Origin: Nonomuraea jiangxiensis
Lineage (GTDB): Bacteria > Actinomycetota > Actinomycetes > Streptosporangiales > Streptosporangiaceae
Direction: 5' to 3'
DNA: 64,000 nucleotides
Assembly (NCBI RefSeq): GCF_900099965.1
Contig: NZ_FNDJ01000001.1
Span: 543,766 to 607,765, forward strand
Position numbers and translations under genes: made by a program. The notes beneath the pieces were generated by a model. It did not search any database. It worked only from the letters and a program-made list of their open reading frames with translations, and had not been told where the DNA came from. Positions 1 through 64,000 of this stretch are shown in pieces. The first letter of the stretch is position 1. Each line of letters opens with the position of its first letter.

Positions 1-563
1 GCCGGCTGCACGCCAAACAGAACACCTTCAACGACCTGTACGCCATCGCCGAGCGGCTGATCGCCGACGGCGTCACCGCGCCCGACCGGCTGGCGGTGCA
101 GGGCGCCTCCAACGGCGGCCTGCTCACAGCCGTGGCCGCCACCCAGCGCCCGGAACTGTGGCGGGCGGTGGTGTGCCAGGCGCCCAAGCTCGACCTCATG
201 CGCGTCGCCCGCGACCCGCTCGGCACCGCCGCGACCCTGCCCGAGTACGGCGACCCGAACGACCCGGCCGACGCCCCCGTGCTCATGGCCTACTCGCCGT
301 ACCACCACGTGAGGCCCGGTACGGCGTTCCCGGCGATCCTGCTGGAGGCGGGCGAGAACGACCCGCGCTGCCCCGCCTGGCACTCCCGCAAGTTCGCCGC
401 CCGGGTGCAGGCCGCCACCACCGCGGAGCATCCCGTGCTGCTGCGCGTCTGGTCGGGCGCGGGGCACGGCGGCACGAGCTGGAGCACGGTCGTCCGGCAG
501 CAGACCGACTGGCTGGCCTTCGTCATGCGGGAGCTGGGACTGACCCCCGTAACGGAACAATAA
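1..563 (+). CDS. Prolyl oligopeptidase family (S9A) serine peptidase, C-terminal part (5' end outside window)
   Basis: The frame is open from base 3, so the gene starts left of the window; about 187 C-terminal residues are present. These cover the end of the alpha/beta-hydrolase catalytic domain of prolyl oligopeptidases, which cleave short proline-containing peptides. The catalytic triad can be read: nucleophilic Ser in GASNGG (codon 108-110), Asp in ENDPRCP (codon 360-362) and His in AGHGG (codon 465-467), with spacing normal for S9A. The N-terminal beta-propeller that gates substrates lies outside. The TAA stop is inside the first of two operator-like inverted repeats that belong to the next gene. 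An acylaminoacyl peptidase is the main alternative. Confidence 0.85.
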   Translation, partial: RLHAKQNTFNDLYAIAERLIADGVTAPDRLAVQGASNGGLLTAVAATQRPELWRAVVCQAPKLDLMRVARDPLGTAATLPEYGDPNDPADAPVLMAYSPYHHVRPGTAFPAILLEAGENDPRCPAWHSRKFAARVQAATTAEHPVLLRVWSGAGHGGTSWSTVVRQQTDWLAFVMRELGLTPVTEQ

Positions 564-608
564 TCCCGTTAGTGCGCTATGCTCCTTAACGGTACATAAG
601 CACCGTTA
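550..608. promoter_or_regulatory. Two identical operator-like inverted repeats, TAACGG-N10-CCGTTA
   Basis: Bases 550-571 and 587-608 both read TAACGG-N10-CCGTTA; their centres are 37 bp apart. A TATGCT -10-like hexamer (578-583) lies between them, and the second copy ends 11 bases before the aldo/keto reductase ATG. The size and AT-rich half-sites are typical of TetR-family operators. No regulator gene adjoins them, so the cognate protein is unknown. Confidence 0.6.
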
Positions 609-619
609 GGGAGCTGGTC

Positions 620-1672
620 ATGGAATATCGTCAGTTGGGCGCCTCCGGGCTCAAGGTCCCGGCGCTGAGCTTCGGCGCCGGGACCTTCGCCGGCAAGGGC
701 GAGCTGTTCGGCGCGTGGGGCGACACCGGGGTGGCCGAGGCCAGGCGGCTGGTGGACATCTCGCTCGACGCGGGGGTGACCATGTTCGACACCGCCGACG
801 TCTACTCCGACGGCGCCTCCGAGGAGGTGCTGGGCGCGGCGATCAAGGGCCGGCGGGACCGGGTGCTCATCTCCACCAAGGCCGGGCTGCCCATGGGCGA
901 CGGGCCGCAGGACGCGGGCACCTCGCGGGCCCGGCTGATCGAGGTGGTCGACGCCGCGCTGCGCAGGCTGGGGATCGAGCACATCGACCTCTTCCAGCTG
1001 CACGCCTTCGACGCGGCGACCCCGGTGGAGGAGGTGCTGTCCACGCTCGGCGACCTGGTCAGGGCCGGCAAGCTGCGCTACGTGGGGGTGTCGAACTTCA
1101 GCGGCTGGCAGCTCATGAAGTCCCTCGCCGTGGCCGACCGCCACGGCTACCCGCGTTACGTGGCCCACCAGGTCTACTACTCCCTGGTGGGCCGGGACTA
1201 CGAGTGGGAGCTGATGCCGCTCGGCCTCGACCAGGGCGTCGGCGCGATGGTGTGGAGCCCGCTCGGCTGGGGGCGCCTCACCGGCCGGATCCGCCGCGGC
1301 CGGCCGCTGCCGCCGGAAAGCCGGCTGCACCGCACCGCCGCCTTCGGGCCGCCGGTGCCCGACGAGCGCCTGTTCACGGTGGTGGACGCCCTGGACGAGA
1401 TCGCCGCGGAGACCGGCCGGTCCGTCCCGCAGGTCGCGCTGAACTGGCTGCTGCGGCGCCCGACCGTCGCCTCGGTCATCGTCGGCGCCCGCAACGAGGC
1501 CCAGCTGCGGGAGAACCTCGGCGCCGTCGGCTGGCACCTCACCCCGGACCAGGTGGCCCGCCTCGACGCCGCCAGCGCCACCACGGCGCCCTATCCCTAC
1601 TTCCCCTACCGGCAACAGGAGGGCTTCGCCCGCCTCAACCCGCCCGTCGAGTCCCTCATCCACCACGGCTGA
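620..1672 (+). CDS. Aldo/keto reductase (NADPH-dependent, Kv-beta/YajO-like)
   Basis: A 350-residue TIM-barrel oxidoreductase that reduces aldehydes or ketones with NADPH in the cytoplasm. The catalytic tetrad is complete: Asp57, Tyr62, Lys87 and His128, in FDTADVY, STKAG and FQLHAFD. The C-terminal third has the SVIVGARN cofactor-binding stretch of the family. The ATG at 620 follows a GGGAG ribosome-binding site (608-612). The gene stands alone behind two copies of an inverted repeat, which suggests repression by a TetR-like protein. The substrate cannot be read from sequence; sugar, methylglyoxal or xenobiotic carbonyls are all possible. Confidence 0.88.
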   Translation: MEYRQLGASGLKVPALSFGAGTFAGKGELFGAWGDTGVAEARRLVDISLDAGVTMFDTADVYSDGASEEVLGAAIKGRRDRVLISTKAGLPMGDGPQDAGTSRARLIEVVDAALRRLGIEHIDLFQLHAFDAATPVEEVLSTLGDLVRAGKLRYVGVSNFSGWQLMKSLAVADRHGYPRYVAHQVYYSLVGRDYEWELMPLGLDQGVGAMVWSPLGWGRLTGRIRRGRPLPPESRLHRTAAFGPPVPDERLFTVVDALDEIAAETGRSVPQVALNWLLRRPTVASVIVGARNEAQLRENLGAVGWHLTPDQVARLDAASATTAPYPYFPYRQQEGFARLNPPVESLIHHG

Positions 1673-1773
1673 CCGCCGGCCCCCGGTCACCCGGCGAGCG
1701 CCGGCGCGGACGGCGTTTCGGGGGACGCCGAGGTGTCCACGGCCTCCCGGCGGGCGTCGCGCGCCACCGCCGG

Positions 1774-3108
1774 CTACCTTTCCCACCCGACCCGTCGCTG
1801 AAGCTGCGTCCGCTTGCGCACCTCGGCCGACGGCGCGGGCGCGCTACCGGAGTGCGGCGGCATGGGATCGGAACGGACGTACGGCCCGTGCGGCGTCTCG
1901 CGCGGCGGCGCGGACCCGGCGTGAAGGTGCGGCCACGCCCGCGCGGGCCCGCTGAGGAACCGCCCGAGCGAGGGCGTGGTCTCGGTACGGACCCGCAGGT
2001 CCGATCCGTATGACGGCGTGGGCACGCTACCCAGGAGCGACCCGCCGGACGGCGCGGGACCGGAGCGGAGGCGCGATCCGCCGGACGATCCGGGACCGGA
2101 GCGCAGGAGCGATCCGCCGGACGGCGCGAGGCCGGAGCGGAGGAGCGGTCCGCCGGACGATTCGGGGCCGGAGCGGAGGAGTGGTCCGTTGGTCGGCATG
2201 GGACGGGTGCGGAGGAGTGGCTCGTAGGGTGGCGGAAGCGGGTGGTTCGTCCGTGGCGCGGGGTAGGCCTGGCCTTCGTGGGCCGACGGGGTGGCGCCGA
2301 TCCACTGGACCGTGCCCAGACCGCCGGCGACCGTGGCCGCCACCGTGCCGGCGACGACCAGGTGACGCCTGGGCAGACGCCCGGAGCCCTGCCCCGCCGC
2401 CAGCCGGAAACCCACCACGGCGGTGCGGGCCAGCACCCCCGCCACCGTCCCCAGCAGGATCGGCGCCACGTGTCCCGGGATCGGGCGCACCGTGGCGACG
2501 ACGACGCCGAGGGCGGGACTGACACACGAGATCGCCAGCCACGGCCACAACCGCCGCCGCGCCATGCCCAGCAGCGCCGCCACCGCCAGGCCCTCGCTCG
2601 CGGAGTGCACCGCCAGCGCGACCACCACGACAACCGAGGCGGCCAGCGCGAGCGTCGCCCCGTCGAGCATCCGGTGCACGACCAGGGCCACCGCCGTGCC
2701 CACCCCGCCGAAGAGCGCCGCACCGGCCGCCTCCCCGGCCCGCCGGTGCAGTCCCGGCGCGTGCCGACCGGCCCCTGCGGGCAGGTCGTGGCCATGCGCG
2801 CCGCCCCCGCGGGTGAAGTAGGCGATGACGAGGAAACCCAGCGCGGCGCACGTGCCGACGAGCCACTGGGGGACCCCGTGTGCGGCTGCGCCCTGCCAGG
2901 CTGCGGGCAGGAGGTCGGTCACCGCGATCACCAGCAACACCGCCGAGGCGACCATCAGCCACACGGTCAGCCGTTCCACGGCGCGGCGGGCCAGCCAGGC
3001 GCCGCCCAGCGTGCACAGCGCGACCAGCACCACGGCGAGCCACACCCCGGTGTCGGCACCGTCGGATGCGGGCCCGGCGGCCGGGATCCATGTCGTTGTC
3101 GTCAGCAC
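1774..3108 (-). CDS. ZIP-like divalent metal transporter with repeat-expanded C-terminal tail
   Basis: A 444-residue membrane protein. Residues 20-270 hold about eight hydrophobic helices. The fourth and fifth carry HRMLDG (His145) and HSASEG (His168), the paired His-x3-acidic-Gly signature that lines the metal path in ZIP transporters, so uptake or export of Zn2+ or a similar ion is likely. Residues 280-444 are an unusual Pro/Ser/Gly/Arg-rich tail with about six 12-residue repeats of the type SGGSLLRSGPxP. The GTG start at 3108 has a strong AGGAGG site. The gene is convergent with the aldo/keto reductase. ZIP membership rests on the two motifs only; overall similarity is weak. Confidence 0.7.
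   Translation of the reverse strand: MLTTTTWIPAAGPASDGADTGVWLAVVLVALCTLGGAWLARRAVERLTVWLMVASAVLLVIAVTDLLPAAWQGAAAHGVPQWLVGTCAALGFLVIAYFTRGGGAHGHDLPAGAGRHAPGLHRRAGEAAGAALFGGVGTAVALVVHRMLDGATLALAASVVVVVALAVHSASEGLAVAALLGMARRRLWPWLAISCVSPALGVVVATVRPIPGHVAPILLGTVAGVLARTAVVGFRLAAGQGSGRLPRRHLVVAGTVAATVAGGLGTVQWIGATPSAHEGQAYPAPRTNHPLPPPYEPLLRTRPMPTNGPLLRSGPESSGGPLLRSGLAPSGGSLLRSGPGSSGGSRLRSGPAPSGGSLLGSVPTPSYGSDLRVRTETTPSLGRFLSGPARAWPHLHAGSAPPRETPHGPYVRSDPMPPHSGSAPAPSAEVRKRTQLQRRVGWER
1993..2223 (-). repeat. 36-bp in-frame tandem repeats encoding the transporter tail
   Basis: About six 36-bp units encode 12-residue repeats with consensus SGG-S/P-LLRSGP-x-x (residues about 296-372 of the ZIP-like protein). 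Unit length is a multiple of three, so gain or loss of units keeps the frame. Units differ mostly at the two residues before each SGG. Confidence 0.8.
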
Positions 3109-3230
3109 GGGTCAGCTCCTCCTACGGCGCCTGAACTGCACCGGGTCCTCGTCATCAGGCGGTCCCACGCGGGCCGGCTCATGGGGCTGCTCATGGGGCT
3201 TCCTCATCGGGCTCGCTCAGCGGCGCGTGG

Positions 3231-3896
3231 TCATGGGGTGGGGTCGGAGGGTGGGCGTGGGGCGGCCACCCGCGGGGGCGGCGTCTCGTCGAGCGACAGG
3301 TGCCAGCCGGCCTCCAGCTCGGTCAGGTCCGTGAGCAGCGAGCGGATCTGCGTCACCTGGGCCGCCAGCGCGTCCGCGACCCGGTCGCGGTATTCGCTCG
3401 CCGAGCGGTTGACGGAGTCCAGCCGCCGCGCCAGCTCCCGCCGGCCCAGGTCGAGGGCCTCGCGCTCCCGCTCCACCTGGTCGAGGGCCTGGGCTCTGAG
3501 GGCCTCGGCCTGCTCGCGGGCCTCCCGCGTGATGCGCTCGGCCTCCTGCTGGGCGCCGGCGATGGCCCGGCCGGCGGTCTCCTGCGCCAGCGCCACGATC
3601 CTGGCCGAGTCGGCCTTGGACCGCGCGTCCGCGCCGGGCCGGGCACGCAGCTCGGCGTTCTCGCGCAGCAGCACGCCCAGAGAGATCTCCACCTGGGCGA
3701 GGAACTCGTCGACCTCGGCGAGGTCGTACCCCTCGCGCAGGCGCACCACGGTGAAGACCTGGTTGCGTACGGCGGAGGGATCCAGCACCGTCGCGGTGGC
3801 CCGCGCGTACGGCAGGGCAGGCGTATGACCGTCCGTGCCGGGCCGGACCGGGTCACTCCTTTCCGCGGTGGGGTCGGGGTGAGGGGCCTGAGACAT
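3231..3896 (-). CDS. DivIVA-domain coiled-coil protein
   Basis: A 221-residue protein. Residues 38-80 match the DivIVA N-terminal domain (IRNxxF-like SAVRNQVF, then RLREGYDLAEVDEFL), which binds negatively curved membrane in actinomycete polar growth and division. Residues about 85-195 are a charged, Ala/Glu/Arg-rich coiled coil, and the tail is Pro-rich. It is shorter than the main DivIVA/Wag31 and has an N-terminal Pro/Asp-rich extension, so it is likely a paralogue rather than the essential polarity factor. ATG 3896 was chosen because AGGAG lies 6 nt upstream; an in-frame ATG at 3938 has none. Confidence 0.82.
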   Translation of the reverse strand: MSQAPHPDPTAERSDPVRPGTDGHTPALPYARATATVLDPSAVRNQVFTVVRLREGYDLAEVDEFLAQVEISLGVLLRENAELRARPGADARSKADSARIVALAQETAGRAIAGAQQEAERITREAREQAEALRAQALDQVEREREALDLGRRELARRLDSVNRSASEYRDRVADALAAQVTQIRSLLTDLTELEAGWHLSLDETPPPRVAAPRPPSDPTP

Positions 3897-4189
3897 GACG
3901 ACTCCTGTCGGTGCACTGGCGAGCCCGGTGGGGCCCATGTGACCTGCGATGTTACGCAGAGTTGTTGTCTCGTTGCCCTCCGCTTAAACATCCGCGCCAC
4001 CGTTCAGGCGAGCGGCCGCCCCTCCTTTTAAGGTGCTCACGGGCTGCCGCGGCTGCGGGGTGGACCGGCCCTGGCGGGGTCGCGTGCCGGGCGCGGGGCC
4101 TGCCGAGGGGGCGGCTAAGTGAGAGGTTACTATCGTTTCGGGTGGCGAGATCGGCGCCCGATCGACAGTCGATCCTGTCAGGAGATGAC
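3897..4189. other. Divergent intergenic region between DivIVA-like gene and cytochrome P450 gene
   Basis: No gene seen. The P450 side has a TACTAT/TATCGT -10-like run near 4127-4136 followed by two adjacent small inverted repeats in the leader, GATCGG-N3-CCGATC (4149-4163) and GACAG-N6-CTGTC (4164-4179), the second ending at the AGGAG ribosome-binding site. Confidence 0.4.
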
Positions 4190-5386
4190 ATGAGCGATTC
4201 TGCGACATTGCCTCTGTACATGCGGCGCTCGGCGTTCGACCCGGACCCTGAACTGGCGACGGTGCGCGGCGGCGAGGGCGTGCGGCGGGTCAAGACCGTG
4301 TTCGGCATCGACGCCTACCTGGTCACGCGCTTCGCCGACGTCAGAGAGGTGCTGGGGGACGCGGAGCGGTTCACCATTGCCCAGCGGGCGGGCTTCCGGC
4401 CGCCCGGCATGGCGGAGCTGACCGACGAGCAGCTCAAGGCGATGCGGGCGGGCAACCTGCTGGCCTTCGACCCACCCGAGCACACCCGGCTGCGGCGGAT
4501 GCTGACGCCGGAGTTCACCATGCGCCGGATGCGCCGCCTGGAGCCGCGCGTCAAGGAGATCGTGACCGCGCACCTCGACGCGATGGAGGCCGCGGGACCG
4601 CCCGCCGACCTGGTCAGGGACTTCGCGCTGCCGATCCCGTCCCTGGTGATCTGCGAGCTGCTGGGCGTGCCGTACGACGACCGGGACGACTTCCAGCGGC
4701 GTACCGGCAAGATGCTCGACCTGTCGCTGCCCCTGGAGCAGCGGATGACGGTGCAGCTGGAGTCGCGCGCCTACATGGGCGGCCTGGTCGCCCGCGCTCA
4801 GGCGGACCCGGGCGAGGACCTGCTCGGCATGCTCATCCGCGAGCACGGCGACGACCTGTCCACCGACGAGCTCATCGGCATCGGCCACCTGCTGCTGATC
4901 GCCGGCCACGAGACGACCTCCAACATGCTCGGCATCGGCACCCTGGCCCTGCTGCGCCACCCGGACCAGCTCGACCTGCTCAGGAAGGAGCCCGAGCGGA
5001 TCAACGCCGCGGTGGAGGAGCTGCTGCGCTGGCTGAGCATCGTGCACTCCGGCACGTTCAAAATCACCTCCACCGACGTCGAGCTGTCGGGCGTGCACAT
5101 CCCGGCCAACTCGCTGGTGGTGTGCTCGCTGCCCGCGGCCAACCGGGACCCGGGGCTCGTCGCAGAGCCGGACCGGCTCGACATCTCCCGTGGCGAGATG
5201 GGGCACGTCGCCTTCGGCCACGGCGTGCACCACTGCCTGGGGGCGCCGCTGGCCAGGATGGAGATGCAGACCGCCTTCCCGGCCCTCTTCGAGCGCTTCC
5301 CCGGGCTGCGGGAGGCCGGGGAGCCCGCCGAGTTCCGCTCGTTCAACGTCGTCTACGGCCTGACCGCCTTCCCGGTGGCCTGGTAG
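4190..5386 (+). CDS. Cytochrome P450 (bacterial class I, CYP105/107-like)
   Basis: A 398-residue soluble haem monooxygenase that needs an external ferredoxin and reductase; neither is adjacent. The I-helix oxygen-activation motif GHETTS, the K-helix ExxR (EELLR) and the haem loop FGHGVHHCLG, with thiolate Cys349 (codon 5234-5236), are intact. ATG 4190 follows AGGAG (4180-4184); upstream in-frame codons do not look coding. A TetR gene follows closely on the same strand and may regulate it or share its transcript. The substrate is unknown; there is no biosynthetic cluster around it, so a xenobiotic or fatty-acid/terpene hydroxylase is as likely as a tailoring enzyme. Confidence 0.92.
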   Translation: MSDSATLPLYMRRSAFDPDPELATVRGGEGVRRVKTVFGIDAYLVTRFADVREVLGDAERFTIAQRAGFRPPGMAELTDEQLKAMRAGNLLAFDPPEHTRLRRMLTPEFTMRRMRRLEPRVKEIVTAHLDAMEAAGPPADLVRDFALPIPSLVICELLGVPYDDRDDFQRRTGKMLDLSLPLEQRMTVQLESRAYMGGLVARAQADPGEDLLGMLIREHGDDLSTDELIGIGHLLLIAGHETTSNMLGIGTLALLRHPDQLDLLRKEPERINAAVEELLRWLSIVHSGTFKITSTDVELSGVHIPANSLVVCSLPAANRDPGLVAEPDRLDISRGEMGHVAFGHGVHHCLGAPLARMEMQTAFPALFERFPGLREAGEPAEFRSFNVVYGLTAFPVAW

Positions 5387-5413
5387 CCCTGCCGGGTCCT
5401 CCGGGGTGACTGC

Positions 5414-5419
5414 TAGCGT
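5414..5419 (+). promoter_or_regulatory. -10 box (TAGCGT) of a probable leaderless TetR transcript
   Basis: TAGCGT lies 7 nt before the GTG at 5427 and no purine-rich ribosome-binding site is present, as in actinobacterial leaderless mRNAs. No convincing -35 hexamer is visible. Confidence 0.45.
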
Positions 5420-5426
5420 TCGGGCT

Positions 5427-6038
5427 GTGCACGAGCAGGGACGGCGAGCCGACGCGCAGCGTAATTCGGACAAGATCGTCCGGGCGGCCATCGCCCTGCT
5501 GCGCGAGAGTGGTCCCTCGCTGTCCCTGGACGAGGTCGCCCGGCGCGCCGGGATCGGGATCGCCACGGTCTACCGGCGCTTCGGCGACCGCGACGGAGTG
5601 ATCAGGGCGGCCTTCCAGACGTATTTCGCGGAGGAGATCGAGCCGCTCGTGCTCGCCGCCCGCGACGCCACCGACCCCGGGCGCGCGCTGACCAGGGCGC
5701 TGGCCGCCACCGTGGAGACCCTGGCCACCCACCACGGGCTGCTGACGGCGGCCAAGGAGTCCGGCGCGTTCACGGTGGACATCGCGGAGCGGTTCATGGG
5801 GCCGCTGCACGTCGTGCTGACCAGGGCCCAGCACGCGGGCGAGGTGCGCGGCGACGTGATCGTCCGCGACCTGGCGGCCATCGTGGTGATGGCGCTGGCC
5901 ACCATGCACCCGGGCGACCGCGCCCACGCCGACCCCCGCCGCTACCTCGCCCTGCTGCTGGCCGGCCTGCGGCCCTCGGCGGAGGAGCTGCCCGCTCCGG
6001 CGGCCGTCCGGAAGTCGCGCGGTAGAGTAGCAAATTAG
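5427..6038 (+). CDS. TetR/AcrR family transcriptional regulator
   Basis: A 203-residue regulator. The N-terminal helix-turn-helix is clear (residues about 10-60: KIVRAAIALL, then VARRAGIGIATVYRRFGDRDGV), followed by an all-helical ligand-binding domain. GTG 5427 is preferred because it sits 7 nt after a -10-like TAGCGT with no ribosome-binding site; GTG 5406 is an alternative. It lies 40 bp after the P450 gene and could control that gene, the downstream dehydrogenase, or itself. The ligand is not predictable. Confidence 0.88.
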   Translation: MHEQGRRADAQRNSDKIVRAAIALLRESGPSLSLDEVARRAGIGIATVYRRFGDRDGVIRAAFQTYFAEEIEPLVLAARDATDPGRALTRALAATVETLATHHGLLTAAKESGAFTVDIAERFMGPLHVVLTRAQHAGEVRGDVIVRDLAAIVVMALATMHPGDRAHADPRRYLALLLAGLRPSAEELPAPAAVRKSRGRVAN

Positions 6039-6084
6039 GGACAAAACAGGGCATTTTTCCTGTAGTCACGCACTCTCGCGACGG

Positions 6085-6101
6085 GAGGTGATGCGCACCT
6101 C
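6085..6101. promoter_or_regulatory. Inverted repeat GAGGTG-N5-CACCTC upstream of the dehydrogenase gene
   Basis: A 17-bp perfect inverted repeat 41 nt before the ATG at 6143. It could be an operator for the neighbouring TetR or FadR-type regulator, or a small leader hairpin. Confidence 0.35.
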
Positions 6102-6142
6102 GGTGCAACGACCGTCACTTCGCGTACGAGAGAAGGAACGTC

Positions 6143-7372
6143 ATGCCTGGCAACGGCAACAGAGGCGTTGTGTACGAAGCCCCGGGCAAGGTGGAGGTTC
6201 ACGAGCTCGACTATCCCGGGTTCGAGCTCAAGGACGGCCCCGGGGTCAACCCGGCGAACGTGGGACGCAAGCTGCCGCACGCCGCGATCCTCAAGGTCGT
6301 GGCGACCAACATCTGCGGCAGCGACCAGCACATGGTCCGCGGCCGGACCACGGCCCCGGCGGGCCTCGTCCTGGGCCACGAGATCACCGGCGAGGTCGTC
6401 GAGACCGGCCCGGGAGTGGAGTTCGTGAAGACCGGCGACCTGGTCTCCGTCCCGTTCAACATCTCCTGCGGGCGCTGCCGCAACTGCAAGGAGCGCAAGA
6501 CCGGCATCTGCGAGAACGTCAACCCCGACCGGCCCGGCTCGGCCTACGGCTACGTCGACATGGGCGGCTGGGTGGGCGGGCAGGCCGAGTACGCGCTGGT
6601 GCCCTACGCGGACTGGAACCTGCTCAAGTTCCCCGACAAGGACCAGGCGATGGAGAAGATCCTCGACCTGGCCATGCTCGCGGACATCTTCCCGACCGGC
6701 TTCCACGGATGCGTCACGGCGGGCGTGGGCCCGGGATCGACCGTCTACGTCGCCGGCGCGGGCCCGGTGGGGCTGGCCGCGGCCGCCTCCGCGTTCCTGC
6801 TGGGCGCCGCCGTGGTGATCGTCGGCGACCTGAACAAGGAGCGGCTGGACCAGGCCCACAGCTTCGGCTGCGAGACGGTCAACGTGGCGCTGGGCGAGCC
6901 GAGGGACCAGATCGAGCAGATCCTCGGCGTACCGGAGGTGGACTGCGCCGTCGACGCCGTCGGCTTCGAGGCGCACGGACACGGGCGCGACGCGGCGGAG
7001 GAGCACCCGGCGACGGTGCTCAACACGCTCATGGACGTCACCCGGGCGGGCGGCGCGCTCGGCATCCCCGGCCTGTACGTGACCGGCGACCCTGGGGCCC
7101 GCGACGAGGCCGCCAAGCAGGGGTCGCTGTCGATCCGGATCGGTCTCGGCTGGGCCAAGTCGCACAGCTTCTTCACCGGCCAGTGCCCGGTCATGATGTA
7201 CAACCGCCGGCTCATGATGGCGATACTCAACGACCGGGTGCGGATCGCCGAGGCGGTCAACGCCACGCCGATCCCGCTCGACGCGGCGCCACAGGGCTAC
7301 CACGAGTTCGACGAGGGGGCGGCGCGCAAGTACGTGCTCGACCCGCACGGCGTCCTCGCCGGCGCCGCCTGA
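6143..7372 (+). CDS. fdhA: Zinc-dependent alcohol dehydrogenase, glutathione-independent formaldehyde dehydrogenase type
   Basis: A 409-residue medium-chain NAD-dependent dehydrogenase. It shows the catalytic-zinc region ICGSDQHMVRG and GHEITG, the structural-zinc loop with four Cys (CGRCRNCKERKTGIC), and the Rossmann motif GAGPVGLAAA. The long insert in the cofactor half and the length match the Pseudomonas-type formaldehyde dehydrogenase (dismutating, with tightly bound NAD) rather than ordinary ADH. AGAAGGA lies 6 nt before the ATG. It precedes a FadR-type regulator and a sugar-acid import operon, so its natural substrate may be another aldehyde or sugar alcohol. Confidence 0.83.
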   Translation: MPGNGNRGVVYEAPGKVEVHELDYPGFELKDGPGVNPANVGRKLPHAAILKVVATNICGSDQHMVRGRTTAPAGLVLGHEITGEVVETGPGVEFVKTGDLVSVPFNISCGRCRNCKERKTGICENVNPDRPGSAYGYVDMGGWVGGQAEYALVPYADWNLLKFPDKDQAMEKILDLAMLADIFPTGFHGCVTAGVGPGSTVYVAGAGPVGLAAAASAFLLGAAVVIVGDLNKERLDQAHSFGCETVNVALGEPRDQIEQILGVPEVDCAVDAVGFEAHGHGRDAAEEHPATVLNTLMDVTRAGGALGIPGLYVTGDPGARDEAAKQGSLSIRIGLGWAKSHSFFTGQCPVMMYNRRLMMAILNDRVRIAEAVNATPIPLDAAPQGYHEFDEGAARKYVLDPHGVLAGAA

Positions 7373-7399
7373 CCCGGCGGCCCAGGCGGAGGGCTGCTG

Positions 7400-7405
7400 T
7401 ATTCT
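7400..7405 (+). promoter_or_regulatory. -10 box (TATTCT) of a probable leaderless FadR-type gene
   Basis: TATTCT is 6 nt before the ATG at 7412 and there is no ribosome-binding site, which suggests that transcription starts at or next to the start codon. Confidence 0.5.
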
Positions 7406-7411
7406 CCAGGC

Positions 7412-8182
7412 ATGCCCTCCGCCCCGTCGGGACGCCGCACGCCTCCTTCCCAGCGCGGCCTGCTGACCGAGCGCATCGCCCGCCAGCTGGAGCACGACAT
7501 CCGCTCCGGAGTCATCGAGGTGGGGGTCAAGCTGCCGTCGGAGCGCGAGCTGGCGATCCAGTTCGGCGCGAGCCGGGGCGTGGTGCGCGAGGTGCTGCGG
7601 CGGCTGGAGGCCCAGCACCTGATCCACGTCGCGCCGGGCCGGGGCTCGTTCGTCAGCGAGCAGTCCTTCGTGCAGGCGCGCAGCTACGACGCGCTCTACC
7701 GGGCCGGCCGGCCCACCGTGCGGCAGCTCATCGAGGCCCGCATCCCGATCGAGGTCGAGATCGTGGGGCTGGCGGCCGAGCGGGCAGGCGCGTCCGAGCT
7801 CGCCGCGATCAGGGCGGCCGACGCCGCGATGACCGCGGCAACCGACGTCGTCGGCAAGGCCCGGGCCGACCTCGACTTCCATGACGCCATCGCCGCCGCG
7901 AGCGGCAACCCGGTGCTGCGGATCATGCTGTCGTCGATCAGCGGGATGATGTTCGAGATGATGCTGCGCTCGCACTCCGACCCGTCGATCGCCGAGCCGG
8001 GCGTGCCGCACCACCCGGAGATCCTGCGCGCCCTGGAGGCCCGCGACCCCGCCCTGGCGCGCCGGTGCATGTCCGAGCACCTCGCCCTCGGCCTGCGCAC
8101 TTATGGCGCGGACCTCGACCTCAGCGTGGACGTGATGGCACGCCAGCACATCGAGACGCTGCTCAAGCACACCTACGCCTGA
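7412..8182 (+). CDS. GntR-family regulator, FadR subfamily (FCD domain)
   Basis: A 256-residue regulator. Residues about 18-85 are the winged helix (LPSERELAIQFGASRGVVREVLRRLE), and residues about 105-235 are an FCD ligand domain with its usual metal-binding Asp/His set (DLDFHDAI and later His residues). FadR-subfamily members commonly sense sugar acids or organic acids. A textbook FadR-type operator lies 67 bp downstream in front of the ABC-importer genes, so this protein most likely represses that operon and is released by the imported compound. Its own gene appears leaderless. Confidence 0.9.
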   Translation: MPSAPSGRRTPPSQRGLLTERIARQLEHDIRSGVIEVGVKLPSERELAIQFGASRGVVREVLRRLEAQHLIHVAPGRGSFVSEQSFVQARSYDALYRAGRPTVRQLIEARIPIEVEIVGLAAERAGASELAAIRAADAAMTAATDVVGKARADLDFHDAIAAASGNPVLRIMLSSISGMMFEMMLRSHSDPSIAEPGVPHHPEILRALEARDPALARRCMSEHLALGLRTYGADLDLSVDVMARQHIETLLKHTYA

Positions 8183-8248
8183 TCTTCCCGCCCGGCCCTG
8201 ACAAGGCTGGTCAGATTCGGTCATCCGCTGTTACCGTACGACCGGTAT

Positions 8249-8265
8249 GACTGGTTAGACCAGTC
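8249..8265. promoter_or_regulatory. FadR/GntR-type operator upstream of the ABC importer operon
   Basis: A perfect palindrome, GACTGGT-TAG-ACCAGTC. It contains the FadR-subfamily core TGGTnnGACCA. A further half-site, AGACCAGT (8266-8273), follows directly. A TACCGT -10-like hexamer (8232-8237) with a weak TGGTCA -35 (8208-8213) would place the operator just downstream of the promoter, suiting repression by the FadR-type protein encoded at 7412. Confidence 0.7.
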
Positions 8266-8295
8266 AGACCAGTACGTCGAGCAGAAAGTCGACGG

Positions 8296-9609
8296 ATGCC
8301 CGCTGACCCCCGTCCCGGACCCCCGCCCCTCACCCGCCGCTCCTTCGGCAGGCTCGCCGCCGGCGTCGCGGGCGGCGCCGCCCTGGCCGGCTGCGCCCCC
8401 GGCCGCGGCGCCCCCTCCCGCGACACGCCGCTGCGCGTCATGGGGGTCAACCACGTCTGGTCCCAGGCGATCAGCAAGTACGTCCCCGAGTTCGAGGAGC
8501 TGATCGGCCGCCGGGTCTCCATGTCGCTGCTCACCGCGGACCAGCTCTCCAACAGCTACAACGTCAAGCTCAACGCCTCCGGCACCGACATCGACGTGAT
8601 GATGATGCGGGCCCTGCAGGAGCAGTTGCTGTTCGCGCACAACGGCTGGCTGGCCGACCTCACCGGCCGGGTGACCGGCGACGCGGCCTTCCGGTGGGCC
8701 GACTTCCTGCAGGCGGCGCGCGAGCGCTCGACGACGGGGGGCAAGGTGCTGAGCGTCCCGATCGTGACCGAGCGCGCGGCTCTCTACTACCGCAAGGACC
8801 TGGTGGCCAAGCCGCCGGCGACCCTCGACGACCTCATGGAGACGTCGCTGCGGCTCACCGACCGGGGCGCGAACTTCTTCGGCTTCGTGGGCCGGGGGCA
8901 GCGCAACGGCTCGGTGAGCCAGTGGTCGAGCTTCCTGTACGCCTTCGGCGGCGACTTCACCATCGACGGCAGATCCGGCATCGGCCGGCCGGAGGCGGTC
9001 ACCGCGTACGAGTACTACGGGCGGCTGCTGCGGGAGGCAGGTCCGCCGGGTGCCACGAACATGACCCTGGAGCAGGCCATGCCGATCTTCGCCCAGGGCA
9101 AGGCGGCCTTCTACGTCGACGCCGACGCCATCTACACCAACTTCCTGGACCCGAAGGTCTCGACCGTCCAGGACACCGTGGCCTTCGCGCCGGTCCCGGC
9201 CGGGCCGCGGGGCGCGCGGCCGTACAACATCCCCTCGTGGAGTCTGGCCGTCAGCAGGTTCTCGCTGTTGCAGGACGAGGCCTGGGAGTTCCTGCGCTGG
9301 GCGGCGGGGCCGGAGATGGTGGCGCGGATCCAGGCGGACGGGATACCGGGCGCCCGCACGTCGGCGTGGTCGGCGCCGGCCACGCTCGCCTCGTTCCCGC
9401 CCGACCTCGCGGCGGCGATGCGCAGGAGCTCCGAGATCGGCGTGGGACACGACCGGCCGGAGGTCCTGCAGGTCGGCCGGGCCCGCGACATCGTCGGCCG
9501 CCCGCTCGTGGCCGGGATCCTCGGCGGGTCCGTCCCCGCCGTGGCCCGCGACGCCGACGCCGAGTTCGCCGACTTCCTCGTCCGCGACAACCGCTACCGG
9601 GAGGCCTGA
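8296..9609 (+). CDS. ABC sugar importer solute-binding lipoprotein (CUT1 family, Tat signal)
   Basis: A 437-residue extracellular binding protein. The leader has a twin-arginine TRRSFGRL followed by a hydrophobic stretch and lipobox LAGC (Cys33), so it is probably exported folded and lipid-anchored. The mature part is a family-1 carbohydrate-binding protein (periplasmic-binding fold, PIVTERAALYYRKD, FAQGKAAFYVDAD). It is the first gene of an import operon under a FadR-type operator, followed by two permeases and a sugar-acid dehydratase, which suggests a uronate or aldonate substrate or its glycoside. No strong ribosome-binding site precedes the ATG. Confidence 0.88.
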   Translation: MPADPRPGPPPLTRRSFGRLAAGVAGGAALAGCAPGRGAPSRDTPLRVMGVNHVWSQAISKYVPEFEELIGRRVSMSLLTADQLSNSYNVKLNASGTDIDVMMMRALQEQLLFAHNGWLADLTGRVTGDAAFRWADFLQAARERSTTGGKVLSVPIVTERAALYYRKDLVAKPPATLDDLMETSLRLTDRGANFFGFVGRGQRNGSVSQWSSFLYAFGGDFTIDGRSGIGRPEAVTAYEYYGRLLREAGPPGATNMTLEQAMPIFAQGKAAFYVDADAIYTNFLDPKVSTVQDTVAFAPVPAGPRGARPYNIPSWSLAVSRFSLLQDEAWEFLRWAAGPEMVARIQADGIPGARTSAWSAPATLASFPPDLAAAMRRSSEIGVGHDRPEVLQVGRARDIVGRPLVAGILGGSVPAVARDADAEFADFLVRDNRYREA

Positions 9610-9702
9610 TGACGTCCACCCCGCAGGCCGGCGACGAGCGTTTCCCGGAGGTCTCATGACGTCCACCCCGCAGGCCGGCGACGAGCGTTTCCCGGAGGTC
9701 TC
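9609..9702 (+). repeat. Perfect 47-bp tandem duplication of a translation-initiation region
   Basis: Bases 9609-9655 and 9656-9702 are identical. Each copy starts with ATG, ends with a GGAGG ribosome-binding site, and encodes the same 16-residue mini-ORF ([16 protein letters not shown]). Each mini-ORF ends in a TGA that overlaps the next ATG (9656, then the permease ATG at 9703). The unit is not a multiple of three. The permease start repeats the first 12 bases of the unit, so the copies probably arose from the permease initiation region. Confidence 0.9.
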
Positions 9703-10641
9703 ATGACGTCCACCACGGAGGTCGTGCGGGCGGCACGCCCGGCGGTTCGCGGCGAGCGTACGGTGGCGCGGGACAACCGGCGGCTGAAGTGGGTGATGCT
9801 GGCGCCCGCGCTCGCGTTCGTCGGGCTGATGATCGTCTTCCCCCTGCTCTACACGCTCAACCTGGCCTTCACCGACGCCTTCGGCGCCGTGAACGCCGCC
9901 CACTCCTACGTCGGCCCGCGTAACTTCCTCGACGCGCTCGGCGACACCCGCCGCTTCTGGCCGGCGGTGGGCCGTACCGCCCTGTTCACGGCGGGCGCGG
10001 TGGTGCTGGAGACCGTGTTCGGGCTGGCCCTGGCCATGCTCATGCGCAGGGCGTTCCGCGGGCTGCGGCTGCTGCGCACGCTGCTCGTCATCCCGCTGCT
10101 GACCACGCCGCTGGCGATCGGCATCCTGTGGCTGCTCATCCTCGACCCCACCAACGGCATCGCCAACCACCTGCTCACCTCCATGGGGCTGCCCAGGCAG
10201 GAGTTCCTCGGCTCGGTGAGCCAGTCGCTGCCCACGCTCATGCTCATCGACGTGTGGCAGTGGACGCCCATGATGACCCTGCTGCTGCTCGCCGGGCTGG
10301 CCACGCTCCCCGGCGAGCCCGAGGAGGCCGCCCGCGTGGACGGCGCCGGCGCCTGGCAGCGCTTCCGGTACGTCGTCCTGCCCATGCTCGGCCCCACCCT
10401 CGGCATCGCCGTGGTGCTGCGCTCGGTGGACGCGCTCAAGACCTTCGACCTCCTGTACGCCACCAAGGGCCCCGGCGGCGGCTCGGACTTCGAGGTCGAG
10501 ACCCTCAACATCTACGCCTACGGGCTCACCTTCGACTACCAGGAGTACGGGCTGGCCTCGGCCGTGCTCGTGCTGTTCACCGTGGCCATCGTCTGCGTCG
10601 TGATCCTGCTGCGGCGCCGTCCGGAAGGGAGGTCCGCGTGA
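9703..10641 (+). CDS. ABC sugar importer permease, MalF/UgpA-like
   Basis: A 312-residue integral membrane protein with six predicted helices and the cytoplasmic EAA loop ([12 protein letters not shown], then VLPML) that docks the ATPase. GGAGG precedes the ATG. Initiation may be coupled to two upstream 16-codon mini-ORFs made by a 47-bp duplication. It overlaps the next permease gene by 4 bp (GTGA). No ATPase gene is present in the cluster; actinomycete CUT1 systems commonly share the multipurpose ATPase MsiK encoded elsewhere. Confidence 0.92.
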
Positions 10642-11441
10642 GGCTCTCGTGGCTGCGCGCCGTCGTGATCGTGGTGGTGTCCCTGGTCTTCGCGCTGCCC
10701 ATCGTCTGGATGTTCGCCGCGGCGTTCAAGACGAACGTGCAGGTGACCGACCCCAGCGTGGGCCTGTTCTTCACGCCCACGCTGGAGAACTTCGGCAACG
10801 TCCTGGCCGACGGCGAGATCCTCGCCGCGCTGCGCAACTCGCTGCTGGTCGGCGTGGTGTCGACGGTGTTGTCGGCGGTCATCGCGGTGCCCGCGGCCTG
10901 GGCGGTGGGCCGCTTCGGGATGCACCGCACCGGGTCGCTCGTGCTCGTCGCGCGCATCGTCCCCGCGGTCTCCCTGCTGGTGCCGTGGTACTACTTGTTC
11001 GCCCAGGCCGGCCTGGTGGGCAGCTACGCCGTACTGATCCTCAGCCACATGTTCGTCTCGGTGCCGCTGATCCTGTGGATCATGATCGGTTTCTTCGAGG
11101 GGCTGCCGGTCGAGCTGGAGGAGGCCGGCCGGACGGACGGGCTGACCGCGTTCGGCGCTTTCCTGCGGATCGCGCTGCCGCTGGCCGCGCCGGGCACCGC
11201 GACGGCGTCGGTGCTGGCGTTCGTGGCGAGCTGGAACAACTTCATGTTCGCGCTGATCTTCTCCGACGAGGAGACGCAGACCGCGCCCGTGACGCTGTTC
11301 AACTTCATCTCCTACGCGAGCACCGACTGGGGCGGCCTGATGGCCGCGGCCAGCCTCATGACCGTGCCGGTGGTCATCGCCGCGATCTTCGGACAGAGGT
11401 ACCTCGTCGCCGGGCTGACCGCCGGTGCCACCAAGGGCTGA
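10638..11441 (+). CDS. ABC sugar importer permease, MalG/UgpE-like
   Basis: A 267-residue partner permease with six hydrophobic segments and the EAA loop [15 protein letters not shown] followed by IALPLAAPG. The GTG at 10638 overlaps the TGA of the first permease, with GGGAGG (10627-10632) upstream, so the two are translated together and probably form the transmembrane heterodimer. An in-frame opening upstream of the GTG overlaps the first permease and is not coding. Confidence 0.92.
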
Positions 11442-11467
11442 GCCCCGCTTCCCGAGAAAGGCCGTAC

Positions 11468-12667
11468 ATGAAGATCGTCGATGCCCGCGTGGTCGTGACC
11501 AGCCCGGGACGGAACTTCGTCACCCTGCGGATCGAGACCGACGAGGGCGTCACGGGGCTCGGCGACGCCACCCTGAACGGGCGGGAGCTCGCCGTGGTCG
11601 CCTACCTGCGCGACCACGTGGCGCCGCTGCTCGTGGGGACGGACCCGCACCGCATCGAGGACACCTGGCAGTACCTCTACCGGGGCGCCTACTGGCGGCG
11701 CGGCCCGGTGACGATGGCCGCCATCGCCGCCGTGGACGTCGCGTTGTGGGACATCAAGGCGAAGGTCGCCGGGCTGCCGCTCTACCAGTTGCTCGGCGGC
11801 GCGAGCCGCGAGCGGGTCCGCACCTACGGCCACGCGAGCGGGCGCGACCTGCCCGAGCTGTTCGACGCCGTCCGCGCCCGGCTGGCCGAGGGCTACCCCG
11901 CCATCCGGATCCAGACCGGCGTCCCCGGCCTCAAGCTCGTCTACGGCGTGCGCTCCGGCGCCCTGTCGGCCCGCTCCGTCGGCCCCGCGGTCGAGGACTG
12001 GGACACCGCCGCCTACCTGCGCCACCTGCCCGCGGTCTGCGAAGCCGTGCGGAACGAGTTCGGCCCCGACCTGCCCCTGCTGCACGACGCCCACCACCGC
12101 CTCACCCCGAGCCAGGCGGCCCGGCTGGGCAAGGACCTGGAGCCGTACGACCTGTTCTGGCTGGAGGACTGCACCCCGGCCGAGAACCAGGAGGGCCTGC
12201 GCCTGGTCCGCCGACACACCACCACGCCGCTGGCCATCGGCGAGGTGTTCAACTCCGTCTTCGACTATCAGACGCTGGTGACCGAGCAGCTCATCGACTA
12301 CGTGCGCTCCTCGGTGACCCACTTCGGCGGCGTGTCCCCGCTGCGCAGACTCTTCGACTTCGCCGCCCTCTACCAGATCAAGAGTGCCGTCCACGGGCCC
12401 GAGGACATCTCCCCCGTGGGCATGGCCGCCGCGATCCACCTGGACCTCGCCGTGCACAACTTCGGCATCCAGGAGTACGCGGGGCACACCGAGGCGACCG
12501 GCGCGGTGTTCCCGCACGCCTACACCTTCACCGACGGATACCTGCACCCGGGGGAGGAGCCTGGGCTCGGGGTCGAGCTGGACGAGGAGGCCGCCGCGGC
12601 GTACCCGTACGAGCCGGCCTACCTGCCGGTCAACCGCCTCCAGGACGGCACCGTGCACGACTGGTGA
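11468..12667 (+). CDS. manD: Enolase-superfamily sugar-acid dehydratase, D-mannonate dehydratase type (ManD/RspA-like)
   Basis: A 399-residue member of the mandelate racemase/muconate lactonizing enzyme group. Residues 1-115 are the capping domain ([14 protein letters not shown], then [23 protein letters not shown]). The barrel carries the Mg2+ ligands in DAHHR, WLEDC and IGEVF. The [15 protein letters not shown] stretch and the length resemble mannonate dehydratases, which convert D-mannonate to 2-keto-3-deoxygluconate. GAGAAAGG precedes the ATG and the gene sits 26 bp after the permease. This makes uronate/aldonate catabolism the likely role of the operon; gluconate-type substrates are also known in this family. 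Confidence 0.83.
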
Positions 12668-12686
12668 GGCGGCCGGTCGGGCCCGG

Positions 12687-13637
12687 TCAGCGGCCGGTCA
12701 GCACCGCCGAGACGTCCCAGAGCCGGGCCGCGGCCTCGGGGTCGAGGGCGTGCGCCGCGACCCCGGCGGGCTCGGGCGCGCCGCCGGTGACCTGCTCGCG
12801 GGGCAGCGCCTCGCCGCAGTCCTCGAAGTACCGCCCGCCGATCCCCTCCAGCAGCGGCGAGGCGGCCAGCAGCACCGAGGTGGCCGCGCCCTGCTCGACG
12901 GTCCGCCACGGGTAGGCGTCGAAGATCGCCTGCGTCTCGGCGGTGACCGCCGACCCCACCTGGTGGCGTTGCAGGTTCGTACGGATGCCGCCGGGGTGCA
13001 GCGCGTTGGCCGTGATGCCGTCCGCCGCCCACCGCCGGGCCGCCTCGACGGCGAACAGCACGTTGGCCGTCTTCGACTGCCCGTAGGCCGACCACGGCTC
13101 GTACGGCCGGCGCTCGAAGTGCAGGTCCTCGAACACCACCGGCGAGCGGAGGTGCCCGCTGGAGCTGACCGCCACGATCCTCGCGCCCCCGGCGGCGGCC
13201 AGCGCGTCGTGCAGCCCGAGCGCCAGCGCGAAATGCCCGAGATGGTTGGTGGCGAACTGCAGCTCCCATCCCTGGGCCGTCCGCCGCAGGTCCGGTACGG
13301 CCATCACGCCGGCGTTGTTCACCAGCACGTGCAGCGGCCCCTCCCAGGCCGCCGTGAACGCCGCGACGGAGGACAGGTCCGTCAGGTCGAGCACGGCGGC
13401 GGTGACGGCGGGGTTCCCGGTGCGCGCGGCGATCTCGGCCGCCACCCGCGACCCGGCCGCGGCGTCCCTGGCGGCGATGGTCACGCCGGCGCCGGCGGCG
13501 GCCAGCGCGCGGGCGGTCTCCGCGCCGATGCCGGAGGCGCCGCCGGTGACGACGGCCCGCCTGCCGCGCAGATCGACGTCCTTGAGCACCTCGTCCGTGG
13601 TGCTCTCCCTGCTGTACGGGGTGATGATGCGAGTCAT
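12687..13637 (-). CDS. Short-chain dehydrogenase/reductase (retinol-dehydrogenase-like)
   Basis: A 316-residue NADP-dependent oxidoreductase of the classical-to-extended SDR type. It has the cofactor motif TGGASGIG, NNAG, the catalytic Ser region VAVSSSGH and YGQSK with catalytic Tyr and Lys. ATG 13637 has GAGG 6 nt upstream; ATG 13649 is possible. It is divergent from an XRE regulator with an MmyB-type sensor domain, a frequent pairing in actinomycetes in which the regulator controls the reductase. The substrate is unknown. Confidence 0.88.
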   Translation of the reverse strand: MTRIITPYSRESTTDEVLKDVDLRGRRAVVTGGASGIGAETARALAAAGAGVTIAARDAAAGSRVAAEIAARTGNPAVTAAVLDLTDLSSVAAFTAAWEGPLHVLVNNAGVMAVPDLRRTAQGWELQFATNHLGHFALALGLHDALAAAGGARIVAVSSSGHLRSPVVFEDLHFERRPYEPWSAYGQSKTANVLFAVEAARRWAADGITANALHPGGIRTNLQRHQVGSAVTAETQAIFDAYPWRTVEQGAATSVLLAASPLLEGIGGRYFEDCGEALPREQVTGGAPEPAGVAAHALDPEAAARLWDVSAVLTGR

Positions 13638-13751
13638 GTCAAGCCTCATGTCCGGGTGTTACGGTTACCCGGCCCACGTTCGGGCAGCGCGCCCGCGGTA
13701 GCCAGGGTCCCCGTTACAGGGGTAGCGGCAGGACCAGGATGAACCCCGCCC

Positions 13752-13768
13752 ACCACGCATACCGTGGT
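13752..13768. promoter_or_regulatory. Palindrome ACCACG-N5-CGTGGT over the XRE promoter
   Basis: A 17-bp perfect inverted repeat that covers the -10-like TACCGT (13760-13765). The XRE start codon (13772) is 6 nt after that hexamer and has no ribosome-binding site, so the transcript is probably leaderless. The position suits autorepression and possibly control of the divergent SDR gene. Confidence 0.55.
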
Positions 13769-13771
13769 CGC

Positions 13772-14602
13772 ATGAGCAAGACGAACGAACTGGGCGCGTT
13801 CCTGCGGGCCCGCCGCGACCTCGTTCGCCCGGAGGAGGCCGGTCTGCCGGCCGGCGCCCGCCGCCGCGTCCCCGGGCTGCGCAGGGAGGAGGTGGCGCAA
13901 CTCGCCGGCATCTCCTCCGAGTACTACCTGCGTCTCGAACAGGGCCGTGACCAGCACCCGTCGCCGCAGGTGCTGGACGCCCTGGCCCGGGCGCTCGGCC
14001 TGGCGGGGGAGGCCGCCGACTACCTGCACGCGCTGGCCCGCCCGGCCCAGGGGCGTGCGGGGCGGGGCCGCCGGGAACGGGTGCCCGACGGCATCCGCCA
14101 GTTCGTCATGTCCCGTACCGACCTCCCGGCCTTGGTGCTGGGCCGCTACCAGGACGTCCTGGTGGCCAACCCGCTCGCCCTCGCGCTGTCACCCGCCAAC
14201 GCCCCCGGCGTGAACGTGCTGCGCGCCGCCTTCCTGGACCCCGAGGTCAAGGCCCTGTACGAGGACGACTGGGACTACCTCATCGGCGGCGCGGTGGCGG
14301 CGCTGCGCGCGCTGGCCGGCCCGGAGACCCGCGACCCGCACCTGGCGGAGCTGGTGGGCGACCTGTCGGTACGCAGCCACGAGTTCCGCCGCCTGTGGGC
14401 CCGCCACGACGTCCGGCCCCGCACCAGCGGCACCGCCCTCGTCAAGCACCCGCAGGTCGGGCCGATGCGGCTGAACTACGAGAAGCTCACCGTCACCGGC
14501 TCCGACGGCCTGCTCCTGGTCCTCTGGCACGCGCCCCCCGGCAGTCAGGAGGCCGAGTCGTTGTCCCTGCTCGCCCACCTGGCCGCCGAGCCGGGAGAGT
14601 AG
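13772..14602 (+). CDS. XRE-family regulator with MmyB-like ligand-binding domain
   Basis: A 276-residue regulator. Residues about 5-80 are a helix-turn-helix (LGAFLRARRD, then RREEVAQLAGISSEYYLRLEQGRD), and residues about 105-270 match the MmyB-like sensor domain (VLGRYQDVLVANPLA, LVGDLSVRSHEFRRLWARHDVR, NYEKLTV), which in relatives binds fatty acids or flavin-like ligands. ATG 13772 fits a leaderless start; ATG 13739 is an alternative. The divergent SDR gene is the probable target. Confidence 0.9.
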   Translation: MSKTNELGAFLRARRDLVRPEEAGLPAGARRRVPGLRREEVAQLAGISSEYYLRLEQGRDQHPSPQVLDALARALGLAGEAADYLHALARPAQGRAGRGRRERVPDGIRQFVMSRTDLPALVLGRYQDVLVANPLALALSPANAPGVNVLRAAFLDPEVKALYEDDWDYLIGGAVAALRALAGPETRDPHLAELVGDLSVRSHEFRRLWARHDVRPRTSGTALVKHPQVGPMRLNYEKLTVTGSDGLLLVLWHAPPGSQEAESLSLLAHLAAEPGE

Positions 14603-14626
14603 TTCCGGAGGGCGTGGCCGGTGGCT

Positions 14627-15394
14627 TCAGGCGAGGGCGGTCTCGCCGACGAGGGCCACCCGGACGGCTCCGGGGTCCTCACCGGCCAGGGGGACGGCGA
14701 AGACCGCCGCGCCCTCCGACGCCCCGTACACCAGGAACCGCATGCCGTCCTCGTCCCACGTGTCGCGGATGTCCGAGGTGAGCCGGGCGGCCGCCGAGCA
14801 GTACGCGGGGCTGCGCCGGAGCAGGTGCAGCGAGGTCTCCAGCGGGACCTGCCGGGGTGGCGGGACGGCGAGCGGGCGGCGCAGGCGTACCAGGAGGCGG
14901 CGGGCCGGGGTGAGCCAGTAGCGGTCCAGCTCCGCCGAGAGAGCCAGCAGCACCACGACCTCCAGCACGACCAGGCCGGGCAGCGGCGGGTACGGCCCCG
15001 CCCCGATCGTGAGCAGGCCGGCGGCCAGTAGCAGGCCCGCGCGGGCGAAGGCGCGCCGGTCCGCCGGGCGCGAGTGGGCCGACAGGCAGCCGCACGACGA
15101 GGTGGGCGCGGCGACGCGGGCGTACCCGAGATAGGCGAGGAAACCGGTCGCGAGCAGGGCGGCGGCCACGCCGTCGAGCGGGTGTACCGGTGGCACCAGC
15201 AGGGCGGCGGCCACCGCGAGCTCGACCAGGCCGACCAGCCGCAGGGCCGGGACCGCGCGCGCCGGGCCGGTGAGCCGGGCCAGGGCGCTCTGCCCGGCCT
15301 GCGCCCGCATCCGGCGGCCGAACAGCTTCGCGAGGCCGGCCCAGAGGAGGAAGAGGGCGATCACGTACGGCTGTGACGCGGCGATCCCGGTCAT
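14627..15394 (-). CDS. MauE/DoxX-type redox membrane protein with C-terminal soluble domain
   Basis: A 255-residue membrane protein, last in a three-gene operon. Residues 1-160 hold about four hydrophobic helices and a SSCGC motif near residue 100 at a membrane boundary. This is the arrangement of MauE-like proteins, needed with MauD for disulfide-rich methylamine dehydrogenase small subunit. Residues about 165-255 form a soluble extension not usual in MauE. TAGGAGG precedes the ATG at 15394. The upstream gene ends 10 bp away and the first gene encodes a 14-Cys protein, so a role in forming or reshuffling that protein's disulfides is a reasonable inference. Confidence 0.72.
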   Translation of the reverse strand: MTGIAASQPYVIALFLLWAGLAKLFGRRMRAQAGQSALARLTGPARAVPALRLVGLVELAVAAALLVPPVHPLDGVAAALLATGFLAYLGYARVAAPTSSCGCLSAHSRPADRRAFARAGLLLAAGLLTIGAGPYPPLPGLVVLEVVVLLALSAELDRYWLTPARRLLVRLRRPLAVPPPRQVPLETSLHLLRRSPAYCSAAARLTSDIRDTWDEDGMRFLVYGASEGAAVFAVPLAGEDPGAVRVALVGETALA

Positions 15395-15404
15395 CGGCTG
15401 CCTC

Positions 15405-16001
15405 CTAGTGCGGGGAGAAGACGGTGGCGATGTCGACCTCGTTCGTGTCCGGCCGCCATGCGCCCAGGATCTGCACGTGCTGGCTCACTTTCAGCATCGA
15501 CAGGTCCGTGGTCGGCGGCGACTCGGAGTGCACGGCGACCGACTTGCCGGGCACCACGTGGCACAGCACTTCGTGCCCGCTGTGGTCGAGGTGGAGCGTC
15601 CGGCCGGTGATGTTCTTGATGTGGCCCTTGATGTTGACGATGTTCAGCCACACCGACTCGGCGGCGAGCACCCCGTCGGGCATGAGCACACCCCTGGCGT
15701 ACAGGCCGTCGCCCGGCTGGGCCTGGTCGAACCCGACCGGTCCGAGCTTCCACAGGCTGGTGCCGTCCACGACCCTGATGGTGTGGAACACCATGTTCGA
15801 GCCCAGGACGAGCAGCGTGTTCTCCTTGATCGAGCGGATCCGGCCCTCGGCGAAGTTCGGGTCCGGGGCGCCGGGCTCGATGTCGGGCGCCGTGGTGGCG
15901 AAGGCCGCCTCGGGGCCGAGCGAGCCCAGCGCGGTCGCGGCGACGACACTCGCGCCGCCGCCGAGCACGGCTGACTTGAGCAGATCCCGTCTACTGCGCA
16001 T
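15405..16001 (-). CDS. Tat-exported protein of unknown function, two beta-barrel-like repeats
   Basis: A 198-residue protein. The leader MRSRRDLLKSAVLGG has a twin-arginine motif and is followed by a hydrophobic, Ala-rich segment ending near AFATTA, so the mature protein should be exported folded. The mature part (about 160 residues) has two copies of a G-x-I/V-...-L-x-L-...-G-D/H pattern (EGRIRSIKENTLLVLG; KGHIKNITGRTLHLD) like the small beta domains of DUF5666-type proteins. A strong AAGGAGG lies before the ATG at 16001. It is the middle gene of a tight operon between a Cys-rich protein and a MauE-like protein. I do not recognise a function. Confidence 0.7.
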   Translation of the reverse strand: MRSRRDLLKSAVLGGGASVVAATALGSLGPEAAFATTAPDIEPGAPDPNFAEGRIRSIKENTLLVLGSNMVFHTIRVVDGTSLWKLGPVGFDQAQPGDGLYARGVLMPDGVLAAESVWLNIVNIKGHIKNITGRTLHLDHSGHEVLCHVVPGKSVAVHSESPPTTDLSMLKVSQHVQILGAWRPDTNEVDIATVFSPH

Positions 16002-16012
16002 CGCCGGCCTCC

Positions 16013-16462
16013 TTATCCCGCCGCGATCTCGACCGGCCGCAGGCCGCTGGAGAGGCTCGCGATCTGGCTGTACGCGGCCGGGGTGAGGTCGATCAGCCGG
16101 TTGTTGGCGCAGGTGGCGCCGCAGCAGCTGCGCTCGCCGCAGAACAGGTCGGTCTGCGGGCCGCAGTCGGCGATCGTGGTGACGACGCTGGCGCCGCCGC
16201 ACAGCGCCGTGGTGCGGTGACGGAAACCGCAGGTCCGGCGGGTCAGGCTGACCCCGCAGCTGTCGGGACGGGTGATGGCCCAGCACGCGTCGGAGGTGTT
16301 GGGCCAGGCGTGTTGCAGGTTTCCTGAGTTGCAGGTGCCGCAGGCTCCCTTGCCCACGGTGCTGCAGGGTCCCCATGCGGTGCCGCAGCAGAACCAGGAG
16401 ACTTCTCCCTGGACGGGGCCGAGTAAGTCGGCGGGCGGGTCGGTGGACTTGCTACGCGCCAT
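16013..16462 (-). CDS. Cys-rich protein of unknown function (14 Cys in 149 residues)
   Basis: A 149-residue protein with Cys spread from residue 25 on, including WFCCGTAWGPC, GACGTC, ERSCCGATC; it has 4 Trp and no recognisable signal peptide. Cys density, length and a MauE-like neighbour recall the light chain of methylamine dehydrogenase, which has a tryptophan-derived cofactor and many disulfides, but I see no clear alignment. The ATG at 16462 has AAGGAGG 7 nt upstream; further upstream in-frame codons are not coding-like. It is the first gene of the operon. Export might be by complexing with the Tat protein encoded next; this is inference. A metal-binding or antimicrobial function is also possible. 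Confidence 0.7.
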   Translation of the reverse strand: MARSKSTDPPADLLGPVQGEVSWFCCGTAWGPCSTVGKGACGTCNSGNLQHAWPNTSDACWAITRPDSCGVSLTRRTCGFRHRTTALCGGASVVTTIADCGPQTDLFCGERSCCGATCANNRLIDLTPAAYSQIASLSSGLRPVEIAAG

Positions 16463-16529
16463 GCGCGTCCTCCTTGGGTGAGCTCTGGACGATCTCAGCG
16501 AGGGGTTTGAAGCTTTCCGACTCGATCTA

Positions 16530-16557
16530 TGAGTACCATGTAAGGATTTTTCGTCAA
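16530..16557 (-). promoter_or_regulatory. Probable promoter of the Cys-rich/Tat/MauE operon
   Basis: On the minus strand a TTGACG -35 (16552-16557) and a TACTCA -10 (16530-16535) are 16 bp apart, in a strikingly AT-rich patch. An inverted repeat TTTTTC-N10-GAAAAA (16547-16568) overlaps the -35 box and may be an operator. Confidence 0.5.
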
Positions 16558-16824
16558 TGCCGGAAAAAGAATGATTTTGGCTGACCTTTCGCGACCTGCT
16601 CAAACCCCAGCACCGTCCCTACCGGCCGTGGTGCGGACCACCGCCGGAGGTCCACGCATCCCCGGTAGAGGCGCAGCTCCAGCAGCCGATCGGCATCGGT
16701 GAACCGCGCCCCCATCCGGTCGAGCCCGGCCGTCCCCGTGCCGCCCGGCCACGGTCACCTCGTCGTCGAGGTCGAGCACGTCGGCGAGCCCGCTCCCGCC
16801 CGCGCCACTCCCCACCTGGACCCC

Positions 16825-16913
16825 GGCCCTCGACCCGGACTTGGCCCTCGACCCGGACCGGCCCTCGACCCGGACCGGCCCTCGACCCGGACCGGCCCTC
16901 CACCCGGACCGGC
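16825..16913. repeat. 17-bp tandem repeat, about five copies
   Basis: Units of GGCCCTCGACCCGGACC start at 16843, 16860, 16877 and 16894; a first unit at 16825 has one extra base and the 16894 unit has one change. The period is not a multiple of three and no gene covers it. Confidence 0.85.
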
Positions 16914-17240
16914 ACTGCGGATCGGTCACCACGCTGAGGCGGATGCTGAGGGGCCCGCGACGTTGACCGAGGCCGCGAGACCGCGAAGATCTGGCTTCTC
17001 GGGGACAGGCCGGTTGTGCCGTCGCCCGGCAAGGGGAGTTGCGGGGGCTGCTGTCGGTGTCGCCCCGGGTCGGTTACGGCGAGGTGGCGGTCCCGAGGGG
17101 AGGGTGGCCCTTCCTCGGGCAGTGAAGTGTCAGTGGCAGAGATTAGCCTGGCACTGTCGTCCCGTCCGCGGGGCGATGCCGGGCTTCGGCTCGGCCCGAT
17201 GTCATGGACGTCCCAGCGCTCGACCGGAGGGGAAACGATC

Positions 17241-17867
17241 GTGGGGTCTTTCGCAGGCGGAGGGCTGCCACCGGATGACGTCGTCGTCACGGCCCTGCGC
17301 GCCGGCGACGAGGCGATGTTCGCGACGCTGCTCGACACCTGGTCCGGAGGGATGTTGCGGGTGGCGAGATCCTACGTGTCCACCGACCACTCCGCGGAGG
17401 AGGTCGTCCAGGACACGTGGCTCGCGGTCATCGGCGGAATCGACGGTTTCGAGGGCCGCTCCTCGGTGAAGACATGGGTTTACCGGATTCTGGTCAACAC
17501 GGCGAAGAAACGCGGTGTGCGCGAGAGCCGCACGCTTCCGTGGAGCGCATTCGAGCAGGACGGCGTCCCGGTCACGGAGTTCGGGACGGGGGACGGCTGG
17601 AAGGAGGCCGCCGCGGTCTGGCCCTCGCCCGAGGGTGAGGCGCTGGCCTCGGAGGTGCGCAGGCTGATCGCGGAGGCCCTGGGCCGGCTGCCGCCCCGGC
17701 AGCGCATCGTGATCACCCTGCGTGACGTGGAAGGGTGCACGTCCGACGAGGTGTGCGAGATCCTCGAGATCTCCGCCGCCAATCAGCGGGTCCTGCTGCA
17801 CCGCGCCCGTACTACGGTGCGCGGCCGGCTGGCCGGCTACTTCGAGTCCGTGAAGCAACCGGAGTAG
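17241..17867 (+). CDS. ECF-type RNA polymerase sigma factor
   Basis: A 208-residue sigma-70-family factor. Region 2 lies at residues about 20-85 (FATLLDTWSGGMLRVARSYV, EEVVQDTWLAVIGGIDGFEGRSSVKTWVYRILVNTAKKR) and region 4 at about 140-200 (LGRLPPRQRIVITLRDVEGCTSDEVCEILEIS, then a helix with NQRVLLHRAR). GTG 17241 follows GGAGGGG; upstream in-frame sequence is not coding-like. A small zinc-finger anti-sigma-like gene follows 66 bp later on the same strand, so the pair should form a sigma/anti-sigma switch in the cytoplasm, probably responding to redox or metal. Confidence 0.92.
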   Translation: MGSFAGGGLPPDDVVVTALRAGDEAMFATLLDTWSGGMLRVARSYVSTDHSAEEVVQDTWLAVIGGIDGFEGRSSVKTWVYRILVNTAKKRGVRESRTLPWSAFEQDGVPVTEFGTGDGWKEAAAVWPSPEGEALASEVRRLIAEALGRLPPRQRIVITLRDVEGCTSDEVCEILEISAANQRVLLHRARTTVRGRLAGYFESVKQPE

Positions 17868-17910
17868 CCGGCGGACTCTTCAGGCCCTCGCGGGGGCCAC
17901 AATAAGTGAT

Positions 17911-17965
17911 GTGAAACGGTTCATTCCCCCTAGATGAAGGCGGTCAACGTCGTGAAGCGGTTCAC
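17911..17965. promoter_or_regulatory. Two copies of GTGAA-N4-TTCA(C/T) at the anti-sigma start
   Basis: GTGAA-ACGG-TTCAT (17911-17924) and the perfect palindrome GTGAA-GCGG-TTCAC (17952-17965) are 41 bp apart and flank the anti-sigma ATG at 17934. The second is inside the coding sequence. They could be operator sites; a partial local duplication is the other reading. Confidence 0.3.
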
Positions 17966-18191
17966 CTGCGACGAACTGGTGGAACTCATCACCGCCTACC
18001 TTGACGATGCCCTCGACCAGCCGGAGCGGGAGGGCGTACAGGTGCACCTGGCGGCCTGTGCCGGGTGCGGGCGTCACTTCGAGCAGTTCCGCGCCACCAT
18101 CGACGCCCTCGGCGACCCGCTGCCGGAGAAGCTGCCCACCGACGTACGCGACCGGCTCATGTCCGCGTTCCGCGAACGCCATCGGCCCTGA
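17934..18191 (+). CDS. Soluble zinc-finger anti-sigma factor (HC2/ZAS type)
   Basis: An 85-residue cytoplasmic protein with HLAACAGC, the H-x3-C-x2-C zinc motif of ZAS anti-sigma factors, preceded by CDELVELITAYLDDALDQPER, the usual N-terminal helix. It has no membrane segment, so it is of the soluble, RsrA-like size class, in which thiol oxidation releases the sigma factor. It directly follows the ECF sigma gene, its likely partner. The ATG at 17934 lacks a clear ribosome-binding site; GTG 17952 is an alternative start. Confidence 0.82.
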   Translation: MKAVNVVKRFTCDELVELITAYLDDALDQPEREGVQVHLAACAGCGRHFEQFRATIDALGDPLPEKLPTDVRDRLMSAFRERHRP

Positions 18192-18229
18192 CACCCACCA
18201 CACGGCGTGACGCCCCAGTGCGTGACATT

Positions 18230-18540
18230 CGGTGTGTGAGGCCCGCTGCATGAGGCCCGATCTGTGAGGCCACGGGGACGTGGTGCCCAGTGTGTGAGAG
18301 CCGCTGCGATGTGGGTGCCGATGTGAGGCCCGCAGGGATGCGGTCCCCAGTGTGTGAGGCCCGCAGGGATGCGGTCCCCAGTGTGTGAGGCCCGCAGGGA
18401 TGTGGTGCCCGGTGTGTGAGGGCCGCTGGGATGTGGGTGCCCGGTGTGAGGCTGGCAGGGATGTGGTGCCCGCTGCGTGAGGCCCATGGGGACCTGGTGC
18501 CTGGTGTGTGGGCGCGCGGGGATGTGATGCCCTGGTCGTG
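18230..18540. repeat. 31-bp tandem repeat array, about ten degenerate copies
   Basis: Units beginning GTGAGG recur at 18236, 18264, 18294, 18323, 18354, 18385, 18416, 18446, 18477 and 18508, mostly 31 bp apart. The consensus runs GTGAGGCCCGCAGGGATG, then TGGTGCCC. The copies are contiguous with no unique spacers, which rules out CRISPR. The array fills the gap between two facing anti-sigma-like genes; no gene crosses it convincingly. Confidence 0.85.
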
Positions 18541-18591
18541 GTAGTCCCCGCAGGCACTGCGGGCTGTAGGTGGTGGGTGGCGCGGAGGCGT

Positions 18592-18870
18592 TCAGGGGGG
18601 TTCGGGCGGGTCGGGGGTGTGGAAGCTGTCGCGTAGCGCGGTCAGCGCGGGTGCCGGGACGACGCCGTCGCGTAGGCAGCCGAGCACCTCGATCGTGGCA
18701 CGGAGCTGCGCCAGCCACCCCGAGCAGGCCGGGCACCCGGCCAGGTGCGCCGTGACGAGCTCGCGCCGTCCGGCGGGCAGTGCCTCCTCCAGCAGGTCGG
18801 TGAGCAGGCCCAGCACGGCATCGCACGCGAGCTCACCGCTCGCCCCTCGCGCTTCCCGTGCCGGTTCCAT
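18592..18870 (-). CDS. Second small zinc-finger anti-sigma-like protein (HC2/ZAS type)
   Basis: A 92-residue protein with HLAGCPAC (H-x3-C-x2-C) after an acidic helix (ACDAVLGLLTDLLEEALPAGRRE). It resembles the anti-sigma protein at 17934 in size, order of elements and the following L-x-Q-L/F-R-A-T-I segment, so the two are probably paralogues. It has no sigma gene of its own beside it and is transcribed toward the first copy across a repeat array. ATG 18870 was chosen because the protein up to there matches the family; upstream codons do not. Confidence 0.75.
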   Translation of the reverse strand: MEPAREARGASGELACDAVLGLLTDLLEEALPAGRRELVTAHLAGCPACSGWLAQLRATIEVLGCLRDGVVPAPALTALRDSFHTPDPPEPP

Positions 18871-19061
18871 GTGAACTAGTGCCGCGCCAGCGCCATTCGT
18901 TACACCGCGTCCCAGGCTGCCCGCCACGTCAGTACAGCGGCCCACCGTAACGCCCCGTTTCGTCACAACATTCGGTAATTGCCCCACTTGCACCACTTTC
19001 GTCTGTAACGCTCGCGCGGCTCGCGGATCTGTAGACCTATACGCCACGCGAAGGGGAGACG

Positions 19062-20327
19062 ATGATCGGTTTGACGGCCGAGGGCACGCCGCTTCGGGAC
19101 ACCTCCGAGGTGGCGGACTTCGCCAGCCGCTGCTTCCGTCCCGCCCCAGGGGACCGGGTGGGCGTCGAGCTGGAGTTCCTGGTCTTCGACAATGCGGTTT
19201 TCCACAGCGGGGCGGCGGCCGGTCACGTTCCGCTGACCCGGGTCGAACAAGCCATGCCCGCCGTGCTCCCGGGCGGCAGCCGGGTGACGTTCGAGCCGGG
19301 CGGCCAGCTCGAACTGTCGGGACCGGCGGCCCCGCTCCAGGACGCGCTGAACCTCCTGGCCGCCGACGTGACCGCCGTACGCGAGGCGCTGGGCGCGGCC
19401 GGGCTGACCCCGGTCGGGATCGGCCTCGACCCGGTACGCCCCGCCCGCCGCCAGCTCCACCTGCCCCGCTACGACGCGATGGCCGAGTTCCTCGGCGTGC
19501 CGTACGGGCCGCTGATGATGTGCTCGACCGCGTCCGTCCAGGTCAACCTGGACCTGGGCGAGCGGCCCGCGGAGCGCTGGGAGCGGGCGCACGCGCTCGG
19601 CCCGGTGCTGCTGGCGGCCTTCGCCAACTCGCCGCTCAGCGGCGGCCGTCCGTGCGGCTGGATGTCGGGCCGCCAGGCCGTCTGGGACCGCCTCGACCGC
19701 ACCAGGACGGCCCCGGTGCCCGCCTCCGGCGACCCCGCCGCCGACTGGGCCGAATACCTGCTCGACGCCCGGCTCATGCTCGTACGCGAGGGCGAGGAGC
19801 GCTATCGCCCGGTCCTGGACGGCTCGACGTTCCGCGACTGGCTGGCGGGCGGTGGCGAGCGCCGGCCCACCGCCGAGGACCTGGCCTACCACGCCTCCAC
19901 GGTCTTCCCCCCGGTACGCCCCCGGGGCTGGCTGGAGATCCGCTACCTCGACGCCCAGCACCCGGAGGTATGGCCGGTGTGCGCGGCCGTGACCCACGCC
20001 CTCGTCACCGACGACCGGGCCGCCGACGCCGCGCTCGCGGCCGTGGACCGGCACCTGCCGCTCCGGGGGCCGCACCGGGAGGCGTGGGAGGCGGCGACGC
20101 GGTGCGGCCTGACCGAGCCGCGCCTGGCCAGGGCCGCGGAGGCGTGCTTCCGCGCCGCGCTGGAGGCGCTGCCGCGCCTGGGCGCGAGCCCCGGCCTGGT
20201 CGGCAAGGTGGCGGCGTTCGCCGACCGGTACGTGACCCCCGGCCGCTCACCGGCGGCCGACCTGTTGGACGACCCGATGCCGGGACGGCGCGTCCCGGTC
20301 TGGCTGAACGACGAAGGACGGCAATGA
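19062..20327 (+). CDS. egtA: Glutamate-cysteine ligase of ergothioneine biosynthesis
   Basis: A 421-residue enzyme that makes gamma-glutamylcysteine from Glu and Cys with ATP, supplying the sulfur donor for EgtB. It shows family landmarks GVELEFLVFD, TFEPGGQLELSG and MMCSTASVQVNLD of the GCS2/EgtA fold, and WLEIRYLDAQ near the C-terminus. GGGGAG precedes the ATG. It is the first gene of egtABCDE and overlaps egtB by ATGA. A TATACG/TAGACC -10-like stretch lies 20-40 bp upstream, so the operon promoter is probably there. Confidence 0.95.
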   Translation: MIGLTAEGTPLRDTSEVADFASRCFRPAPGDRVGVELEFLVFDNAVFHSGAAAGHVPLTRVEQAMPAVLPGGSRVTFEPGGQLELSGPAAPLQDALNLLAADVTAVREALGAAGLTPVGIGLDPVRPARRQLHLPRYDAMAEFLGVPYGPLMMCSTASVQVNLDLGERPAERWERAHALGPVLLAAFANSPLSGGRPCGWMSGRQAVWDRLDRTRTAPVPASGDPAADWAEYLLDARLMLVREGEERYRPVLDGSTFRDWLAGGGERRPTAEDLAYHASTVFPPVRPRGWLEIRYLDAQHPEVWPVCAAVTHALVTDDRAADAALAAVDRHLPLRGPHREAWEAATRCGLTEPRLARAAEACFRAALEALPRLGASPGLVGKVAAFADRYVTPGRSPAADLLDDPMPGRRVPVWLNDEGRQ

Positions 20328-21616
20328 ACGACTTGAAGGAACGCATAGCGGCCGAGCTCATCGCCGTGCGCGACCGGTCACTGGCCTATACGGCGGCCGA
20401 GGACGACATGCTGGTGCGCCAGCACTCGCCGCTGATGTCGCCACTGGTGTGGGACCTGGCCCACGTCGGGAACTACGAGGAACTGTGGGTGCTGCGCGCC
20501 GCCGCGGGCATCGAGCCGCTGCGCCCCGAGATCGACGACATCTACGACGCGTTCAAGACCCCGCGCAAGGACCGCCCCAGCCTGCCCTTCCTGGGCCCGG
20601 AGGAGGCCCGCCGCTACATCGGCGGCGTGCGCGGGCGGGTGCTCGACGTCCTCGACGCGATCGACCTGGACGGTCCCTCCCCGCTGCACCGCGACGGCTT
20701 CGTGTTCGGCCTGGTGATCCAGCACGAGCACCAGCACGACGAGACCATGCTCGCCACGCTCCAGCTCTCCGGCCAGCCCGGCCTGGTACGCGAGGGCGCC
20801 CTGCCCCCGGGCCGGAACGCGGGCTCCGAGGAGGTGTACGTGCCCGCGGGCTCCTTCCTCATGGGCACCGACACGCTGGCCTGGGCCTACGACAACGAGC
20901 GGCCCGCGTACCGGGTGGACCTGCCCGCGTACTGGATCGACCGGCTGCCCGTCGGCAACCGCGCCTACGCGGCGTTCATCGAGGCCGGCGGCTACGACGA
21001 CCCGCGCTGGTGGAGCACGGAGGGCTGGGCGTGGCGGCAGCGCGGCGGCGTCACCGCCCCGCTGTTCTGGACCAGGGACGGCGACACCTGGTGGCGCACC
21101 CGGTTCGGCCGCACCGAGCCCGTCCCGATGGACGAGCCGGTCCAGCACGTGAGCTGGTACGAGGCCGACGCCTACGCCCGCTGGGCGGGCAAGCGGCTGC
21201 CCACCGAGGCCGAGTGGGAGAAGGCATGCGGCTGGGACCCGGCGGCCGGGCGGGCCCGCCGCTATCCGTGGGGCGAGCAGGACCCCGGACCCGACCGCGC
21301 GAACCTCGGCCACCGCGCCGCCCACCCCGCGCCGCTGGGCGCCTACCCCGCCGGGGCCAGCGCGTACGGGGCCGAGCAGATGGTCGGGGACGTGTGGGAG
21401 TGGACCTCGTCCTGGTTCCAGCCCTATCCCGGCTTCCGCGCCTTCCCGTACCCGGAGTACAGCGAGGTGTTCTTCGGCCAGGAGTACCGGGTGCTGCGCG
21501 GCGGCTCGTGGGCGGCCGACCCGGCGGCGGTGCGGACCACGTTCCGGAACTGGGACTATCCGATCCGGCGGCAGATCTTCACCGGTTTCCGCTGCGCGCG
21601 TTCGGAGCCGGTCTGA
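20324..21616 (+). CDS. egtB: Sulfoxide synthase EgtB (non-haem iron)
   Basis: A 430-residue iron enzyme that joins gamma-glutamylcysteine to hercynine with O2 to give the sulfoxide. Residues 1-150 form the DinB-like helical domain with iron ligands His47 (DLAHVGNYEE), His134 and His138 (HEHQHDET). Residues about 165-430 are the formylglycine-enzyme-like domain (VPAGSFLMGTD, LPTEAEWEKAC, DVWEWTSSWF, VLRGGSW, TGFRCAR). The ATG overlaps the egtA stop (ATGA), and egtC begins on the stop codon, so expression is coupled. Confidence 0.97.
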   Translation: MNDLKERIAAELIAVRDRSLAYTAAEDDMLVRQHSPLMSPLVWDLAHVGNYEELWVLRAAAGIEPLRPEIDDIYDAFKTPRKDRPSLPFLGPEEARRYIGGVRGRVLDVLDAIDLDGPSPLHRDGFVFGLVIQHEHQHDETMLATLQLSGQPGLVREGALPPGRNAGSEEVYVPAGSFLMGTDTLAWAYDNERPAYRVDLPAYWIDRLPVGNRAYAAFIEAGGYDDPRWWSTEGWAWRQRGGVTAPLFWTRDGDTWWRTRFGRTEPVPMDEPVQHVSWYEADAYARWAGKRLPTEAEWEKACGWDPAAGRARRYPWGEQDPGPDRANLGHRAAHPAPLGAYPAGASAYGAEQMVGDVWEWTSSWFQPYPGFRAFPYPEYSEVFFGQEYRVLRGGSWAADPAAVRTTFRNWDYPIRRQIFTGFRCARSEPV

Positions 21617-22335
21617 TGTGCCGGCACGCCGCCTGGCTGGGCGCGCCGCGCCCGCTCACCTGGCTCATCCACGAGCCGGAGCACGGCCTGCTCAGGCAGT
21701 CGTACGCGCCCCGCCGCCAGCGGGCCGGCCTCGTCAACGCCGACGGCTACGGCATGGGCTGGTACGACCCCGCCCGCCCCGAACCGGTGCGCTATCGCCG
21801 TAGCGTGCCCATCTGGACCGACGCCAACCTGTCCGGGCTCGCCCAGGTCGCCCGGTCGGCCTGCCTGCTGGCGGCCGTACGGTCGGCCACCGTGGGCATG
21901 CCCATCGAGGAGAGCGCCACCGCGCCGTTCGCCGACGGCCGGTGGCTGCTCAGCCACAACGGGCGCGTCGCCAGGGACGCGCTCCGCGACCTGTCCGACG
22001 ACCTGGCCGACCGGGTGGAGAGCGCGTGCGACGCCGCCTGGGTGGCCGCCGCCGTGTTCCTGCGCGGGCGTGCCGGGCTCGGCCTCGGGGACGCGCTGGC
22101 CGAGGTCGTCGTCAAAGCCGGGACGAAGGACCCCGGTGCCCGGCTCAACCTGCTCGCCTGCGACGGGGCGTCCATCGCCGCGACCGTCTGGGGCGACACC
22201 CTCTTCACCCACCGACTACCCGACGGCGTGCTGGTGGCCAGCGAGCCGCTCGACGACCTGCCCGGCTGGCAGGCCGTTCCCGAGCGCAGCCTGCTGACCG
22301 TCACCCGCGACGACGTACGCGTCCAGCCGCTGTGA
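21616..22335 (+). CDS. egtC: Gamma-glutamyl amidohydrolase EgtC (class II glutamine amidotransferase fold)
   Basis: A 239-residue Ntn-type hydrolase that removes the gamma-glutamyl group from the EgtB product. The N-terminal MCRHAAWLG gives the nucleophile Cys2, and LVNADGYGMGWY and LLSHNGRV match the glutaminase-domain Asn/Gly positions. The ATG at 21616 uses the last base of the egtB TGA. The gene overlaps or nearly touches egtD. Confidence 0.96.
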   Translation: MCRHAAWLGAPRPLTWLIHEPEHGLLRQSYAPRRQRAGLVNADGYGMGWYDPARPEPVRYRRSVPIWTDANLSGLAQVARSACLLAAVRSATVGMPIEESATAPFADGRWLLSHNGRVARDALRDLSDDLADRVESACDAAWVAAAVFLRGRAGLGLGDALAEVVVKAGTKDPGARLNLLACDGASIAATVWGDTLFTHRLPDGVLVASEPLDDLPGWQAVPERSLLTVTRDDVRVQPL

Positions 22336-22355
22336 TCAACACCCTTGGAGGCCCC

Positions 22356-23336
22356 GTGCCTGTCAGCCAGTCCACCCTGCACGTGATCAACCATCTCGAC
22401 CGCGACTACCTCCGCCAGGCGCTCGAACACGACGTCAGGACCGGCTTGACGGCCACGCCCAAGTGGCTGCCGCCCAAGTGGTTCTACGACGCCACGGGCA
22501 GCGAACTGTTCTCCCGCATCACCCGGTTGCCCGAGTACTACCCGACCCGGCGCGAGCTGGCCATCCTGCGAACGCGCTCCGCGGACCTGGCGGCCGCCTC
22601 CGGCGCGGACACGCTGGTCGAGCTGGGCTCGGGCACCAGCGAGAAGACCGTGCTGCTGCTGGACGCGCTCGCCGCGGCGGGCACGCTGCGTACCTACACG
22701 CCGGTGGACGTCGACGCGGTCACCCTGGCCGCGGCGGCGCGGCGGCTGACCGATCGTTTCCCGGGGCTGTCCGTGCGGGCAGTGTGCGCCGACTTCGAGC
22801 GGCACCTGGCCCTGCTGCCGCGTACCGGGCGGCGCATGGTGGCCTTCCTCGGCGGCACGATAGGGAACCTGGAACCGGCCGCCCGCCAGGTGTTCCTCAA
22901 GGAGTTGCGGGCCACGCTCCGGCGGGGGGACACGTTCCTGCTGGGGGCCGACCTGGTGAAGGACACTGGGCGGCTGGTGGCGGCCTACGACGACGCGGCC
23001 GGGGTGACGGCGGCCTTCAACAGGAACGTGCTGCGGGTGGTCAACCGGGAGCTGGACGCGGACTTCGTACCGGAGGAGTTCGCGCACGTGGCGCTCTACG
23101 ACGAGCGCCACGACTGGATCGAGATGCGGCTGCGGGCCGGCCGGGACATGCGGGTCCGGGTCGGCGGGCTCGGGCTGGACGTGGAGTTCGCCGCGGGGGA
23201 GGAGATGCGCACCGAGATCAGCGCCAAGTTCCGGCCGGAGGGGCTGCGGGCGGAGCTCGTGGCGGCCGGCTTCACCATCCACCGCCGCTACACGGACCCC
23301 GCCGGCGACTTCACCCTGATCCTGGCCGGGGTGTGA
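22356..23336 (+). CDS. egtD: Histidine N-alpha-methyltransferase EgtD
   Basis: A 326-residue SAM-dependent enzyme that trimethylates histidine to hercynine, the first dedicated step. It has TGLTATPKWLPPKWFYDATGSELF (shown here only as TATPKWLPPKWFYD), the SAM motif ELGSGTSEKT, and FLGGTIGNLEP. GTG 22356 follows GGAGG with normal spacing; GTG 22332, overlapping the egtC stop as GTGA, is the alternative. Gene order egtA-B-C-D-E matches mycobacteria and streptomycetes. Confidence 0.95.
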   Translation: MPVSQSTLHVINHLDRDYLRQALEHDVRTGLTATPKWLPPKWFYDATGSELFSRITRLPEYYPTRRELAILRTRSADLAAASGADTLVELGSGTSEKTVLLLDALAAAGTLRTYTPVDVDAVTLAAAARRLTDRFPGLSVRAVCADFERHLALLPRTGRRMVAFLGGTIGNLEPAARQVFLKELRATLRRGDTFLLGADLVKDTGRLVAAYDDAAGVTAAFNRNVLRVVNRELDADFVPEEFAHVALYDERHDWIEMRLRAGRDMRVRVGGLGLDVEFAAGEEMRTEISAKFRPEGLRAELVAAGFTIHRRYTDPAGDFTLILAGV

Positions 23337-23340
23337 GCGG

Positions 23341-25146
23341 GTGACCACCCCGGACCCGCCCCACCCGACCTGGGCACCTCCAAACCCACCCTCAGACGCG
23401 GCCTCGGCCCCGGGCTCGGTCTCGGGCTCGGGCTTGGCCCCGGCCTCGGGCTTGGCCCCGGCCTCGGGCTTGGCCCCGGCCTCGGGCTCGGCCCCGGCCT
23501 CGGCCTCGGCCTCGGCCCCGGCCTCGGGCTCGGTCTCGGGCTCGGGCTTGGGGTCGGGCTTGGGGTCGGCCTCGGGCTCGGCCCCGGCTTCGGTCTCGGG
23601 CTCGGGCTTGGCCTCGGCTTCGGGCTTGGGCTCGGCCCCAGCCCCAGCCCCAGCCCCAGCCCCAGCCCCGGCCCCGGGCTCGGGCTCGGGTCTCCTGCGG
23701 GCGGCCGGGGGCGGGGGAGTGGCGAGGGCGGGCTGGGCCGGTTGTGCGTCCCAGGAGACCGGGGCCGTCGGCCCGTCGCCGCCTGCCGGCCCGTTGCCAG
23801 CCGCCCGCGCGTCCGCGGATGCCGGTGTGTCCGCGACTGCCCGCGCGTCCGCGACTGCCCGCGCGTCTGCGGATGCCCGCGCGTCTGCGGATGCCCCCGC
23901 GTCCGCGACTGCCCGCGCGCCGGCGGGTGCGCGCGCGTCGTGGGGGGCTGAGGGTGGGCCGGACGGGGTGGTGTCGGCGCGGGTGGGGGCTGGGGAGGTG
24001 TGGCGGGCGGCGCGGAGTGTGGTGCCGGCTGGGCATCTCGACGCGGCCGGGTGCAACGTGCCCACGGACCGGGTGCTCGACGCCGTCGTGGCGCACCTGC
24101 GGCTGGAACGGGAGCGCGGCGGCTACGCGGCCGTCCCCGACCTCACGGCGTCGAGGTCCGCCCTGGCCGCGCTGGTCGGCGCCGGTCCGGCGGACGTGGC
24201 GTTCCTGGAGAGCGGTACGGCGGCGATGGCCGCACTGCTGGGCGGCTGGCGACTGCCGCCGGGCAGCCGGGTCGGCTACGCGCGCACCGAGTACGGCAGC
24301 ACGCTGATGCTGCTGCACCGCCTGGCGGCCCGGCGGGGCTGGCGGCTGGTCGAGCTGCCGGTGGACGGCACGGCCCGCCTCGACCCGGAGGGCGTGCGCG
24401 CCCGGCTGGCGGCGGGGCTGGACCTGGTGATCGTCTCTCACATCGGCTCCCATCACGGGGTCGTGCAACCGGCGGCGGAGATCGGGGCGCTGTGCCGCGC
24501 GGCCGGGGTCCCGTTCGTGCTGGACGTCTGCCAGTCCCTGGGCCACGTGGAGGTGCGCGGGACGGACGCGAGCGCGTACGTGGGAACCTCGCGCAAGTGG
24601 CTGGCCGGGCCGCGCGGCGTCGGCTTCCTGATCGTGCCCGGCCTGACCCCCGCCATGGACGCCCCGGCCCCCACGCTCAGCGGTCACCTCTGGGAGGAAC
24701 CACCCAGAACAGAGGAGGTGCCAGGGCGCACGCGGGAGTCGGTGCCGGTGCCGGGGGCGGCGCGGTACGAGAGTTCTGAGGGTGCGATCGCGGGCCGGAT
24801 CGGGCTCGGCACGGCCGTGCTGGAATTCCACGAGGCCGGCCCATCCGAGCTCCACGCCCACCTGGCCGACCTCGGCCGCACGGCGCGCGGCCTGCTCGAC
24901 GGGGCCGGGGGCTGGCGCGTGGCCGAGCCGCTGGGCGAGCCGTCCGCTCTGGTCACGCTCCGCCCTCCGCCGGGCGACACGGCCGAGCGCGCCGCCGCCC
25001 GCGCGGCCGACGCGTCCCTGCTGGTCGGCGTCGTACCGACCGCGAGGGCACCGCTGCACCTGCGCGAGCCCGTGCTGCGCGTCTCCCCGCCTCCGGGCAC
25101 GCCCCTGGAGACCCTGCACGCCCTGGCCCGCGTACTGGCCCGTTGA
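23341..25146 (+). CDS. egtE: PLP-dependent C-S lyase EgtE with long low-complexity N-terminal insertion
   Basis: The last step of ergothioneine synthesis is cleavage of the hercynylcysteine sulfoxide. Residues about 218-601 are a class-V aminotransferase-fold domain of normal EgtE length: WRAARSVVPAGHLDAAGCNV, VSHIGSHHGVVQP, FVLDVCQSLGHVE, and the PLP lysine in TSRKWLAG (Lys419). Residues about 21-120 and 154-202 are low-complexity Ala/Gly/Ser/Pro and Ala/Arg/Ser repeats not expected in EgtE. The frame holds with G/C at nearly every third base. GTG 23341 is 4 bp after egtD; internal GTGs at 23968-23998 could start a normal-sized protein instead. Confidence 0.88.
   Translation: MTTPDPPHPTWAPPNPPSDAASAPGSVSGSGLAPASGLAPASGLAPASGSAPASASASAPASGSVSGSGLGSGLGSASGSAPASVSGSGLASASGLGSAPAPAPAPAPAPAPGSGSGLLRAAGGGGVARAGWAGCASQETGAVGPSPPAGPLPAARASADAGVSATARASATARASADARASADAPASATARAPAGARASWGAEGGPDGVVSARVGAGEVWRAARSVVPAGHLDAAGCNVPTDRVLDAVVAHLRLERERGGYAAVPDLTASRSALAALVGAGPADVAFLESGTAAMAALLGGWRLPPGSRVGYARTEYGSTLMLLHRLAARRGWRLVELPVDGTARLDPEGVRARLAAGLDLVIVSHIGSHHGVVQPAAEIGALCRAAGVPFVLDVCQSLGHVEVRGTDASAYVGTSRKWLAGPRGVGFLIVPGLTPAMDAPAPTLSGHLWEEPPRTEEVPGRTRESVPVPGAARYESSEGAIAGRIGLGTAVLEFHEAGPSELHAHLADLGRTARGLLDGAGGWRVAEPLGEPSALVTLRPPPGDTAERAAARAADASLLVGVVPTARAPLHLREPVLRVSPPPGTPLETLHALARVLAR
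23400..23700 (+). repeat. Six-base-period low-complexity repeat inside egtE
   Basis: The stretch is built from GGCTCG, GCCTCG, GGCTTG and GCCCCG hexamers, including an 18-bp unit repeated three times that encodes LAPASG. It encodes (Gly/Ala)-(Ser/Pro/Leu) dipeptides, keeps the reading frame and ends in a run of GCCCCA units. Confidence 0.85.
23800..23945 (+). repeat. 18-bp repeats inside egtE (hexapeptide ASATAR / ASADAR)
   Basis: Six or seven 18-bp units encode ASATAR, ASADAR, ASADAP and APAGAR. This is a second, distinct in-frame expansion about 100 bp after the first low-complexity block. Confidence 0.8.
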
Positions 25147-25148
25147 CA

Positions 25149-25164
25149 CCTCGCGGCGGCGAGG
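25149..25164 (+). terminator. Hairpin after the egt operon
   Basis: CCTCGC-GGCG-GCGAGG, a 6-bp stem with a 4-base loop, begins 2 bases after the egtE stop. There is no T tract, as is usual in actinomycetes. Confidence 0.4.
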
Positions 25165-25401
25165 CCGCGCGATGTACCCCGGCCACGGCGGGGCGTCCTC
25201 GCGTGGTGTCGTGAGTGTCCCTTGCCTGGGAGAAGTCATGCCCAAGTTCGGAGCGGGCTTGGGCGGGAGTTGGTGGTGGGGGAATTACGGTCGGAGCAGG
25301 AACAGCTTTCGGGCGAAACCGGCAGATCCCCACAATGCGCGCCCGAATGTCGGGCCGCGCGGTTGGCGGTGGATGCGTTCGGTACACCCGGAGGTGATCC
25401 C

Positions 25402-26583
25402 ATGGTGCGACTGGTTCTCGCGGCGGTGGTGTCGCTGGTCATTCCGCCGGTGATGCCATCGGCAGGCAGGCACGGCGCCGTCGCCGGGCAGGGGTGGTCC
25501 GTGGACACGCGCGCTCCGGCGCTCGTCACCGCGTTCCGGTTGCGGCAGGTCTCCAACGCGGTCACCACCACCCCCGACGGCAGGACGTTCATCGGCTTCC
25601 CGCGCCTGCAGGGCGAGGGCGGCATGAGTGTCGCGGAGGCGGGTGCGGGCAACAGGCTGCACCCCTACCCCGACGCCGCCTGGAACGCCTGGAAGCCCGG
25701 CGAGGACGCGCGCCGGGCGTTCGTCCGTGTCAACGCCCTGCGCATCGGCCCCGACGGTCACCTGTGGGTGGTCGACACGGGGGTGCCCGGGTTCGGCGAG
25801 TCCCTGGTGCCCGGCGGCTCGAAGGTCGTGGTGATCGACGTGCGTACGGACAAGGTGCGCCGCGTCTACCCGCTCGACCGGGTCGGCCATCCCAAGAGCC
25901 ACATCGGCGACCTGCGCATCCACCGCGGCCACGCCTACCTCACCGACGCCGGCGACCCGGGCGCGCTCATCGTGCTCGACCTGGGCACCGGCGTGCCCCG
26001 GCGGGTGCTCGAAGGCGACCTCTCGACGACGGCGCGCCGCCCGGTCATGGCCGAGGGCAAGCCCATGACCGGACCGGACGGCAAGCCGGTACGCGTCAAC
26101 GCCACCCACCTGGAGGTCTCACCCGACGGCGAATACCTGTACTTCCAGCCGCTGTCCGGCCCGCTTCACCGGGTACGGACCCGCTGGCTGAACGATCCGG
26201 CCCTGCGGGGGCGGGAACTGTCCGGCCGGGTGCAGCCCTGGGTGGACACCCCGTCCACCGGCGGCACCGCGATCGACGCCGCCGGGAACATCTACCTCAG
26301 CGACGTGGACCGCCTGCGCATCCTGCGGATCTCACCCGACCGGGAGGTCACCACCGTCATCCAGGACCGGCGGCTGCTCTGGCCGGACGCGTTGTGGATC
26401 GACGGCGCCGGCCAGCTGTGGATCCCCATCGCGCAGCGCAACCGCCTCGCCCGGTTCCAGGGCGGCCGGTCCCACGTGGTGCTGCCCGCCCACATCTACA
26501 AGCTCAAGATCGGCGCCCGTCCCGCACCGATCGGCCACCCCGCCCGGCCCGCGCCGGACGAGCACGCCGCCGGCCCCACCTGA
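25402..26583 (+). CDS. Secreted MRJP/Yellow-family beta-propeller protein
   Basis: A 393-residue protein with a signal peptide (MVRLVLAAVVSLVIPPVMPS) and a six-bladed-propeller sequence of the major royal jelly protein/Yellow and SMP-30-like type: TTTPDGRTFIGFPR, GPDGHLWVVDTGVPG, HIGDLRIHRGHAYLTDAG, VSPDGEYLYFQPLSGPLHRV, TGGTAIDAAGNIYLSDVD. Bacterial members are mostly uncharacterised; lactonase or ligand-binding roles are proposed. GGAGGTGA lies before the ATG. It is a single gene after the egt terminator with no evident partner. Confidence 0.8.
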   Translation: MVRLVLAAVVSLVIPPVMPSAGRHGAVAGQGWSVDTRAPALVTAFRLRQVSNAVTTTPDGRTFIGFPRLQGEGGMSVAEAGAGNRLHPYPDAAWNAWKPGEDARRAFVRVNALRIGPDGHLWVVDTGVPGFGESLVPGGSKVVVIDVRTDKVRRVYPLDRVGHPKSHIGDLRIHRGHAYLTDAGDPGALIVLDLGTGVPRRVLEGDLSTTARRPVMAEGKPMTGPDGKPVRVNATHLEVSPDGEYLYFQPLSGPLHRVRTRWLNDPALRGRELSGRVQPWVDTPSTGGTAIDAAGNIYLSDVDRLRILRISPDREVTTVIQDRRLLWPDALWIDGAGQLWIPIAQRNRLARFQGGRSHVVLPAHIYKLKIGARPAPIGHPARPAPDEHAAGPT

Positions 26584-26689
26584 GCGGTCATCGAGCGCGC
26601 CCTTCCAACGACAAAGGATGAAATATCCCGAACGCTTGACCAGGCCCGGCATCGCGGGCGGCAGGTGGGCAGGGATCGGCGGTGGAAGG

Positions 26690-26821
26690 CGCGACCCGAA
26701 GGGCACTGGGCTCGGCCTGGCGATCAGCCGCCGGATCGCGCAGGCCCACGGGGGCACCCTGACCGCCGAGGACCCCGGCCGCCCGCACGGCGCCCGCCTG
26801 GTGCTGCGCATCCCCGAGTAC
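26690..26821 (+). pseudogene. Relic of a sensor histidine kinase (HATPase C-terminus)
   Basis: About 44 codons encode DPKGTGLGLAISRRIAQAHG followed by GTLTAEDPGRPHGARLVLRIP, the G2 box and end of a histidine-kinase ATPase domain. Everything N-terminal (sensor, HisKA, N and G1 boxes) is absent. The frame runs on without a normal stop into the next gene's region. No response regulator is adjacent. It looks like the remnant of a deleted two-component system. Confidence 0.72.
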
Positions 26822-26897
26822 ACCGGTCACGCGCGACCGGGTCAGCCGACCACACGGCCTGTGCGCCCGGTTTCATGCCATCTGTCCAGGGCATCCG

Positions 26898-29183
26898 ATG
26901 GAGGGGGTGCAGACATTGCGGTATATCGGGGTGCCGCTCGCGCGGCGGGAGGATCGCGACCTGGTCACCGGCCGCGCACGCAGGGTCGCCGACCTGGTCG
27001 TTCCCGGCACGCTGGAGCTGGCCTTCGTCCGCGCCCCGGTGCCGCACGCGCTCATCCACGGCATCGACCTCGCCGCCGCCCGCGAGCAGCCGGGGGTGGC
27101 CGGCGTGTGGTCCGCCGCCGACCTGCCCTACCTCGCCGGCCGGACGGTGCCGGCCGAGGAGGGCGCGCCGCCGTGGCCGCTGCTGGCCACCGGGCGCGTC
27201 CGCCACCCGGGCGAGCCGCTCGCCGTGGTCGCCGCCGACACGCGCGCCCGCGCGGAGGACGCGGCCGAGAGCGTCGCCCTGAACCTCGAACCGCTGCCCT
27301 TCACCACCGACCCCGTGACCGGCGCGGCCCCGGACGCGCCCCGCCTGTTCGACGACCGCGGCAACGTGGCCGCGGAACGCGTCTTCGGCGAGCCCGCCGA
27401 CGACGTGTTCGCCTCGGCCCCGGTGGTCGTCGAGGCCGCCTACCGCGAGCAGTTGCTGCTTCCCACGTCCCTGGAGCCGCGCGCCCTGCTCGTCGAGCCC
27501 GGCCCTGCCGGCGACCTCACCGTGTGGGTCTCGCACCAGGCCCAGCACCGGCTACGCGGCGCGCTGGCGCGGGCGCTCGCCCTCGACCCTGAGCGGATCC
27601 GGGTGGTCGTCCCGGCCACCGGCGGGGCGTTCGGCGCCAAGAGCCAGGCCTACCCGGAATACCTGGTGGCCGCCCTGCTCGCGCTCCACCTCCGCCGGCC
27701 GGTGCGCTGGTCGGAGGATCGGGCCGAGGCCATGCTGGCCGGCCCGCGCGGCCGCGGCCAGAACCAGCGGGTACGGCTGGCGGCCGACGCCGAGGGCACG
27801 TTCCTCGCGTACGAGCTGCTGGTCGACGCCGACATCGGTGCCTATCCGCACATCAGCGCCTTCGTGCCCGTCATGACCGGGGCCATGAGCACCGGCGCCT
27901 ACCGTACGCCCCGGGTGCACACCCGGGTCCGGTGCGTGCTCACCAACACCGCCCCGACCACGTCCTACCGCGGCGCCGGTCGTCCCGAGGCCGCCTACGC
28001 CCTCGAACGCACCGTGGACCGGCTCGCCCGCCGGCTCGGCCTGGACCCCGCCGAGGTGCGCCGGCGCAACTTCGTCCGCCCCGACCAGTTCCCGTACCCG
28101 ACGCCGACCGGGCGTACCTACGACTCCGGCGACTACGCCGCCACGCTCGACAAGGCGCTGGCCGCGGTCGGCTACGACGAGGTCCGCGCCGAGCGGGCCC
28201 GCCGCCGCGAGGAGGGCGGGCCACCGATCGGCGTGGGCATCGCCACGTACGTCGAGCGCTCAGGGGGTCCGCCCGACAGCGACGAGTTCGGCAGCGTGGA
28301 GGCGTGCGCGGACGGCACGTTCGTGGCCCGCGTCGGCTCCACCTCCACCGGGCAGGGCCATTTCACCGCGTTCGCGCAGGTGGTCGCCTCGACCCTGGAC
28401 GTGGACGTGGACCTCGTACGCGTCGTCGAAGGCGACACGGGCGAGGTGCCCTACGGGTTCGCCACGTTCGGCAGCCGCTCCATGCAGGTGGGCGGGGCGG
28501 CGCTGTGGCGGGCCGCCGAGTCGCTCGTGGCCACCGCCCGCCTCCGGTGCGCCGACCTGTTCGGCGTGGGGGAGGAGGACGTCTCCTACACCGGAGGCCG
28601 GCTGCTCGTCGGAGCGCCCGGCATCCAGGGACCCCAGATCGGGCTCAACACCGGCCCGCTCACCGGGCTCGCCCTCGGGGAGCTGGTCGCCCGTACCGGG
28701 CCGCTGCGCTGCGACGAGATCTACGCCGCGCCGCAGGCGTTCCCGTACGGCACGCACGTCGCCGTCGTGGAGATCGATCCGGATCTCGGCTCCGTGCACG
28801 TGCGGCAGCTCGTGGCCGTGGACGACTACGGGGTGGTCGTCAACCCGATGATCGTGGACGGCCAGGGGTACGGCTCGATCGCCCAGGGGCTCGGGCAGGC
28901 GCTGTACGAGCAGGCGGTCATCGGCGCCGACGGCCTGCCGCACGCCTCGACCCTGCTGGACTACCTGCTGCCCACCGCCGCCGACATGCCGCCGATCACC
29001 CTGCTGGAGACCGTCACGCCCAATCCCAACACGCCCCTCGGCGCCAAGGGGGCGGGCGAGGCCGGCTGCATCGGCATCCCGCCGGCCGTGGTCAACGCCG
29101 TGTGCGACGCGCTCGGCGTGGACCACATCGATATGCCGCTCACACCCGCCGCGGTGTGGGCGGCGACCCGGGCGGCCACGTGA
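26898..29183 (+). CDS. Molybdenum hydroxylase large subunit (CoxL/xanthine dehydrogenase-like), orphan
   Basis: A 761-residue molybdopterin-cytosine-dinucleotide-binding subunit. It has the N-terminal LRYIGVPLARREDRDLVTG of CoxL-type proteins, TGGAFGAKSQAYPEY, and the active-site loop SYRGAGRPE, which is form-II (CO-dehydrogenase-like, not true CoxL AYxCSFR). The catalytic-Glu motif KGAGEAGCIG is near the C-terminus. The usual FeS (CoxS) and FAD (CoxM) subunit genes are not next to it. ATG 26898 lacks a ribosome-binding site; TTG 26916, with GGAGGGGG upstream, begins exactly at the conserved LRYIG and may be the true start. Confidence 0.87.
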   Translation: MEGVQTLRYIGVPLARREDRDLVTGRARRVADLVVPGTLELAFVRAPVPHALIHGIDLAAAREQPGVAGVWSAADLPYLAGRTVPAEEGAPPWPLLATGRVRHPGEPLAVVAADTRARAEDAAESVALNLEPLPFTTDPVTGAAPDAPRLFDDRGNVAAERVFGEPADDVFASAPVVVEAAYREQLLLPTSLEPRALLVEPGPAGDLTVWVSHQAQHRLRGALARALALDPERIRVVVPATGGAFGAKSQAYPEYLVAALLALHLRRPVRWSEDRAEAMLAGPRGRGQNQRVRLAADAEGTFLAYELLVDADIGAYPHISAFVPVMTGAMSTGAYRTPRVHTRVRCVLTNTAPTTSYRGAGRPEAAYALERTVDRLARRLGLDPAEVRRRNFVRPDQFPYPTPTGRTYDSGDYAATLDKALAAVGYDEVRAERARRREEGGPPIGVGIATYVERSGGPPDSDEFGSVEACADGTFVARVGSTSTGQGHFTAFAQVVASTLDVDVDLVRVVEGDTGEVPYGFATFGSRSMQVGGAALWRAAESLVATARLRCADLFGVGEEDVSYTGGRLLVGAPGIQGPQIGLNTGPLTGLALGELVARTGPLRCDEIYAAPQAFPYGTHVAVVEIDPDLGSVHVRQLVAVDDYGVVVNPMIVDGQGYGSIAQGLGQALYEQAVIGADGLPHASTLLDYLLPTAADMPPITLLETVTPNPNTPLGAKGAGEAGCIGIPPAVVNAVCDALGVDHIDMPLTPAAVWAATRAAT

Positions 29184-29193
29184 GCGCGCCGGT

Positions 29194-29211
29194 CCGGAAT
29201 ATCGTTTCCGG
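29194..29211. promoter_or_regulatory. Palindrome CCGGAA-TATCGT-TTCCGG centred on a -10 box
   Basis: Perfect 6-bp arms flank the -10-like hexamer TATCGT (29200-29205). The methyltransferase ATG (29213) is 7 nt after the hexamer with no ribosome-binding site, so the palindrome covers both the promoter and the start of a leaderless mRNA. Confidence 0.6.
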
Positions 29212-29212
29212 C

Positions 29213-29944
29213 ATGGCTGACAACATTTTCGAGCATCCCCGGCTGGCCGGGATCTACGACGCGCTCGACCCCGACCGGAGTGACCTGGACGCCTACCTCG
29301 CCCTCGCCGCCGAGCTCGGCGCGCGCAGCGTGCTGGACGTCGGGTGCGGCACCGGCACGTTCGCGCTGCTGCTGGCGGGACGCGGGCTGGAGGTGACGGG
29401 CGTGGACCCGGCCGGCGCTTCGCTCGACGTCGCTCGGGCCAAGCCGGGTGGCGAGCGGGTGCGCTGGATCCACGGCGACGCGACCGGCCTGCCCCCGATG
29501 CGGGTCGACCTGGCCACCATGACGGCGAACGTCGCCCAGGCCATCGCCGAGCCGGCGGCTTGGACGGGCACGTTGCGCGGGGTGTACGCGGCGTTGCGGC
29601 CCGGCGGACATCTGGTGTTCGAGACCCGGGACCCGGCGCGGCGGGCCTGGCTGGAGTGGAACCGGGAGGAGTCCTACCGGCGGGTGGAGCTCGACGGGGC
29701 CGGCGTGGTCGAGACCTGGTACGACCTGCTCGACGTCAGCGGGCCGCTGGTGACCTTCCGCGGCACGTGGGTGTTCGAGGCGGACGGGCAGGTGCTGACC
29801 TCGGACTCCACGCTGCGCTTCCGGGAGCGCGAGGAGGTCGAGGCGGACCTGGCCGCGCACGGCTACACGGTACGGGAGGTCCGCGACGCGCCCGACCGGC
29901 CCGGCCGGGAGTTCGTGTTCCTCGCCCGGCGGCCGGCGGAGTGA
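29213..29944 (+). CDS. Class I SAM-dependent methyltransferase
   Basis: A 243-residue cytoplasmic methyltransferase. Motif I is LDVGCGTGTFALLL (residues 41-54), followed by VTGVDPAG (motif II) and LRPGGHLVFETRDP (post-motif). It resembles small-molecule methyltransferases of the UbiE/Methyltransf_25 group. The second half (TWYDLLDVSGPLVTFRGTW) is typical of actinomycete members of unknown substrate. The leaderless start and palindrome around the -10 suggest tight regulation. The gene's last codons are part of a 25-bp tandem duplication. Confidence 0.87.
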   Translation: MADNIFEHPRLAGIYDALDPDRSDLDAYLALAAELGARSVLDVGCGTGTFALLLAGRGLEVTGVDPAGASLDVARAKPGGERVRWIHGDATGLPPMRVDLATMTANVAQAIAEPAAWTGTLRGVYAALRPGGHLVFETRDPARRAWLEWNREESYRRVELDGAGVVETWYDLLDVSGPLVTFRGTWVFEADGQVLTSDSTLRFREREEVEADLAAHGYTVREVRDAPDRPGREFVFLARRPAE

Positions 29945-29988
29945 GGCGGCCTCCGCCCTGGCCGAGTGAGGCGGCCTCCGCCCTGTTC
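29939..29988. repeat. 25-bp tandem duplication at the methyltransferase stop, each with a small hairpin
   Basis: Copies at 29939-29963 and 29964-29988 differ only in the last two or three bases. Each contains GGCGG-CCT-CCGCC, a self-complementary stem. The first copy includes the TGA stop codon. The pair may act as tandem terminators. Confidence 0.75.
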
Positions 29989-30083
29989 GGCGGCCGTGTG
30001 AGGACGGCGTGTCAGCTCGACAGCCGGACCCGGCGCCACTACAAGTTGTTCGAGGCGAGGGCTCCGGGGGGAGGGCGGCTGCC

Positions 30084-30620
30084 ATGCGAAATCCGAGCAC
30101 ACCGACGGCCATCACGCATGCCAACGTGCGCCTGCTGATTCCCCTGCCCGGCTCCTTCGAGGAGGCGGTGCGCGACTACGAGAGGCACGTGCCCGCCCTC
30201 GACTCCGCGCGGGTGGCCGAGCTCGTCCGGCGGCGGGCGCCGTGGGCCGAGGTGCTCGCCCAGGCCGCCGCGAACGCCCCGTACGAGTTCATGATCTTCT
30301 GGCGTTACGAGATCACCCCGCTGATGAGCCTGGCCGGGGACCGCTGGCCGTGCGTCACCTACCTCATGGGCAACCACTCGATCGCGCAGCGCATGTTCCG
30401 GCACGACCCCGCGGTCATGCTGAGCGCCCCGCTGCGCACCGTGATCTGCGCCGACGCCTCCGGCCTGGTGACCTTCCAGATCGACCAGCCGAGCAGCCGC
30501 TTCGGCAGCTACGGCGACCCGGAGATCGCCGCCGTGGGGCGCGAGCTCGATCGTAAGCTGGCCGACCTGCTGGACGCCCTCGGCGCTCCGGTGCCGGGCG
30601 AGCTGCGGGCCCAGCCCTGA
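30084..30620 (+). CDS. DUF302-domain protein
   Basis: A 178-residue protein. The C-terminal half (NHSIAQRMFRHDPAVMLSAPLRTVICAD, split here as NHSIAQRMFRHDP and LSAPLRTVICAD, then FQIDQPSS and DRKLADLLDALG) fits the DUF302 fold, a small alpha/beta domain of unknown role. No signal peptide is visible. ATG 30084 follows a GGGGGGAGGG run at a rather long 9-12 nt distance. It is convergent with an NmrA-type reductase gene. Confidence 0.72.
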   Translation: MRNPSTPTAITHANVRLLIPLPGSFEEAVRDYERHVPALDSARVAELVRRRAPWAEVLAQAAANAPYEFMIFWRYEITPLMSLAGDRWPCVTYLMGNHSIAQRMFRHDPAVMLSAPLRTVICADASGLVTFQIDQPSSRFGSYGDPEIAAVGRELDRKLADLLDALGAPVPGELRAQP

Positions 30621-30683
30621 CGCGGCCGGGGGGTTCACACCCTCCGCGAGCGCGGTCTGCCCGTGCTCCTGGCCGACGGCGGG

Positions 30684-31628
30684 TCAATCCTGACGCGGCG
30701 GGGGGAACAGGTCGGGATTGTCCGCGACGAACTCCGGGACGCCGGTCGGCGCCCTGCCGATGATGTCCCTGACGTCGTCGGTCAGGCGGTCGTAGCGGTT
30801 GTCCGCGTGCAGCCGCGCCATGGTGGCCAGGTGCTCGAAGACGGTCCCTGGCAGGCCGAGCGCCCGCAGCTCCCGCTCCTTCCACGGCTCGTACTCGACG
30901 TCCACGTACGTGACCGGCCGCCCCAGCGCGGCGGAGAACTCCTGGGCCAGCCGGGTCAGGTCACGCGAGGCCGGGCCGGTCAGATGGTAGGTCCTGCCGA
31001 GGTGCGGGGCCGGGTCCGCCAGGATCGTCGCGACGACCTCCGCGACGTCCCTGGCCGCGATCGGCGAGGTGCGCCCGGAGCCGAAGGGCAGCCGGATCGT
31101 GCCGTCCCGCGCGATCGAGGCGTACACGAAGGCCGCGAAGAGCGGGTTCTCCATGAAGATGGTCGGCCGGAGGTGCGTGACCGGGAGCCCCGACCAGTCG
31201 AGGACCTGTTCGACCAGCCAGTGCCGGCGTTGCTGGCTCGACTCGGACGTGCTGGTGAGGTCCATCTGGGAGACGGTCATCTGCGACATGTTGGCGAAGA
31301 TCTCAAGCTCTCCGTAGTCGCGTGCGACCGCGGCCGTCGTGAGGGCGGCCTCCAGGTACTGTGACGACACCCCCATGCCGAAATAGAGGCCGCGGCAGCC
31401 CGCCAGGGCGCGGGCGACGTCCGCGGCCCGGGTGAGATCGCCGACGACGACCTCGGCGCCGGTGGCCCGCAGCGCCGCGGCCCGCTGGTCGTCCCGGCGG
31501 ACGAAGGCGCGCACGGGCAGGCCCCGCGCCCGCAGCAGGCCGACCACCGTGCGCCCCACCGCGCCGACGCTGCCCGCGGCGCCGGTCACCAGAGTCGGGC
31601 GCACCTGCGGCGGCCGCGTTCCCCTCAC
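30684..31628 (-). CDS. NmrA-like atypical SDR, NAD(P)-binding protein
   Basis: A 314-residue protein with the cofactor motif TLVTGAAGSVGAVGRTVVGLL, RAFVRRDDQ, then VVGDLTRAADVARALAGC, as in NmrA/quinone oxidoreductase-2-like proteins. The catalytic YxxxK of classical SDRs is not evident, so it may be a redox sensor or a quinone/imine reductase. The GTG at 31628 was chosen because the Rossmann fold begins shortly after; no ribosome-binding site is present and a TACTAC stretch 8 nt upstream could be a leaderless -10. Confidence 0.82.
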   Translation of the reverse strand: MRGTRPPQVRPTLVTGAAGSVGAVGRTVVGLLRARGLPVRAFVRRDDQRAAALRATGAEVVVGDLTRAADVARALAGCRGLYFGMGVSSQYLEAALTTAAVARDYGELEIFANMSQMTVSQMDLTSTSESSQQRRHWLVEQVLDWSGLPVTHLRPTIFMENPLFAAFVYASIARDGTIRLPFGSGRTSPIAARDVAEVVATILADPAPHLGRTYHLTGPASRDLTRLAQEFSAALGRPVTYVDVEYEPWKERELRALGLPGTVFEHLATMARLHADNRYDRLTDDVRDIIGRAPTGVPEFVADNPDLFPPPRQD

Positions 31629-31743
31629 AAGGGCCAGTAGTACACGAGGCGGGCCGACGGGCTCCCGCGACTCGCCGCCTCGCTCCCGGGCCTCGTCGCC
31701 CTTTGACCTGACCGGGCTTTCTTCCCGCGCGCGGCCTGTGACC

Positions 31744-32847
31744 TCAGAGGGCGTCGGCGTTCTGCGCGGCCTGGTAGACGGCCATCGCCTCGTCCCCGAA
31801 GAACGGGCCGAACATGACATTGGGGGCGAAGTCGTACTTGAAGCTGTTGACGGAGTTCAGCCAGCCGGTGCCGGTGGACTCGTCGAAGCCCTGGAACCAC
31901 GGGCCGCCGCTGGAACCCCCGGTCATGTCGCAGCGCAGCCCGAGGTCCCTGGTCATGAAGGTGTCGTCGAACGCGCGCCCGCTGCAGTAGATCAGCCTCG
32001 CACCGTTGAACGGCGCCGCCGCCGGATAGCCGAAGGAGAACATCTGCCGCTGCCGGGGCTGGTTGAACGCCACGCCCTGCCCGCCCACGACGTCGGTCAG
32101 CGTGCGCTCCTGCAGCGGCGCGACCACGACGGCGGCGATGTCGAAGTTGATGTCCTCACGGGCGTTCCACTGCTGCGTGGTGAGCACGCGGGTGGCCGTC
32201 CAGGCGCCGAAGGGGGCCCGGCCGTTGTCGAAGGCCGGCACGAACACCCAGTTGCGGTGCGCGGCGCCGTTCAGCTTCACGCAGTGCCCCGCGGTCATCA
32301 CGACGCTCTCGTTGGCGCTGGTCACCGCCGTCCCTGAGCACGAGGAGTTGCGGCCGTCCGCGGTGGTGAAGAAGACCCGCCCGGTGCTGCGCACGACGGC
32401 GCCGCCGTCCGTCCACCGCAGGCCCGGACTGTTGGGCACCACCGCCTGCAGCGCCACCCCCTGGACCGTACGAGCCGGGGCGGTGGACCGCGCGGGGCCG
32501 GACGAGCCGCGGAAGCTCCACGAGCCGCGCTGCGACGACGAGCCACGCTGCGAGGAGAAGTCACGCTGTGCTGACGTGCCGCGGGTGGCCCACGGGTTGC
32601 CCTGGGTCGGGCGGTCCGACTGGATGCCGCGGCGCGGCGCGGGCGCCGACATCGGTTGCGCTCCCTGCATGCGCTGCGACGTCCAGTACTGCGAGACGGT
32701 CCTGCGCTCCGCCCAGGAGTCCGCGCCGGCCCAGCCGACGGGCCTGCGGTCCACTCCGGCCGTACCGGCCTGGGCGGCGCTCGCGGGAACGAGGGCGCCG
32801 CCCATGGCGAGCGCGACGGCGGAGAGCAGGACGACTCTGCGGTGCAT
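31744..32847 (-). CDS. Secreted trypsin-like serine protease
   Basis: A 367-residue exported protease. The signal peptide is MHRRVVLLSAVALAMGG, then ASAAQA. Residues 30-140 are a Ser/Arg/Gln-rich linker with short FSSQRG / SSSQRG / SWSFRG repeats, possibly a propeptide. The chymotrypsin-fold domain has the full triad His188 (TAGHC), Asp236 (DINFDIAAV) and Ser313 (GGSSGGPW). GGGAGG lies upstream of ATG 32847. It is divergent from a Tat-exported carbonic anhydrase, with a 36-bp inverted repeat between them. Confidence 0.9.
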   Translation of the reverse strand: MHRRVVLLSAVALAMGGALVPASAAQAGTAGVDRRPVGWAGADSWAERRTVSQYWTSQRMQGAQPMSAPAPRRGIQSDRPTQGNPWATRGTSAQRDFSSQRGSSSQRGSWSFRGSSGPARSTAPARTVQGVALQAVVPNSPGLRWTDGGAVVRSTGRVFFTTADGRNSSCSGTAVTSANESVVMTAGHCVKLNGAAHRNWVFVPAFDNGRAPFGAWTATRVLTTQQWNAREDINFDIAAVVVAPLQERTLTDVVGGQGVAFNQPRQRQMFSFGYPAAAPFNGARLIYCSGRAFDDTFMTRDLGLRCDMTGGSSGGPWFQGFDESTGTGWLNSVNSFKYDFAPNVMFGPFFGDEAMAVYQAAQNADAL

Positions 32848-32914
32848 TACGTACCTCCCGGAAAGCGGAATCTGCCGCTGAGAGGTACGCACGACGCCAT
32901 GAGTCTTCCTCAAA

Positions 32915-32950
32915 GCATGCGAATACTGATATGACACCGTATTGGCATGC
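32915..32950. promoter_or_regulatory. 36-bp inverted repeat in the protease/carbonic anhydrase divergent promoter region
   Basis: Arms GCATGCGAATAC and GTATTGGCATGC (11 of 12 bases complementary) are separated by 12 bp. Within the arms GCATGC is itself palindromic. The site lies between the divergent starts at 32847 and 32997 and could bind a dimeric regulator of both genes. Confidence 0.5.
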
Positions 32951-32984
32951 GGAGGCTGGCGAGACTGGCGGATACGGCATACTG

Positions 32985-32990
32985 CATACT
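32985..32990 (+). promoter_or_regulatory. -10 box (CATACT) of a probable leaderless carbonic anhydrase transcript
   Basis: CATACT is 6 nt before the ATG at 32997 and is preceded by a second direct copy of GCATACT (32978-32984). No ribosome-binding site is seen. Confidence 0.4.
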
Positions 32991-32996
32991 GGATCC

Positions 32997-33695
32997 ATGA
33001 CTGACAAGATCATTAACCGTCGCACGATCCTCACCACCACCACGCTGGCGGCCGGCGGACTGCTGTTAGGCGGTGGGACCGCTCACGCCGTCACCGGGCG
33101 CGCCGGGCTCGACACCCGTCCCACGACCTCCGACGAGGCCTGGGCCAAGCTCCGGGAGGGCAACCGGCGCTGGGCGGCCGACGCCGCCATCCACCCGCAC
33201 CAGGACGCCGCCAGGCGCGCCGAGGTCGCCCAGAAGCAGAACCCGTACGCGGTGGTCGTGTCGTGCATCGACTCCCGGGTGCCGCCGGAGATCGTCTTCG
33301 ACGCGGGGATCGGCGACGTGTTCAGTGTGCGCAGCGCCGCCCAGACGCTCGACCCGCTCGTGAAGGGGGCCGTCGAGTACGGTCCGGTCGAGCTGGACAC
33401 TCCCTTGATCGTGGTGCTCGGGCACCAGCGGTGCGGAGCGGTGACGGCCGCCGCGGAGGCGCTGCACGAGGGCACCAAGCTGCCCGGCGACCTCCAGCGC
33501 ATCGTCGAGGCCCTCCGCCCCGCCTACAAGCGGGCCCACGGTGACGTGGACAAGATGATCAGGATCAACACCGCCGACGTCGTGGCCACGCTGAAGGCCG
33601 ACAAGTTGCTCGCCCCGCGCATCGCCCGCAAGCGGCTCAAGATCGTGGGCGCCTACTACTCGCTCGACACCGGCCAGGTCACCCGCGTCGCCTGA
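32997..33695 (+). CDS. Tat-exported beta-carbonic anhydrase
   Basis: A 232-residue enzyme that hydrates CO2 to bicarbonate. The leader has NRRTIL and a hydrophobic run ending GGGTAHA, so it is a Tat substrate and acts outside the membrane, which is unusual for beta-class enzymes but known for actinomycetes. The zinc site is complete: Cys90, Asp92/Arg94 pair (SCIDSR), His143 and Cys146 (GHQRCGAV). The gene seems leaderless and is followed by a 7-bp-stem hairpin. An outside CO2/bicarbonate or pH role is inferred. Confidence 0.92.
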   Translation: MTDKIINRRTILTTTTLAAGGLLLGGGTAHAVTGRAGLDTRPTTSDEAWAKLREGNRRWAADAAIHPHQDAARRAEVAQKQNPYAVVVSCIDSRVPPEIVFDAGIGDVFSVRSAAQTLDPLVKGAVEYGPVELDTPLIVVLGHQRCGAVTAAAEALHEGTKLPGDLQRIVEALRPAYKRAHGDVDKMIRINTADVVATLKADKLLAPRIARKRLKIVGAYYSLDTGQVTRVA

Positions 33696-33721
33696 CACCC
33701 TCAACGAGCCGCCTGGGCCGA

Positions 33722-33740
33722 GGGAGGCTGACCGCCTCCC
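33722..33740 (+). terminator. Hairpin after the carbonic anhydrase gene
   Basis: GGGAGGC-TGACC-GCCTCCC, a 7-bp stem starting 26 bases after the stop codon. No T tract. Confidence 0.45.
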
Positions 33741-33932
33741 CGGCCCCGGCGGCCGGTCGGACGGGCGAATGCGGTCATGCCGTCGGGCAGGACGGGACGC
33801 CGATGGCATGGTGCGACTCGCGGTCGCCGGGCCGCTCGCCGAAGTTTCTGATGATTCCTACTGGTTCGCGTCAACCCGTGGTGGAGCTCAGGGAGTGTCA
33901 AGGACGGCTTGCACCGACTGAGAGGAGATCGG

Positions 33933-34454
33933 GTGGACGGGGATTTCGCGGACTTCGTACGGAGCCGGGGTGACCACCACCTGAAAACGGCCGTCCTGCT
34001 CACCGGCGACTGGCATGCGGCCGAGGACCTGGTGCAGTCCAGTCTGGGCAAGTTGTACCGGGTGTGGCCGCGGCTGGACACCACGCACGAACCGGACGCC
34101 TACCTGCGCCGCATCCTGGTCAACACCTACCGATCCTGGTGGCGTGCCCGGTGGCGCCGCGAGATCCCGCGCGCCGAACTGCCCCAGGCGCCCGGTCCCG
34201 GCGACCTGGAAGAGGCCGGGGTCGTGGCCGAGGACGTCCGCAACGCGCTGGCCAAACTGCCCACCAGGCAGCGGACGGCCCTCGTGCTGCGGTTCTTCGC
34301 GGACCTGCCGGAGGCGGAGGTCGCCGACCTGATGGGCTGTTCGGCCGGGACGGTCAAGACCCACACGCATCGCGGCCTGCAGGCGATGCGGCGGCTGATC
34401 CCGCCCGACGTGCTGGTCAACCGAACGGAGGAGGAAGGGAGTGGGATCAGGTGA
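33933..34454 (+). CDS. SigE-family ECF sigma factor
   Basis: A 173-residue sigma factor of the actinomycete SigE-like group. Region 2 is DFADFVRSRGDHHLKTAVLLTGD, written here as FVRSRGDHHLKTAVLLTGD, then AEDLVQSSLGKLYRVWPRL and AYLRRILVNTYRSWWR. Region 4 is LPTRQRTALVLRFFADLPEAE, given as RQRTALVLRFFADLPEAE, then VADLMGCSAGTVKTHTHRGL. GTG 33933 follows GAGGAG. The next gene, which encodes a one-helix membrane protein, begins right after it or overlaps by GTGA, so it is probably the partner that controls this sigma factor. Confidence 0.92.
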   Translation: MDGDFADFVRSRGDHHLKTAVLLTGDWHAAEDLVQSSLGKLYRVWPRLDTTHEPDAYLRRILVNTYRSWWRARWRREIPRAELPQAPGPGDLEEAGVVAEDVRNALAKLPTRQRTALVLRFFADLPEAEVADLMGCSAGTVKTHTHRGLQAMRRLIPPDVLVNRTEEEGSGIR

Positions 34455-34477
34455 GACACCAGAACGAGGAGCCGTCC

Positions 34478-35332
34478 ATGAACGAGCATGAGTTTCGCAC
34501 CCTACTCATCAAGGCGACCGAGGATCGGCCCGCGGGCATCGACCTCATGCCGGCGACACCGCCCGCGCGCGGGCGCCGGCCCATCGGGTTCCCGCTCGCC
34601 GGGCGCCGGCGGCCGGCCCGGGCCCTGGTCCCGATAGCCGCGCTGGGCGTGGCCGCCGCGGTGGGCGCCCTGGTGGTGGTCCTGCCCGTCAACCAGTCCT
34701 CGGCCCAGGCCCAGGTGGCCGCCGCAGTGGCGAACACCAGCCGGCAGAGCTACCGCATCCACAGCACCAGCGGGGCCAAGACGTTCGACGGCGCCTTCGA
34801 CCCGGTACGGGGAATCGGGGTCATCAAGGAGGCCACCACCGGGTCGGAGACCCGCTTCATCGGCGACCTGATGTACAGCCGGGACCGCTCCGGCTCGGAG
34901 TGGGTGGTCGCGCGGCGCGACCATGCGGAGCTCGATGACGCGCCGGCCGTCATCAAGCTGGTCAAGCTCGCCCCGATGGAACCCGAGGCGGCGCTTGAGC
35001 AGCTGCGTTCGGCGACCGACGTCCAGGAGGAGCGCTCGGTCTCCGGCCAGGGCTGGGACGGGCAGCGGTTCACGTTCGCGCTGGAGGCCGGCGCCCGGCC
35101 CGATGCCAAGGGCGGCGCCCAGGAGAAGCCGGCGGACGCCACCGGCTCCGTGGACGTGGACGACGAGGGCCGGGTCCGCCGGCTCGATGTGACCTTCAGC
35201 GACAACGGCCACCGCAACGTGATGGACTTCACGGACTTCGGCGCCGAGGTGACGGTCGAGGCGCCGCCCGCCGCCGAGGTGCGGGAGGAGCCGGTCGAGA
35301 AGGCGGTGCACCCCAAGCAGAAGGTCCAGTAG
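34478..35332 (+). CDS. Single-pass membrane protein, likely partner of the SigE-type sigma factor
   Basis: A 284-residue protein: a short cytoplasmic segment (1-47), one membrane helix (about 48-70, ALVPIAALGVAAAVGALVVV) and an extracellular domain with beta-rich, LolA/RseB-like character (SYRIHSTSGAKTFDGAFDP, IGDLMYSRDRSGSEWVVA). No zinc-finger anti-sigma domain is visible, so an anti-sigma role rests on position and topology only. ATG 34478 has GAGGAG upstream; GTG 34451 would overlap the sigma stop. A small stem-loop covers its stop codon. Confidence 0.7.
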   Translation: MNEHEFRTLLIKATEDRPAGIDLMPATPPARGRRPIGFPLAGRRRPARALVPIAALGVAAAVGALVVVLPVNQSSAQAQVAAAVANTSRQSYRIHSTSGAKTFDGAFDPVRGIGVIKEATTGSETRFIGDLMYSRDRSGSEWVVARRDHAELDDAPAVIKLVKLAPMEPEAALEQLRSATDVQEERSVSGQGWDGQRFTFALEAGARPDAKGGAQEKPADATGSVDVDDEGRVRRLDVTFSDNGHRNVMDFTDFGAEVTVEAPPAAEVREEPVEKAVHPKQKVQ

Positions 35333-35346
35333 CCGGAACTCCGGCT
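35331..35346 (+). terminator. Hairpin at the end of the sigma/membrane-protein operon
   Basis: AGCCGG-AACT-CCGGCT, a 6-bp stem starting within the stop codon TAG (35330-35332). No T tract. Confidence 0.35.
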
Positions 35347-35398
35347 CGCGCCCTCCCACAGGAACCTCACCCTCCAGGGCATCGGCCCGAAACGGTGA

Positions 35399-35881
35399 TC
35401 AGAGGGCCGGCAGCACCGACGCGGGCAGCCGGCCGGCGGGACGGTAGACCGCGCACATCACGTCGCGGTCGCCGTCCGCCCACGTCTCCGCGGTCGGCAT
35501 GACCGGGTAGTACTCCAGGTCGGGCCGGCCGCCGCGCCACAACTCGGCGAACCGCTCACCACAGCTCCTCCAGGCGAACGCGGCCAGCCCCGCCCGGTCG
35601 TACGGGCCGTCGGGCACGTGCGTGAAACCGTACGACTGGTTGTCGGCGCCCTGCGCGCAGGGCGTGTAGACCACGATCGGCTCGCCCGCGCCCGGCGAGT
35701 ACGTCGGGTCGCTGAAGCACTCTCCGCCCTCGATCAGCAGGATCCCGGTCGTCTCGGCGGTGATGAAACCCTCGCTCTTCACCGCCGGCCGCTCGGGCGG
35801 CACCACGAACAGCGTGCCGAGCGCGGCGACCGCGGGCAGCAGCCCCCAGCGGCGGATGGCCGGCCGGCGGGTCGTCGCCAT
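35399..35881 (-). CDS. Small secreted or membrane-anchored protein, septum-formation-domain-like
   Basis: A 160-residue protein with an N-terminal hydrophobic segment after basic residues (RRPAIRRWGLLPAVAALGTL), then an extracellular part with four Cys: GGECFSDP, YTPCAQGADNQSYGF, WRSCGERFAELW, DRDVMCAVYRP. The GxCF...PC...C...W-x-x-GDR-x-V-x-C-A layout matches the Septum_form domain found in actinomycete extracellular proteins. The function in that family is not established. It is divergent from a purple-acid-phosphatase-like gene. Confidence 0.65.
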   Translation of the reverse strand: MATTRRPAIRRWGLLPAVAALGTLFVVPPERPAVKSEGFITAETTGILLIEGGECFSDPTYSPGAGEPIVVYTPCAQGADNQSYGFTHVPDGPYDRAGLAAFAWRSCGERFAELWRGGRPDLEYYPVMPTAETWADGDRDVMCAVYRPAGRLPASVLPAL

Positions 35882-35950
35882 CCGGTCCTCCTCGCGTCCG
35901 AGTGATCAGCTCACACCTGGCCCGCATGATCAAGGCCGAGCGTAGCCGGG

Positions 35951-36093
35951 GCCGGGGAAACCCCGGGCCAACGCCGGGTGGCCGGCGCATTGACGATCAC
36001 GAATTCACTCGCAGGACGCGCACCGGACAGATGATCGTCAGCGGTACCTGGCTGAATTCGCCTCGTCCGGCCGTGATCGCGGCCGGACGAGGC
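35951..36093 (+). promoter_or_regulatory. Structured 5' leader of the phosphatase gene with three nested or serial inverted repeats
   Basis: Three inverted repeats precede the GTG at 36115: CCGGGG-AAA-CCCCGG (35952-35966), TGACGATCA-N32-TGATCGTCA (35991-36040), and a strong 13-bp-arm hairpin GCCTCGTCCGGCC-N8-GGCCGGACGAGGC (36060-36093) that ends 21 nt before the start codon. No T tract follows. I cannot match it to a known riboswitch. Confidence 0.5.
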
Positions 36094-36114
36094 AGCTTCC
36101 TCAATGGAGTAGAA

Positions 36115-37806
36115 GTGAATGAGCCCAGGAAGCCGTGGCCGCTCAGGTCCCGGCAGGCGAAGCTCGCGGCCGTCGGTGCCGGCGCGCTGCTCATCGGTGG
36201 TTTAGCCATCGGCCCCGCCGCCATCGGTGCGGCGGCGCCGCCCAAGTATCCCGCCGCCGAGCAGCACAAGCCGTCCCCGGTCCCGGACCGGATCATCCTC
36301 ATCCCCACCGCCACCCCCGCCACCAGCCAGCGCGTGAGCTGGCGGGCGGAGGCCACCGCGGACACCGCGCAGGCCGAGATCCTGATCGCGCCGCGCGCGC
36401 TCGGCCAGGTCCAGCCGGCCGCGGGCGCGGTGACGAACGTCAAGGCCATCGCCAGCACGCCGGTGAACACCACGCTCGGGTACGCCTCGACGTACCACAC
36501 GGTGGAGTTCGGCGGGCTGCGGCCGGACACCCGCTACACCTACCGCGTCGGCGACGGCACCAACTGGAGCCCGTGGACCGACTTCACGACCGCCGCAGCC
36601 GGCTTCGAGCCGTTCTCCTTCATCTACTACGGTGACGCGCAGAACTACATCGACTCCGCGGTGCCGCGCGTCTTCCGCCAGGCGTTCGGTGACCGGCCGC
36701 AGGCCAAGGCCATCGTCAACGCCGGCGACCTCATCGACTCCGCCAACAGCGAGGAGCAGTGGGGGCAGTGGTTCCAGGCCGGCGGGTTCATCGACGGCCA
36801 GGTCAACAACATCTCCGTCCCGGGCAACCACGAGTACAGCGGCGGCCTGTCCACCTTCTGGCGGCCGCAGTTCCCGTACCCGGACAACGGGCCCGGCAAC
36901 GCCGAGCTGAAGCAGACCGCCTACACCGTTGACTACCAGGGCGTACGCTTCGTCGGCCTGGACAGCAACGTGCAGAGCAACGCCTCGCTGATGGCCGCGC
37001 AGACCGCCTGGCTGGAGAGCGTGCTCAAGGACAATCCGAACAAGTGGACCGTGGTGACCTTCCACCACCCCGTCTACTCCACCACCGGCACCCGCAACAA
37101 CCCGAACGTGCGCGCCCAGTGGGCCCCGCTGTTCGAGAAGTACGGCGTGGACCTCGTGCTCCAGGGCCACGACCACTCCTACGGGCGCGGCAACCAGGTG
37201 GCGGCCCGCAAGTCGACGACCGTGCACAACGGCGTCGCCTACGTGGTGTCGGTCTCCGGCGGCAAGATGTACGCGCTCAACAACGGCGAGAACTGGACCG
37301 GCAACGGCGCCGAGGTGCGCAGCACCAGCCAGAACACGCAGCTCTACCAGCTCATCGACGTGGCCGAGGACACCATCACGTTCGAGGCGCGCTACGCCAA
37401 CGGCGAGCACCACGACGGGTTCCTCATCCGCAAGAACGACAAGGGCGAGCGCACCGTCAACGAGATCCGCACCGCCGAGAACACGGTCGGCGAGCAGGTC
37501 ACCGTGGACAAGACCTCGGTACGGCGGGCGGAGCAGGTCAAGATCTCGGCCTACGGGTACGACCCGGGTGAGAAGGTGGCCGTGTGGTGGCGCGAGCGGG
37601 ACGACGACGCCGCCCGCCACGGCGGCGGCAACGGCAACGGCGGCAGGAACGGCACGCTGATCGGCTACGAGAAGGCCGATGAGCTGGGCCGGGTCGAGGA
37701 GACCGTGCGCGTGCCGTCCTCCGCGAAGCGCGGCGACGCCTACGTGGTCTACCTGGACAGCGAACACCAGAAGATCGCCAGCCCCGCCATCACCGTAACC
37801 AGGTAA
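36115..37806 (+). CDS. Secreted purple-acid-phosphatase-like metallophosphoesterase
   Basis: A 563-residue exported enzyme. The signal region is residues 15-45 (KLAAVGAGALLIGGLAIGPA). Residues about 55-165 are an N-terminal fibronectin-III-like domain of purple acid phosphatases (SQRVSWRAEATADTAQAEI, given without the full run; LRPDTRYTYRVGD). The metal site follows: YYGDAQ, NAGDLIDS, VPGNHEYSGG, FHHPVYST and LQGHDHSYGR, i.e. all five metallophosphoesterase blocks. Residues about 460-563 are an extra beta domain. GTG 36115 follows GGAG. It probably scavenges phosphate from organic esters. A hairpin-rich leader precedes it. Confidence 0.92.
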   Translation: MNEPRKPWPLRSRQAKLAAVGAGALLIGGLAIGPAAIGAAAPPKYPAAEQHKPSPVPDRIILIPTATPATSQRVSWRAEATADTAQAEILIAPRALGQVQPAAGAVTNVKAIASTPVNTTLGYASTYHTVEFGGLRPDTRYTYRVGDGTNWSPWTDFTTAAAGFEPFSFIYYGDAQNYIDSAVPRVFRQAFGDRPQAKAIVNAGDLIDSANSEEQWGQWFQAGGFIDGQVNNISVPGNHEYSGGLSTFWRPQFPYPDNGPGNAELKQTAYTVDYQGVRFVGLDSNVQSNASLMAAQTAWLESVLKDNPNKWTVVTFHHPVYSTTGTRNNPNVRAQWAPLFEKYGVDLVLQGHDHSYGRGNQVAARKSTTVHNGVAYVVSVSGGKMYALNNGENWTGNGAEVRSTSQNTQLYQLIDVAEDTITFEARYANGEHHDGFLIRKNDKGERTVNEIRTAENTVGEQVTVDKTSVRRAEQVKISAYGYDPGEKVAVWWRERDDDAARHGGGNGNGGRNGTLIGYEKADELGRVEETVRVPSSAKRGDAYVVYLDSEHQKIASPAITVTR

Positions 37807-37819
37807 CCCACCCCTGGGG

Positions 37820-37835
37820 CGTGCCGCAGGGCACG
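37820..37835 (+). terminator. Hairpin after the phosphatase gene
   Basis: CGTGCC-GCAG-GGCACG, 6-bp stem, 14 bases after the stop codon, no T tract. Confidence 0.35.
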
Positions 37836-37909
37836 ACCAAGTGATCCGCCCGGGGGAGGCGGTGTCCGCCCGCACGGCCTTCCCCGGGCTCTCGTACAGG
37901 AGCCACCTC

Positions 37910-38557
37910 GTGATCCTCCCTGTCATCGCACGCGCCTGCGTGCCACTCGTCGCCGTCGCGCTGGCCGTCGCACCGGCGGCGGCCGCCGCGGCGCACCCGT
38001 TCGGGCCGCCGTCCACGGCCAGGATCCGCGCCGAGGGGTCCCAGGTGACCCTCGCCTGGCTGCCCGCCGAGGACGACTGGGTGGCGATCGGCCGCTCGGT
38101 CGGCGCGTTCGGGGACCCGGCCGCCGGCATCGACACGACGCTGACCGGTGAGCAGCGGCTGGCCCGCTCCGCCGCCGTACGCGACTACCTGCTGGGCCGG
38201 ATCGGGGTGGCCCAGGCCGGGCGGCCCTGCGCGGCCGAGCTGGAACCGCTGGAACGGCTGCTCGCCGAGGGCGCCAGGTTCAGCTTCGAGTGCGCGAACC
38301 CGGTCGCCGAAGTGGACGTCCGGATCGCCGCGCTGACCGACCTGCACGAGGCGTACCGCACCGTGCTCACCGCCGAGACGCCGGCCACCCCCGCGCAGGC
38401 GGTGCTCACCGCGGCGACCGACACCCAGCGCCTGCGCTTCGACCCCACGGCGAGGGGCGGGGTGTCGCTCGTGGTGCCCGCCGTCGCGCTGGTGGCCGCG
38501 CTCGGGGCACTGGCCGCACTCCTGGTACGCCGGCGGCGGCAGGGCGTGCGCGGATGA
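37910..38557 (+). CDS. Secreted, membrane-anchored companion of the NicO metal exporter
   Basis: A 215-residue protein with a signal peptide (ACVPLVAVALAVAPAAAAAA), an extracellular domain beginning HPFGPPSTARIRAEG, and a C-terminal helix (VVPAVALVAALGALAALLV) with an RRRRQG stop-transfer. Similar proteins sit next to NicO-type nickel/cobalt transporters in actinomycetes. The His after the cleavage site could bind metal. GTG 37910 follows AGGAG. The stop overlaps the transporter ATG (ATGA), so the two act together. Confidence 0.75.
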   Translation: MILPVIARACVPLVAVALAVAPAAAAAAHPFGPPSTARIRAEGSQVTLAWLPAEDDWVAIGRSVGAFGDPAAGIDTTLTGEQRLARSAAVRDYLLGRIGVAQAGRPCAAELEPLERLLAEGARFSFECANPVAEVDVRIAALTDLHEAYRTVLTAETPATPAQAVLTAATDTQRLRFDPTARGGVSLVVPAVALVAALGALAALLVRRRRQGVRG

Positions 38558-39333
38558 ACGGCTTCACCGGACCGGAGAACTACCTGGTCGCGCTGTTCGA
38601 CGGGGCGGGCCTGTTCTGGCTCGCACTGGTCGTGGCACTGGGGGTGGGCGCGCTGCACGCGGTCGCGCCGGGCCACGGCAAGAGCGTGACGGCGGCCTAC
38701 CTGATCGGCACCCACGGCCGTTACCGCGACGCGGTGCGCCTCGGGGTGGTGGTCGCGCTCATGCACACGGTGTCGGTCCTGGCGCTCGCGCTGGCCTGGG
38801 TGGGGCTGACGAGCGCCGCCGTCGGCACCAAGGCGGTCACGGCGTGGCTGCAGGTGATCGCGGGCGCGGTCGTGATCGCCGTCGGGGCCCACCTGACCTA
38901 CCGCCACTTCCGCCACCGCGGAACCCACGGCCACGGCCACGGACATGGTCACGGACATGGTCACGGCCACGGGCACGGGCACGGTGATGAGCAACCGGCC
39001 GATCCGTGGTCGCGGCGCGGGCTCATCGCGTTGGCGCTCTCCGGCGGGCTGGTCCCCTCGCCTTCGGCGTTCATCGTGCTGGTCAGCGGCCTGCTCACCG
39101 GACGGGCGCTGGACGCCGTCGTGCTGGTGCTGGCCTTCGGCGTCGGGATGGCCGTCACCCTGACCGCCGTCGGGGTCGTGACCGTGCGCGGCGCCGCGCT
39201 GCTGACCAGCGGGACCCCGAGGTTCCGGCTGCTGCGCGTGGTGAGCGCCTGGACGCCCGCGCTGGCGGGCATCGCCGTGACCGTCGGCGGCTGCCTCTAC
39301 CTGGCCACCGCCGTCACGACGCTGGCCGCGTGA
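38554..39333 (+). CDS. NicO-family nickel/cobalt transporter (RcnA-like)
   Basis: A 259-residue membrane protein with six or seven helices. The N-terminal helix has HAVAPGHGKSVTAAYLIG, the metal-binding signature of NicO/RcnA, and a further HTVSVL helix. A cytoplasmic loop (residues about 120-146) is a His-Gly repeat of roughly eleven His that would collect or sense metal. After the loop comes LSGGLVPSPSAFIVL. Export of excess Ni2+/Co2+ is the usual role. ATGA overlap links it to the secreted companion. Confidence 0.9.
   Translation: MNGFTGPENYLVALFDGAGLFWLALVVALGVGALHAVAPGHGKSVTAAYLIGTHGRYRDAVRLGVVVALMHTVSVLALALAWVGLTSAAVGTKAVTAWLQVIAGAVVIAVGAHLTYRHFRHRGTHGHGHGHGHGHGHGHGHGHGDEQPADPWSRRGLIALALSGGLVPSPSAFIVLVSGLLTGRALDAVVLVLAFGVGMAVTLTAVGVVTVRGAALLTSGTPRFRLLRVVSAWTPALAGIAVTVGGCLYLATAVTTLAA
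38926..38986 (+). repeat. Six-base tandem repeat encoding the His-Gly loop
   Basis: GGCCAC/GGACAT/GGTCAC/GGGCAC hexamers in tandem encode alternating Gly and His in the transporter's central loop; copy number can change in frame. Confidence 0.85.
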
Positions 39334-39440
39334 CCTCCGCCGGGAAAATCCGCATCGCCCGTGTCGATTCCGGCCGGGCTCGTCGGTCGTACTCCATGAG
39401 GGCGCCGACCGACGGCGCCCGCGACAACGGAGGAATCCCG

Positions 39441-40058
39441 ATGCGGAAACTGATGGTGACCACTTTCCTGTCGCTGGACGGCGTCATGCAGGCGCCGGGC
39501 GGGCCCGACGAGGACCGCGACGGCGGGTTCGGGCACGGCGGCTGGGGCGCGCCGCACTTCGACGAGCAGTTCGTGAAGGTGATGGAGACGCTGGTCGAGC
39601 GGGGCGAGGCACTGCTGCTCGGGCGCAGGACGTACGAGATCTTCGCCGCCTCCTGGCCGAAGGCCGGGCCCGACGACGTGATCGGGGCGAAGCTGAACAG
39701 CATGCCGAAGTACGTCGCCTCGCGCACGCTCGACCAGGTGACGTGGCAGAACTCGACACTGCTCACCGGCGCCGTCCCCGAGGCGGTCGCCGAGCTCAAG
39801 CGGGGCGAGGGCGGCGAGATCCAGGTGCACGGCAGCGGTGACCTCCTCCAGACGCTCGTCGCCCACGATCTCGTCGATGAGTTCCACCTGGTGGTCTGCC
39901 CGGTGCTGCTCGGCTCGGGCAAGCGGCTCTTCGGCGACGGCACGATCCCGGCGGGGCTCCAACTCGCCGGCAGCACCTCGACGGCCACCGGTGTCGTCAT
40001 CAGCACGTACCGGCGGGCGGGCAAGGTCGAGTACGGCGTGATGGAGGTCGGGGACTGA
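39441..40058 (+). CDS. Dihydrofolate-reductase-fold family protein (RibD C-terminal/YyaP-like)
   Basis: A 205-residue protein that begins MRKLMVTTFLSLDGVMQAPG, as in the large DHFR-like RibD_C group. It has GRRTYEIFAASWP, the NSTLLTG stretch and IQVHGSGDLLQTLVAHDLVDE (shown in part as HGSGDLLQTL), all NADPH-binding elements of the fold. It is not the folate enzyme of thymidylate synthesis; the substrate is unknown. GGAGG precedes the ATG. Single gene. Confidence 0.88.
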   Translation: MRKLMVTTFLSLDGVMQAPGGPDEDRDGGFGHGGWGAPHFDEQFVKVMETLVERGEALLLGRRTYEIFAASWPKAGPDDVIGAKLNSMPKYVASRTLDQVTWQNSTLLTGAVPEAVAELKRGEGGEIQVHGSGDLLQTLVAHDLVDEFHLVVCPVLLGSGKRLFGDGTIPAGLQLAGSTSTATGVVISTYRRAGKVEYGVMEVGD

Positions 40059-40190
40059 CGGCCTGCTGCCGGTCGCAGATGTCCTTGAGCGCCTCCCAAC
40101 CCGGGAAGTCGCGTGGAGAACCTCCGCATTTGAGTCGTCGACTTCCGCCCGGCGGCAGTGTGAGCTGTGACGGTGGGGGTTGAGGTGACC

Positions 40191-41615
40191 ATGGGGGACG
40201 AGGACGACGTCTTCGACGTGATCGTGATGGGCGCGGGCCCGGTCGGGCTCACGGCCGCCCGGCGGGCCGCGCGCGGCGGGTTGTCGGTGGCGCTCGTCGA
40301 GGAACGCCTGGCGGGCGGCGAGTGCCAGTTCTACGCTTGCGTACCGAGCAAGGCGCTGCTACGGCCGGTGGAGCTGGCCGCGGAGGTCTCCCGGATGCCC
40401 GGGCTGGAGCTGCGCGGACCCATCGACACCGCCGCGGTGCTGGCCCGCCGCGACGAGACCGTGTTCGACTTCGACGACGCCGTGCTGGTGCGCCTGGCCG
40501 AGAACTATCCCGCGACGCTGATCCGCGGCCGGGCCCGGCTGGCCGGGCCGCTGCGGGTGGAGACGGCCACGCGGGATGGCGGCCGGCGGTCGCTGCGGGC
40601 ACGGCACGCCGTCGTGGTCGCGACCGGCAGCGACCCCGCCGTCCCGGACGTGCCGGGGCTGCGCGAGGCGCGCCCGTGGAGCAACCGCGAGGCGACCAGC
40701 GTGCGGCAGGTGCCCGAGCGGCTGGTGGTGATCGGCGGCGGGCCCGTCGCCTGCGAGATGTCCCAGGCGCTGCACGCGCTCGGCGCCCGCGAGACCACCA
40801 TGCTGGTCCATGGCGACCGGCTGCTGTCCCGGATGGAGCCGTTCACGGGCGAGCTGCTCGCCGACTCGCTCCGGAAGTCGGGCATCGACCTGCGCTTCCG
40901 CCGCCTGGCCCAGCGGGTCGAGCGGCCCGAGCCGGGCGGCCCGGTGACCGTGCACACCGACGACGGGCAGCGGATCGAGGCCGACGAGATCCTCGTCGGC
41001 ATCGGCCGGGACGTGGCCGTGCGCGACATCGGTCTGGAAACCGTCGGCCTGCAGCCGCACGGCCCGATCAAGGTGGACCGGAGCATGCGCGCCACCGGCG
41101 TCCCCGGCGGCTGGCTGTACGCCGTGGGCGACGTCAACGGCCGCAGCCTGCTCACCCACATGGGCAAATATCAGGCTCGGGTGTGCGGTGACGTGATCGC
41201 CGCCCGCGCCAAGGGGCTGCCGGACAACCGGCCCTCGATGCGTGACATCGTCGACCCCGCGAGCAGCCCGCAGATCATCTTCACCGACCCGCAGATCTGG
41301 ATGGTCGGCTGTACCGAGGCCCGGGCGCGGGCCGAGGGGTATCCGGTGCGGGTGGTGGAGTACGACCTCGGCGCGATCGAGGGGGCCTACCTACAGGCGG
41401 AGGGTTACACCGGGCGGGCCAAGATCGTCGTGGACGAGGAGCGGCGGGTGCTGCTCGGCGTCACCTTCGCGGGCCCCGCAGTGGTGGACCACCTCCAGAC
41501 GGCCACCCTTGCCGTGACCGCCCAGGTCCCGCTCGACCAGCTCTGGCACGTCGTCCCGGCGTTCCCGACGGTGAGCGAGATCTGGGTCGCGCTGCTGGAG
41601 GAGTACGGCCTGTGA
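40191..41615 (+). CDS. FAD-dependent pyridine nucleotide-disulfide oxidoreductase (dihydrolipoamide dehydrogenase-like)
   Basis: A 474-residue flavoenzyme with GAGPVGLTAARRA (FAD), the redox-active pair in GGECQFYACVPSK (C-x4-C), NAD motif VIGGGPVACEMSQAL, and YAVGDVNGRSLLTHMGKYQ. The C-terminal active-site His is in HVVPAFPTVSE. The disulfide loop sequence differs from lipoamide dehydrogenases and mercuric reductases (usually CLNxGCxPSK), so it is probably a divergent STH/Mer-like reductase of unknown substrate. ATG 40191 has GAGG 6 nt upstream; GTG 40167 is less likely. Confidence 0.88.
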   Translation: MGDEDDVFDVIVMGAGPVGLTAARRAARGGLSVALVEERLAGGECQFYACVPSKALLRPVELAAEVSRMPGLELRGPIDTAAVLARRDETVFDFDDAVLVRLAENYPATLIRGRARLAGPLRVETATRDGGRRSLRARHAVVVATGSDPAVPDVPGLREARPWSNREATSVRQVPERLVVIGGGPVACEMSQALHALGARETTMLVHGDRLLSRMEPFTGELLADSLRKSGIDLRFRRLAQRVERPEPGGPVTVHTDDGQRIEADEILVGIGRDVAVRDIGLETVGLQPHGPIKVDRSMRATGVPGGWLYAVGDVNGRSLLTHMGKYQARVCGDVIAARAKGLPDNRPSMRDIVDPASSPQIIFTDPQIWMVGCTEARARAEGYPVRVVEYDLGAIEGAYLQAEGYTGRAKIVVDEERRVLLGVTFAGPAVVDHLQTATLAVTAQVPLDQLWHVVPAFPTVSEIWVALLEEYGL

Positions 41616-41699
41616 GCCCGGCGTACGCGGCGCTGGCGACCGCTGGAGGCGGGCCTCCCGCCTGGGGCGAAGCCGGCCAGGCGCGACGGGAGCCGTAGG

Positions 41700-43241
41700 T
41701 CAGCCGTCGATCACGGCGGCCGAGCCGTCCGCGCGGGGGTCGGAGGCCGCCTCGACGCGTCCGTCCGGGGCCACCCTGATCAGGTTGGCATGGCCCAGCC
41801 ACTCGTCGTGCGGGGGCACCGGCTTGGCGGTGAAACCGTGGTCGAGCAGGGACCGCGCGGTGTCGGCCGGCAGGTCTTCCTCCATGTAGACGGTCCGGTT
41901 GGTGTCGCCGCCCTCCTGGACCCCGACGATCCACCGGGGAGCATCGACCGCCTCGCGGGGGGCGGCCCCGGCCATGGAGCGGAGCAGGAGCTGGGCGTGG
42001 ATCTGCGGCTGGCCGTGCCCGCCCATGGTCGAGCTCACCCACCTGACCTCCGCGCCCTGCGTGACCAGGACCGGCATGAGGGTGTGCCGGGGCCGCTTGC
42101 CGGGCTCGACCACGTTGGGGGAGAGCGGGTCGAGCGAGAACGAGCGCCCGCGGTTCTGCATGAGGATGCCCGTCGACGGCTCCAGCACCGCCGATCCGAA
42201 CGAGTTGTAGACGCTCTGGATGAGCGAGACCGCGTACCCGTCCGAGTCGATCGCGGAGATGCCGACGGTGTCGCCGCCCGCCCGGCCCGGTCCGGGCGGG
42301 CGCTCCGCAGGGTCCAGGACGCGGGTGATCAGGTCGGCGGCGTCGACCTTGGCGAAGTTCGGGTCGGCGAGCAGGAGGTCGCGGACGGCGTTGGCGTGCT
42401 CGAAGATCGCCGCCAGCCGGCCGCTGCCCGCGCCGAGGAGGTCGCCCGGGTCGCCCAGGCGCCGCACCTCCTCCAGCGCCCGCAGCAGCATGAATCCCTG
42501 GGTGTTGGGCGGGCTGGTGAGCACCTCGTAGTCGCGGAAGCGGCCCCTGAGCGGCTCGACGACCTCCGGCCGGAACGCGGCCAGGTCGTCGATGGTCATG
42601 ACCGATCCGCGCTGTGCCAGCCCGGCGACCAGCCGGCGCCCCAGGGGACCCCCGTAGAGCGTGCCGGGCCCGCCGGTCCGCAGCTCGGCCAGAGACCGCG
42701 CGAGCGCGGGCTGGCGTAGCAGGTCCCCCTCCGCCAGGGAGGCGAACACCTCCCGGCAGCCCGGGTCCGCCAGCAGGACGTCGTGCTTCTCGGCGAGGGA
42801 GGCGGCCACGGAGCGGGCGACCGGCACGCCCTCCTCGGCGAACCGGATGGCGGCGGTGAACTGCGCCGCCCACTCCAGGCGGGCACCGAACGACCTCAGC
42901 GACGCCCACCCGCGCACGCCGCCGGGCACCGTCACCGTGTCGATGCCGCGCGTGGGCAACTCGTCGCCGTGCCGCTCGCGCAGGCGTGCCAGGGATTGCG
43001 CCGCGGGGGCGGGGCCGGTCGCGTTCACGCAGCGGAGGGTGCCGTCGGGGGTACGTACGAGCGCGACCAGGTCGCCGCCGAGGGCCGTGTTGTTCGGGTA
43101 GACGACGTTCAGGACGACCGCGGCCGTGACGGCGGCGTCGATGGCGTTCCCGCCGGCCCGGAACGCCTCCTCGCCGGCCTGGGTCGCGAGGTGGTGCGGG
43201 GAGGCGATCGAAACGAACGTCCCGGGCGGGTGAGGTGTCAT
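41700..43241 (-). CDS. Gamma-glutamyltransferase family protein (Ntn hydrolase)
   Basis: A 513-residue protein with SIASPHHLATQAGEEAFRAGG, written in part as PHHLATQAGEEAFRAGGNA, and NNTALGGDLVALV of the large subunit. The autoprocessing site is Asp-Thr in GGDTVGISAIDSDG, where Thr becomes the N-terminal nucleophile of the small subunit. SSTMGGHGQPQIHAQLLLR follows. No signal peptide, so cytoplasmic. It may hydrolyse gamma-glutamyl or acyl amides rather than glutathione, which actinomycetes mostly lack; gamma-glutamylcysteine from EgtA is one possible substrate. Confidence 0.88.
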   Translation of the reverse strand: MTPHPPGTFVSIASPHHLATQAGEEAFRAGGNAIDAAVTAAVVLNVVYPNNTALGGDLVALVRTPDGTLRCVNATGPAPAAQSLARLRERHGDELPTRGIDTVTVPGGVRGWASLRSFGARLEWAAQFTAAIRFAEEGVPVARSVAASLAEKHDVLLADPGCREVFASLAEGDLLRQPALARSLAELRTGGPGTLYGGPLGRRLVAGLAQRGSVMTIDDLAAFRPEVVEPLRGRFRDYEVLTSPPNTQGFMLLRALEEVRRLGDPGDLLGAGSGRLAAIFEHANAVRDLLLADPNFAKVDAADLITRVLDPAERPPGPGRAGGDTVGISAIDSDGYAVSLIQSVYNSFGSAVLEPSTGILMQNRGRSFSLDPLSPNVVEPGKRPRHTLMPVLVTQGAEVRWVSSTMGGHGQPQIHAQLLLRSMAGAAPREAVDAPRWIVGVQEGGDTNRTVYMEEDLPADTARSLLDHGFTAKPVPPHDEWLGHANLIRVAPDGRVEAASDPRADGSAAVIDG

Positions 43242-43344
43242 ATGGCAATCTTGCCCCAGGCCGCCCGCGGCGTCATCAGCCCGTAGAGCTGGGTGCTGGG
43301 CGGGTCCGGCGGCGCCGCCCGTGGACGAGGGCGTGGCGTCCGGC

Positions 43345-43443
43345 CGTCGATATTATCCGAAAAAAGGAATTTTCATCACATTATGGGATGTTTCACATGA
43401 ATAGGCAACAAATCAGGCATCCACACAAACTGGGGGGACCAAC
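43345..43443 (+). promoter_or_regulatory. AT-rich promoter region of the asparagine synthetase gene
   Basis: About 90 bp with far more A/T than its surroundings. It holds a TATTAT run, GAAAA-N6-TTTTC (43359-43374 region) and CATCA/GGATG half-sites. A GGGGGG ribosome-binding site is at 43432-43437. The exact -35 and -10 cannot be set. Confidence 0.4.
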
Positions 43444-45294
43444 ATGTGTGGCATCTGCGGATGGGTGGACTTCGAACGGGACCTGCGTGAGGAGAGGGCG
43501 ACAGCGCAGGCCATGACGGACACGATGGCCTGCCGGGGTCCCGACGACGAGGGGTTGTGGACGGCGCCGCACGCCGCCATCGGCCACCGAAGGCTCGCCA
43601 TCATCGACCTCAAGGGCGGCCGGCAGCCGATGATCACCGAGGACGCCGGGCGCGGGCCGGCCGTCCTCACCTACAGCGGCGAGGTCTACAACTTCCAGGA
43701 ACTTCGCGCGGAGCTGAGCGCCCGGGGGCACCGCTTCCGCACCCAGAGCGACACGGAGGTCGTCCTGCTCGCCTACGTCGAGTGGGGCGCGGACCTGGCC
43801 GAGCACCTCAACGGCATGTACGCCTTCGCGATCTGGGACGCCGCCCGCGAGGAGCTGCTGCTGGTCCGCGACCGCATGGGCATCAAGCCGCTCTACTACT
43901 ACCCCACCCCCCACGGCGTACTGTTCGGCTCGGAGCCCAAGGCGATCCTGGCCAACCCGCACGTTCCCCGGGTGGTCGACGCCGACGGGCTGCGCGAGCT
44001 GCTGGCGTTCGTCAAGACCCCCGAGCACGGGATCTTCAAGGGCATGTACGAGGTCCGCCCCGGCCAGATCGTCCAGGTCGGCCGCGACGGGATCCGCAAG
44101 CGCCGCTACTGGCGGCTGCAGTCCCACGAGCACGAGGACGACGTCGAAACCTCCGTCAAAACGGTACGCGGCCTGCTGGACGACATCGTCACCCGCCAGC
44201 TCATCAGCGACGTGCCGCTGTGCTCGCTGCTGTCCGGCGGCCTCGACTCCAGCATGATCACCGCGCTGGCCGCCAAGGACCTGCGCGAGCAGCATCTCGG
44301 CACGGTCCGCTCGTTCTCCGTGGACTTCGTCGGCTACACCGAGCACTTCAAGCCCGACTTCACGCGTTCGACGCCCGACACGCCGTACGTCCACGACCTG
44401 GTCAGCCACGTCGGCGCCGACCACACCGACATCGTGCTGAACTCGAACGAACTGATGGACCCGGCCGTGCGCGCCGCCGTGCTGCGCGCCCGCGACCTGC
44501 CGCTGGGCATCGGCGACATGGACAGCTCGCTTTACCTGCTGTTCAAGGCGATCAGGGAGCACTCCACGGTGGCGCTGTCGGGGGAGTCGGCCGACGAGGT
44601 CTTCGGCGGCTACCGGTGGTTCCACGACCCGGAGGCGGTCACGGCGGACACGTTCCCGTGGCTCGTCGGCGAGAACATGGCCGACCACACCGGGGCGGAG
44701 CTGCTGTTCACGGACGAGGCGCAGCGCATGCTGGACATGGCCGGCTACCGGGACCAGAGCTACCGCCAGGCACTGGACGAGGTGCCCGGACTGCCCGGCG
44801 AGACGGGGCACCAGCGGCGCATGCGGGAGGTCAGCTACTTCCACCTGACCCGGTTCGTCCAGATCCTGCTCGACCGCAAGGACCGGATGAGCATGGCCGT
44901 CGGGCTGGAGGTCCGGGTGCCGTTCTGCGACCACCGGCTGGTGGAGTACGTCTTCAACGCCCCCTGGGCGCTCAAGACCTTCGACGGGCGGGAGAAGAGC
45001 CTGCTGCGCGGGGCCGCCGCCGACCTGCTGCCCGAATCCGTCCTGCGCCGGCTCAAGAGCCCGTACCCCGCCACTCAGGACCCGCTGTACGAGCAGGCCC
45101 TGCACGATGAGGCGCGGAAGGTGCTGGAGGGCGGCGAGGCGCCCTGTGCCGGGCTGATCGATCCGGAGCGGGCACGCGCGGTGATCGAGCAGCCGGTGGG
45201 CGCCACCAGCGCCATGGCCTCCCGGGCCGCGCTGGAGCGGGTGCTGCAGCTCGACGCGTGGTTCAAGGACTACGGGGTGCGGCTCGCCCTCTGA
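43444..45294 (+). CDS. asnB: Glutamine-hydrolysing asparagine synthetase
   Basis: A 616-residue two-domain enzyme. Residues 1-200 are the glutaminase, starting MCGICGW with nucleophile Cys2, RGPDDEG, RRLAIIDL and YSGEVYNF. Residues about 235-600 are the synthetase with the pyrophosphate loop LLSGGLDSS and SGESADEVFGGY. It converts aspartate to asparagine with ATP and Gln. It has the long actinomycete form and no PqqD or lasso-peptide genes nearby, so a housekeeping or cell-wall amidation role is preferred to a biosynthetic one. Confidence 0.93.
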   Translation: MCGICGWVDFERDLREERATAQAMTDTMACRGPDDEGLWTAPHAAIGHRRLAIIDLKGGRQPMITEDAGRGPAVLTYSGEVYNFQELRAELSARGHRFRTQSDTEVVLLAYVEWGADLAEHLNGMYAFAIWDAAREELLLVRDRMGIKPLYYYPTPHGVLFGSEPKAILANPHVPRVVDADGLRELLAFVKTPEHGIFKGMYEVRPGQIVQVGRDGIRKRRYWRLQSHEHEDDVETSVKTVRGLLDDIVTRQLISDVPLCSLLSGGLDSSMITALAAKDLREQHLGTVRSFSVDFVGYTEHFKPDFTRSTPDTPYVHDLVSHVGADHTDIVLNSNELMDPAVRAAVLRARDLPLGIGDMDSSLYLLFKAIREHSTVALSGESADEVFGGYRWFHDPEAVTADTFPWLVGENMADHTGAELLFTDEAQRMLDMAGYRDQSYRQALDEVPGLPGETGHQRRMREVSYFHLTRFVQILLDRKDRMSMAVGLEVRVPFCDHRLVEYVFNAPWALKTFDGREKSLLRGAAADLLPESVLRRLKSPYPATQDPLYEQALHDEARKVLEGGEAPCAGLIDPERARAVIEQPVGATSAMASRAALERVLQLDAWFKDYGVRLAL

Positions 45295-45416
45295 CGGGGC
45301 GGCTCGCCACGGGGAAATGACCCGGGGTGGCCCGGCGGGGGCTTCACCGGCCGGTCGGGTTCGCCGTGGGTGCGGTTCGCCCGAGGGGGAAATATGCTGC
45401 GGTCGGAGGTCATGAC

Positions 45417-46202
45417 ATGATCCTGGACCGCTTCCACCTCACCGGCGCCACCGCCGTCGTCACCGGCGCGGGCCGGGGCATCGGGGCGGCGACCGCCCTC
45501 GCCCTCGCCCAGGCGGGGGCCGACGTGGTGATCTGCGCCCGTACCGAGGAGCAGTTGCGGCAGGTCGCGGACCAGGTGGAGAAGGCCGGCCAGCGGGCCC
45601 TGGTGGTCGCGTCCGACCTGAGCCGGCCGGGCGCGGCGGGGGAGCTCGCGGAGCGGGCCGTGGCCGCCTTCGGCCGGATCGACGTGGTCGTCAACAACGT
45701 GGGCGGCGCCCTTCCCCGGTCCTTCCTGGACACCAGCGGACGCCACCTCGAGCGGGCGTTCCAGTTCAACGTCGGCGTGGCGCACGAGCTGACCAGGGCG
45801 GCGACCCCTCACCTGCTCGCCGCGGGCGGCTCGGTCGTGAACATCTCCTCCGCCGTGGGCCGCGTGGCGGGCCGGGGCTATCTGGCCTACGGCGTGGCCA
45901 AGGCGGCGCTCGCCCACTACACCCGGGTGGCCGCGCTCGATCTGGCCCCCAAGGTGCGGGTCAACGCGGTCTCCGTGGGCGCCTGCGCCACCTCCGCCCT
46001 CGACATCGTCATGCACGACGAAGGGCTGCGGACCCAGATGGAGCAGGCCACGCCGCTGCGCCGGATCGGCGAGCCGGAGGACGTGGCGGCCGCCGTGCTC
46101 TACCTGGCCTCGCCGGCCGGCGGTTACGTGACGGGCAAGGTGCTGGAGGTGGACGGCGGTATCGACCGCCCCAACCTCGACCTCGGAATCCCCGACCTCT
46201 GA
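45417..46202 (+). CDS. Short-chain dehydrogenase/reductase (FabG-like)
   Basis: A 261-residue classical SDR with [35 protein letters not shown] (catalytic Ser, Tyr and Lys; shown in part) and the C-terminal [16 protein letters not shown] 45417 has GGAGG 8 nt upstream. It reduces or oxidises an alcohol/ketone with NAD(P)H; actinomycete members of this kind act on fatty acyl, steroid or sugar substrates, which cannot be told apart here. Stands alone on the plus strand. Confidence 0.88.
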
Positions 46203-46343
46203 ACCTGGCCGCCCACCGCGTCCGGCTCGGCGTGATTCGCTCCTCTTTCGTGCCATGAAACGTCGCCCGTCTTGTGCCAGGATGATCAGGAAAAAGAGGA
46301 ATGATCTCGACGTCGGCGGTTCCTGAGCTCAGGGAGACCACAC

Positions 46344-47162
46344 GTGACCGATCCACCACCGAGCGTTCCCGGTATCGACCCCGCCGTTCCCAGCGTGGCT
46401 CGCATGTACGACTACTACCTGGGCGGAAAAGACAACTTCCCCGCCGACCGGGAGGCCGCGGAGAAGATCATCGCGATCGTCCCCGAGGTGCGTGAGACGG
46501 CACGCGACAATCGCGCGTTCCTCGGCAAGGCCGTCCGCCTGATGGCCGAGCAGGGCGTACGCCAGTTCCTCGACCTGGGAGCCGGCCTGCCCACGCAGGA
46601 GAACGTGCACCAGGTGGCCCAGCGGGTCGACCCCGAGGCCCGGGTCGTCTACGTCGACAGCGACCCGATCGTGCTGGCGCACGCCCGCGCGCTGCTGGCC
46701 GACAACCCGCACACCGTGGCGATCTGGGGTGACATCACCGACCCGGAAACCATCCTGAAGGACCCCGAGGTCGTCGAGCGGCTGGACTTCGGCCGGCCCA
46801 CCGCCGTGCTGGTGTCGGCGGTGCTGCACTTCGTGGCCGACGACCGGCACGTGAGCGACATCGTGACGACGCTGCGCCGGCCGCTGACGGCGGGCAGCCA
46901 CCTGCTGATCTCCCACTTCTACGCCCCGGACCTGGACGACGTGAAGGTCCTGGCGGGCCAGCAGGTGTACCGGTCCACCAGGCCCGGCGCGCTGGTCGCC
47001 CGCTCGTTCGAGCAGATCGCCGCCTATTTCGACGGGATGACGCTGCTGGAGCCCGGCCTGGTCCCGGTCAGGTCGTGGCGGCCGGACAACGAGATCGACG
47101 AGCTGGAGGGGATCGACCTGTCCCGTCCCGCACTCATCGGAGCGGTCGGCCGCCTGCCGTAG
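46344..47162 (+). CDS. SAM-dependent methyltransferase, DUF574 family
   Basis: A 272-residue protein with the hallmark PSVARMYDYYLGGKDNFPADR near the N-terminus (given in part: ARMYDYYLGGKDNF), then FLDLGAGLPTQ (SAM motif) and VVYVDSDPIVLAHARALL. DUF574 is expanded in actinomycetes and its substrates are unknown. The GTG start follows GGGAG. It is monocistronic with a short upstream gap. Confidence 0.9.
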   Translation: MTDPPPSVPGIDPAVPSVARMYDYYLGGKDNFPADREAAEKIIAIVPEVRETARDNRAFLGKAVRLMAEQGVRQFLDLGAGLPTQENVHQVAQRVDPEARVVYVDSDPIVLAHARALLADNPHTVAIWGDITDPETILKDPEVVERLDFGRPTAVLVSAVLHFVADDRHVSDIVTTLRRPLTAGSHLLISHFYAPDLDDVKVLAGQQVYRSTRPGALVARSFEQIAAYFDGMTLLEPGLVPVRSWRPDNEIDELEGIDLSRPALIGAVGRLP

Positions 47163-47180
47163 CTCCCGGGCGTGCGGCCC

Positions 47181-47666
47181 TCAGGGGGTGAGGGGCTTCT
47201 CGAAGCAGGTGGAGTAGGTCATCGAGGTGTAGGGCGGGTAGATCGGGATGCGGGTGTAGCCCTCACGCTCGTACACGCGGACCGCCTCGGGCTGGCGGTC
47301 CCCGGTGTGCAGGATGACCCGTGCGGCGCCGAGTTCGCGGGCGGCCCGCTCGGCCGCCGCCAGCAAATCGCGCGCCACCCCGCGCCCCCGGTGCGACGGG
47401 ACGACGAACATGCGCTTGATCTCGATCTCCTCGCCGAGGCGGCGCAGCAGCACGTGCCCGACGGCCAGGTCGGCGTCGAAGGCGACCCCGGTGAACACCA
47501 CGGAGCCGGGCTCGACGGTCACCGCGCCGGTCCGGTTGCCGGGGCCGGTGAACCGGTCGCCGTAACGCCGGCCCATCTCCTCCGTCATGGCCGCACGCAG
47601 CTCCCTGGCCGCGGGGTCGTCGTACGGCACGGCCCGGACGTTGTACGTGGCCCGCTCGGTCGTCAT
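47181..47666 (-). CDS. GNAT-family N-acetyltransferase
   Basis: A 161-residue acetyltransferase with the CoA-binding motif A (IKRMFVVPSHRGRGVARDLL; RGRGVA is the pyrophosphate loop) and C-terminal REGYTRIPIYPPY. The C-terminal CFEKPL is typical of the family. ATG 47666 follows GGGGAG. Targets could be small amines, amino acids or antibiotics. Convergent with the DUF574 gene. Confidence 0.88.
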   Translation of the reverse strand: MTTERATYNVRAVPYDDPAARELRAAMTEEMGRRYGDRFTGPGNRTGAVTVEPGSVVFTGVAFDADLAVGHVLLRRLGEEIEIKRMFVVPSHRGRGVARDLLAAAERAARELGAARVILHTGDRQPEAVRVYEREGYTRIPIYPPYTSMTYSTCFEKPLTP

Positions 47667-47934
47667 TCGCCGCTCCCCGGATAGCGCTCGTCGTTCCCGC
47701 CGTCGCGCGGACCGACGTCTGCAGCGTAGGGGGTGCCCGTACGGCCGGGAGCGGCCGGGGTGCTCCCATCCGTCACGGGCCGCCAGGGTCGTATGAGCGT
47801 TGCTCACGCAGTCTTCTCCGGGCGATCAACTGCCGGATATGTCTTGGTCGTCCCATTTCTCCACCCTTTTCCGGTGTTCCGGGCGGTTCACGTCCGGAGG
47901 ACAGAGCACCACCTAACAGGGGGCGGACGGACAG

Positions 47935-49017
47935 ATGCGTACATGGCACAAGGTCGCGATGATCGCGACGCTGGGTGGCGTGATCGCCGCGGCACAGGGA
48001 ACGGCCATGGCGGACGCTGGCCACGGGCAGGGCCAGGGGCATGGGCGCGGCGGGAAGCCGAGTCTCGACCTGCAGGCTCATCGCGGCGGGATCGGGCTGA
48101 CCGTGGAGTCCACGCTCCCGGCCTTCGCCAGGGCGCTCGAACTCGGCGTGAACACCCTGGAGCTGGACATCCAGATCACCGAGGACGGCCAGGCGGTCGT
48201 CACCCACGACCGGCAGATCGACGGCCGCAAGTGCGCGGACACGGCCCCGGCCGTGGCCGGCGACCCCGAGTATCCCTACGTGGGCAAGTTCATCAACACG
48301 CTGAGCGTCAAGCAGATCAGGACCATGGACTGCGGCTCCCGGACGCTCGCCGAGTTCCCGCGCCAGCAGGCCGCCCCCGGCGCCCGCATGCCGCTGCTGA
48401 GCGAGGTCTTCGACCTGGTCAAGCGCTATCACGCGAACGACGTGATGATGAACATCGAGACCAAGGTCGAGGCGGGCGCGCCGCGGGAGACCGCGCCACG
48501 CGAGCAGTTCGTGCAGGTCGCGGCCCAGGAGATCCGCAAGGCCGGGATGCTGCGGCAGGTCACCATCCAGAGCTTCGACTGGGGCGCACTCATGCGGATG
48601 CACGAGGTCGAGCCCCGGCTGCCGCTGGTGGCGCTGACCAACCCGCAGTACCAGGGCGTACCGGGCACCGAGGTGTGGCTCGGCGGTCTCGACCTCGACG
48701 ACTTCGGCGGTGACCCGCTGAAGGCGATCAAGTCCTTCGGCGCCAGCGCGTACTCCCCGACGCCGGGCACCCCCGAGGCCGCCGGGGTGACCGACCCCGA
48801 CTACCGGCCGTACGTGACCAAGCAGCTCGTGGACGAGGCGCACAGCCTGGGCATCAAGGTCATCCCGTGGACCGCGGACGACGCGCCGACGATGAACGCG
48901 ATGATCGACGCCGGTGTGGACGGCATCATCACCAACTACCCGGACGTGCTGCGCGAGGTCATGGACGAGCGCGGCTACGAGCTGCCCAAGCCTCACCGCG
49001 TCAAGGGCCACGCCTGA
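47935..49017 (+). CDS. Secreted glycerophosphodiester phosphodiesterase
   Basis: A 360-residue exported enzyme. The signal peptide covers residues 1-26 (ending GTAMADA), and a Gly/His linker (HGQGQGHGRGG) follows. The GDPD barrel has the catalytic His-Arg (AHRGG, His49), Glu77/Asp79 (LELDIQITEDG) and His91, the metal and acid/base set. It hydrolyses glycerophosphodiesters from phospholipids to glycerol-3-phosphate and an alcohol. ATG 47935 follows a GGGGG stretch. Confidence 0.9.
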   Translation: MRTWHKVAMIATLGGVIAAAQGTAMADAGHGQGQGHGRGGKPSLDLQAHRGGIGLTVESTLPAFARALELGVNTLELDIQITEDGQAVVTHDRQIDGRKCADTAPAVAGDPEYPYVGKFINTLSVKQIRTMDCGSRTLAEFPRQQAAPGARMPLLSEVFDLVKRYHANDVMMNIETKVEAGAPRETAPREQFVQVAAQEIRKAGMLRQVTIQSFDWGALMRMHEVEPRLPLVALTNPQYQGVPGTEVWLGGLDLDDFGGDPLKAIKSFGASAYSPTPGTPEAAGVTDPDYRPYVTKQLVDEAHSLGIKVIPWTADDAPTMNAMIDAGVDGIITNYPDVLREVMDERGYELPKPHRVKGHA

Positions 49018-49024
49018 GGCGGGT

Positions 49025-50002
49025 CTACTCCGGGGCCCTGGCATGCCGGCCGGTCACCAGGGCCTCGCCCAGCTCCGTGCGCCAGTAGAGCACGGAGCGG
49101 CCGGCTCGCCGGCGGCGTACCAGACCGGCGTCCAGCAGCACCTTGAGGTGCCGGCCCACCGACCCCAGCCCCTGCCCGGTCAGCGCCACCAGCTGGGTCG
49201 TGCTCTTGGGGGTGTCCAGCAGGACGAGCACGGCCGCCCGGGCGCTCCCGAGCAGTGTGCCCAGCGCCCGGGGCGCCCGGGCCTCGCCGAGCAGCGGTCC
49301 CGTGCACGGATAGACCACGGCATACCGGTACGGCAGGTGCCAGGAGACCCAGGCCGCGGCACGCGGGATCACCGGGACGAACCACAACTGGGCGTCGGAG
49401 AGCTCCTTGGGCGGGTTGTCGTGCGTGTTGATCTGGAGCCGGCCGTCGCCCAGCCAGCGCAGCCCGGGCCGCATGTCGTCCAGCGCCGCGACCCAGCCGC
49501 CCTGGGCCAGCTTCTCCGTCCTGGCGACGATGTCGGCCTCCAGGATCCGGCGGCGCCGCGGCCACGTGGGCAGCACAGTCTCCCGCCACACCCAGTCGAG
49601 CAGGTCGGCGGCGTGATCGGCCAGGTCGGGACGGTCCAGCTCGGCCGGAAGCGGCCCGCCGAGCGAGACCTCCAGGTCCGCGTGGACGGTCTCCGGCGGC
49701 GTCGCGCGCACCTGCCGCAGCTCCTCGTCGAACGTCGCCTCGGCCGCACCCGACGGCGTCGGGACGAGGAAGTCGGCGATCCAGCGCTCGCTCAGCGCGG
49801 CCCGCAGGAGCCGGGCGGTGACCGGGTCGGCGGCCAGCCGCGCGCGGTATGCGGGCAGGTGGGCGTCGAACCAGGTCTGCTCGGCGGGGTGGGCGGCGCT
49901 GCCCTTGGCGAGCAGCAGCAGGCAGGCGGTGGCCTCGGCGAGCGCGGAGACGGTGAAGCGGCTGCGGGCGAGCGTCTCGGCGTTGATCTGCCAGTAGCCC
50001 AT
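49025..50002 (-). CDS. ArsR-family transcriptional regulator (large, with extra N-terminal domain)
   Basis: A 325-residue protein. The winged helix is at the C-terminus, residues about 250-320 (TPKSTTQLVALTGQGLGSVGRHLKVLLDAGLVRRRRAGRSVLYWRT, in part). The N-terminal 240 residues, with INAETLARSRFTVSALAEA and WVSWHLPYRYAVVYP, form the DUF5937-type sensor domain seen in actinomycete ArsR-like regulators. It is divergent from an MFS gene, with a 20-bp inverted repeat in its own promoter, so it probably represses both. Confidence 0.85.
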   Translation of the reverse strand: MGYWQINAETLARSRFTVSALAEATACLLLLAKGSAAHPAEQTWFDAHLPAYRARLAADPVTARLLRAALSERWIADFLVPTPSGAAEATFDEELRQVRATPPETVHADLEVSLGGPLPAELDRPDLADHAADLLDWVWRETVLPTWPRRRRILEADIVARTEKLAQGGWVAALDDMRPGLRWLGDGRLQINTHDNPPKELSDAQLWFVPVIPRAAAWVSWHLPYRYAVVYPCTGPLLGEARAPRALGTLLGSARAAVLVLLDTPKSTTQLVALTGQGLGSVGRHLKVLLDAGLVRRRRAGRSVLYWRTELGEALVTGRHARAPE

Positions 50003-50003
50003 G

Positions 50004-50023
50004 GTTTCGCCCCCGCGCGAAAC
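50004..50023. promoter_or_regulatory. Operator-like inverted repeat GTTTCGC-N6-GCGAAAC
   Basis: Perfect 7-bp arms, placed between the ArsR start (50002) and its -10-like TAGAGT (50022-50027, minus strand), so bound protein would block transcription start. The MFS start is at 50061 on the other side. Confidence 0.65.
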
Positions 50024-50060
50024 TCTAACAGCCCCGCGCTGGGACGGGCGAGACTCCCGT

Positions 50061-51236
50061 ATGCGCACTTACGGGGATCTGTTCCGTACACCGGAGTTCA
50101 CGCCGCTGTTCGCCGCCGCCGCCGTCCAGGTGACGGCCTCGACGGTGAGCGGGCTGGCCCTGGGCACGCTCGTCTACTCCATGACGAACTCGCCGTTCTT
50201 GTCGGCGCTGAGCATGTTCGGGCCGTCCGTCGCGCAGATGGTCGGCGCGACGGCGCTGCTGTCGGCGGCCGACCGGTTGCCGCCCCGCGCCGCGCTGGCC
50301 GTCCTGGGGCTGGCCTTCGCGATCGGCACGGCGGTGCTGGCGATCCCCGGGCTGCCCGGGTGGGCGGTCGTCGCCGTCCTGCTCGGCCTCGGGCTGCTCG
50401 CCTCGCTGAGCGGCGGGGTGCGCCTCGGACTGCTCAACGAGATCCTCCCGGAGCAGGGGTACGTACTCGGCCGTTCCGTGCTCAACATGTCGACCGGCAT
50501 CACGCAGATCGCCGGGTTCGCCGCCGGCGGCCTGCTGGTGAACGCCCTGTCGCCGCGGGGCACGTTGCTCACCGCCGCCGCCCTCTATCTGGCGGCAGCG
50601 GTGATCGCGCGGCTCGGCCTGGTCCGCCGCCCGCCCCGCGCCGCCGGCCGGCCCTCGGTCGCCGTCACCTGGCGGGACAACCGGCGGCTGTGGTCCTCGC
50701 CCGCACGCCGCCATGTCTATCTCGCCCTGTGGGTGCCCAACGGGCTGATCGTCGGGTGCGAGGCGCTCTTCGTCCCGTACGCCCCCGAGCAGGCGGGCGT
50801 GCTCTTCGCCCTGGCCGCCCTCGGCATGCTGGCCGGGGACGTGCTCGTCGGCCGGTTCGTGCCCGAGCGGTGGAGGGGGCGGCTCGCGGCCCCGCTGCGC
50901 CTGCTGCTCGCGATGCCGTACCTGGTGTTCGCCCTGGACCCCGGGCTGCCGATCGCGGTGGCGGCCATCGTGCTCGCCTCGATCGGGTACGCCGCCAGCC
51001 TCCCCCTCCAGGAGCGGCTGGTCGCCCTCACCCCGGCCGACGTGCGCGGGCACGCGCTGGGGCTGCACTCGTCCGGCATGATGACCATGCAGGGCGTGGG
51101 GGCGGCGCTGGCGGGCGCCGTGGCCCAGTACACCTCGCCCGCGACGGCGATGGCCGTGATGGCGGCGGCGTCGGTCGCGGTCACCCTGGCCCTGGCACCG
51201 GGCTTGCGGCGGCCGGCCGAAACGGTTCCTGCGTGA
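50061..51236 (+). CDS. MFS transporter, probable drug/metabolite exporter
   Basis: A 391-residue protein with about 12 hydrophobic helices, beginning LFRTPEFTPLFAAAAVQVT. The motif-A-like SAADRLPPRAAL is present in the second loop. Divergent to the ArsR-type regulator, with a shared operator. This arrangement suggests an inducible exporter. Substrate unknown. Confidence 0.88.
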   Translation: MRTYGDLFRTPEFTPLFAAAAVQVTASTVSGLALGTLVYSMTNSPFLSALSMFGPSVAQMVGATALLSAADRLPPRAALAVLGLAFAIGTAVLAIPGLPGWAVVAVLLGLGLLASLSGGVRLGLLNEILPEQGYVLGRSVLNMSTGITQIAGFAAGGLLVNALSPRGTLLTAAALYLAAAVIARLGLVRRPPRAAGRPSVAVTWRDNRRLWSSPARRHVYLALWVPNGLIVGCEALFVPYAPEQAGVLFALAALGMLAGDVLVGRFVPERWRGRLAAPLRLLLAMPYLVFALDPGLPIAVAAIVLASIGYAASLPLQERLVALTPADVRGHALGLHSSGMMTMQGVGAALAGAVAQYTSPATAMAVMAAASVAVTLALAPGLRRPAETVPA

Positions 51237-51359
51237 ATCCTGAGAACGGTGAGCTGGGAGAACGTCAGACTTGAGGGGGTATCGGCGGGCGCTTTCCCAG
51301 GAAAATGGCGTAATCTAGGTCGCCGCCGTCAACCCGAATGTCGAGGAGCGCGAGCCTCC

Positions 51360-53012
51360 ATGTCAGAAACAGAGCCAGACGACGGGGGTGAGGTGCGGCG
51401 GGTACGGGGCAACGACTACCGCGTCCTCCAGCCGCCGGAGCAATTCACCCCTGAGCTGGGGGTCAGCGTGATCATCCCGGCCTACGGCGCCCAGGAGAAG
51501 CTGGATCTGGTGCTGCAGGGCCTGGCGCGGCAGACGTACCCGGCGGAGCTGACCGAGGTCATCGTCGTCGACAACGGCAGCTCACCCCCGTTGCGGCTGC
51601 CCGAGGGCGCGGCGGCCCGCCTGGTGGTGTGCGAGCGGCCGGGCCGGGCCAGCGCCCGCAACGCCGGGCTCGCCAAGGCCACCGGCGACGTCATCCACTG
51701 GCTCGACTCCGACGTGGTGCTGACGCCCGGCGCGCTGGAGGCGCACATGCGCTGGCACCACGCCGCCCCGTACCTCTCCGTCACCAGCTACCTGCGCTTC
51801 ACCGAGGCGCCGCTGCCCGACGTGCTCCCCGAGGACCTGGAGGCGGCGTTCGAGCCGGCCGAGCCGCACGCCTGGCTGGTCGGGCTGGTCGAGCGGACCG
51901 ACGGGCTCACCGTCAACTCGCCGCGCCCGTTCAGCCTGCACGTGGGCGGCGCCACCTCCGTCAGCGCCCGGCTCGTCCGGGCCGCGGGGCCGATGGACGA
52001 CGACCTGATCCTCGGCCAGGACACCGAGATGGGCTACCGCCTGTACCAGGCGGGGGCGGTGTTCGTGCCCGAGCCGCGGGCCCTGGCCTACCACCTGGGC
52101 CCGACCATGCGCATGCGCGAGCAGAAGCGCATCGACCGGGTCAGCCACGCCTTCGTCGCCGACCGCATCCCCGCCTACCAGTGGCTGCGCACCCACCCGG
52201 CCCGGCAGTGGAAGGTGCCCAACCTCACCGCGGTCGTCGACGGCACGGCCGGGTACGAGGCCGTACGCGCCACCGTGGACGCGCTGCTCGCCTCGACGGT
52301 GACGGACCTGTCCGTGGTCCTGGTCGGCCCGTGGGACACCCTCGACCGTGACCGCCGCGCCCCGCTCAAGGACCCGAACCTCGACCTGGTGCTGGTCCAC
52401 GGCCACTACGAGCACGAGAGCCGGATACGCCTGGCGACCGCGGAGGAGGTGCACCCGTCGGTGCCGTTCGTGCTGCGGCTGCCGGCGGGCTGGGTGCCCG
52501 GCGAGGACTCCGTGGCCCGGCTGCTGAACCTGGCCCGTGCCGAAGGGCTCGGCCTGATCGGGGTGCTGCTCGGCGAGTCGTCCGAGGGCATCGTGGCGGC
52601 CCGGCTGGAACGTGTGTCGTCCTTCGCCCGCGCCCGGCTCGTCGCCCGGCCCGGCGAGGACCTGGACGACGCCGTGGACGACGTCTCGGGTGTGCGGTGG
52701 GTGGCGGGCGAGACCTACGACTTCACCGCCGAGCCGGTCGAGCTGACGGGGCGCCGCAACGCGTACAAGGCCAGGATCCAGGCCGAGGCCGAGGCGGCCA
52801 GGCTGGCCAAGGAGGCCGAGCGGCTGCGCGCCCAGGTGACCAAGTGGCGCGAGGAGGCGGCGCGCTGGCGCAAGAGCGCCGTGGAGCTGCGCCGTGAGGT
52901 CGGCACGCTGCGCCGCCAGCTGCACGCCGCCCGCCGCGCCCAGCAGGGCATGCGGGCCGTCCTGTCCAGCACCGTGAAACGCGCGCTGGGCAGGAAACCG
53001 TCCGGCGGCTGA
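51360..53012 (+). CDS. Family 2 glycosyltransferase with C-terminal coiled coil
   Basis: A 550-residue protein. Residues about 35-270 are a GT-A domain: SVIIPAYGAQEKLDLVL, VIVVDNGS, GRASARNAGLAKATGDVI, LDSDVVLTPGALEAHM (DxD-like DSDV), and GQDTEMGYRL. A middle domain follows, and residues about 470-530 are a strongly charged coiled coil (RIQAEAEAARLAKEAERLRA), so it likely oligomerises or binds a partner. TAATCT (51311-51316) is a possible -10. It probably makes a cell-surface glycan. ATG 51360 has GAGGAG about 10 nt upstream. Confidence 0.87.
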   Translation: MSETEPDDGGEVRRVRGNDYRVLQPPEQFTPELGVSVIIPAYGAQEKLDLVLQGLARQTYPAELTEVIVVDNGSSPPLRLPEGAAARLVVCERPGRASARNAGLAKATGDVIHWLDSDVVLTPGALEAHMRWHHAAPYLSVTSYLRFTEAPLPDVLPEDLEAAFEPAEPHAWLVGLVERTDGLTVNSPRPFSLHVGGATSVSARLVRAAGPMDDDLILGQDTEMGYRLYQAGAVFVPEPRALAYHLGPTMRMREQKRIDRVSHAFVADRIPAYQWLRTHPARQWKVPNLTAVVDGTAGYEAVRATVDALLASTVTDLSVVLVGPWDTLDRDRRAPLKDPNLDLVLVHGHYEHESRIRLATAEEVHPSVPFVLRLPAGWVPGEDSVARLLNLARAEGLGLIGVLLGESSEGIVAARLERVSSFARARLVARPGEDLDDAVDDVSGVRWVAGETYDFTAEPVELTGRRNAYKARIQAEAEAARLAKEAERLRAQVTKWREEAARWRKSAVELRREVGTLRRQLHAARRAQQGMRAVLSSTVKRALGRKPSGG

Positions 53013-53055
53013 CCGCGGGCGATGCGTGGTCACACAGATGATATGCGCGGCCGGG

Positions 53056-53061
53056 TATCGT
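53056..53061 (+). promoter_or_regulatory. -10 box (TATCGT) of a probable leaderless MarR gene
   Basis: TATCGT is 7 nt before the ATG at 53069, and no ribosome-binding site is present. Confidence 0.5.
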
Positions 53062-53068
53062 GGTTTTC

Positions 53069-53596
53069 ATGACCAGTCAGGCGGCCGCAGGACGACGTGA
53101 CGAGCAGCCGGTGCGCAATGAGGGCGACTTCGGCTGGCAACTCGGGGTGCTCCTGAGCACCTTTCACACCGCGGTCGGGCCCCTGCTCGAGTCGCTGCCG
53201 CACGGCATGCGCGGCTACCAGGTCCTGTCCACGGTGGTCCACGGCGACCAGCCCACGCAGAGCGCCCTGGCAGCCTTCCTGGGCATCGACCGCACGGTGA
53301 TGACCTACCTCATCGACGACCTCGTCGAGGCGGGGCTGGTGGAGCGCCGGCAGAGCACCGTCGACCGGCGGGCCCGCAAAGTCGTCGTCACCGCGGCGGG
53401 CCGGCGGGTGCTCGCCGAGCTGGAGCGGGTGGTGGGCGACGCGGAGGACGACCTCCTGAGCGCGCTGGAGCCCGCGCAGCGTACGGTCTTCCGCGACCTG
53501 CTGCGGACGGTGGCCTGCCGCGCGCGCAGCATCGAGCCCCCGGCCGACCCGTGCGTCGCCGCCGAACACCTCCTGGGCGACTCCGCCCCCCGTTGA
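53069..53596 (+). CDS. MarR-family transcriptional regulator
   Basis: A 175-residue winged-helix dimer. The DNA-binding part is QSALAAFLGIDRTVMTYLIDD, written in part as AAFLGIDRTVMTYLI, and the wing is VERRQSTVDRRARKVVVT. ATG 53069 fits a leaderless start. It precedes the oxidoreductase operon, whose promoter has an 8-bp-arm inverted repeat overlapping the -35; that site is a likely target. Confidence 0.9.
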   Translation: MTSQAAAGRRDEQPVRNEGDFGWQLGVLLSTFHTAVGPLLESLPHGMRGYQVLSTVVHGDQPTQSALAAFLGIDRTVMTYLIDDLVEAGLVERRQSTVDRRARKVVVTAAGRRVLAELERVVGDAEDDLLSALEPAQRTVFRDLLRTVACRARSIEPPADPCVAAEHLLGDSAPR

Positions 53597-53650
53597 CCGC
53601 CGCCCCCGGCGACCTTCCCACCCCCCGGCCTGTCCTGGAATACGTCCGGA

Positions 53651-53689
53651 AGATGTGTGGTTTGACAACACATCTCCACCAAATACAGT
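53651..53689 (+). promoter_or_regulatory. Promoter with overlapping operator upstream of the LLM oxidoreductase operon
   Basis: Consensus -35 TTGACA (53662-53667) and TACAGT -10 (53684-53689), 16 bp apart. An inverted repeat AGATGTGT-N9-ACACATCT (53651-53675) covers the -35, and a further CACATCT half-site lies at 53701-53707. Classic layout for repression by the MarR protein encoded upstream. Confidence 0.75.
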
Positions 53690-53718
53690 TTGTGGGACCG
53701 CACATCTGAGGGGATCAC

Positions 53719-54621
53719 ATGCCTGACTATGGCCACGACCTGCTGTTCGGGTCGTTCATCACCCCCGCCAACGCCGCTCCCGAACGTGTGCTCGACCTGG
53801 CACAGGTGTCCGAGGACGCGGACCTGGACCTGGTGACCTTCCAGGACCATCCCTACCAGCCGGCCTTCCTGGACACCTGGACGCTGCTGAGCTACGTGGC
53901 CGCGCGCACCGAGCGCATCCGCCTGTCCGGCAACGTGATCAACCTCCCGCTGCGCCCGCCCGCCGTGCTCGCCCGCGCGGCGGCCAGCCTGGACCTGCTC
54001 AGCGGGGGCCGGTTCGAGCTGGGGCTGGGCGCCGGCGGGTTCTGGGACGCCATCGAGGCCATGGGCGGCCGTCGCCTGAGCCCCGGGCAGGGCGTGGACG
54101 CGCTCAGCGAGGCCATCGACGTCATTCGCGGGATCTGGGACGCCGGCAACAAGGAGCGCTTCCGGCTCGACGGCACCTATTACCAGGTCGACGGGGCCAA
54201 GCGGGGGCCGGCCCCGGCGCACGACGTCGGCATCTGGCTGGGCGCGTACAAGCCCCGCATGCTCCGCCTGATCGGCGCCAAGGCCGACGGCTGGCTGCCC
54301 TCGCTGCCCTACTTCACGAGCGTGGACCAGTTCGCCGAGGGCAACGCGATCATCGACGCGGCCGCCGCCGAGGCGGGCAGGCCGCCCGCCGCGGTGCGGC
54401 GGCTGGCCAACATCAGCGGCCGGTTCGGGCAGGGCGGCGACCAACTGCTGTCCGGCCCGCCGGAGCAGTGGGCCGAGCAGCTCGCCGCGCTCACGCTGGA
54501 GTACGGCGTCAGCGGCTACATCCTCATGAACGACGACCCGGCGGTCCTGGAGCTCTTCGGCCAGGAGGTCGCCCCGGCCACCCGCGAGCTCGTCGCCGCC
54601 GAACGGTCGAGGAGGCGATGA
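53719..54621 (+). CDS. LLM-class (luciferase-like) flavin/F420-dependent oxidoreductase
   Basis: A 300-residue TIM-barrel oxidoreductase. It starts with FGSFITPANAAPERVLDLAQ and has LVTFQDHPYQP, RIRLSGNVINLPLRPPAVLARAAASLD (in part) and LGLGAGGFWDAIEAMGG, as in F420-dependent or FMNH2-dependent members. GAGGGG precedes the ATG. It is the first gene of an operon behind a strong regulated promoter, and overlaps the next gene, a paralogue of itself. Confidence 0.9.
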   Translation: MPDYGHDLLFGSFITPANAAPERVLDLAQVSEDADLDLVTFQDHPYQPAFLDTWTLLSYVAARTERIRLSGNVINLPLRPPAVLARAAASLDLLSGGRFELGLGAGGFWDAIEAMGGRRLSPGQGVDALSEAIDVIRGIWDAGNKERFRLDGTYYQVDGAKRGPAPAHDVGIWLGAYKPRMLRLIGAKADGWLPSLPYFTSVDQFAEGNAIIDAAAAEAGRPPAAVRRLANISGRFGQGGDQLLSGPPEQWAEQLAALTLEYGVSGYILMNDDPAVLELFGQEVAPATRELVAAERSRRR

Positions 54622-56789
54622 TGGACTACGCGCACCCGCTCCGGTTCGGCGCCCATGTGGTGGCGCGGACACCGCAGGAGGCGGCCGAGCGCGCCCGGCT
54701 GGCCGAGGAGCTGGGACTGGACCTGGTGACCGTCTCCGGCGAGGAGACCGATACCTGGACGTTGCTGAGCTGGGTCGCCGGCCGTACCGGCAGGATCGGC
54801 CTGGCGCCGCACCTGCTCGACGCGGCCGAATGGGCACCCGCCGTGCTCGGCCGGGCGGCGGCCGGCCTGGACCTGCTCGCCGGCGGGCGGCTGGAGCTCG
54901 GCCTGGGCGACGGCGCTGGGCGCTGGGAGGCGAGCGGCGTGCGTCCGCTGCCGCCCGAGCAGGCCGCCACCGCCTTAGGCGAGGCGATCGGCATCATCCG
55001 TGGCGTCTGGGGATCCGATACGCGCCTGCCGCTGCGGGCCGAGGGCGAGCACTACCGGATCGCCGGTGCGGAACGCGGACCGGCTCCCGCGCACAACATC
55101 CCCGTCTGGACCGGCGGCACCCGGCCGGACCCTGCCATCGCGGCGGGGGCCGACGGGTGGCTGACCACGTCCGGCGGGCTCGCCGCCGATCAGGCGGTCA
55201 TCGACGAGGCGGCCGTCCGCGCGGGACGAGATCCGCGGGAGATCCGCCGCCTGGTCACCGTCGCGCCCCGCGCGGCAGCCCCGGAATGGACCGGCGAACT
55301 CGTGGCCATGGCCCTGGAGCACGGCGCCGGCACGTTCCTGGTGGAGGACGCGGACGAGGCGGCCCTGCGCAGGTTCGCCCAGGAGGTGGTTCCCGCCGTG
55401 CGGCAGGCCGTGGCCGCGGCCCGCGCCGCCCGAGGCGTCACCGAGGCGGCCGTGCCCAGCAGCCTCGTCCGGGCACACCGGCACCCGGGCATCGACTACG
55501 AGGCCGTGCCCGCCCACCTCACGACGATCGAGCCCGGCGACGCGGGTTACGCCCGCGTACGCTCGACCTACATGCGCGGCGGCTCGCCCGGCCTGGTGCT
55601 GCGGCCCGGCACGCCCGCCGAGGTCGCCGACGCCCTCGCCTTCGCCCGCGGCCAGCAGGTGCCGCTGGCCGTCCGCAGCGGCGGGCACGGCATCAGCGGG
55701 CGCTCCACCAACCACGGCGGCATCGTCATCGACGTCTCCCGGCTGAACGCCATCGAGGTGCTCGACAAGGAGACCCGCCGCGTCCGCATCGGACCGGGCG
55801 CCCGCTGGAGCGACGTCGCGGGCGCGCTGGCGCCGCACGGCTGGGCGCTCAGCTCCGGTGACTACGGCGGGGTGGGCGTCGGCGGGCTGGCCACCGCGGG
55901 CGGCGTCGGCTGGCTGGTCCGGGAGCACGGCCTGACCCTCGACCGCCTGCGGGCGGTCGACCTGGTGCTGGCCGACGGCTCGCTCGTCCGCGCCGACGAC
56001 ACGCGGAACGCCGAGCTGTTCTGGGCCGTACGGGGCGCCGGGGGGAACTTCGGCATCGTCACCTCCTTCGAGTTCGAGGTGGACGAGGTGGGCGAGGTCG
56101 GCTTCGCGCAGTTCGTCATGGACGCCAGTGACACGGCCGGGTTCCTGCGGCGCTGGGGCGCCGCGATCGAGGCCGCGCCCAGGGACGTCTCCGGCCAGCT
56201 GATCATCGGCCGTCCCCGTCCGGGGCAGCCGGTCATCGCGCAGGTCATGCTGGTGGTCGACGCCGACGACGCCGAGACGGTGCTCGACCGGCTGCGGCCC
56301 ATCGCCGCCGTCGCGCCGCTGCTCGACCACACCATCCAGATCCTGCCGTACTCGGCGATCATGCATGTGCCGCCCGGCGGGCACGACGGGCAGGGCGATC
56401 CGGTGGCCCGCTCGGCTCTGGCCGACCACCTCACCGCCGACCTCGCCGCGGCGGCCACCCGCTTGATCATGAGCGGCGAGACGTACTTCTTCCAGATCCG
56501 TACGGTCGGTGGCGCGGTCTCCGACGTCCCCGCCGACGCCACCGCCTACGCCGGCCGCTCCGCGAACTTCCAGCTCGTCGCCTTCGGCCCCAGCCGCGCC
56601 CGGCTGGACGCGATCTGGGACCGCATGCGCCCGCACTTCTCGGGCATCTACCTCAACTTCGAGACCGACCTGCGCCCCGAACGCCTCGACGACGCTTTCC
56701 CCGGCGAGACCCTGCGGCGGCTACGGGAGCTCAAGCGCCGTTACGACCCCGCCAACGTCTTCCGCGACAACTTCAACATCACCCCCTGA
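54621..56789 (+). CDS. Fusion: LLM-type oxidoreductase + berberine-bridge-type FAD oxidase
   Basis: A 722-residue two-domain protein. Residues 1-275 are a second LLM barrel, a shortened paralogue of the upstream gene (ARLAEELGLDLVTVSGEETDTW, in part; LELGLGDGAGRWEASGV). Residues about 300-720 are a PCMH-FAD oxidase: RSGGHGISGRS (His linked to FAD), GVGVGGLATAGGVGW, AVRGAGGNFGIVTSFEF and C-terminal YDPANVFRDNFNI (BBE). The second covalent Cys of BBE enzymes is replaced in GDYGGVGVGG, so FAD attachment should be by His only. GGAGG suits ATG 54621; ATG 54618 overlaps the previous stop. Confidence 0.88.
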   Translation: MDYAHPLRFGAHVVARTPQEAAERARLAEELGLDLVTVSGEETDTWTLLSWVAGRTGRIGLAPHLLDAAEWAPAVLGRAAAGLDLLAGGRLELGLGDGAGRWEASGVRPLPPEQAATALGEAIGIIRGVWGSDTRLPLRAEGEHYRIAGAERGPAPAHNIPVWTGGTRPDPAIAAGADGWLTTSGGLAADQAVIDEAAVRAGRDPREIRRLVTVAPRAAAPEWTGELVAMALEHGAGTFLVEDADEAALRRFAQEVVPAVRQAVAAARAARGVTEAAVPSSLVRAHRHPGIDYEAVPAHLTTIEPGDAGYARVRSTYMRGGSPGLVLRPGTPAEVADALAFARGQQVPLAVRSGGHGISGRSTNHGGIVIDVSRLNAIEVLDKETRRVRIGPGARWSDVAGALAPHGWALSSGDYGGVGVGGLATAGGVGWLVREHGLTLDRLRAVDLVLADGSLVRADDTRNAELFWAVRGAGGNFGIVTSFEFEVDEVGEVGFAQFVMDASDTAGFLRRWGAAIEAAPRDVSGQLIIGRPRPGQPVIAQVMLVVDADDAETVLDRLRPIAAVAPLLDHTIQILPYSAIMHVPPGGHDGQGDPVARSALADHLTADLAAAATRLIMSGETYFFQIRTVGGAVSDVPADATAYAGRSANFQLVAFGPSRARLDAIWDRMRPHFSGIYLNFETDLRPERLDDAFPGETLRRLRELKRRYDPANVFRDNFNITP

Positions 56790-56815
56790 TAACCCCACCC
56801 CTGAGGAGGAACCCC

Positions 56816-57238
56816 ATGAAACTGCCGATCAAGGCACGTACGCTGCCCGGCCGCCTGGCCACCGGCGCCTACATCCTGCACTCCGGCCTGGAGAAGTGGC
56901 GCGACGACGACGAGCAGCACGCCGCCGGCATCCACGGCACGGCCGCCAACGCCTTCCCGTTCCTGAAGTCGATGTCGCCCCGCAGGTTCATGCGCCTGCT
57001 CGCCGCCGGGGAGATCGCCACCGGCGCGGCGCTGCTGGCGCCGTTCGTCCCGGCGGCGGTCGCGGGTGCCGCGCTGACCGGCTTCTCCGCGAGCCTGGTC
57101 ACCATGTACCTGCGCACCCCGGCCCTGCACAAGCCCGGCAGCGTGTGGCCGACTCCGGCGGGCATCGGCATCAGCAAGGACGTGTGGATGCTCGGCATCG
57201 GCATCGGCCTGATCGCGGACGCCGCCACCGACAAGTGA
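56816..57238 (+). CDS. DoxX-like small membrane protein
   Basis: A 140-residue protein with about three hydrophobic helices (LLAAGEIATGAALLAPFVPA, in part; VAGAALTGFSASLVTMYL; MLGIGIGLIADAA) and an N-terminal RLATGAYILHSGLEKW, as in DoxX-like proteins. GAGGAGGA precedes the ATG, 27 bp after the fusion gene, so it is probably the last gene of the operon. It may provide a quinone-side or redox function for the oxidoreductases; this is inference. Confidence 0.78.
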   Translation: MKLPIKARTLPGRLATGAYILHSGLEKWRDDDEQHAAGIHGTAANAFPFLKSMSPRRFMRLLAAGEIATGAALLAPFVPAAVAGAALTGFSASLVTMYLRTPALHKPGSVWPTPAGIGISKDVWMLGIGIGLIADAATDK

Positions 57239-57258
57239 ACACGAAGACTCCACCCGGC

Positions 57259-58377
57259 TCACCTGGCCGGGCGGGCTAACAGGCGCTTGCCGAGGCGCTG
57301 GGCGGGGGTCTCGATGAGGTGGTAGGTCAGCAGGCTGAGCGGGATCAGGGCGAGCAGGAACGGCGTCAGGCCCGGCACCACGTACAGCAGGAGCGGGTGC
57401 AGCAGGTAGAGGGAGAAGCTGATCATGCCCAGCCCCGCCAGCGGGCGCGGGAAGGCGCGCTCGCGCAGCGCGTACGCCAGCGCGAAGGCGGCGAAGGCCA
57501 GCACGATCGCCGGCGCCCAGCCGGAGTCGTCCTTGGCGGGGAGCCCGCACCCGAGCACGGTCGCCACCGCGACGGCGGCCGCGCGCCACGAGATCGTCCC
57601 CTGCTCGGCCCGGTGGATCGCCGTCCCGGCGAACATCGTGGCCAGGATGATCACGCCCTGCCAGGTGCCGCCCCGGCTGCCCAGGAACACCAGCGCCAGC
57701 CCGAGCAGCCCGCCCGCGACCGCGGCCACCGTCCGCGTCCTGCCGTGCCCGAGCACGGTGACCGCGATGGCCGCGACCACCGCCAGGTCGAGCAGCACGG
57801 CGGGCAGATCCGCCCCGCCGCCGATGGTGGCCCCCGGCAGCAGCAGCCCCAGCGGCACGGCCAGCACCGCCAGGCCGGTGGCGATGCCCGCGGACCTGCG
57901 CGCCTGCCCGGTCGCGAACAGCGCGACGCTCAGCAGGTAGAACGCCATCTCGTACGAGAGCGTCCACGTCACGTTGATGACCGGCGGCAGGTTGAGCAGT
58001 TCTTGGAGCATCGTCACGTTGCCGAGCACGACCAGGGGCAGCGGGCGCTCGCCGAGCCCCGGTTCGAGGGGCAGCACGCCCGCGTGGGCGAGCAGGAGCG
58101 CCAGGCCGCAGGCGGCCAGCAGCAGCGGGAGCAGGCGGAAGGCCCGGCCGGCCCAGAAGGCGCGCAGGTCGCCGCGCCGCTCCAGAGAGGCCGGGATGAT
58201 GTAGCCGCTGACCAGGAAGAACACGAACACGCCCCACGTGCCCATGTCGATGTTGCGGTCCACCACCGCCCACAGGCCCGGCAGGAAGGTCCAGCCGGCG
58301 TGGTGCATGGTGACGGCCAGCGCTGCCGGTCCCCGCAGGGCGTCCAGCCAGGCCAGCCGGGCGGGGGCTGCGGACAT
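57259..58377 (-). CDS. Acyltransferase-3 family membrane protein
   Basis: A 372-residue integral membrane O-acyltransferase with ten or so helices. The N-terminus RLAWLDALRGPAALAVTMHHAGW has the conserved LDxLRG and catalytic His; FFLVSGYIIPASLERRG (in part) follows, then the C-terminal FSLYLLHPLLLY. Such proteins O-acetylate surface sugars or natural products. A TAGAAT -10 lies 7 nt before the ATG with no ribosome-binding site, so the message may be leaderless. Confidence 0.9.
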   Translation of the reverse strand: MSAAPARLAWLDALRGPAALAVTMHHAGWTFLPGLWAVVDRNIDMGTWGVFVFFLVSGYIIPASLERRGDLRAFWAGRAFRLLPLLLAACGLALLLAHAGVLPLEPGLGERPLPLVVLGNVTMLQELLNLPPVINVTWTLSYEMAFYLLSVALFATGQARRSAGIATGLAVLAVPLGLLLPGATIGGGADLPAVLLDLAVVAAIAVTVLGHGRTRTVAAVAGGLLGLALVFLGSRGGTWQGVIILATMFAGTAIHRAEQGTISWRAAAVAVATVLGCGLPAKDDSGWAPAIVLAFAAFALAYALRERAFPRPLAGLGMISFSLYLLHPLLLYVVPGLTPFLLALIPLSLLTYHLIETPAQRLGKRLLARPAR

Positions 58378-58384
58378 CTGTCGG

Positions 58385-58390
58385 ATTCTA
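58385..58390 (-). promoter_or_regulatory. -10 box (TAGAAT) of a probable leaderless acyltransferase transcript
   Basis: On the minus strand TAGAAT is followed by 7 nt and the ATG at 58377. No ribosome-binding site is seen. Confidence 0.5.
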
Positions 58391-58439
58391 GGCCATAAGC
58401 ATTCAAGCTCCCGGTGGTCCGAGGGCAGGCGGGCTTCGG

Positions 58440-60029
58440 TCAGGAGGCCAGGACTCGTTGGTGCAGGTCGGTGACCGCCTTGCGGGCGGACTCCAGGGCG
58501 CCCGCCTGCCAGGCGATCATGTAGCTGAGCCAGTCGCCCGCGAAGTGGACGTGCCCGGCGGGCCTGTTCAGCAACTGGTAGGCGCCGGTGCGCGAGGGCC
58601 AGCCGACCCAGGCGCCCTCGATGTGCGGCTGGAGCTTCCACGCCACGGATACCGAGGAGACCAGCTCGTCGCGGTACTTCGCGCCGTGAATCTTCATGCC
58701 CTGCTCGATCGCGCGCCTCTCCCGCTCGCGATGAGGCAGGGCCGCATAGGCGTCGGCCTGGGCGCCGGTGTTGTAGTAGCCGACGACCAGGCCGCGCCGC
58801 CCGCCGTAGCCGTAGGAGGGATACCAGATGGCGGACAGGTCGAGGTCGGTGTTGGTGATACCGCCGTAGATGTCCTCGTCGGTCTCCCACCAGCGGCGGC
58901 GGTACTCCAGGCCGATCTTGCCTGCCGAGCTGACGGTCGGCGTGGCCAGCGCGGCCTGCACGTCGGGGCCGAGGTTGTGCGGTGTCCTGGCGAGGATGTG
59001 CGGCGGCATCGTGGCCACGCACAGGTCCGCGGTGAGGCGCCGGGTACGGCCGTTCGCGTCCTGGTACTCGACCTCGACGCCGTCCGGCAGGTCGGTGATC
59101 CTGGTGACCTTGGACCTGAGCCGGATCTTGTGCTTGCCGAGCGCGGCGGCTAACGCCCTGGGGATGGCGTCCATGCCGCCGACCGGCTGGAACATGAGCA
59201 TCGCCTGGTCGTAACCGAGCTCGAAGGAGAAACGCTGGCCGACTCCGCTGGCGAACACCTCCGACATCGAGGGGACCGGGCCCAGCGTCACGCCGGGCTG
59301 CTCGCCCGCGCCCGGATCGAGGCTGTATCCCCGGCGCCCGCCGCCTTGGTACGCGAAGCCCTGCGTCTTGTTGCCGATCGAGCCGAAGCCGCGCAGGAAG
59401 GTGATGAGCCGTTCCTTGTCCGTGGCGGTGAGCCTGCCGTCCAGGGCGCCACTGTCGGTGGCGGTGGACAGCAGCTCGGAGACATACCCGAAGACGTCCG
59501 CCTTCGCCGTGCGCCAGCGCACCGGCGCGGCCATCCCGGCGCCCGCGTTGTAGATGTAGGCGTTGGCGTTGGCGTTGGTGAAGACCTCCAGGGGCACGCC
59601 CAGTTCGCGGGCGTAGTCCACGGTGACCATCCACTGCGCGAGCCGGCCCGGTCCGGCGTTGAAGTAGACGTCGTCGGAGAAGCGGGCGGTCTGGGTGGAG
59701 CCGTCGAGCTCGGTGAGGCGGTCGCCACCCCTGATGGTCCAGTTACGGCCGCCGACCCGGTCCAGCGCTTCCAGGATGACGCACTCGTAGCCGGCCTTGC
59801 CGAGTTCGTACGCGGTGGCCAGGCCGGCGACGCCCGCACCGAGCACGACCACCTTCTTGGCGGCCCGCCCGGTGAGGGTGAAGTCGGACGGCTGGGGCGG
59901 GACGAAGGCCGTGCGGGCCGCCGCCTCGGCGGTGGGCGCCAGGCCGAGCGCGCCCATCGTGGCGAAGAGCGCGCCCGCGCCGCCCGTCGTGCCCACCGCT
60001 GTCAAGAAACCACGTCTGCTGTAGCTCAC
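58440..60029 (-). CDS. Tat-exported flavin monoamine/amino-acid oxidase
   Basis: A 529-residue FAD enzyme. The leader SYSRRGFLTAVGTTGG is a Tat signal. The FAD fold is VVVLGAGVAGLATAYELGKAG (in part), VGGRNWTIRGG (the RxGGR motif) and HFAGDWLSYMIAWQAGALESA (in part). It oxidises an amine or L-amino acid to imine/keto acid plus H2O2 outside the cell. GTG 60029 is preceded by TGGAGG, which forms the 3' arm of a perfect 8-bp hairpin (60032-60054) that would hide the ribosome-binding site. Confidence 0.9.
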   Translation of the reverse strand: MSYSRRGFLTAVGTTGGAGALFATMGALGLAPTAEAAARTAFVPPQPSDFTLTGRAAKKVVVLGAGVAGLATAYELGKAGYECVILEALDRVGGRNWTIRGGDRLTELDGSTQTARFSDDVYFNAGPGRLAQWMVTVDYARELGVPLEVFTNANANAYIYNAGAGMAAPVRWRTAKADVFGYVSELLSTATDSGALDGRLTATDKERLITFLRGFGSIGNKTQGFAYQGGGRRGYSLDPGAGEQPGVTLGPVPSMSEVFASGVGQRFSFELGYDQAMLMFQPVGGMDAIPRALAAALGKHKIRLRSKVTRITDLPDGVEVEYQDANGRTRRLTADLCVATMPPHILARTPHNLGPDVQAALATPTVSSAGKIGLEYRRRWWETDEDIYGGITNTDLDLSAIWYPSYGYGGRRGLVVGYYNTGAQADAYAALPHRERERRAIEQGMKIHGAKYRDELVSSVSVAWKLQPHIEGAWVGWPSRTGAYQLLNRPAGHVHFAGDWLSYMIAWQAGALESARKAVTDLHQRVLAS

Positions 60030-60031
60030 GG

Positions 60032-60054
60032 CACCTCCAAGATCTCTGGAGGTG
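60032..60054 (-). promoter_or_regulatory. Shine-Dalgarno-sequestering hairpin of the flavin amine oxidase gene
   Basis: On the minus strand CACCTCCA-N7-TGGAGGTG ends 2 bases before the GTG start. The 3' arm contains the GGAGG ribosome-binding site and the 5' arm is its exact complement, so translation should depend on opening of the stem. Confidence 0.75.
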
Positions 60055-60158
60055 AGTGTGAGCGCGATCTGTTGCGGCGGATCGGTGATCAGGTTTCCCC
60101 CATGTATCCCCATCTGTCGGATATGTCAGGAAACGTCACCCGGGCTCAGGGGCCGGGT

Positions 60159-61658
60159 TCAGGGGGCGATGCCCACGTCACCGCGCCGGGCCAGGGCCCG
60201 CTCCTGCGCGGCGGTGAGCGCGGGCCAGTGGCGGGCGCCCGGCCGCGGCAGCACCCGGGAGGCGTAGTCGGCGGGCACGAAGCCGGGGTCGAAGTAGCAG
60301 CCGGTGCCGTAGACGGCGTCGAAGGCCGGGCAGGACGCGGCCAGCGCCCCGGCCGTGGGCTTGCGGCCGGTACGCACCCACGTGGCCAGCGCCGACATCG
60401 CGGTGGCGTACTCCGAGGCGCTCAGTTCGCTGTGCTCGCTCTCCCGGGTGAAGGTCTGCACGAGGTGGCCGGCGGAACGGGCGCCCTCCAGGCTGGCGCG
60501 GTAGGCCGCCTCGTGCTCGACGAACGCCGTGGGGTCGTCGATCGCGTGCATGGTGAGCACGGGCAGGGAGACCGCCCCGGTGATGTCGCTGTCGAAGGAC
60601 AGGTCCCGTACCGCCCTCGGGTCGGCCGAGAACCGCTCGACCCCGGCGTTGAGCGCCTTGTCGTCATGGGACCCGGAGTAACGGATGGTCCGGTTGTCGA
60701 ACGGGTTCCGGCCGCCGAGCCTGTTGTGCACGATGTCGCGGAAGGTGAAGGTGGCGAACCTCAGGTGGGATTCCAGCGTGCGCTCGGGGATCTTCGTCAC
60801 CGCCAGGATGTCGTCGAGGTTGCGTTGCTGGAGGGGCGTGCGCTCGGCGGGCTGCAGGTCGTAGCCGGTGCACTCGCTCAGCCGGGCGCGCAGGCCGGTC
60901 GTCGTCATCGTCGAGTCCGCGCGCAGCCCCATCCACAGCGGATACTGCGGCTCGGTGGGGCGCGGGTGGTTGCGGCAGTAGTACTGGTAGACCACCCGCA
61001 GGTCCACCCGGTAGTCGTAACCGCGCGAGCCGCCCGCCAGCACGCCGCTGGTCAGCAGCACCCCGTCGTACGGCGAGCCCGGGCGGCGCCCGTAGATCTC
61101 GGCGACCTTGGCGGCCACGTTGCCGCCCCAGGACTGGCCGTGGACGTAGGTCCGGCGCGGCTGCCCGAACCTGTCGACGAACAGCCGCCGCAGGTTCTCG
61201 GTGTCCTCGGCCGCCATCCTGGTGCCGTAGCCGCCCCGGCGGTAGGCCGAGCCCGCCCAGGCATAGCCCTCGCGCACCATCACCGACCAGCGGGCCAGGT
61301 CCCCGGGGCTGCGCTCGGGGTCGGACTGCTCGGTCAGGTCGGGCCCGCCGTGGGCGTGCATGACCAGCGACCCGTTCCAGTCGGCCGGGATGGCGATCAT
61401 GTAGTGGGCGCCGTTCCGGTCCTGCCCGCGGTAACAGGTCGCCTGCCCCGCGAGCACCTCCGGGCAGGGCGCGGGAGCGGGCCCGGTCGCCGCGGCTGCG
61501 GCTGCGGGTTCCGGTTCGGTCGCTGCGGTCGCGGGCGAGCCGAGCCCGGCCAGCAGCGCTCCCGCGAGCAGGCCGGTCAGCGCGATGGGCCCGCGCCGGC
61601 GGGGTCGGGGTCCGGAGGGTGTGTGGGGGGTGCGGCCGGGGGCCTGGCTGGTGTGCAC
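60159..61658 (-). CDS. Secreted alpha/beta hydrolase
   Basis: A 499-residue exported hydrolase with an Arg-rich leader and a hydrophobic core (GPIALTGLLAGALLAG), then a Pro/Ala linker. The catalytic Ser is Ser176 (GQSWGG), with Asp in HAIDDPTAF and His in ESEHSELS; oxyanion HAHGGPDLT. Several Cys suggest disulfides. Substrates are probably peptides or esters, in line with actinomycete tripeptidyl-aminopeptidase-like or DUF6351-type proteins, but not readable. The GTG start has GGAGGAG about 10 nt upstream. Confidence 0.83.
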   Translation of the reverse strand: MHTSQAPGRTPHTPSGPRPRRRGPIALTGLLAGALLAGLGSPATAATEPEPAAAAAATGPAPAPCPEVLAGQATCYRGQDRNGAHYMIAIPADWNGSLVMHAHGGPDLTEQSDPERSPGDLARWSVMVREGYAWAGSAYRRGGYGTRMAAEDTENLRRLFVDRFGQPRRTYVHGQSWGGNVAAKVAEIYGRRPGSPYDGVLLTSGVLAGGSRGYDYRVDLRVVYQYYCRNHPRPTEPQYPLWMGLRADSTMTTTGLRARLSECTGYDLQPAERTPLQQRNLDDILAVTKIPERTLESHLRFATFTFRDIVHNRLGGRNPFDNRTIRYSGSHDDKALNAGVERFSADPRAVRDLSFDSDITGAVSLPVLTMHAIDDPTAFVEHEAAYRASLEGARSAGHLVQTFTRESEHSELSASEYATAMSALATWVRTGRKPTAGALAASCPAFDAVYGTGCYFDPGFVPADYASRVLPRPGARHWPALTAAQERALARRGDVGIAP

Positions 61659-61781
61659 GAAAGTGCTCCTCCTTCGTCAGCCCCGCGCCTCACTACGGCG
61701 CGGGGCTCCGATGTTAGGAAGAAGCACCTTTCAAGCGAATGTTTCGTCAATTGTGTTCGTAGATCCGGCTGGCGGCCGGGT

Positions 61782-63395
61782 TCAGGGGTGCGAGCGGTGC
61801 ACGATCTGCCCGTCGAGCATGGTCAGCCACGCGTTCACGCCGGACAGGGAGCCGGCGGGCAGGGAGTGCACGTCCGCTTCCAGGACCACCACGTCGGCCA
61901 GCTTGCCGGGCGTGAGGGAGCCGATGCGGTCCTCCATGCGCAGGGCGTACGCGGCGTCGATCGTGTGCGCGCGCAGCGCCTCGTCCAGGGTGATCGCCTG
62001 CTCGGCCCCGATCGGCCCGCCCTCCCTGGTACGGCGGCGCACCGCGTTGGCCACCGTCTCCATGGGCCGCAGCGACGAGACGAACGAGTCGCTGGACAGC
62101 ACCGGCCGCAGCCCCGCGTCCAGCTCCTCGCGCATCGGCTGCAGGCGGTGCCCCCGCCGCTCGCCGAGCCGGCGCAGGAAGTCGGTGCCGCTGTCGTGGA
62201 GGAAGTTCGGCTGGTTGACCGGGATCACGCCGAGTGCCGCGAACTCCTTGACCTGGGCGGGCGTGGGGTGCCCGCAGTGCTCGATCCTGGGCCGGGCGTC
62301 GTCCCCGGACACCGCCACCGCGGCCTTGATGGCTTCGAGCGAATAGCCCATCGCCCGGTCGCCCTGGGTGTGGATGCCGACCTGCCAGCCCGCCGTGGCG
62401 GCCCGCCGGACGAGGTCCACCAGCTCGCCGGGCCGGTGGTAGAGCGAGCCGGTGAAGCCCTCGCCGTACGGCTGCTCGAACATCGCGGTGCCGCCGAGCA
62501 GCGTGCCGTCGCAGTAGAACTTCATCGCGCCGAAGCGCAGCCGGTCGTCGCCGAACGGGCCGGCCAGGCCGATCGAGGCCAGCTCGTCCAGCATGTGCGA
62601 CAGCGGCATGATCGCGGTCCGCACCGGCAGCGTCCCCGCCTCCCACGCGGAGCGGTAGACCAGCAGCTCGCGGCGCGACACCTGCGGGTCGCACACGGTC
62701 GTCACCCCGGCCCGCAGGTAGGTGTCCCCGGCCAGTTCCAGCCAGGAACGCAGCTGTTCGAGCGGCAGGTCCACGTGGAAGTTCGGGCCGTGGCAGCCGA
62801 TGTCCACGGCCACCGGCAGCAGCAGCTCCATGGCCGAGTCCAGCACCATGCCGGTGAGCCGCCCGCCCTCGTCCCGGACGAACCCGCCGCCCGCCGGGTC
62901 TGCCACGTCCTCACCGATGCCGCGCCAGGCCAGCGCGGCCGAGTTGACCACCGCCTGGTGCCCGGACACGTGGTAGACGATCACCGGATGCTCGGTGGTG
63001 GCCTCGTCGAGCTGCCGCCGCGTCGGCCGGCCGCCGGGGAACTTCGCGTCGTCCATGCCGTACGCCCGGATCCACTGGCCAGCCGGGGTCCTGGCCGCCT
63101 CGGCGGCGATCACGGCCACCAGGTCGGCGGCGCTGCCCACGCCCGGGTAGCGGGCGTCCACCGCCACCAGCGTCTCCGCCGTGGACAGCAGGTGGTTGTG
63201 CGGATCGATGAAGCCGGGCACCACACTCCGCCCGCCGGCGTCGACGATCTCGGCGCCCGGACCGGCCGCGGCCAGCACGTCCGGCTCGCGGCCCACGGCC
63301 AGGATGCGGCCGTCTCGCACGGCCACGGCCTGCGCCGCCGGGTTCGCCGGATCCATGGTGATGACGTTCCCGCCGGTGATGACGGTGGTGGACAA
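61782..63395 (-). CDS. Amidohydrolase family protein (YtcJ-like)
   Basis: A 537-residue metal-dependent hydrolase. The first strand carries DPHNHLLS (His66/His68), later IHTQGDRAMGYSLEAI, RIEHCGHPTP and LSSDSFVSSLRPMETVANA (in part) give the remaining metal and acid residues, and LTPGKLADVVVLE closes the composite beta domain. YtcJ-like enzymes cleave N-acyl or cyclic amides. The start is TTG at 63395, with GAGGAGGAG upstream. It follows an MFS transporter gene closely on the same strand, so transport and hydrolysis of one substrate are likely linked. Confidence 0.88.
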   Translation of the reverse strand: MSTTVITGGNVITMDPANPAAQAVAVRDGRILAVGREPDVLAAAGPGAEIVDAGGRSVVPGFIDPHNHLLSTAETLVAVDARYPGVGSAADLVAVIAAEAARTPAGQWIRAYGMDDAKFPGGRPTRRQLDEATTEHPVIVYHVSGHQAVVNSAALAWRGIGEDVADPAGGGFVRDEGGRLTGMVLDSAMELLLPVAVDIGCHGPNFHVDLPLEQLRSWLELAGDTYLRAGVTTVCDPQVSRRELLVYRSAWEAGTLPVRTAIMPLSHMLDELASIGLAGPFGDDRLRFGAMKFYCDGTLLGGTAMFEQPYGEGFTGSLYHRPGELVDLVRRAATAGWQVGIHTQGDRAMGYSLEAIKAAVAVSGDDARPRIEHCGHPTPAQVKEFAALGVIPVNQPNFLHDSGTDFLRRLGERRGHRLQPMREELDAGLRPVLSSDSFVSSLRPMETVANAVRRRTREGGPIGAEQAITLDEALRAHTIDAAYALRMEDRIGSLTPGKLADVVVLEADVHSLPAGSLSGVNAWLTMLDGQIVHRSHP

Positions 63396-63422
63396 GGCGT
63401 CTCTCCTCCTCTTCTGTGGTGT

Positions 63423-64000
63423 TCAGGCAGCGGTGGCGGGCACGCGGTCCCGGTGGCGGGGCGCCACGGCCAGACAGACCACGCTGAGCGCGCACATGGC
63501 GACGAGCAGGGCCACGGCCGGCCAGGCGGCGCCGCCGTACGCGCCGACGAGGGCGGTGGCGGCCAGCGGCGACAGCCCGCCGAAGATCGCGCCCGCGCCC
63601 TGGTAGGCGAGCGAGATCCCGGTGTAGCGCACCTGCGGCGGGAACATCTCGGCCAGCACGGCGGCCATCGGCCCGTACGTGCCCGAGGTCGCCAGCCGCA
63701 TCAGGCCGAGCATCGCGAAGATCAGGAACGCGTTGTGCGAGCCGAGCACGGCGAACTGCGGCACCGCCAGCACGGCGGTGGCGACGAGGAACCAGATGGC
63801 GATCTTGCGCCCGCCGAACCGGTCACCCATCCAGGCGATGCCGAGCGTGGCGACCAGCTCGACGAACGAGGCGAAGCTCAGGCCGTTCAGGACGAGCTGC
63901 TCGGACTCGCCGGCCGACGGGCCGGTGGCGTACGACAGCAGGAACGTGGTCAGGAGGTAGTAGCCGCCGATGGCCACGGGCAGCGTGCCGACGCCGAGCA
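63423..64000 (-). CDS. MFS transporter (metabolite:H+ symporter-like), C-terminal part
   Basis: At least 190 C-terminal residues with six helices; the 5' end runs past the right edge. GDRFGGRKIAIWF is the MFS motif-A-like loop, and MFPPQVRYTGISLAYQGAGAIFGGL (in part) is typical of the MHS/sugar-symporter subfamily. It lies 27 bp before the amidohydrolase gene on the same strand and probably forms an uptake-and-hydrolysis operon with it. Confidence 0.88.
   Translation of the reverse strand, partial: LGVGTLPVAIGGYYLLTTFLLSYATGPSAGESEQLVLNGLSFASFVELVATLGIAWMGDRFGGRKIAIWFLVATAVLAVPQFAVLGSHNAFLIFAMLGLMRLATSGTYGPMAAVLAEMFPPQVRYTGISLAYQGAGAIFGGLSPLAATALVGAYGGAAWPAVALLVAMCALSVVCLAVAPRHRDRVPATAA

Follow-up and report, generated by a model that had tools for sequence, protein, structure and literature searches.

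A conserved actinobacterial operon for a Cys-rich protein, a Tat-signal protein and a MauE-like membrane protein: a candidate route for building and exporting a disulfide-stapled barrel

The Tat pathway carries folded proteins. The light chain of methylamine dehydrogenase is exported, and its maturation by the MauE/MauD system sets a MauE-family membrane protein beside a small, very Cys-rich protein. Kiwellin, loosenin, expansin, barwin-like proteins, the Streptomyces papain inhibitor SPI and the RlpA-like PA4485 mostly leave the cell with signal peptides of their own, and the extracellular members of this group are disulfide-bonded. In the Streptomyces tyrosinase operon the cargo MelC2 has no signal peptide and hitchhikes on MelC1, which carries a Tat signal, and the core homologue MelD2 is intracellular, according to the passages of PMC2758597 on these proteins. 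It has been speculated that MauE assists in forming the disulfides of the methylamine dehydrogenase beta-subunit, and MauE-linked families have been proposed as RiPPs by decRiPPter, including Streptomyces candidates with at least 8 Cys (PMC7794033, in the parts that treat MauE).

Here we describe three genes, referred to as cys, tat and mau, from Nonomuraea jiangxiensis; they lie in the window, which is the whole stretch of 64,000 nucleotides that was analysed. Like MelC1/MelC2, the trio joins a signal-less cargo and a small Tat-signal helper within one operon, and like MelC/MelD it has a patchy exported form, here a predicted one, next to a core non-secreted form (PMC2758597, same passages). 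The proteins themselves are unrelated: a tyrosinase and a copper helper there, a 14-Cys protein, a predicted OB-type carrier and a MauE-like protein here. Hitchhiking has been shown for MelC2 and is only predicted for cys. In contrast to the MauE/MauD system, the predicted fold of the client is a double-psi beta-barrel, mau has an extra C-terminal domain, and a Pfam scan of five window neighbours gave no MauD, methylamine dehydrogenase subunit or thioredoxin. What the decRiPPter families share with the trio is that, in actinobacteria, MauE adjoins a gene whose product has at least 8 Cys; they differ in that the precursors are below 100 aa and in that the parts of PMC7794033 dealing with them mention no Tat partner. 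From the barrel proteins listed above, cys differs by its 14-Cys pattern and an N-terminal Cys-rich insert. No published description of the trio was found among the titles and abstract openings listed by the literature searches, in keeping with the original prediction, which had not recognised a described system. Within the literature searched the trio is undescribed, and it would be a form of hitchhiker Tat export that brings along a dedicated redox partner of the MauE type.

The operon and its surroundings

Three packed minus-strand genes, each with a strong ribosome-binding site, had been described from the sequence, and both their positions and their spacing are confirmed, with gaps of 11 bp between cys and tat and 10 bp between tat and mau (Table 1). 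The TTGACG/TACTCA block proposed upstream is also present: TTGACGAA and TTACATG are conserved in an alignment of 34 upstream regions, though a strict sigma-70 match was not obtained for the block.

Table 1. Positions of the features of the cys-tat-mau locus in the window
Feature	Position	Strand	Description
cys	16013..16462	(-)	149 aa, 14 Cys (P0001)
tat	15405..16001	(-)	198 aa (P0002)
mau	14627..15394	(-)	255 aa, MauE/DoxX-type membrane protein (P0003)
Ribosome-binding site of cys, AAGGAGG	16469..16475	(-)	Read from the sequence
Ribosome-binding site of tat, AAGGAGG	16008..16014	(-)	Read from the sequence
Ribosome-binding site of mau, AGGAGG	15401..15406	(-)	Read from the sequence
Promoter-like block, TTGACG-N16-TACTCA	16530..16557	(-)	Upstream of cys
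Predicted Tat-type signal peptide of tat, RRDLLKSAVLGGG...AFA	15897..16001	(-)	Residues ~1-35
CGC codons of mau (C101-G102-C103)	15086..15094	(-)	Invariant in 29 sequences of alignment A4
ECF-type sigma factor	17016-17867		Upstream of the trio; Pfam
zf-HC2 anti-sigma-type gene	17934-18191		Upstream of the trio; Pfam

The five neighbours in the window were assigned by Pfam to a regulator, a short-chain dehydrogenase, a sigma factor, an anti-sigma-type protein and a GCS2 ligase. A link between the trio and the ECF sigma/zf-HC2 pair was considered and dropped; the pair is not among the recurring flank families listed, as judged by eye. Tandem repeats occur upstream of the trio (16823-16913, a 17-bp unit in 5.3 copies) and behind the anti-sigma gene (18230-18532, units of ~31/61 bp). 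The GCS2-type glutamate-cysteine ligase (Pfam) is followed by a further gene, which we take to be similar to ergothioneine EgtB, the two together occupying 19062-21616. A role in anti-phage defence was rejected, as none of five proteins had a PADLOC match at E values up to 0.01. A scan of viral contigs gave 24 pattern matches, and no relative was among them.

A co-inherited set of genes

The cys-tat-mau operon is a real, conserved unit. When species genomes were scanned with an alignment of 27 cys sequences, 196 matches were obtained, of which 80 loci were fetched; the three genes follow one another in this order and on one strand in 79 of these 80. The sole locus without a mau match (L044) meets its contig end ~90 bases past tat. 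Fetched trio loci come from Streptosporangiaceae, Kribbella, Micromonosporaceae and Stackebrandtia. The full trio was also found in a second family of the order, at loci L112 and L113, and in a different family of the class, at loci L161 and L162; several loci of a later search from genomes already among the 80 were not added to the 79. When the trio itself and an ORF antisense to it are set aside, the most frequent family of flanking genes has 17 members by crude gene calls, compared with 72 for tat.

Within the genus, 33 of the 53 other genomes hold intact cys together with tat and 20 hold neither; none has cys only or tat only. This count treats as cys-less both G007, which has a cys fragment with a stop, and G036, which has a 1.6e-4 match. 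The genus presence lists set aside G058, with its weak tat match (6.9e-6); there cys is absent and a mau-like gene (6.0e-66) adjoins a fused gene of the kind treated below. A trio-type mau accompanies intact cys in 35 of 37 relatives, and one of the two exceptions (G002) has a contig that ends 90 bases past tat, where mau would follow. G059 (L111) carries cys and tat with no mau nearby nor genome-wide at E 1e-10. In G028 both mau pieces lie within one open frame.

The order and genus counts support the proposal that the trio forms a co-inherited set, and in the loci and genomes read, relatives of cys are not regularly found without the other two genes. The exceptions are the locus lacking mau (L111), a wrecked cassette in G007 (L114) that has lost tat and retains the cys fragment together with a small remnant of the C-terminus of mau, and a locus in G581 (L149) where cys has lost its first part. 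Damage does not always hit the whole set, because tat and mau are intact at L149 despite the truncated cys. The wrecked cassette (G007:C32:73500-81000) adjoins what looks by eye like a TnpB-type transposase gene.

In wider sampling, the order sample has cys in 36 of 249 genomes (including the fragments in G007 and G581), the class sample in 5 of 394 and the phylum sample in 3 of 396, these being the genome studied here and two weak matches (3.0e-4 and 5.5e-4); the mau model matched 1 of the 396. Divergent copies may have been missed in these wider samples because scoring was limited to 6 to 16 candidates from each genome. Mirror-tree correlations over 74 sequences were 0.81, 0.82 and 0.93; shared ancestry explains them as much as linkage does, and they were not counted as evidence.

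The three proteins and a fused relative

The AlphaFold2 model of cys is a kiwellin/loosenin/expansin-like double-psi beta-barrel, and Pfam score and fold both place the protein with double-psi beta-barrel/RlpA-like domains (PF03330). Its fold relatives are kiwellin, loosenin, expansin D1, barwin-like proteins, SPI and PA4485, at sequence identities of 15-30%. The second domain of expansin (CBM63) is absent, the 149 residues being taken up by the barrel and the N-terminal insert. For conservation we used 94 homologues chosen from the best 120 of 136; four loci with mis-called starts (L066, L080, L083, L084) were left out of the 77 locus-derived cys rows. All 14 Cys are conserved across homologues, and 54 of the 94 have 15, so that one thiol would remain free in these, a point against the reading favoured below. 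Conservation covers mainly residues 20-143, most of the length, with no N-terminal leader pattern. D99 and D125, invariant in the 94, align with the AD and IDMTP motifs of loosenin; the functional Asp residues of expansin are given as D71 and D82 of BsEXLX1 in the section of PMC11040781 on that protein. The Cys spacing had suggested a comparison with the light chain of methylamine dehydrogenase, which came out negative: cys has no Pfam or PDB sequence match to it at E values up to 1, and the modelled fold is a different one. Nor did the fold search of the cys model list the light-chain fold, which proves nothing by itself.

That cys has no signal peptide was borne out in so far as none is recognisable by hydropathy in the 94 homologues, whose N-termini all lack a hydrophobic core of the kind present in tat. 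Over the first 50 residues, the strongest 17-residue hydropathy reaches at most 1.22 in cys (mean 0.61, n = 94) and at least 1.31 in tat (mean 1.61, n = 77), a gap that is clear in the means and narrow at the edges (1.22 vs. 1.31). The Tat signal assigned to the second protein likewise stands: the twin-arginine (RR) motif is present in all 77 tat homologues, chosen from the best 120 of 619. The pair thus has the make-up of a hitchhiker pair as judged by hydropathy and motif, with a cys that lacks a signal peptide, a tat with a Tat-type signal and a shared operon. The part of tat that follows the signal is predicted to form two OB-type domains (AF2 model with pLDDT 80.3, OB matches). The homologues contain no Cys (55 of 77) or one (22 of 77), and many tat relatives are annotated as "cell wall protein" in databases. 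Against DUF5666 (PF18914), tat scores 14.6 bits and misses the Pfam gathering score of 27; the closest relative tested reaches 26.7 bits, and some relatives carry DUF5666 in precomputed annotation.

The third protein is, as described, of MauE/DoxX type with an unusual C-terminal domain. It matches Pfam MauE (PF07291) over residues 8-128 (2e-15; 57.7 bits against a gathering score of 27) and has five likely TM helices followed by the extra domain (~residues 165-255), within which an automatic pick placed a sixth, weak hydrophobic peak (220-236). K+R residues are biased towards the side of the CGC motif, with a mean of 13.1 on its three loops (C-terminal stretch included) and of 0.68 on the other side, in the same direction in 78 of 78 mau homologues. 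Because of this charge bias, the positive-inside rule predicts that the CGC and the C-terminal domain face the cytoplasm. Two other MauE paralogues from the same genome (L139 on C65, L140 on C41) show the same bias, with a CxC on an Arg-rich loop that is predicted to be cytoplasmic; such a position of the CxC may therefore hold in general and be of little weight for this operon. A further DoxX/MauE protein (L138, C40) adjoins a protein that looks DsbA-like by eye and shows no clear charge bias. Loci with weak MauE matches (L132-L135) have neither the trio nor the fused gene.

A second MauE encoded in this genome (C16:173445-174194) shares the C-terminal domain of mau. A gene for a 315-aa fused protein (L120:8478-9425) precedes it with a start/stop overlap of four bases, and the two span L120:8478-10222 (G000:C16). 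All 13 loci read (L116, L120-L130, L136) have the fused gene beside a second-type MauE, although the contig of L125 ends within the locus; alignment A5 omits L129, as the stretch used held a stop codon. The N-terminal part of the fused protein matches the tat profile, RR start included, at E 1.6e-9 and 96% probability. The match of its Cys-rich, possibly barrel-like C-terminal part to the second half of cys (E 4e-4, 35% probability) is suggestive only, and this part has no Pfam match, DPBB included. The protein is a probable natural fusion of tat-like and Cys-rich parts, strongly related on the side of tat and weakly on that of cys. Fused proteins share an invariant V..RR.L..A.LG motif followed by only ~8 hydrophobic residues, and look cytoplasmic because this stretch is too short for an ordinary signal peptide. 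In the form of the genome studied here a CGC-x5-CxxCxxC stretch resembles a metal site. A gene that by eye is ECF-sigma-like diverges from the fused gene (L120:7762-8259; L116:2619-3206) and is a possible regulator.

The second-type MauE occurs in 58 of 59 genomes of the family (the exception is G055). Of 17 trio-bearing genomes searched, 3, from Thermoactinospora, Streptosporangium and Sphaerisporangium, have the fused form, and the other 14 have none at E 1e-5. A near-universal fused form that looks internal thus appears to coexist with a patchy split form bearing what looks like a full Tat-type signal.

Possible roles of the trio

We favour, at a probability of roughly 0.45, a role of the trio in making and exporting a disulfide-stapled barrel, in which cys would be oxidised at the membrane by mau from the cytoplasmic side and would then hitchhike on tat, for which MelC2 on MelC1 is the precedent. 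The export part of the argument is that cys lacks a hydrophobic core and that tat has RR in every homologue, which makes the proposed carrier role of tat plausible at the level of sequence. The redox part is the contrast of 14 conserved Cys in cys with none or one in tat, next to the invariant CGC of mau; the probable fusion argues for contact between tat and cys. That MauE aids disulfide formation, as had been suggested, is likewise plausible, since an invariant CGC beside a Cys-rich partner would suit a thiol oxidant. Read as oxidation after export, the suggestion fares worse: with the CGC predicted to be cytoplasmic in 78 of 78 homologues, the better supported order has cys oxidised first and exported afterwards. 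This order is proposed on two grounds, the predicted inward position of the CGC and the transport of folded proteins by Tat. Mau would oxidise the cys thiols at the cytoplasmic face and may pass the electrons to the membrane quinone; tat would bind the folded cys, with the C-terminal domain of mau perhaps docking cys, tat, or both, and the cys-tat complex would leave through Tat. Outside, by analogy with the expansin and loosenin barrels, cys may act on cell-wall or other polysaccharide. Stable cytoplasmic disulfides would be unusual, because the cytoplasm is reducing, which counts against this explanation, and the Cys of cys could bind metal instead of forming disulfides.

The opposite order, in which tat exports cys reduced or loosely folded and mau with an outward CGC, or another oxidase outside, then makes the disulfides, would agree with the speculated action of MauE on methylamine dehydrogenase (PMC7794033, as above), and the DoxX/MauE protein beside the DsbA-like one in the same genome would be a setting for such chemistry, with its unclear charge bias. 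We regard this order as unlikely, given that Tat cargo is folded, that the charge bias places CGC and C-terminal domain inside throughout the homologues, and that neither thioredoxin nor MauD was found among the five neighbours scanned. A cytoplasmic redox or metal module is similarly improbable: cys would stay inside, its Cys binding metal or sensing redox, with mau as its partner and tat a separate wall protein. The lack of a recognisable signal peptide in cys fits such a module, as do the fused paralogue, which keeps its RR and looks cytoplasmic with the short hydrophobic stretch that follows, and the metal-site-like stretch of the fused form. It sits poorly with the extracellular proteins among the fold relatives, with the fact that tat and intact cys are never apart in the 53 same-genus genomes, and with the tat-cys contact for which the probable fusion argues.

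Mere co-location, with three genes that share a promoter and act separately, is very unlikely. Co-occurrence inside one genus is not phylogenetically independent, and L149 keeps tat and mau beside a truncated cys; against this, the gene order is held across several families in mostly different surroundings, G007 lost nearly the whole set, and tat-like and Cys-rich parts are probably fused elsewhere. We give least weight to the idea that cys is a RiPP-type precursor modified by mau, in the manner of the MauE-linked Streptomyces candidates, and would be surprised if it held. It draws on the occurrence of MauE beside small Cys-rich proteins in actinobacteria, but decRiPPter considered proteins below 100 aa (PMC7794033, same parts). 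Cys has 149 aa and is conserved over most of them, unlike a short precursor with a conserved leader and a variable core, and there is no protease or transporter among the five window neighbours scanned.

Returning to oxidation before Tat export, a more detailed path can be drawn, which is possible but doubtful. A quinone-linked MauE would staple the barrel inside, its C-terminal domain would hand the folded product to the OB-fold carrier, and the complex would exit through Tat; a gene duplicate would have become an internal carrier-cargo fusion that lost the second half of its Tat signal and would stand to the split form as MelD does to MelC.

If oxidation before export is correct, the side on which MauE acts becomes directly testable, and the orientation of MauE proteins in general merits scrutiny given the bias shared by the two paralogues. 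The trio would be a self-contained route to build and export a disulfide-stapled protein, and possibly a three-gene tool for the secretion of disulfide proteins. It would offer a natural solution to the use of Tat by a disulfide-rich protein, namely that an inward-facing membrane oxidase acts first, and would provide a function for a branch of the MauE/DoxX family and for many actinobacterial proteins whose sole annotation at present is "cell wall protein" or "RlpA-like".
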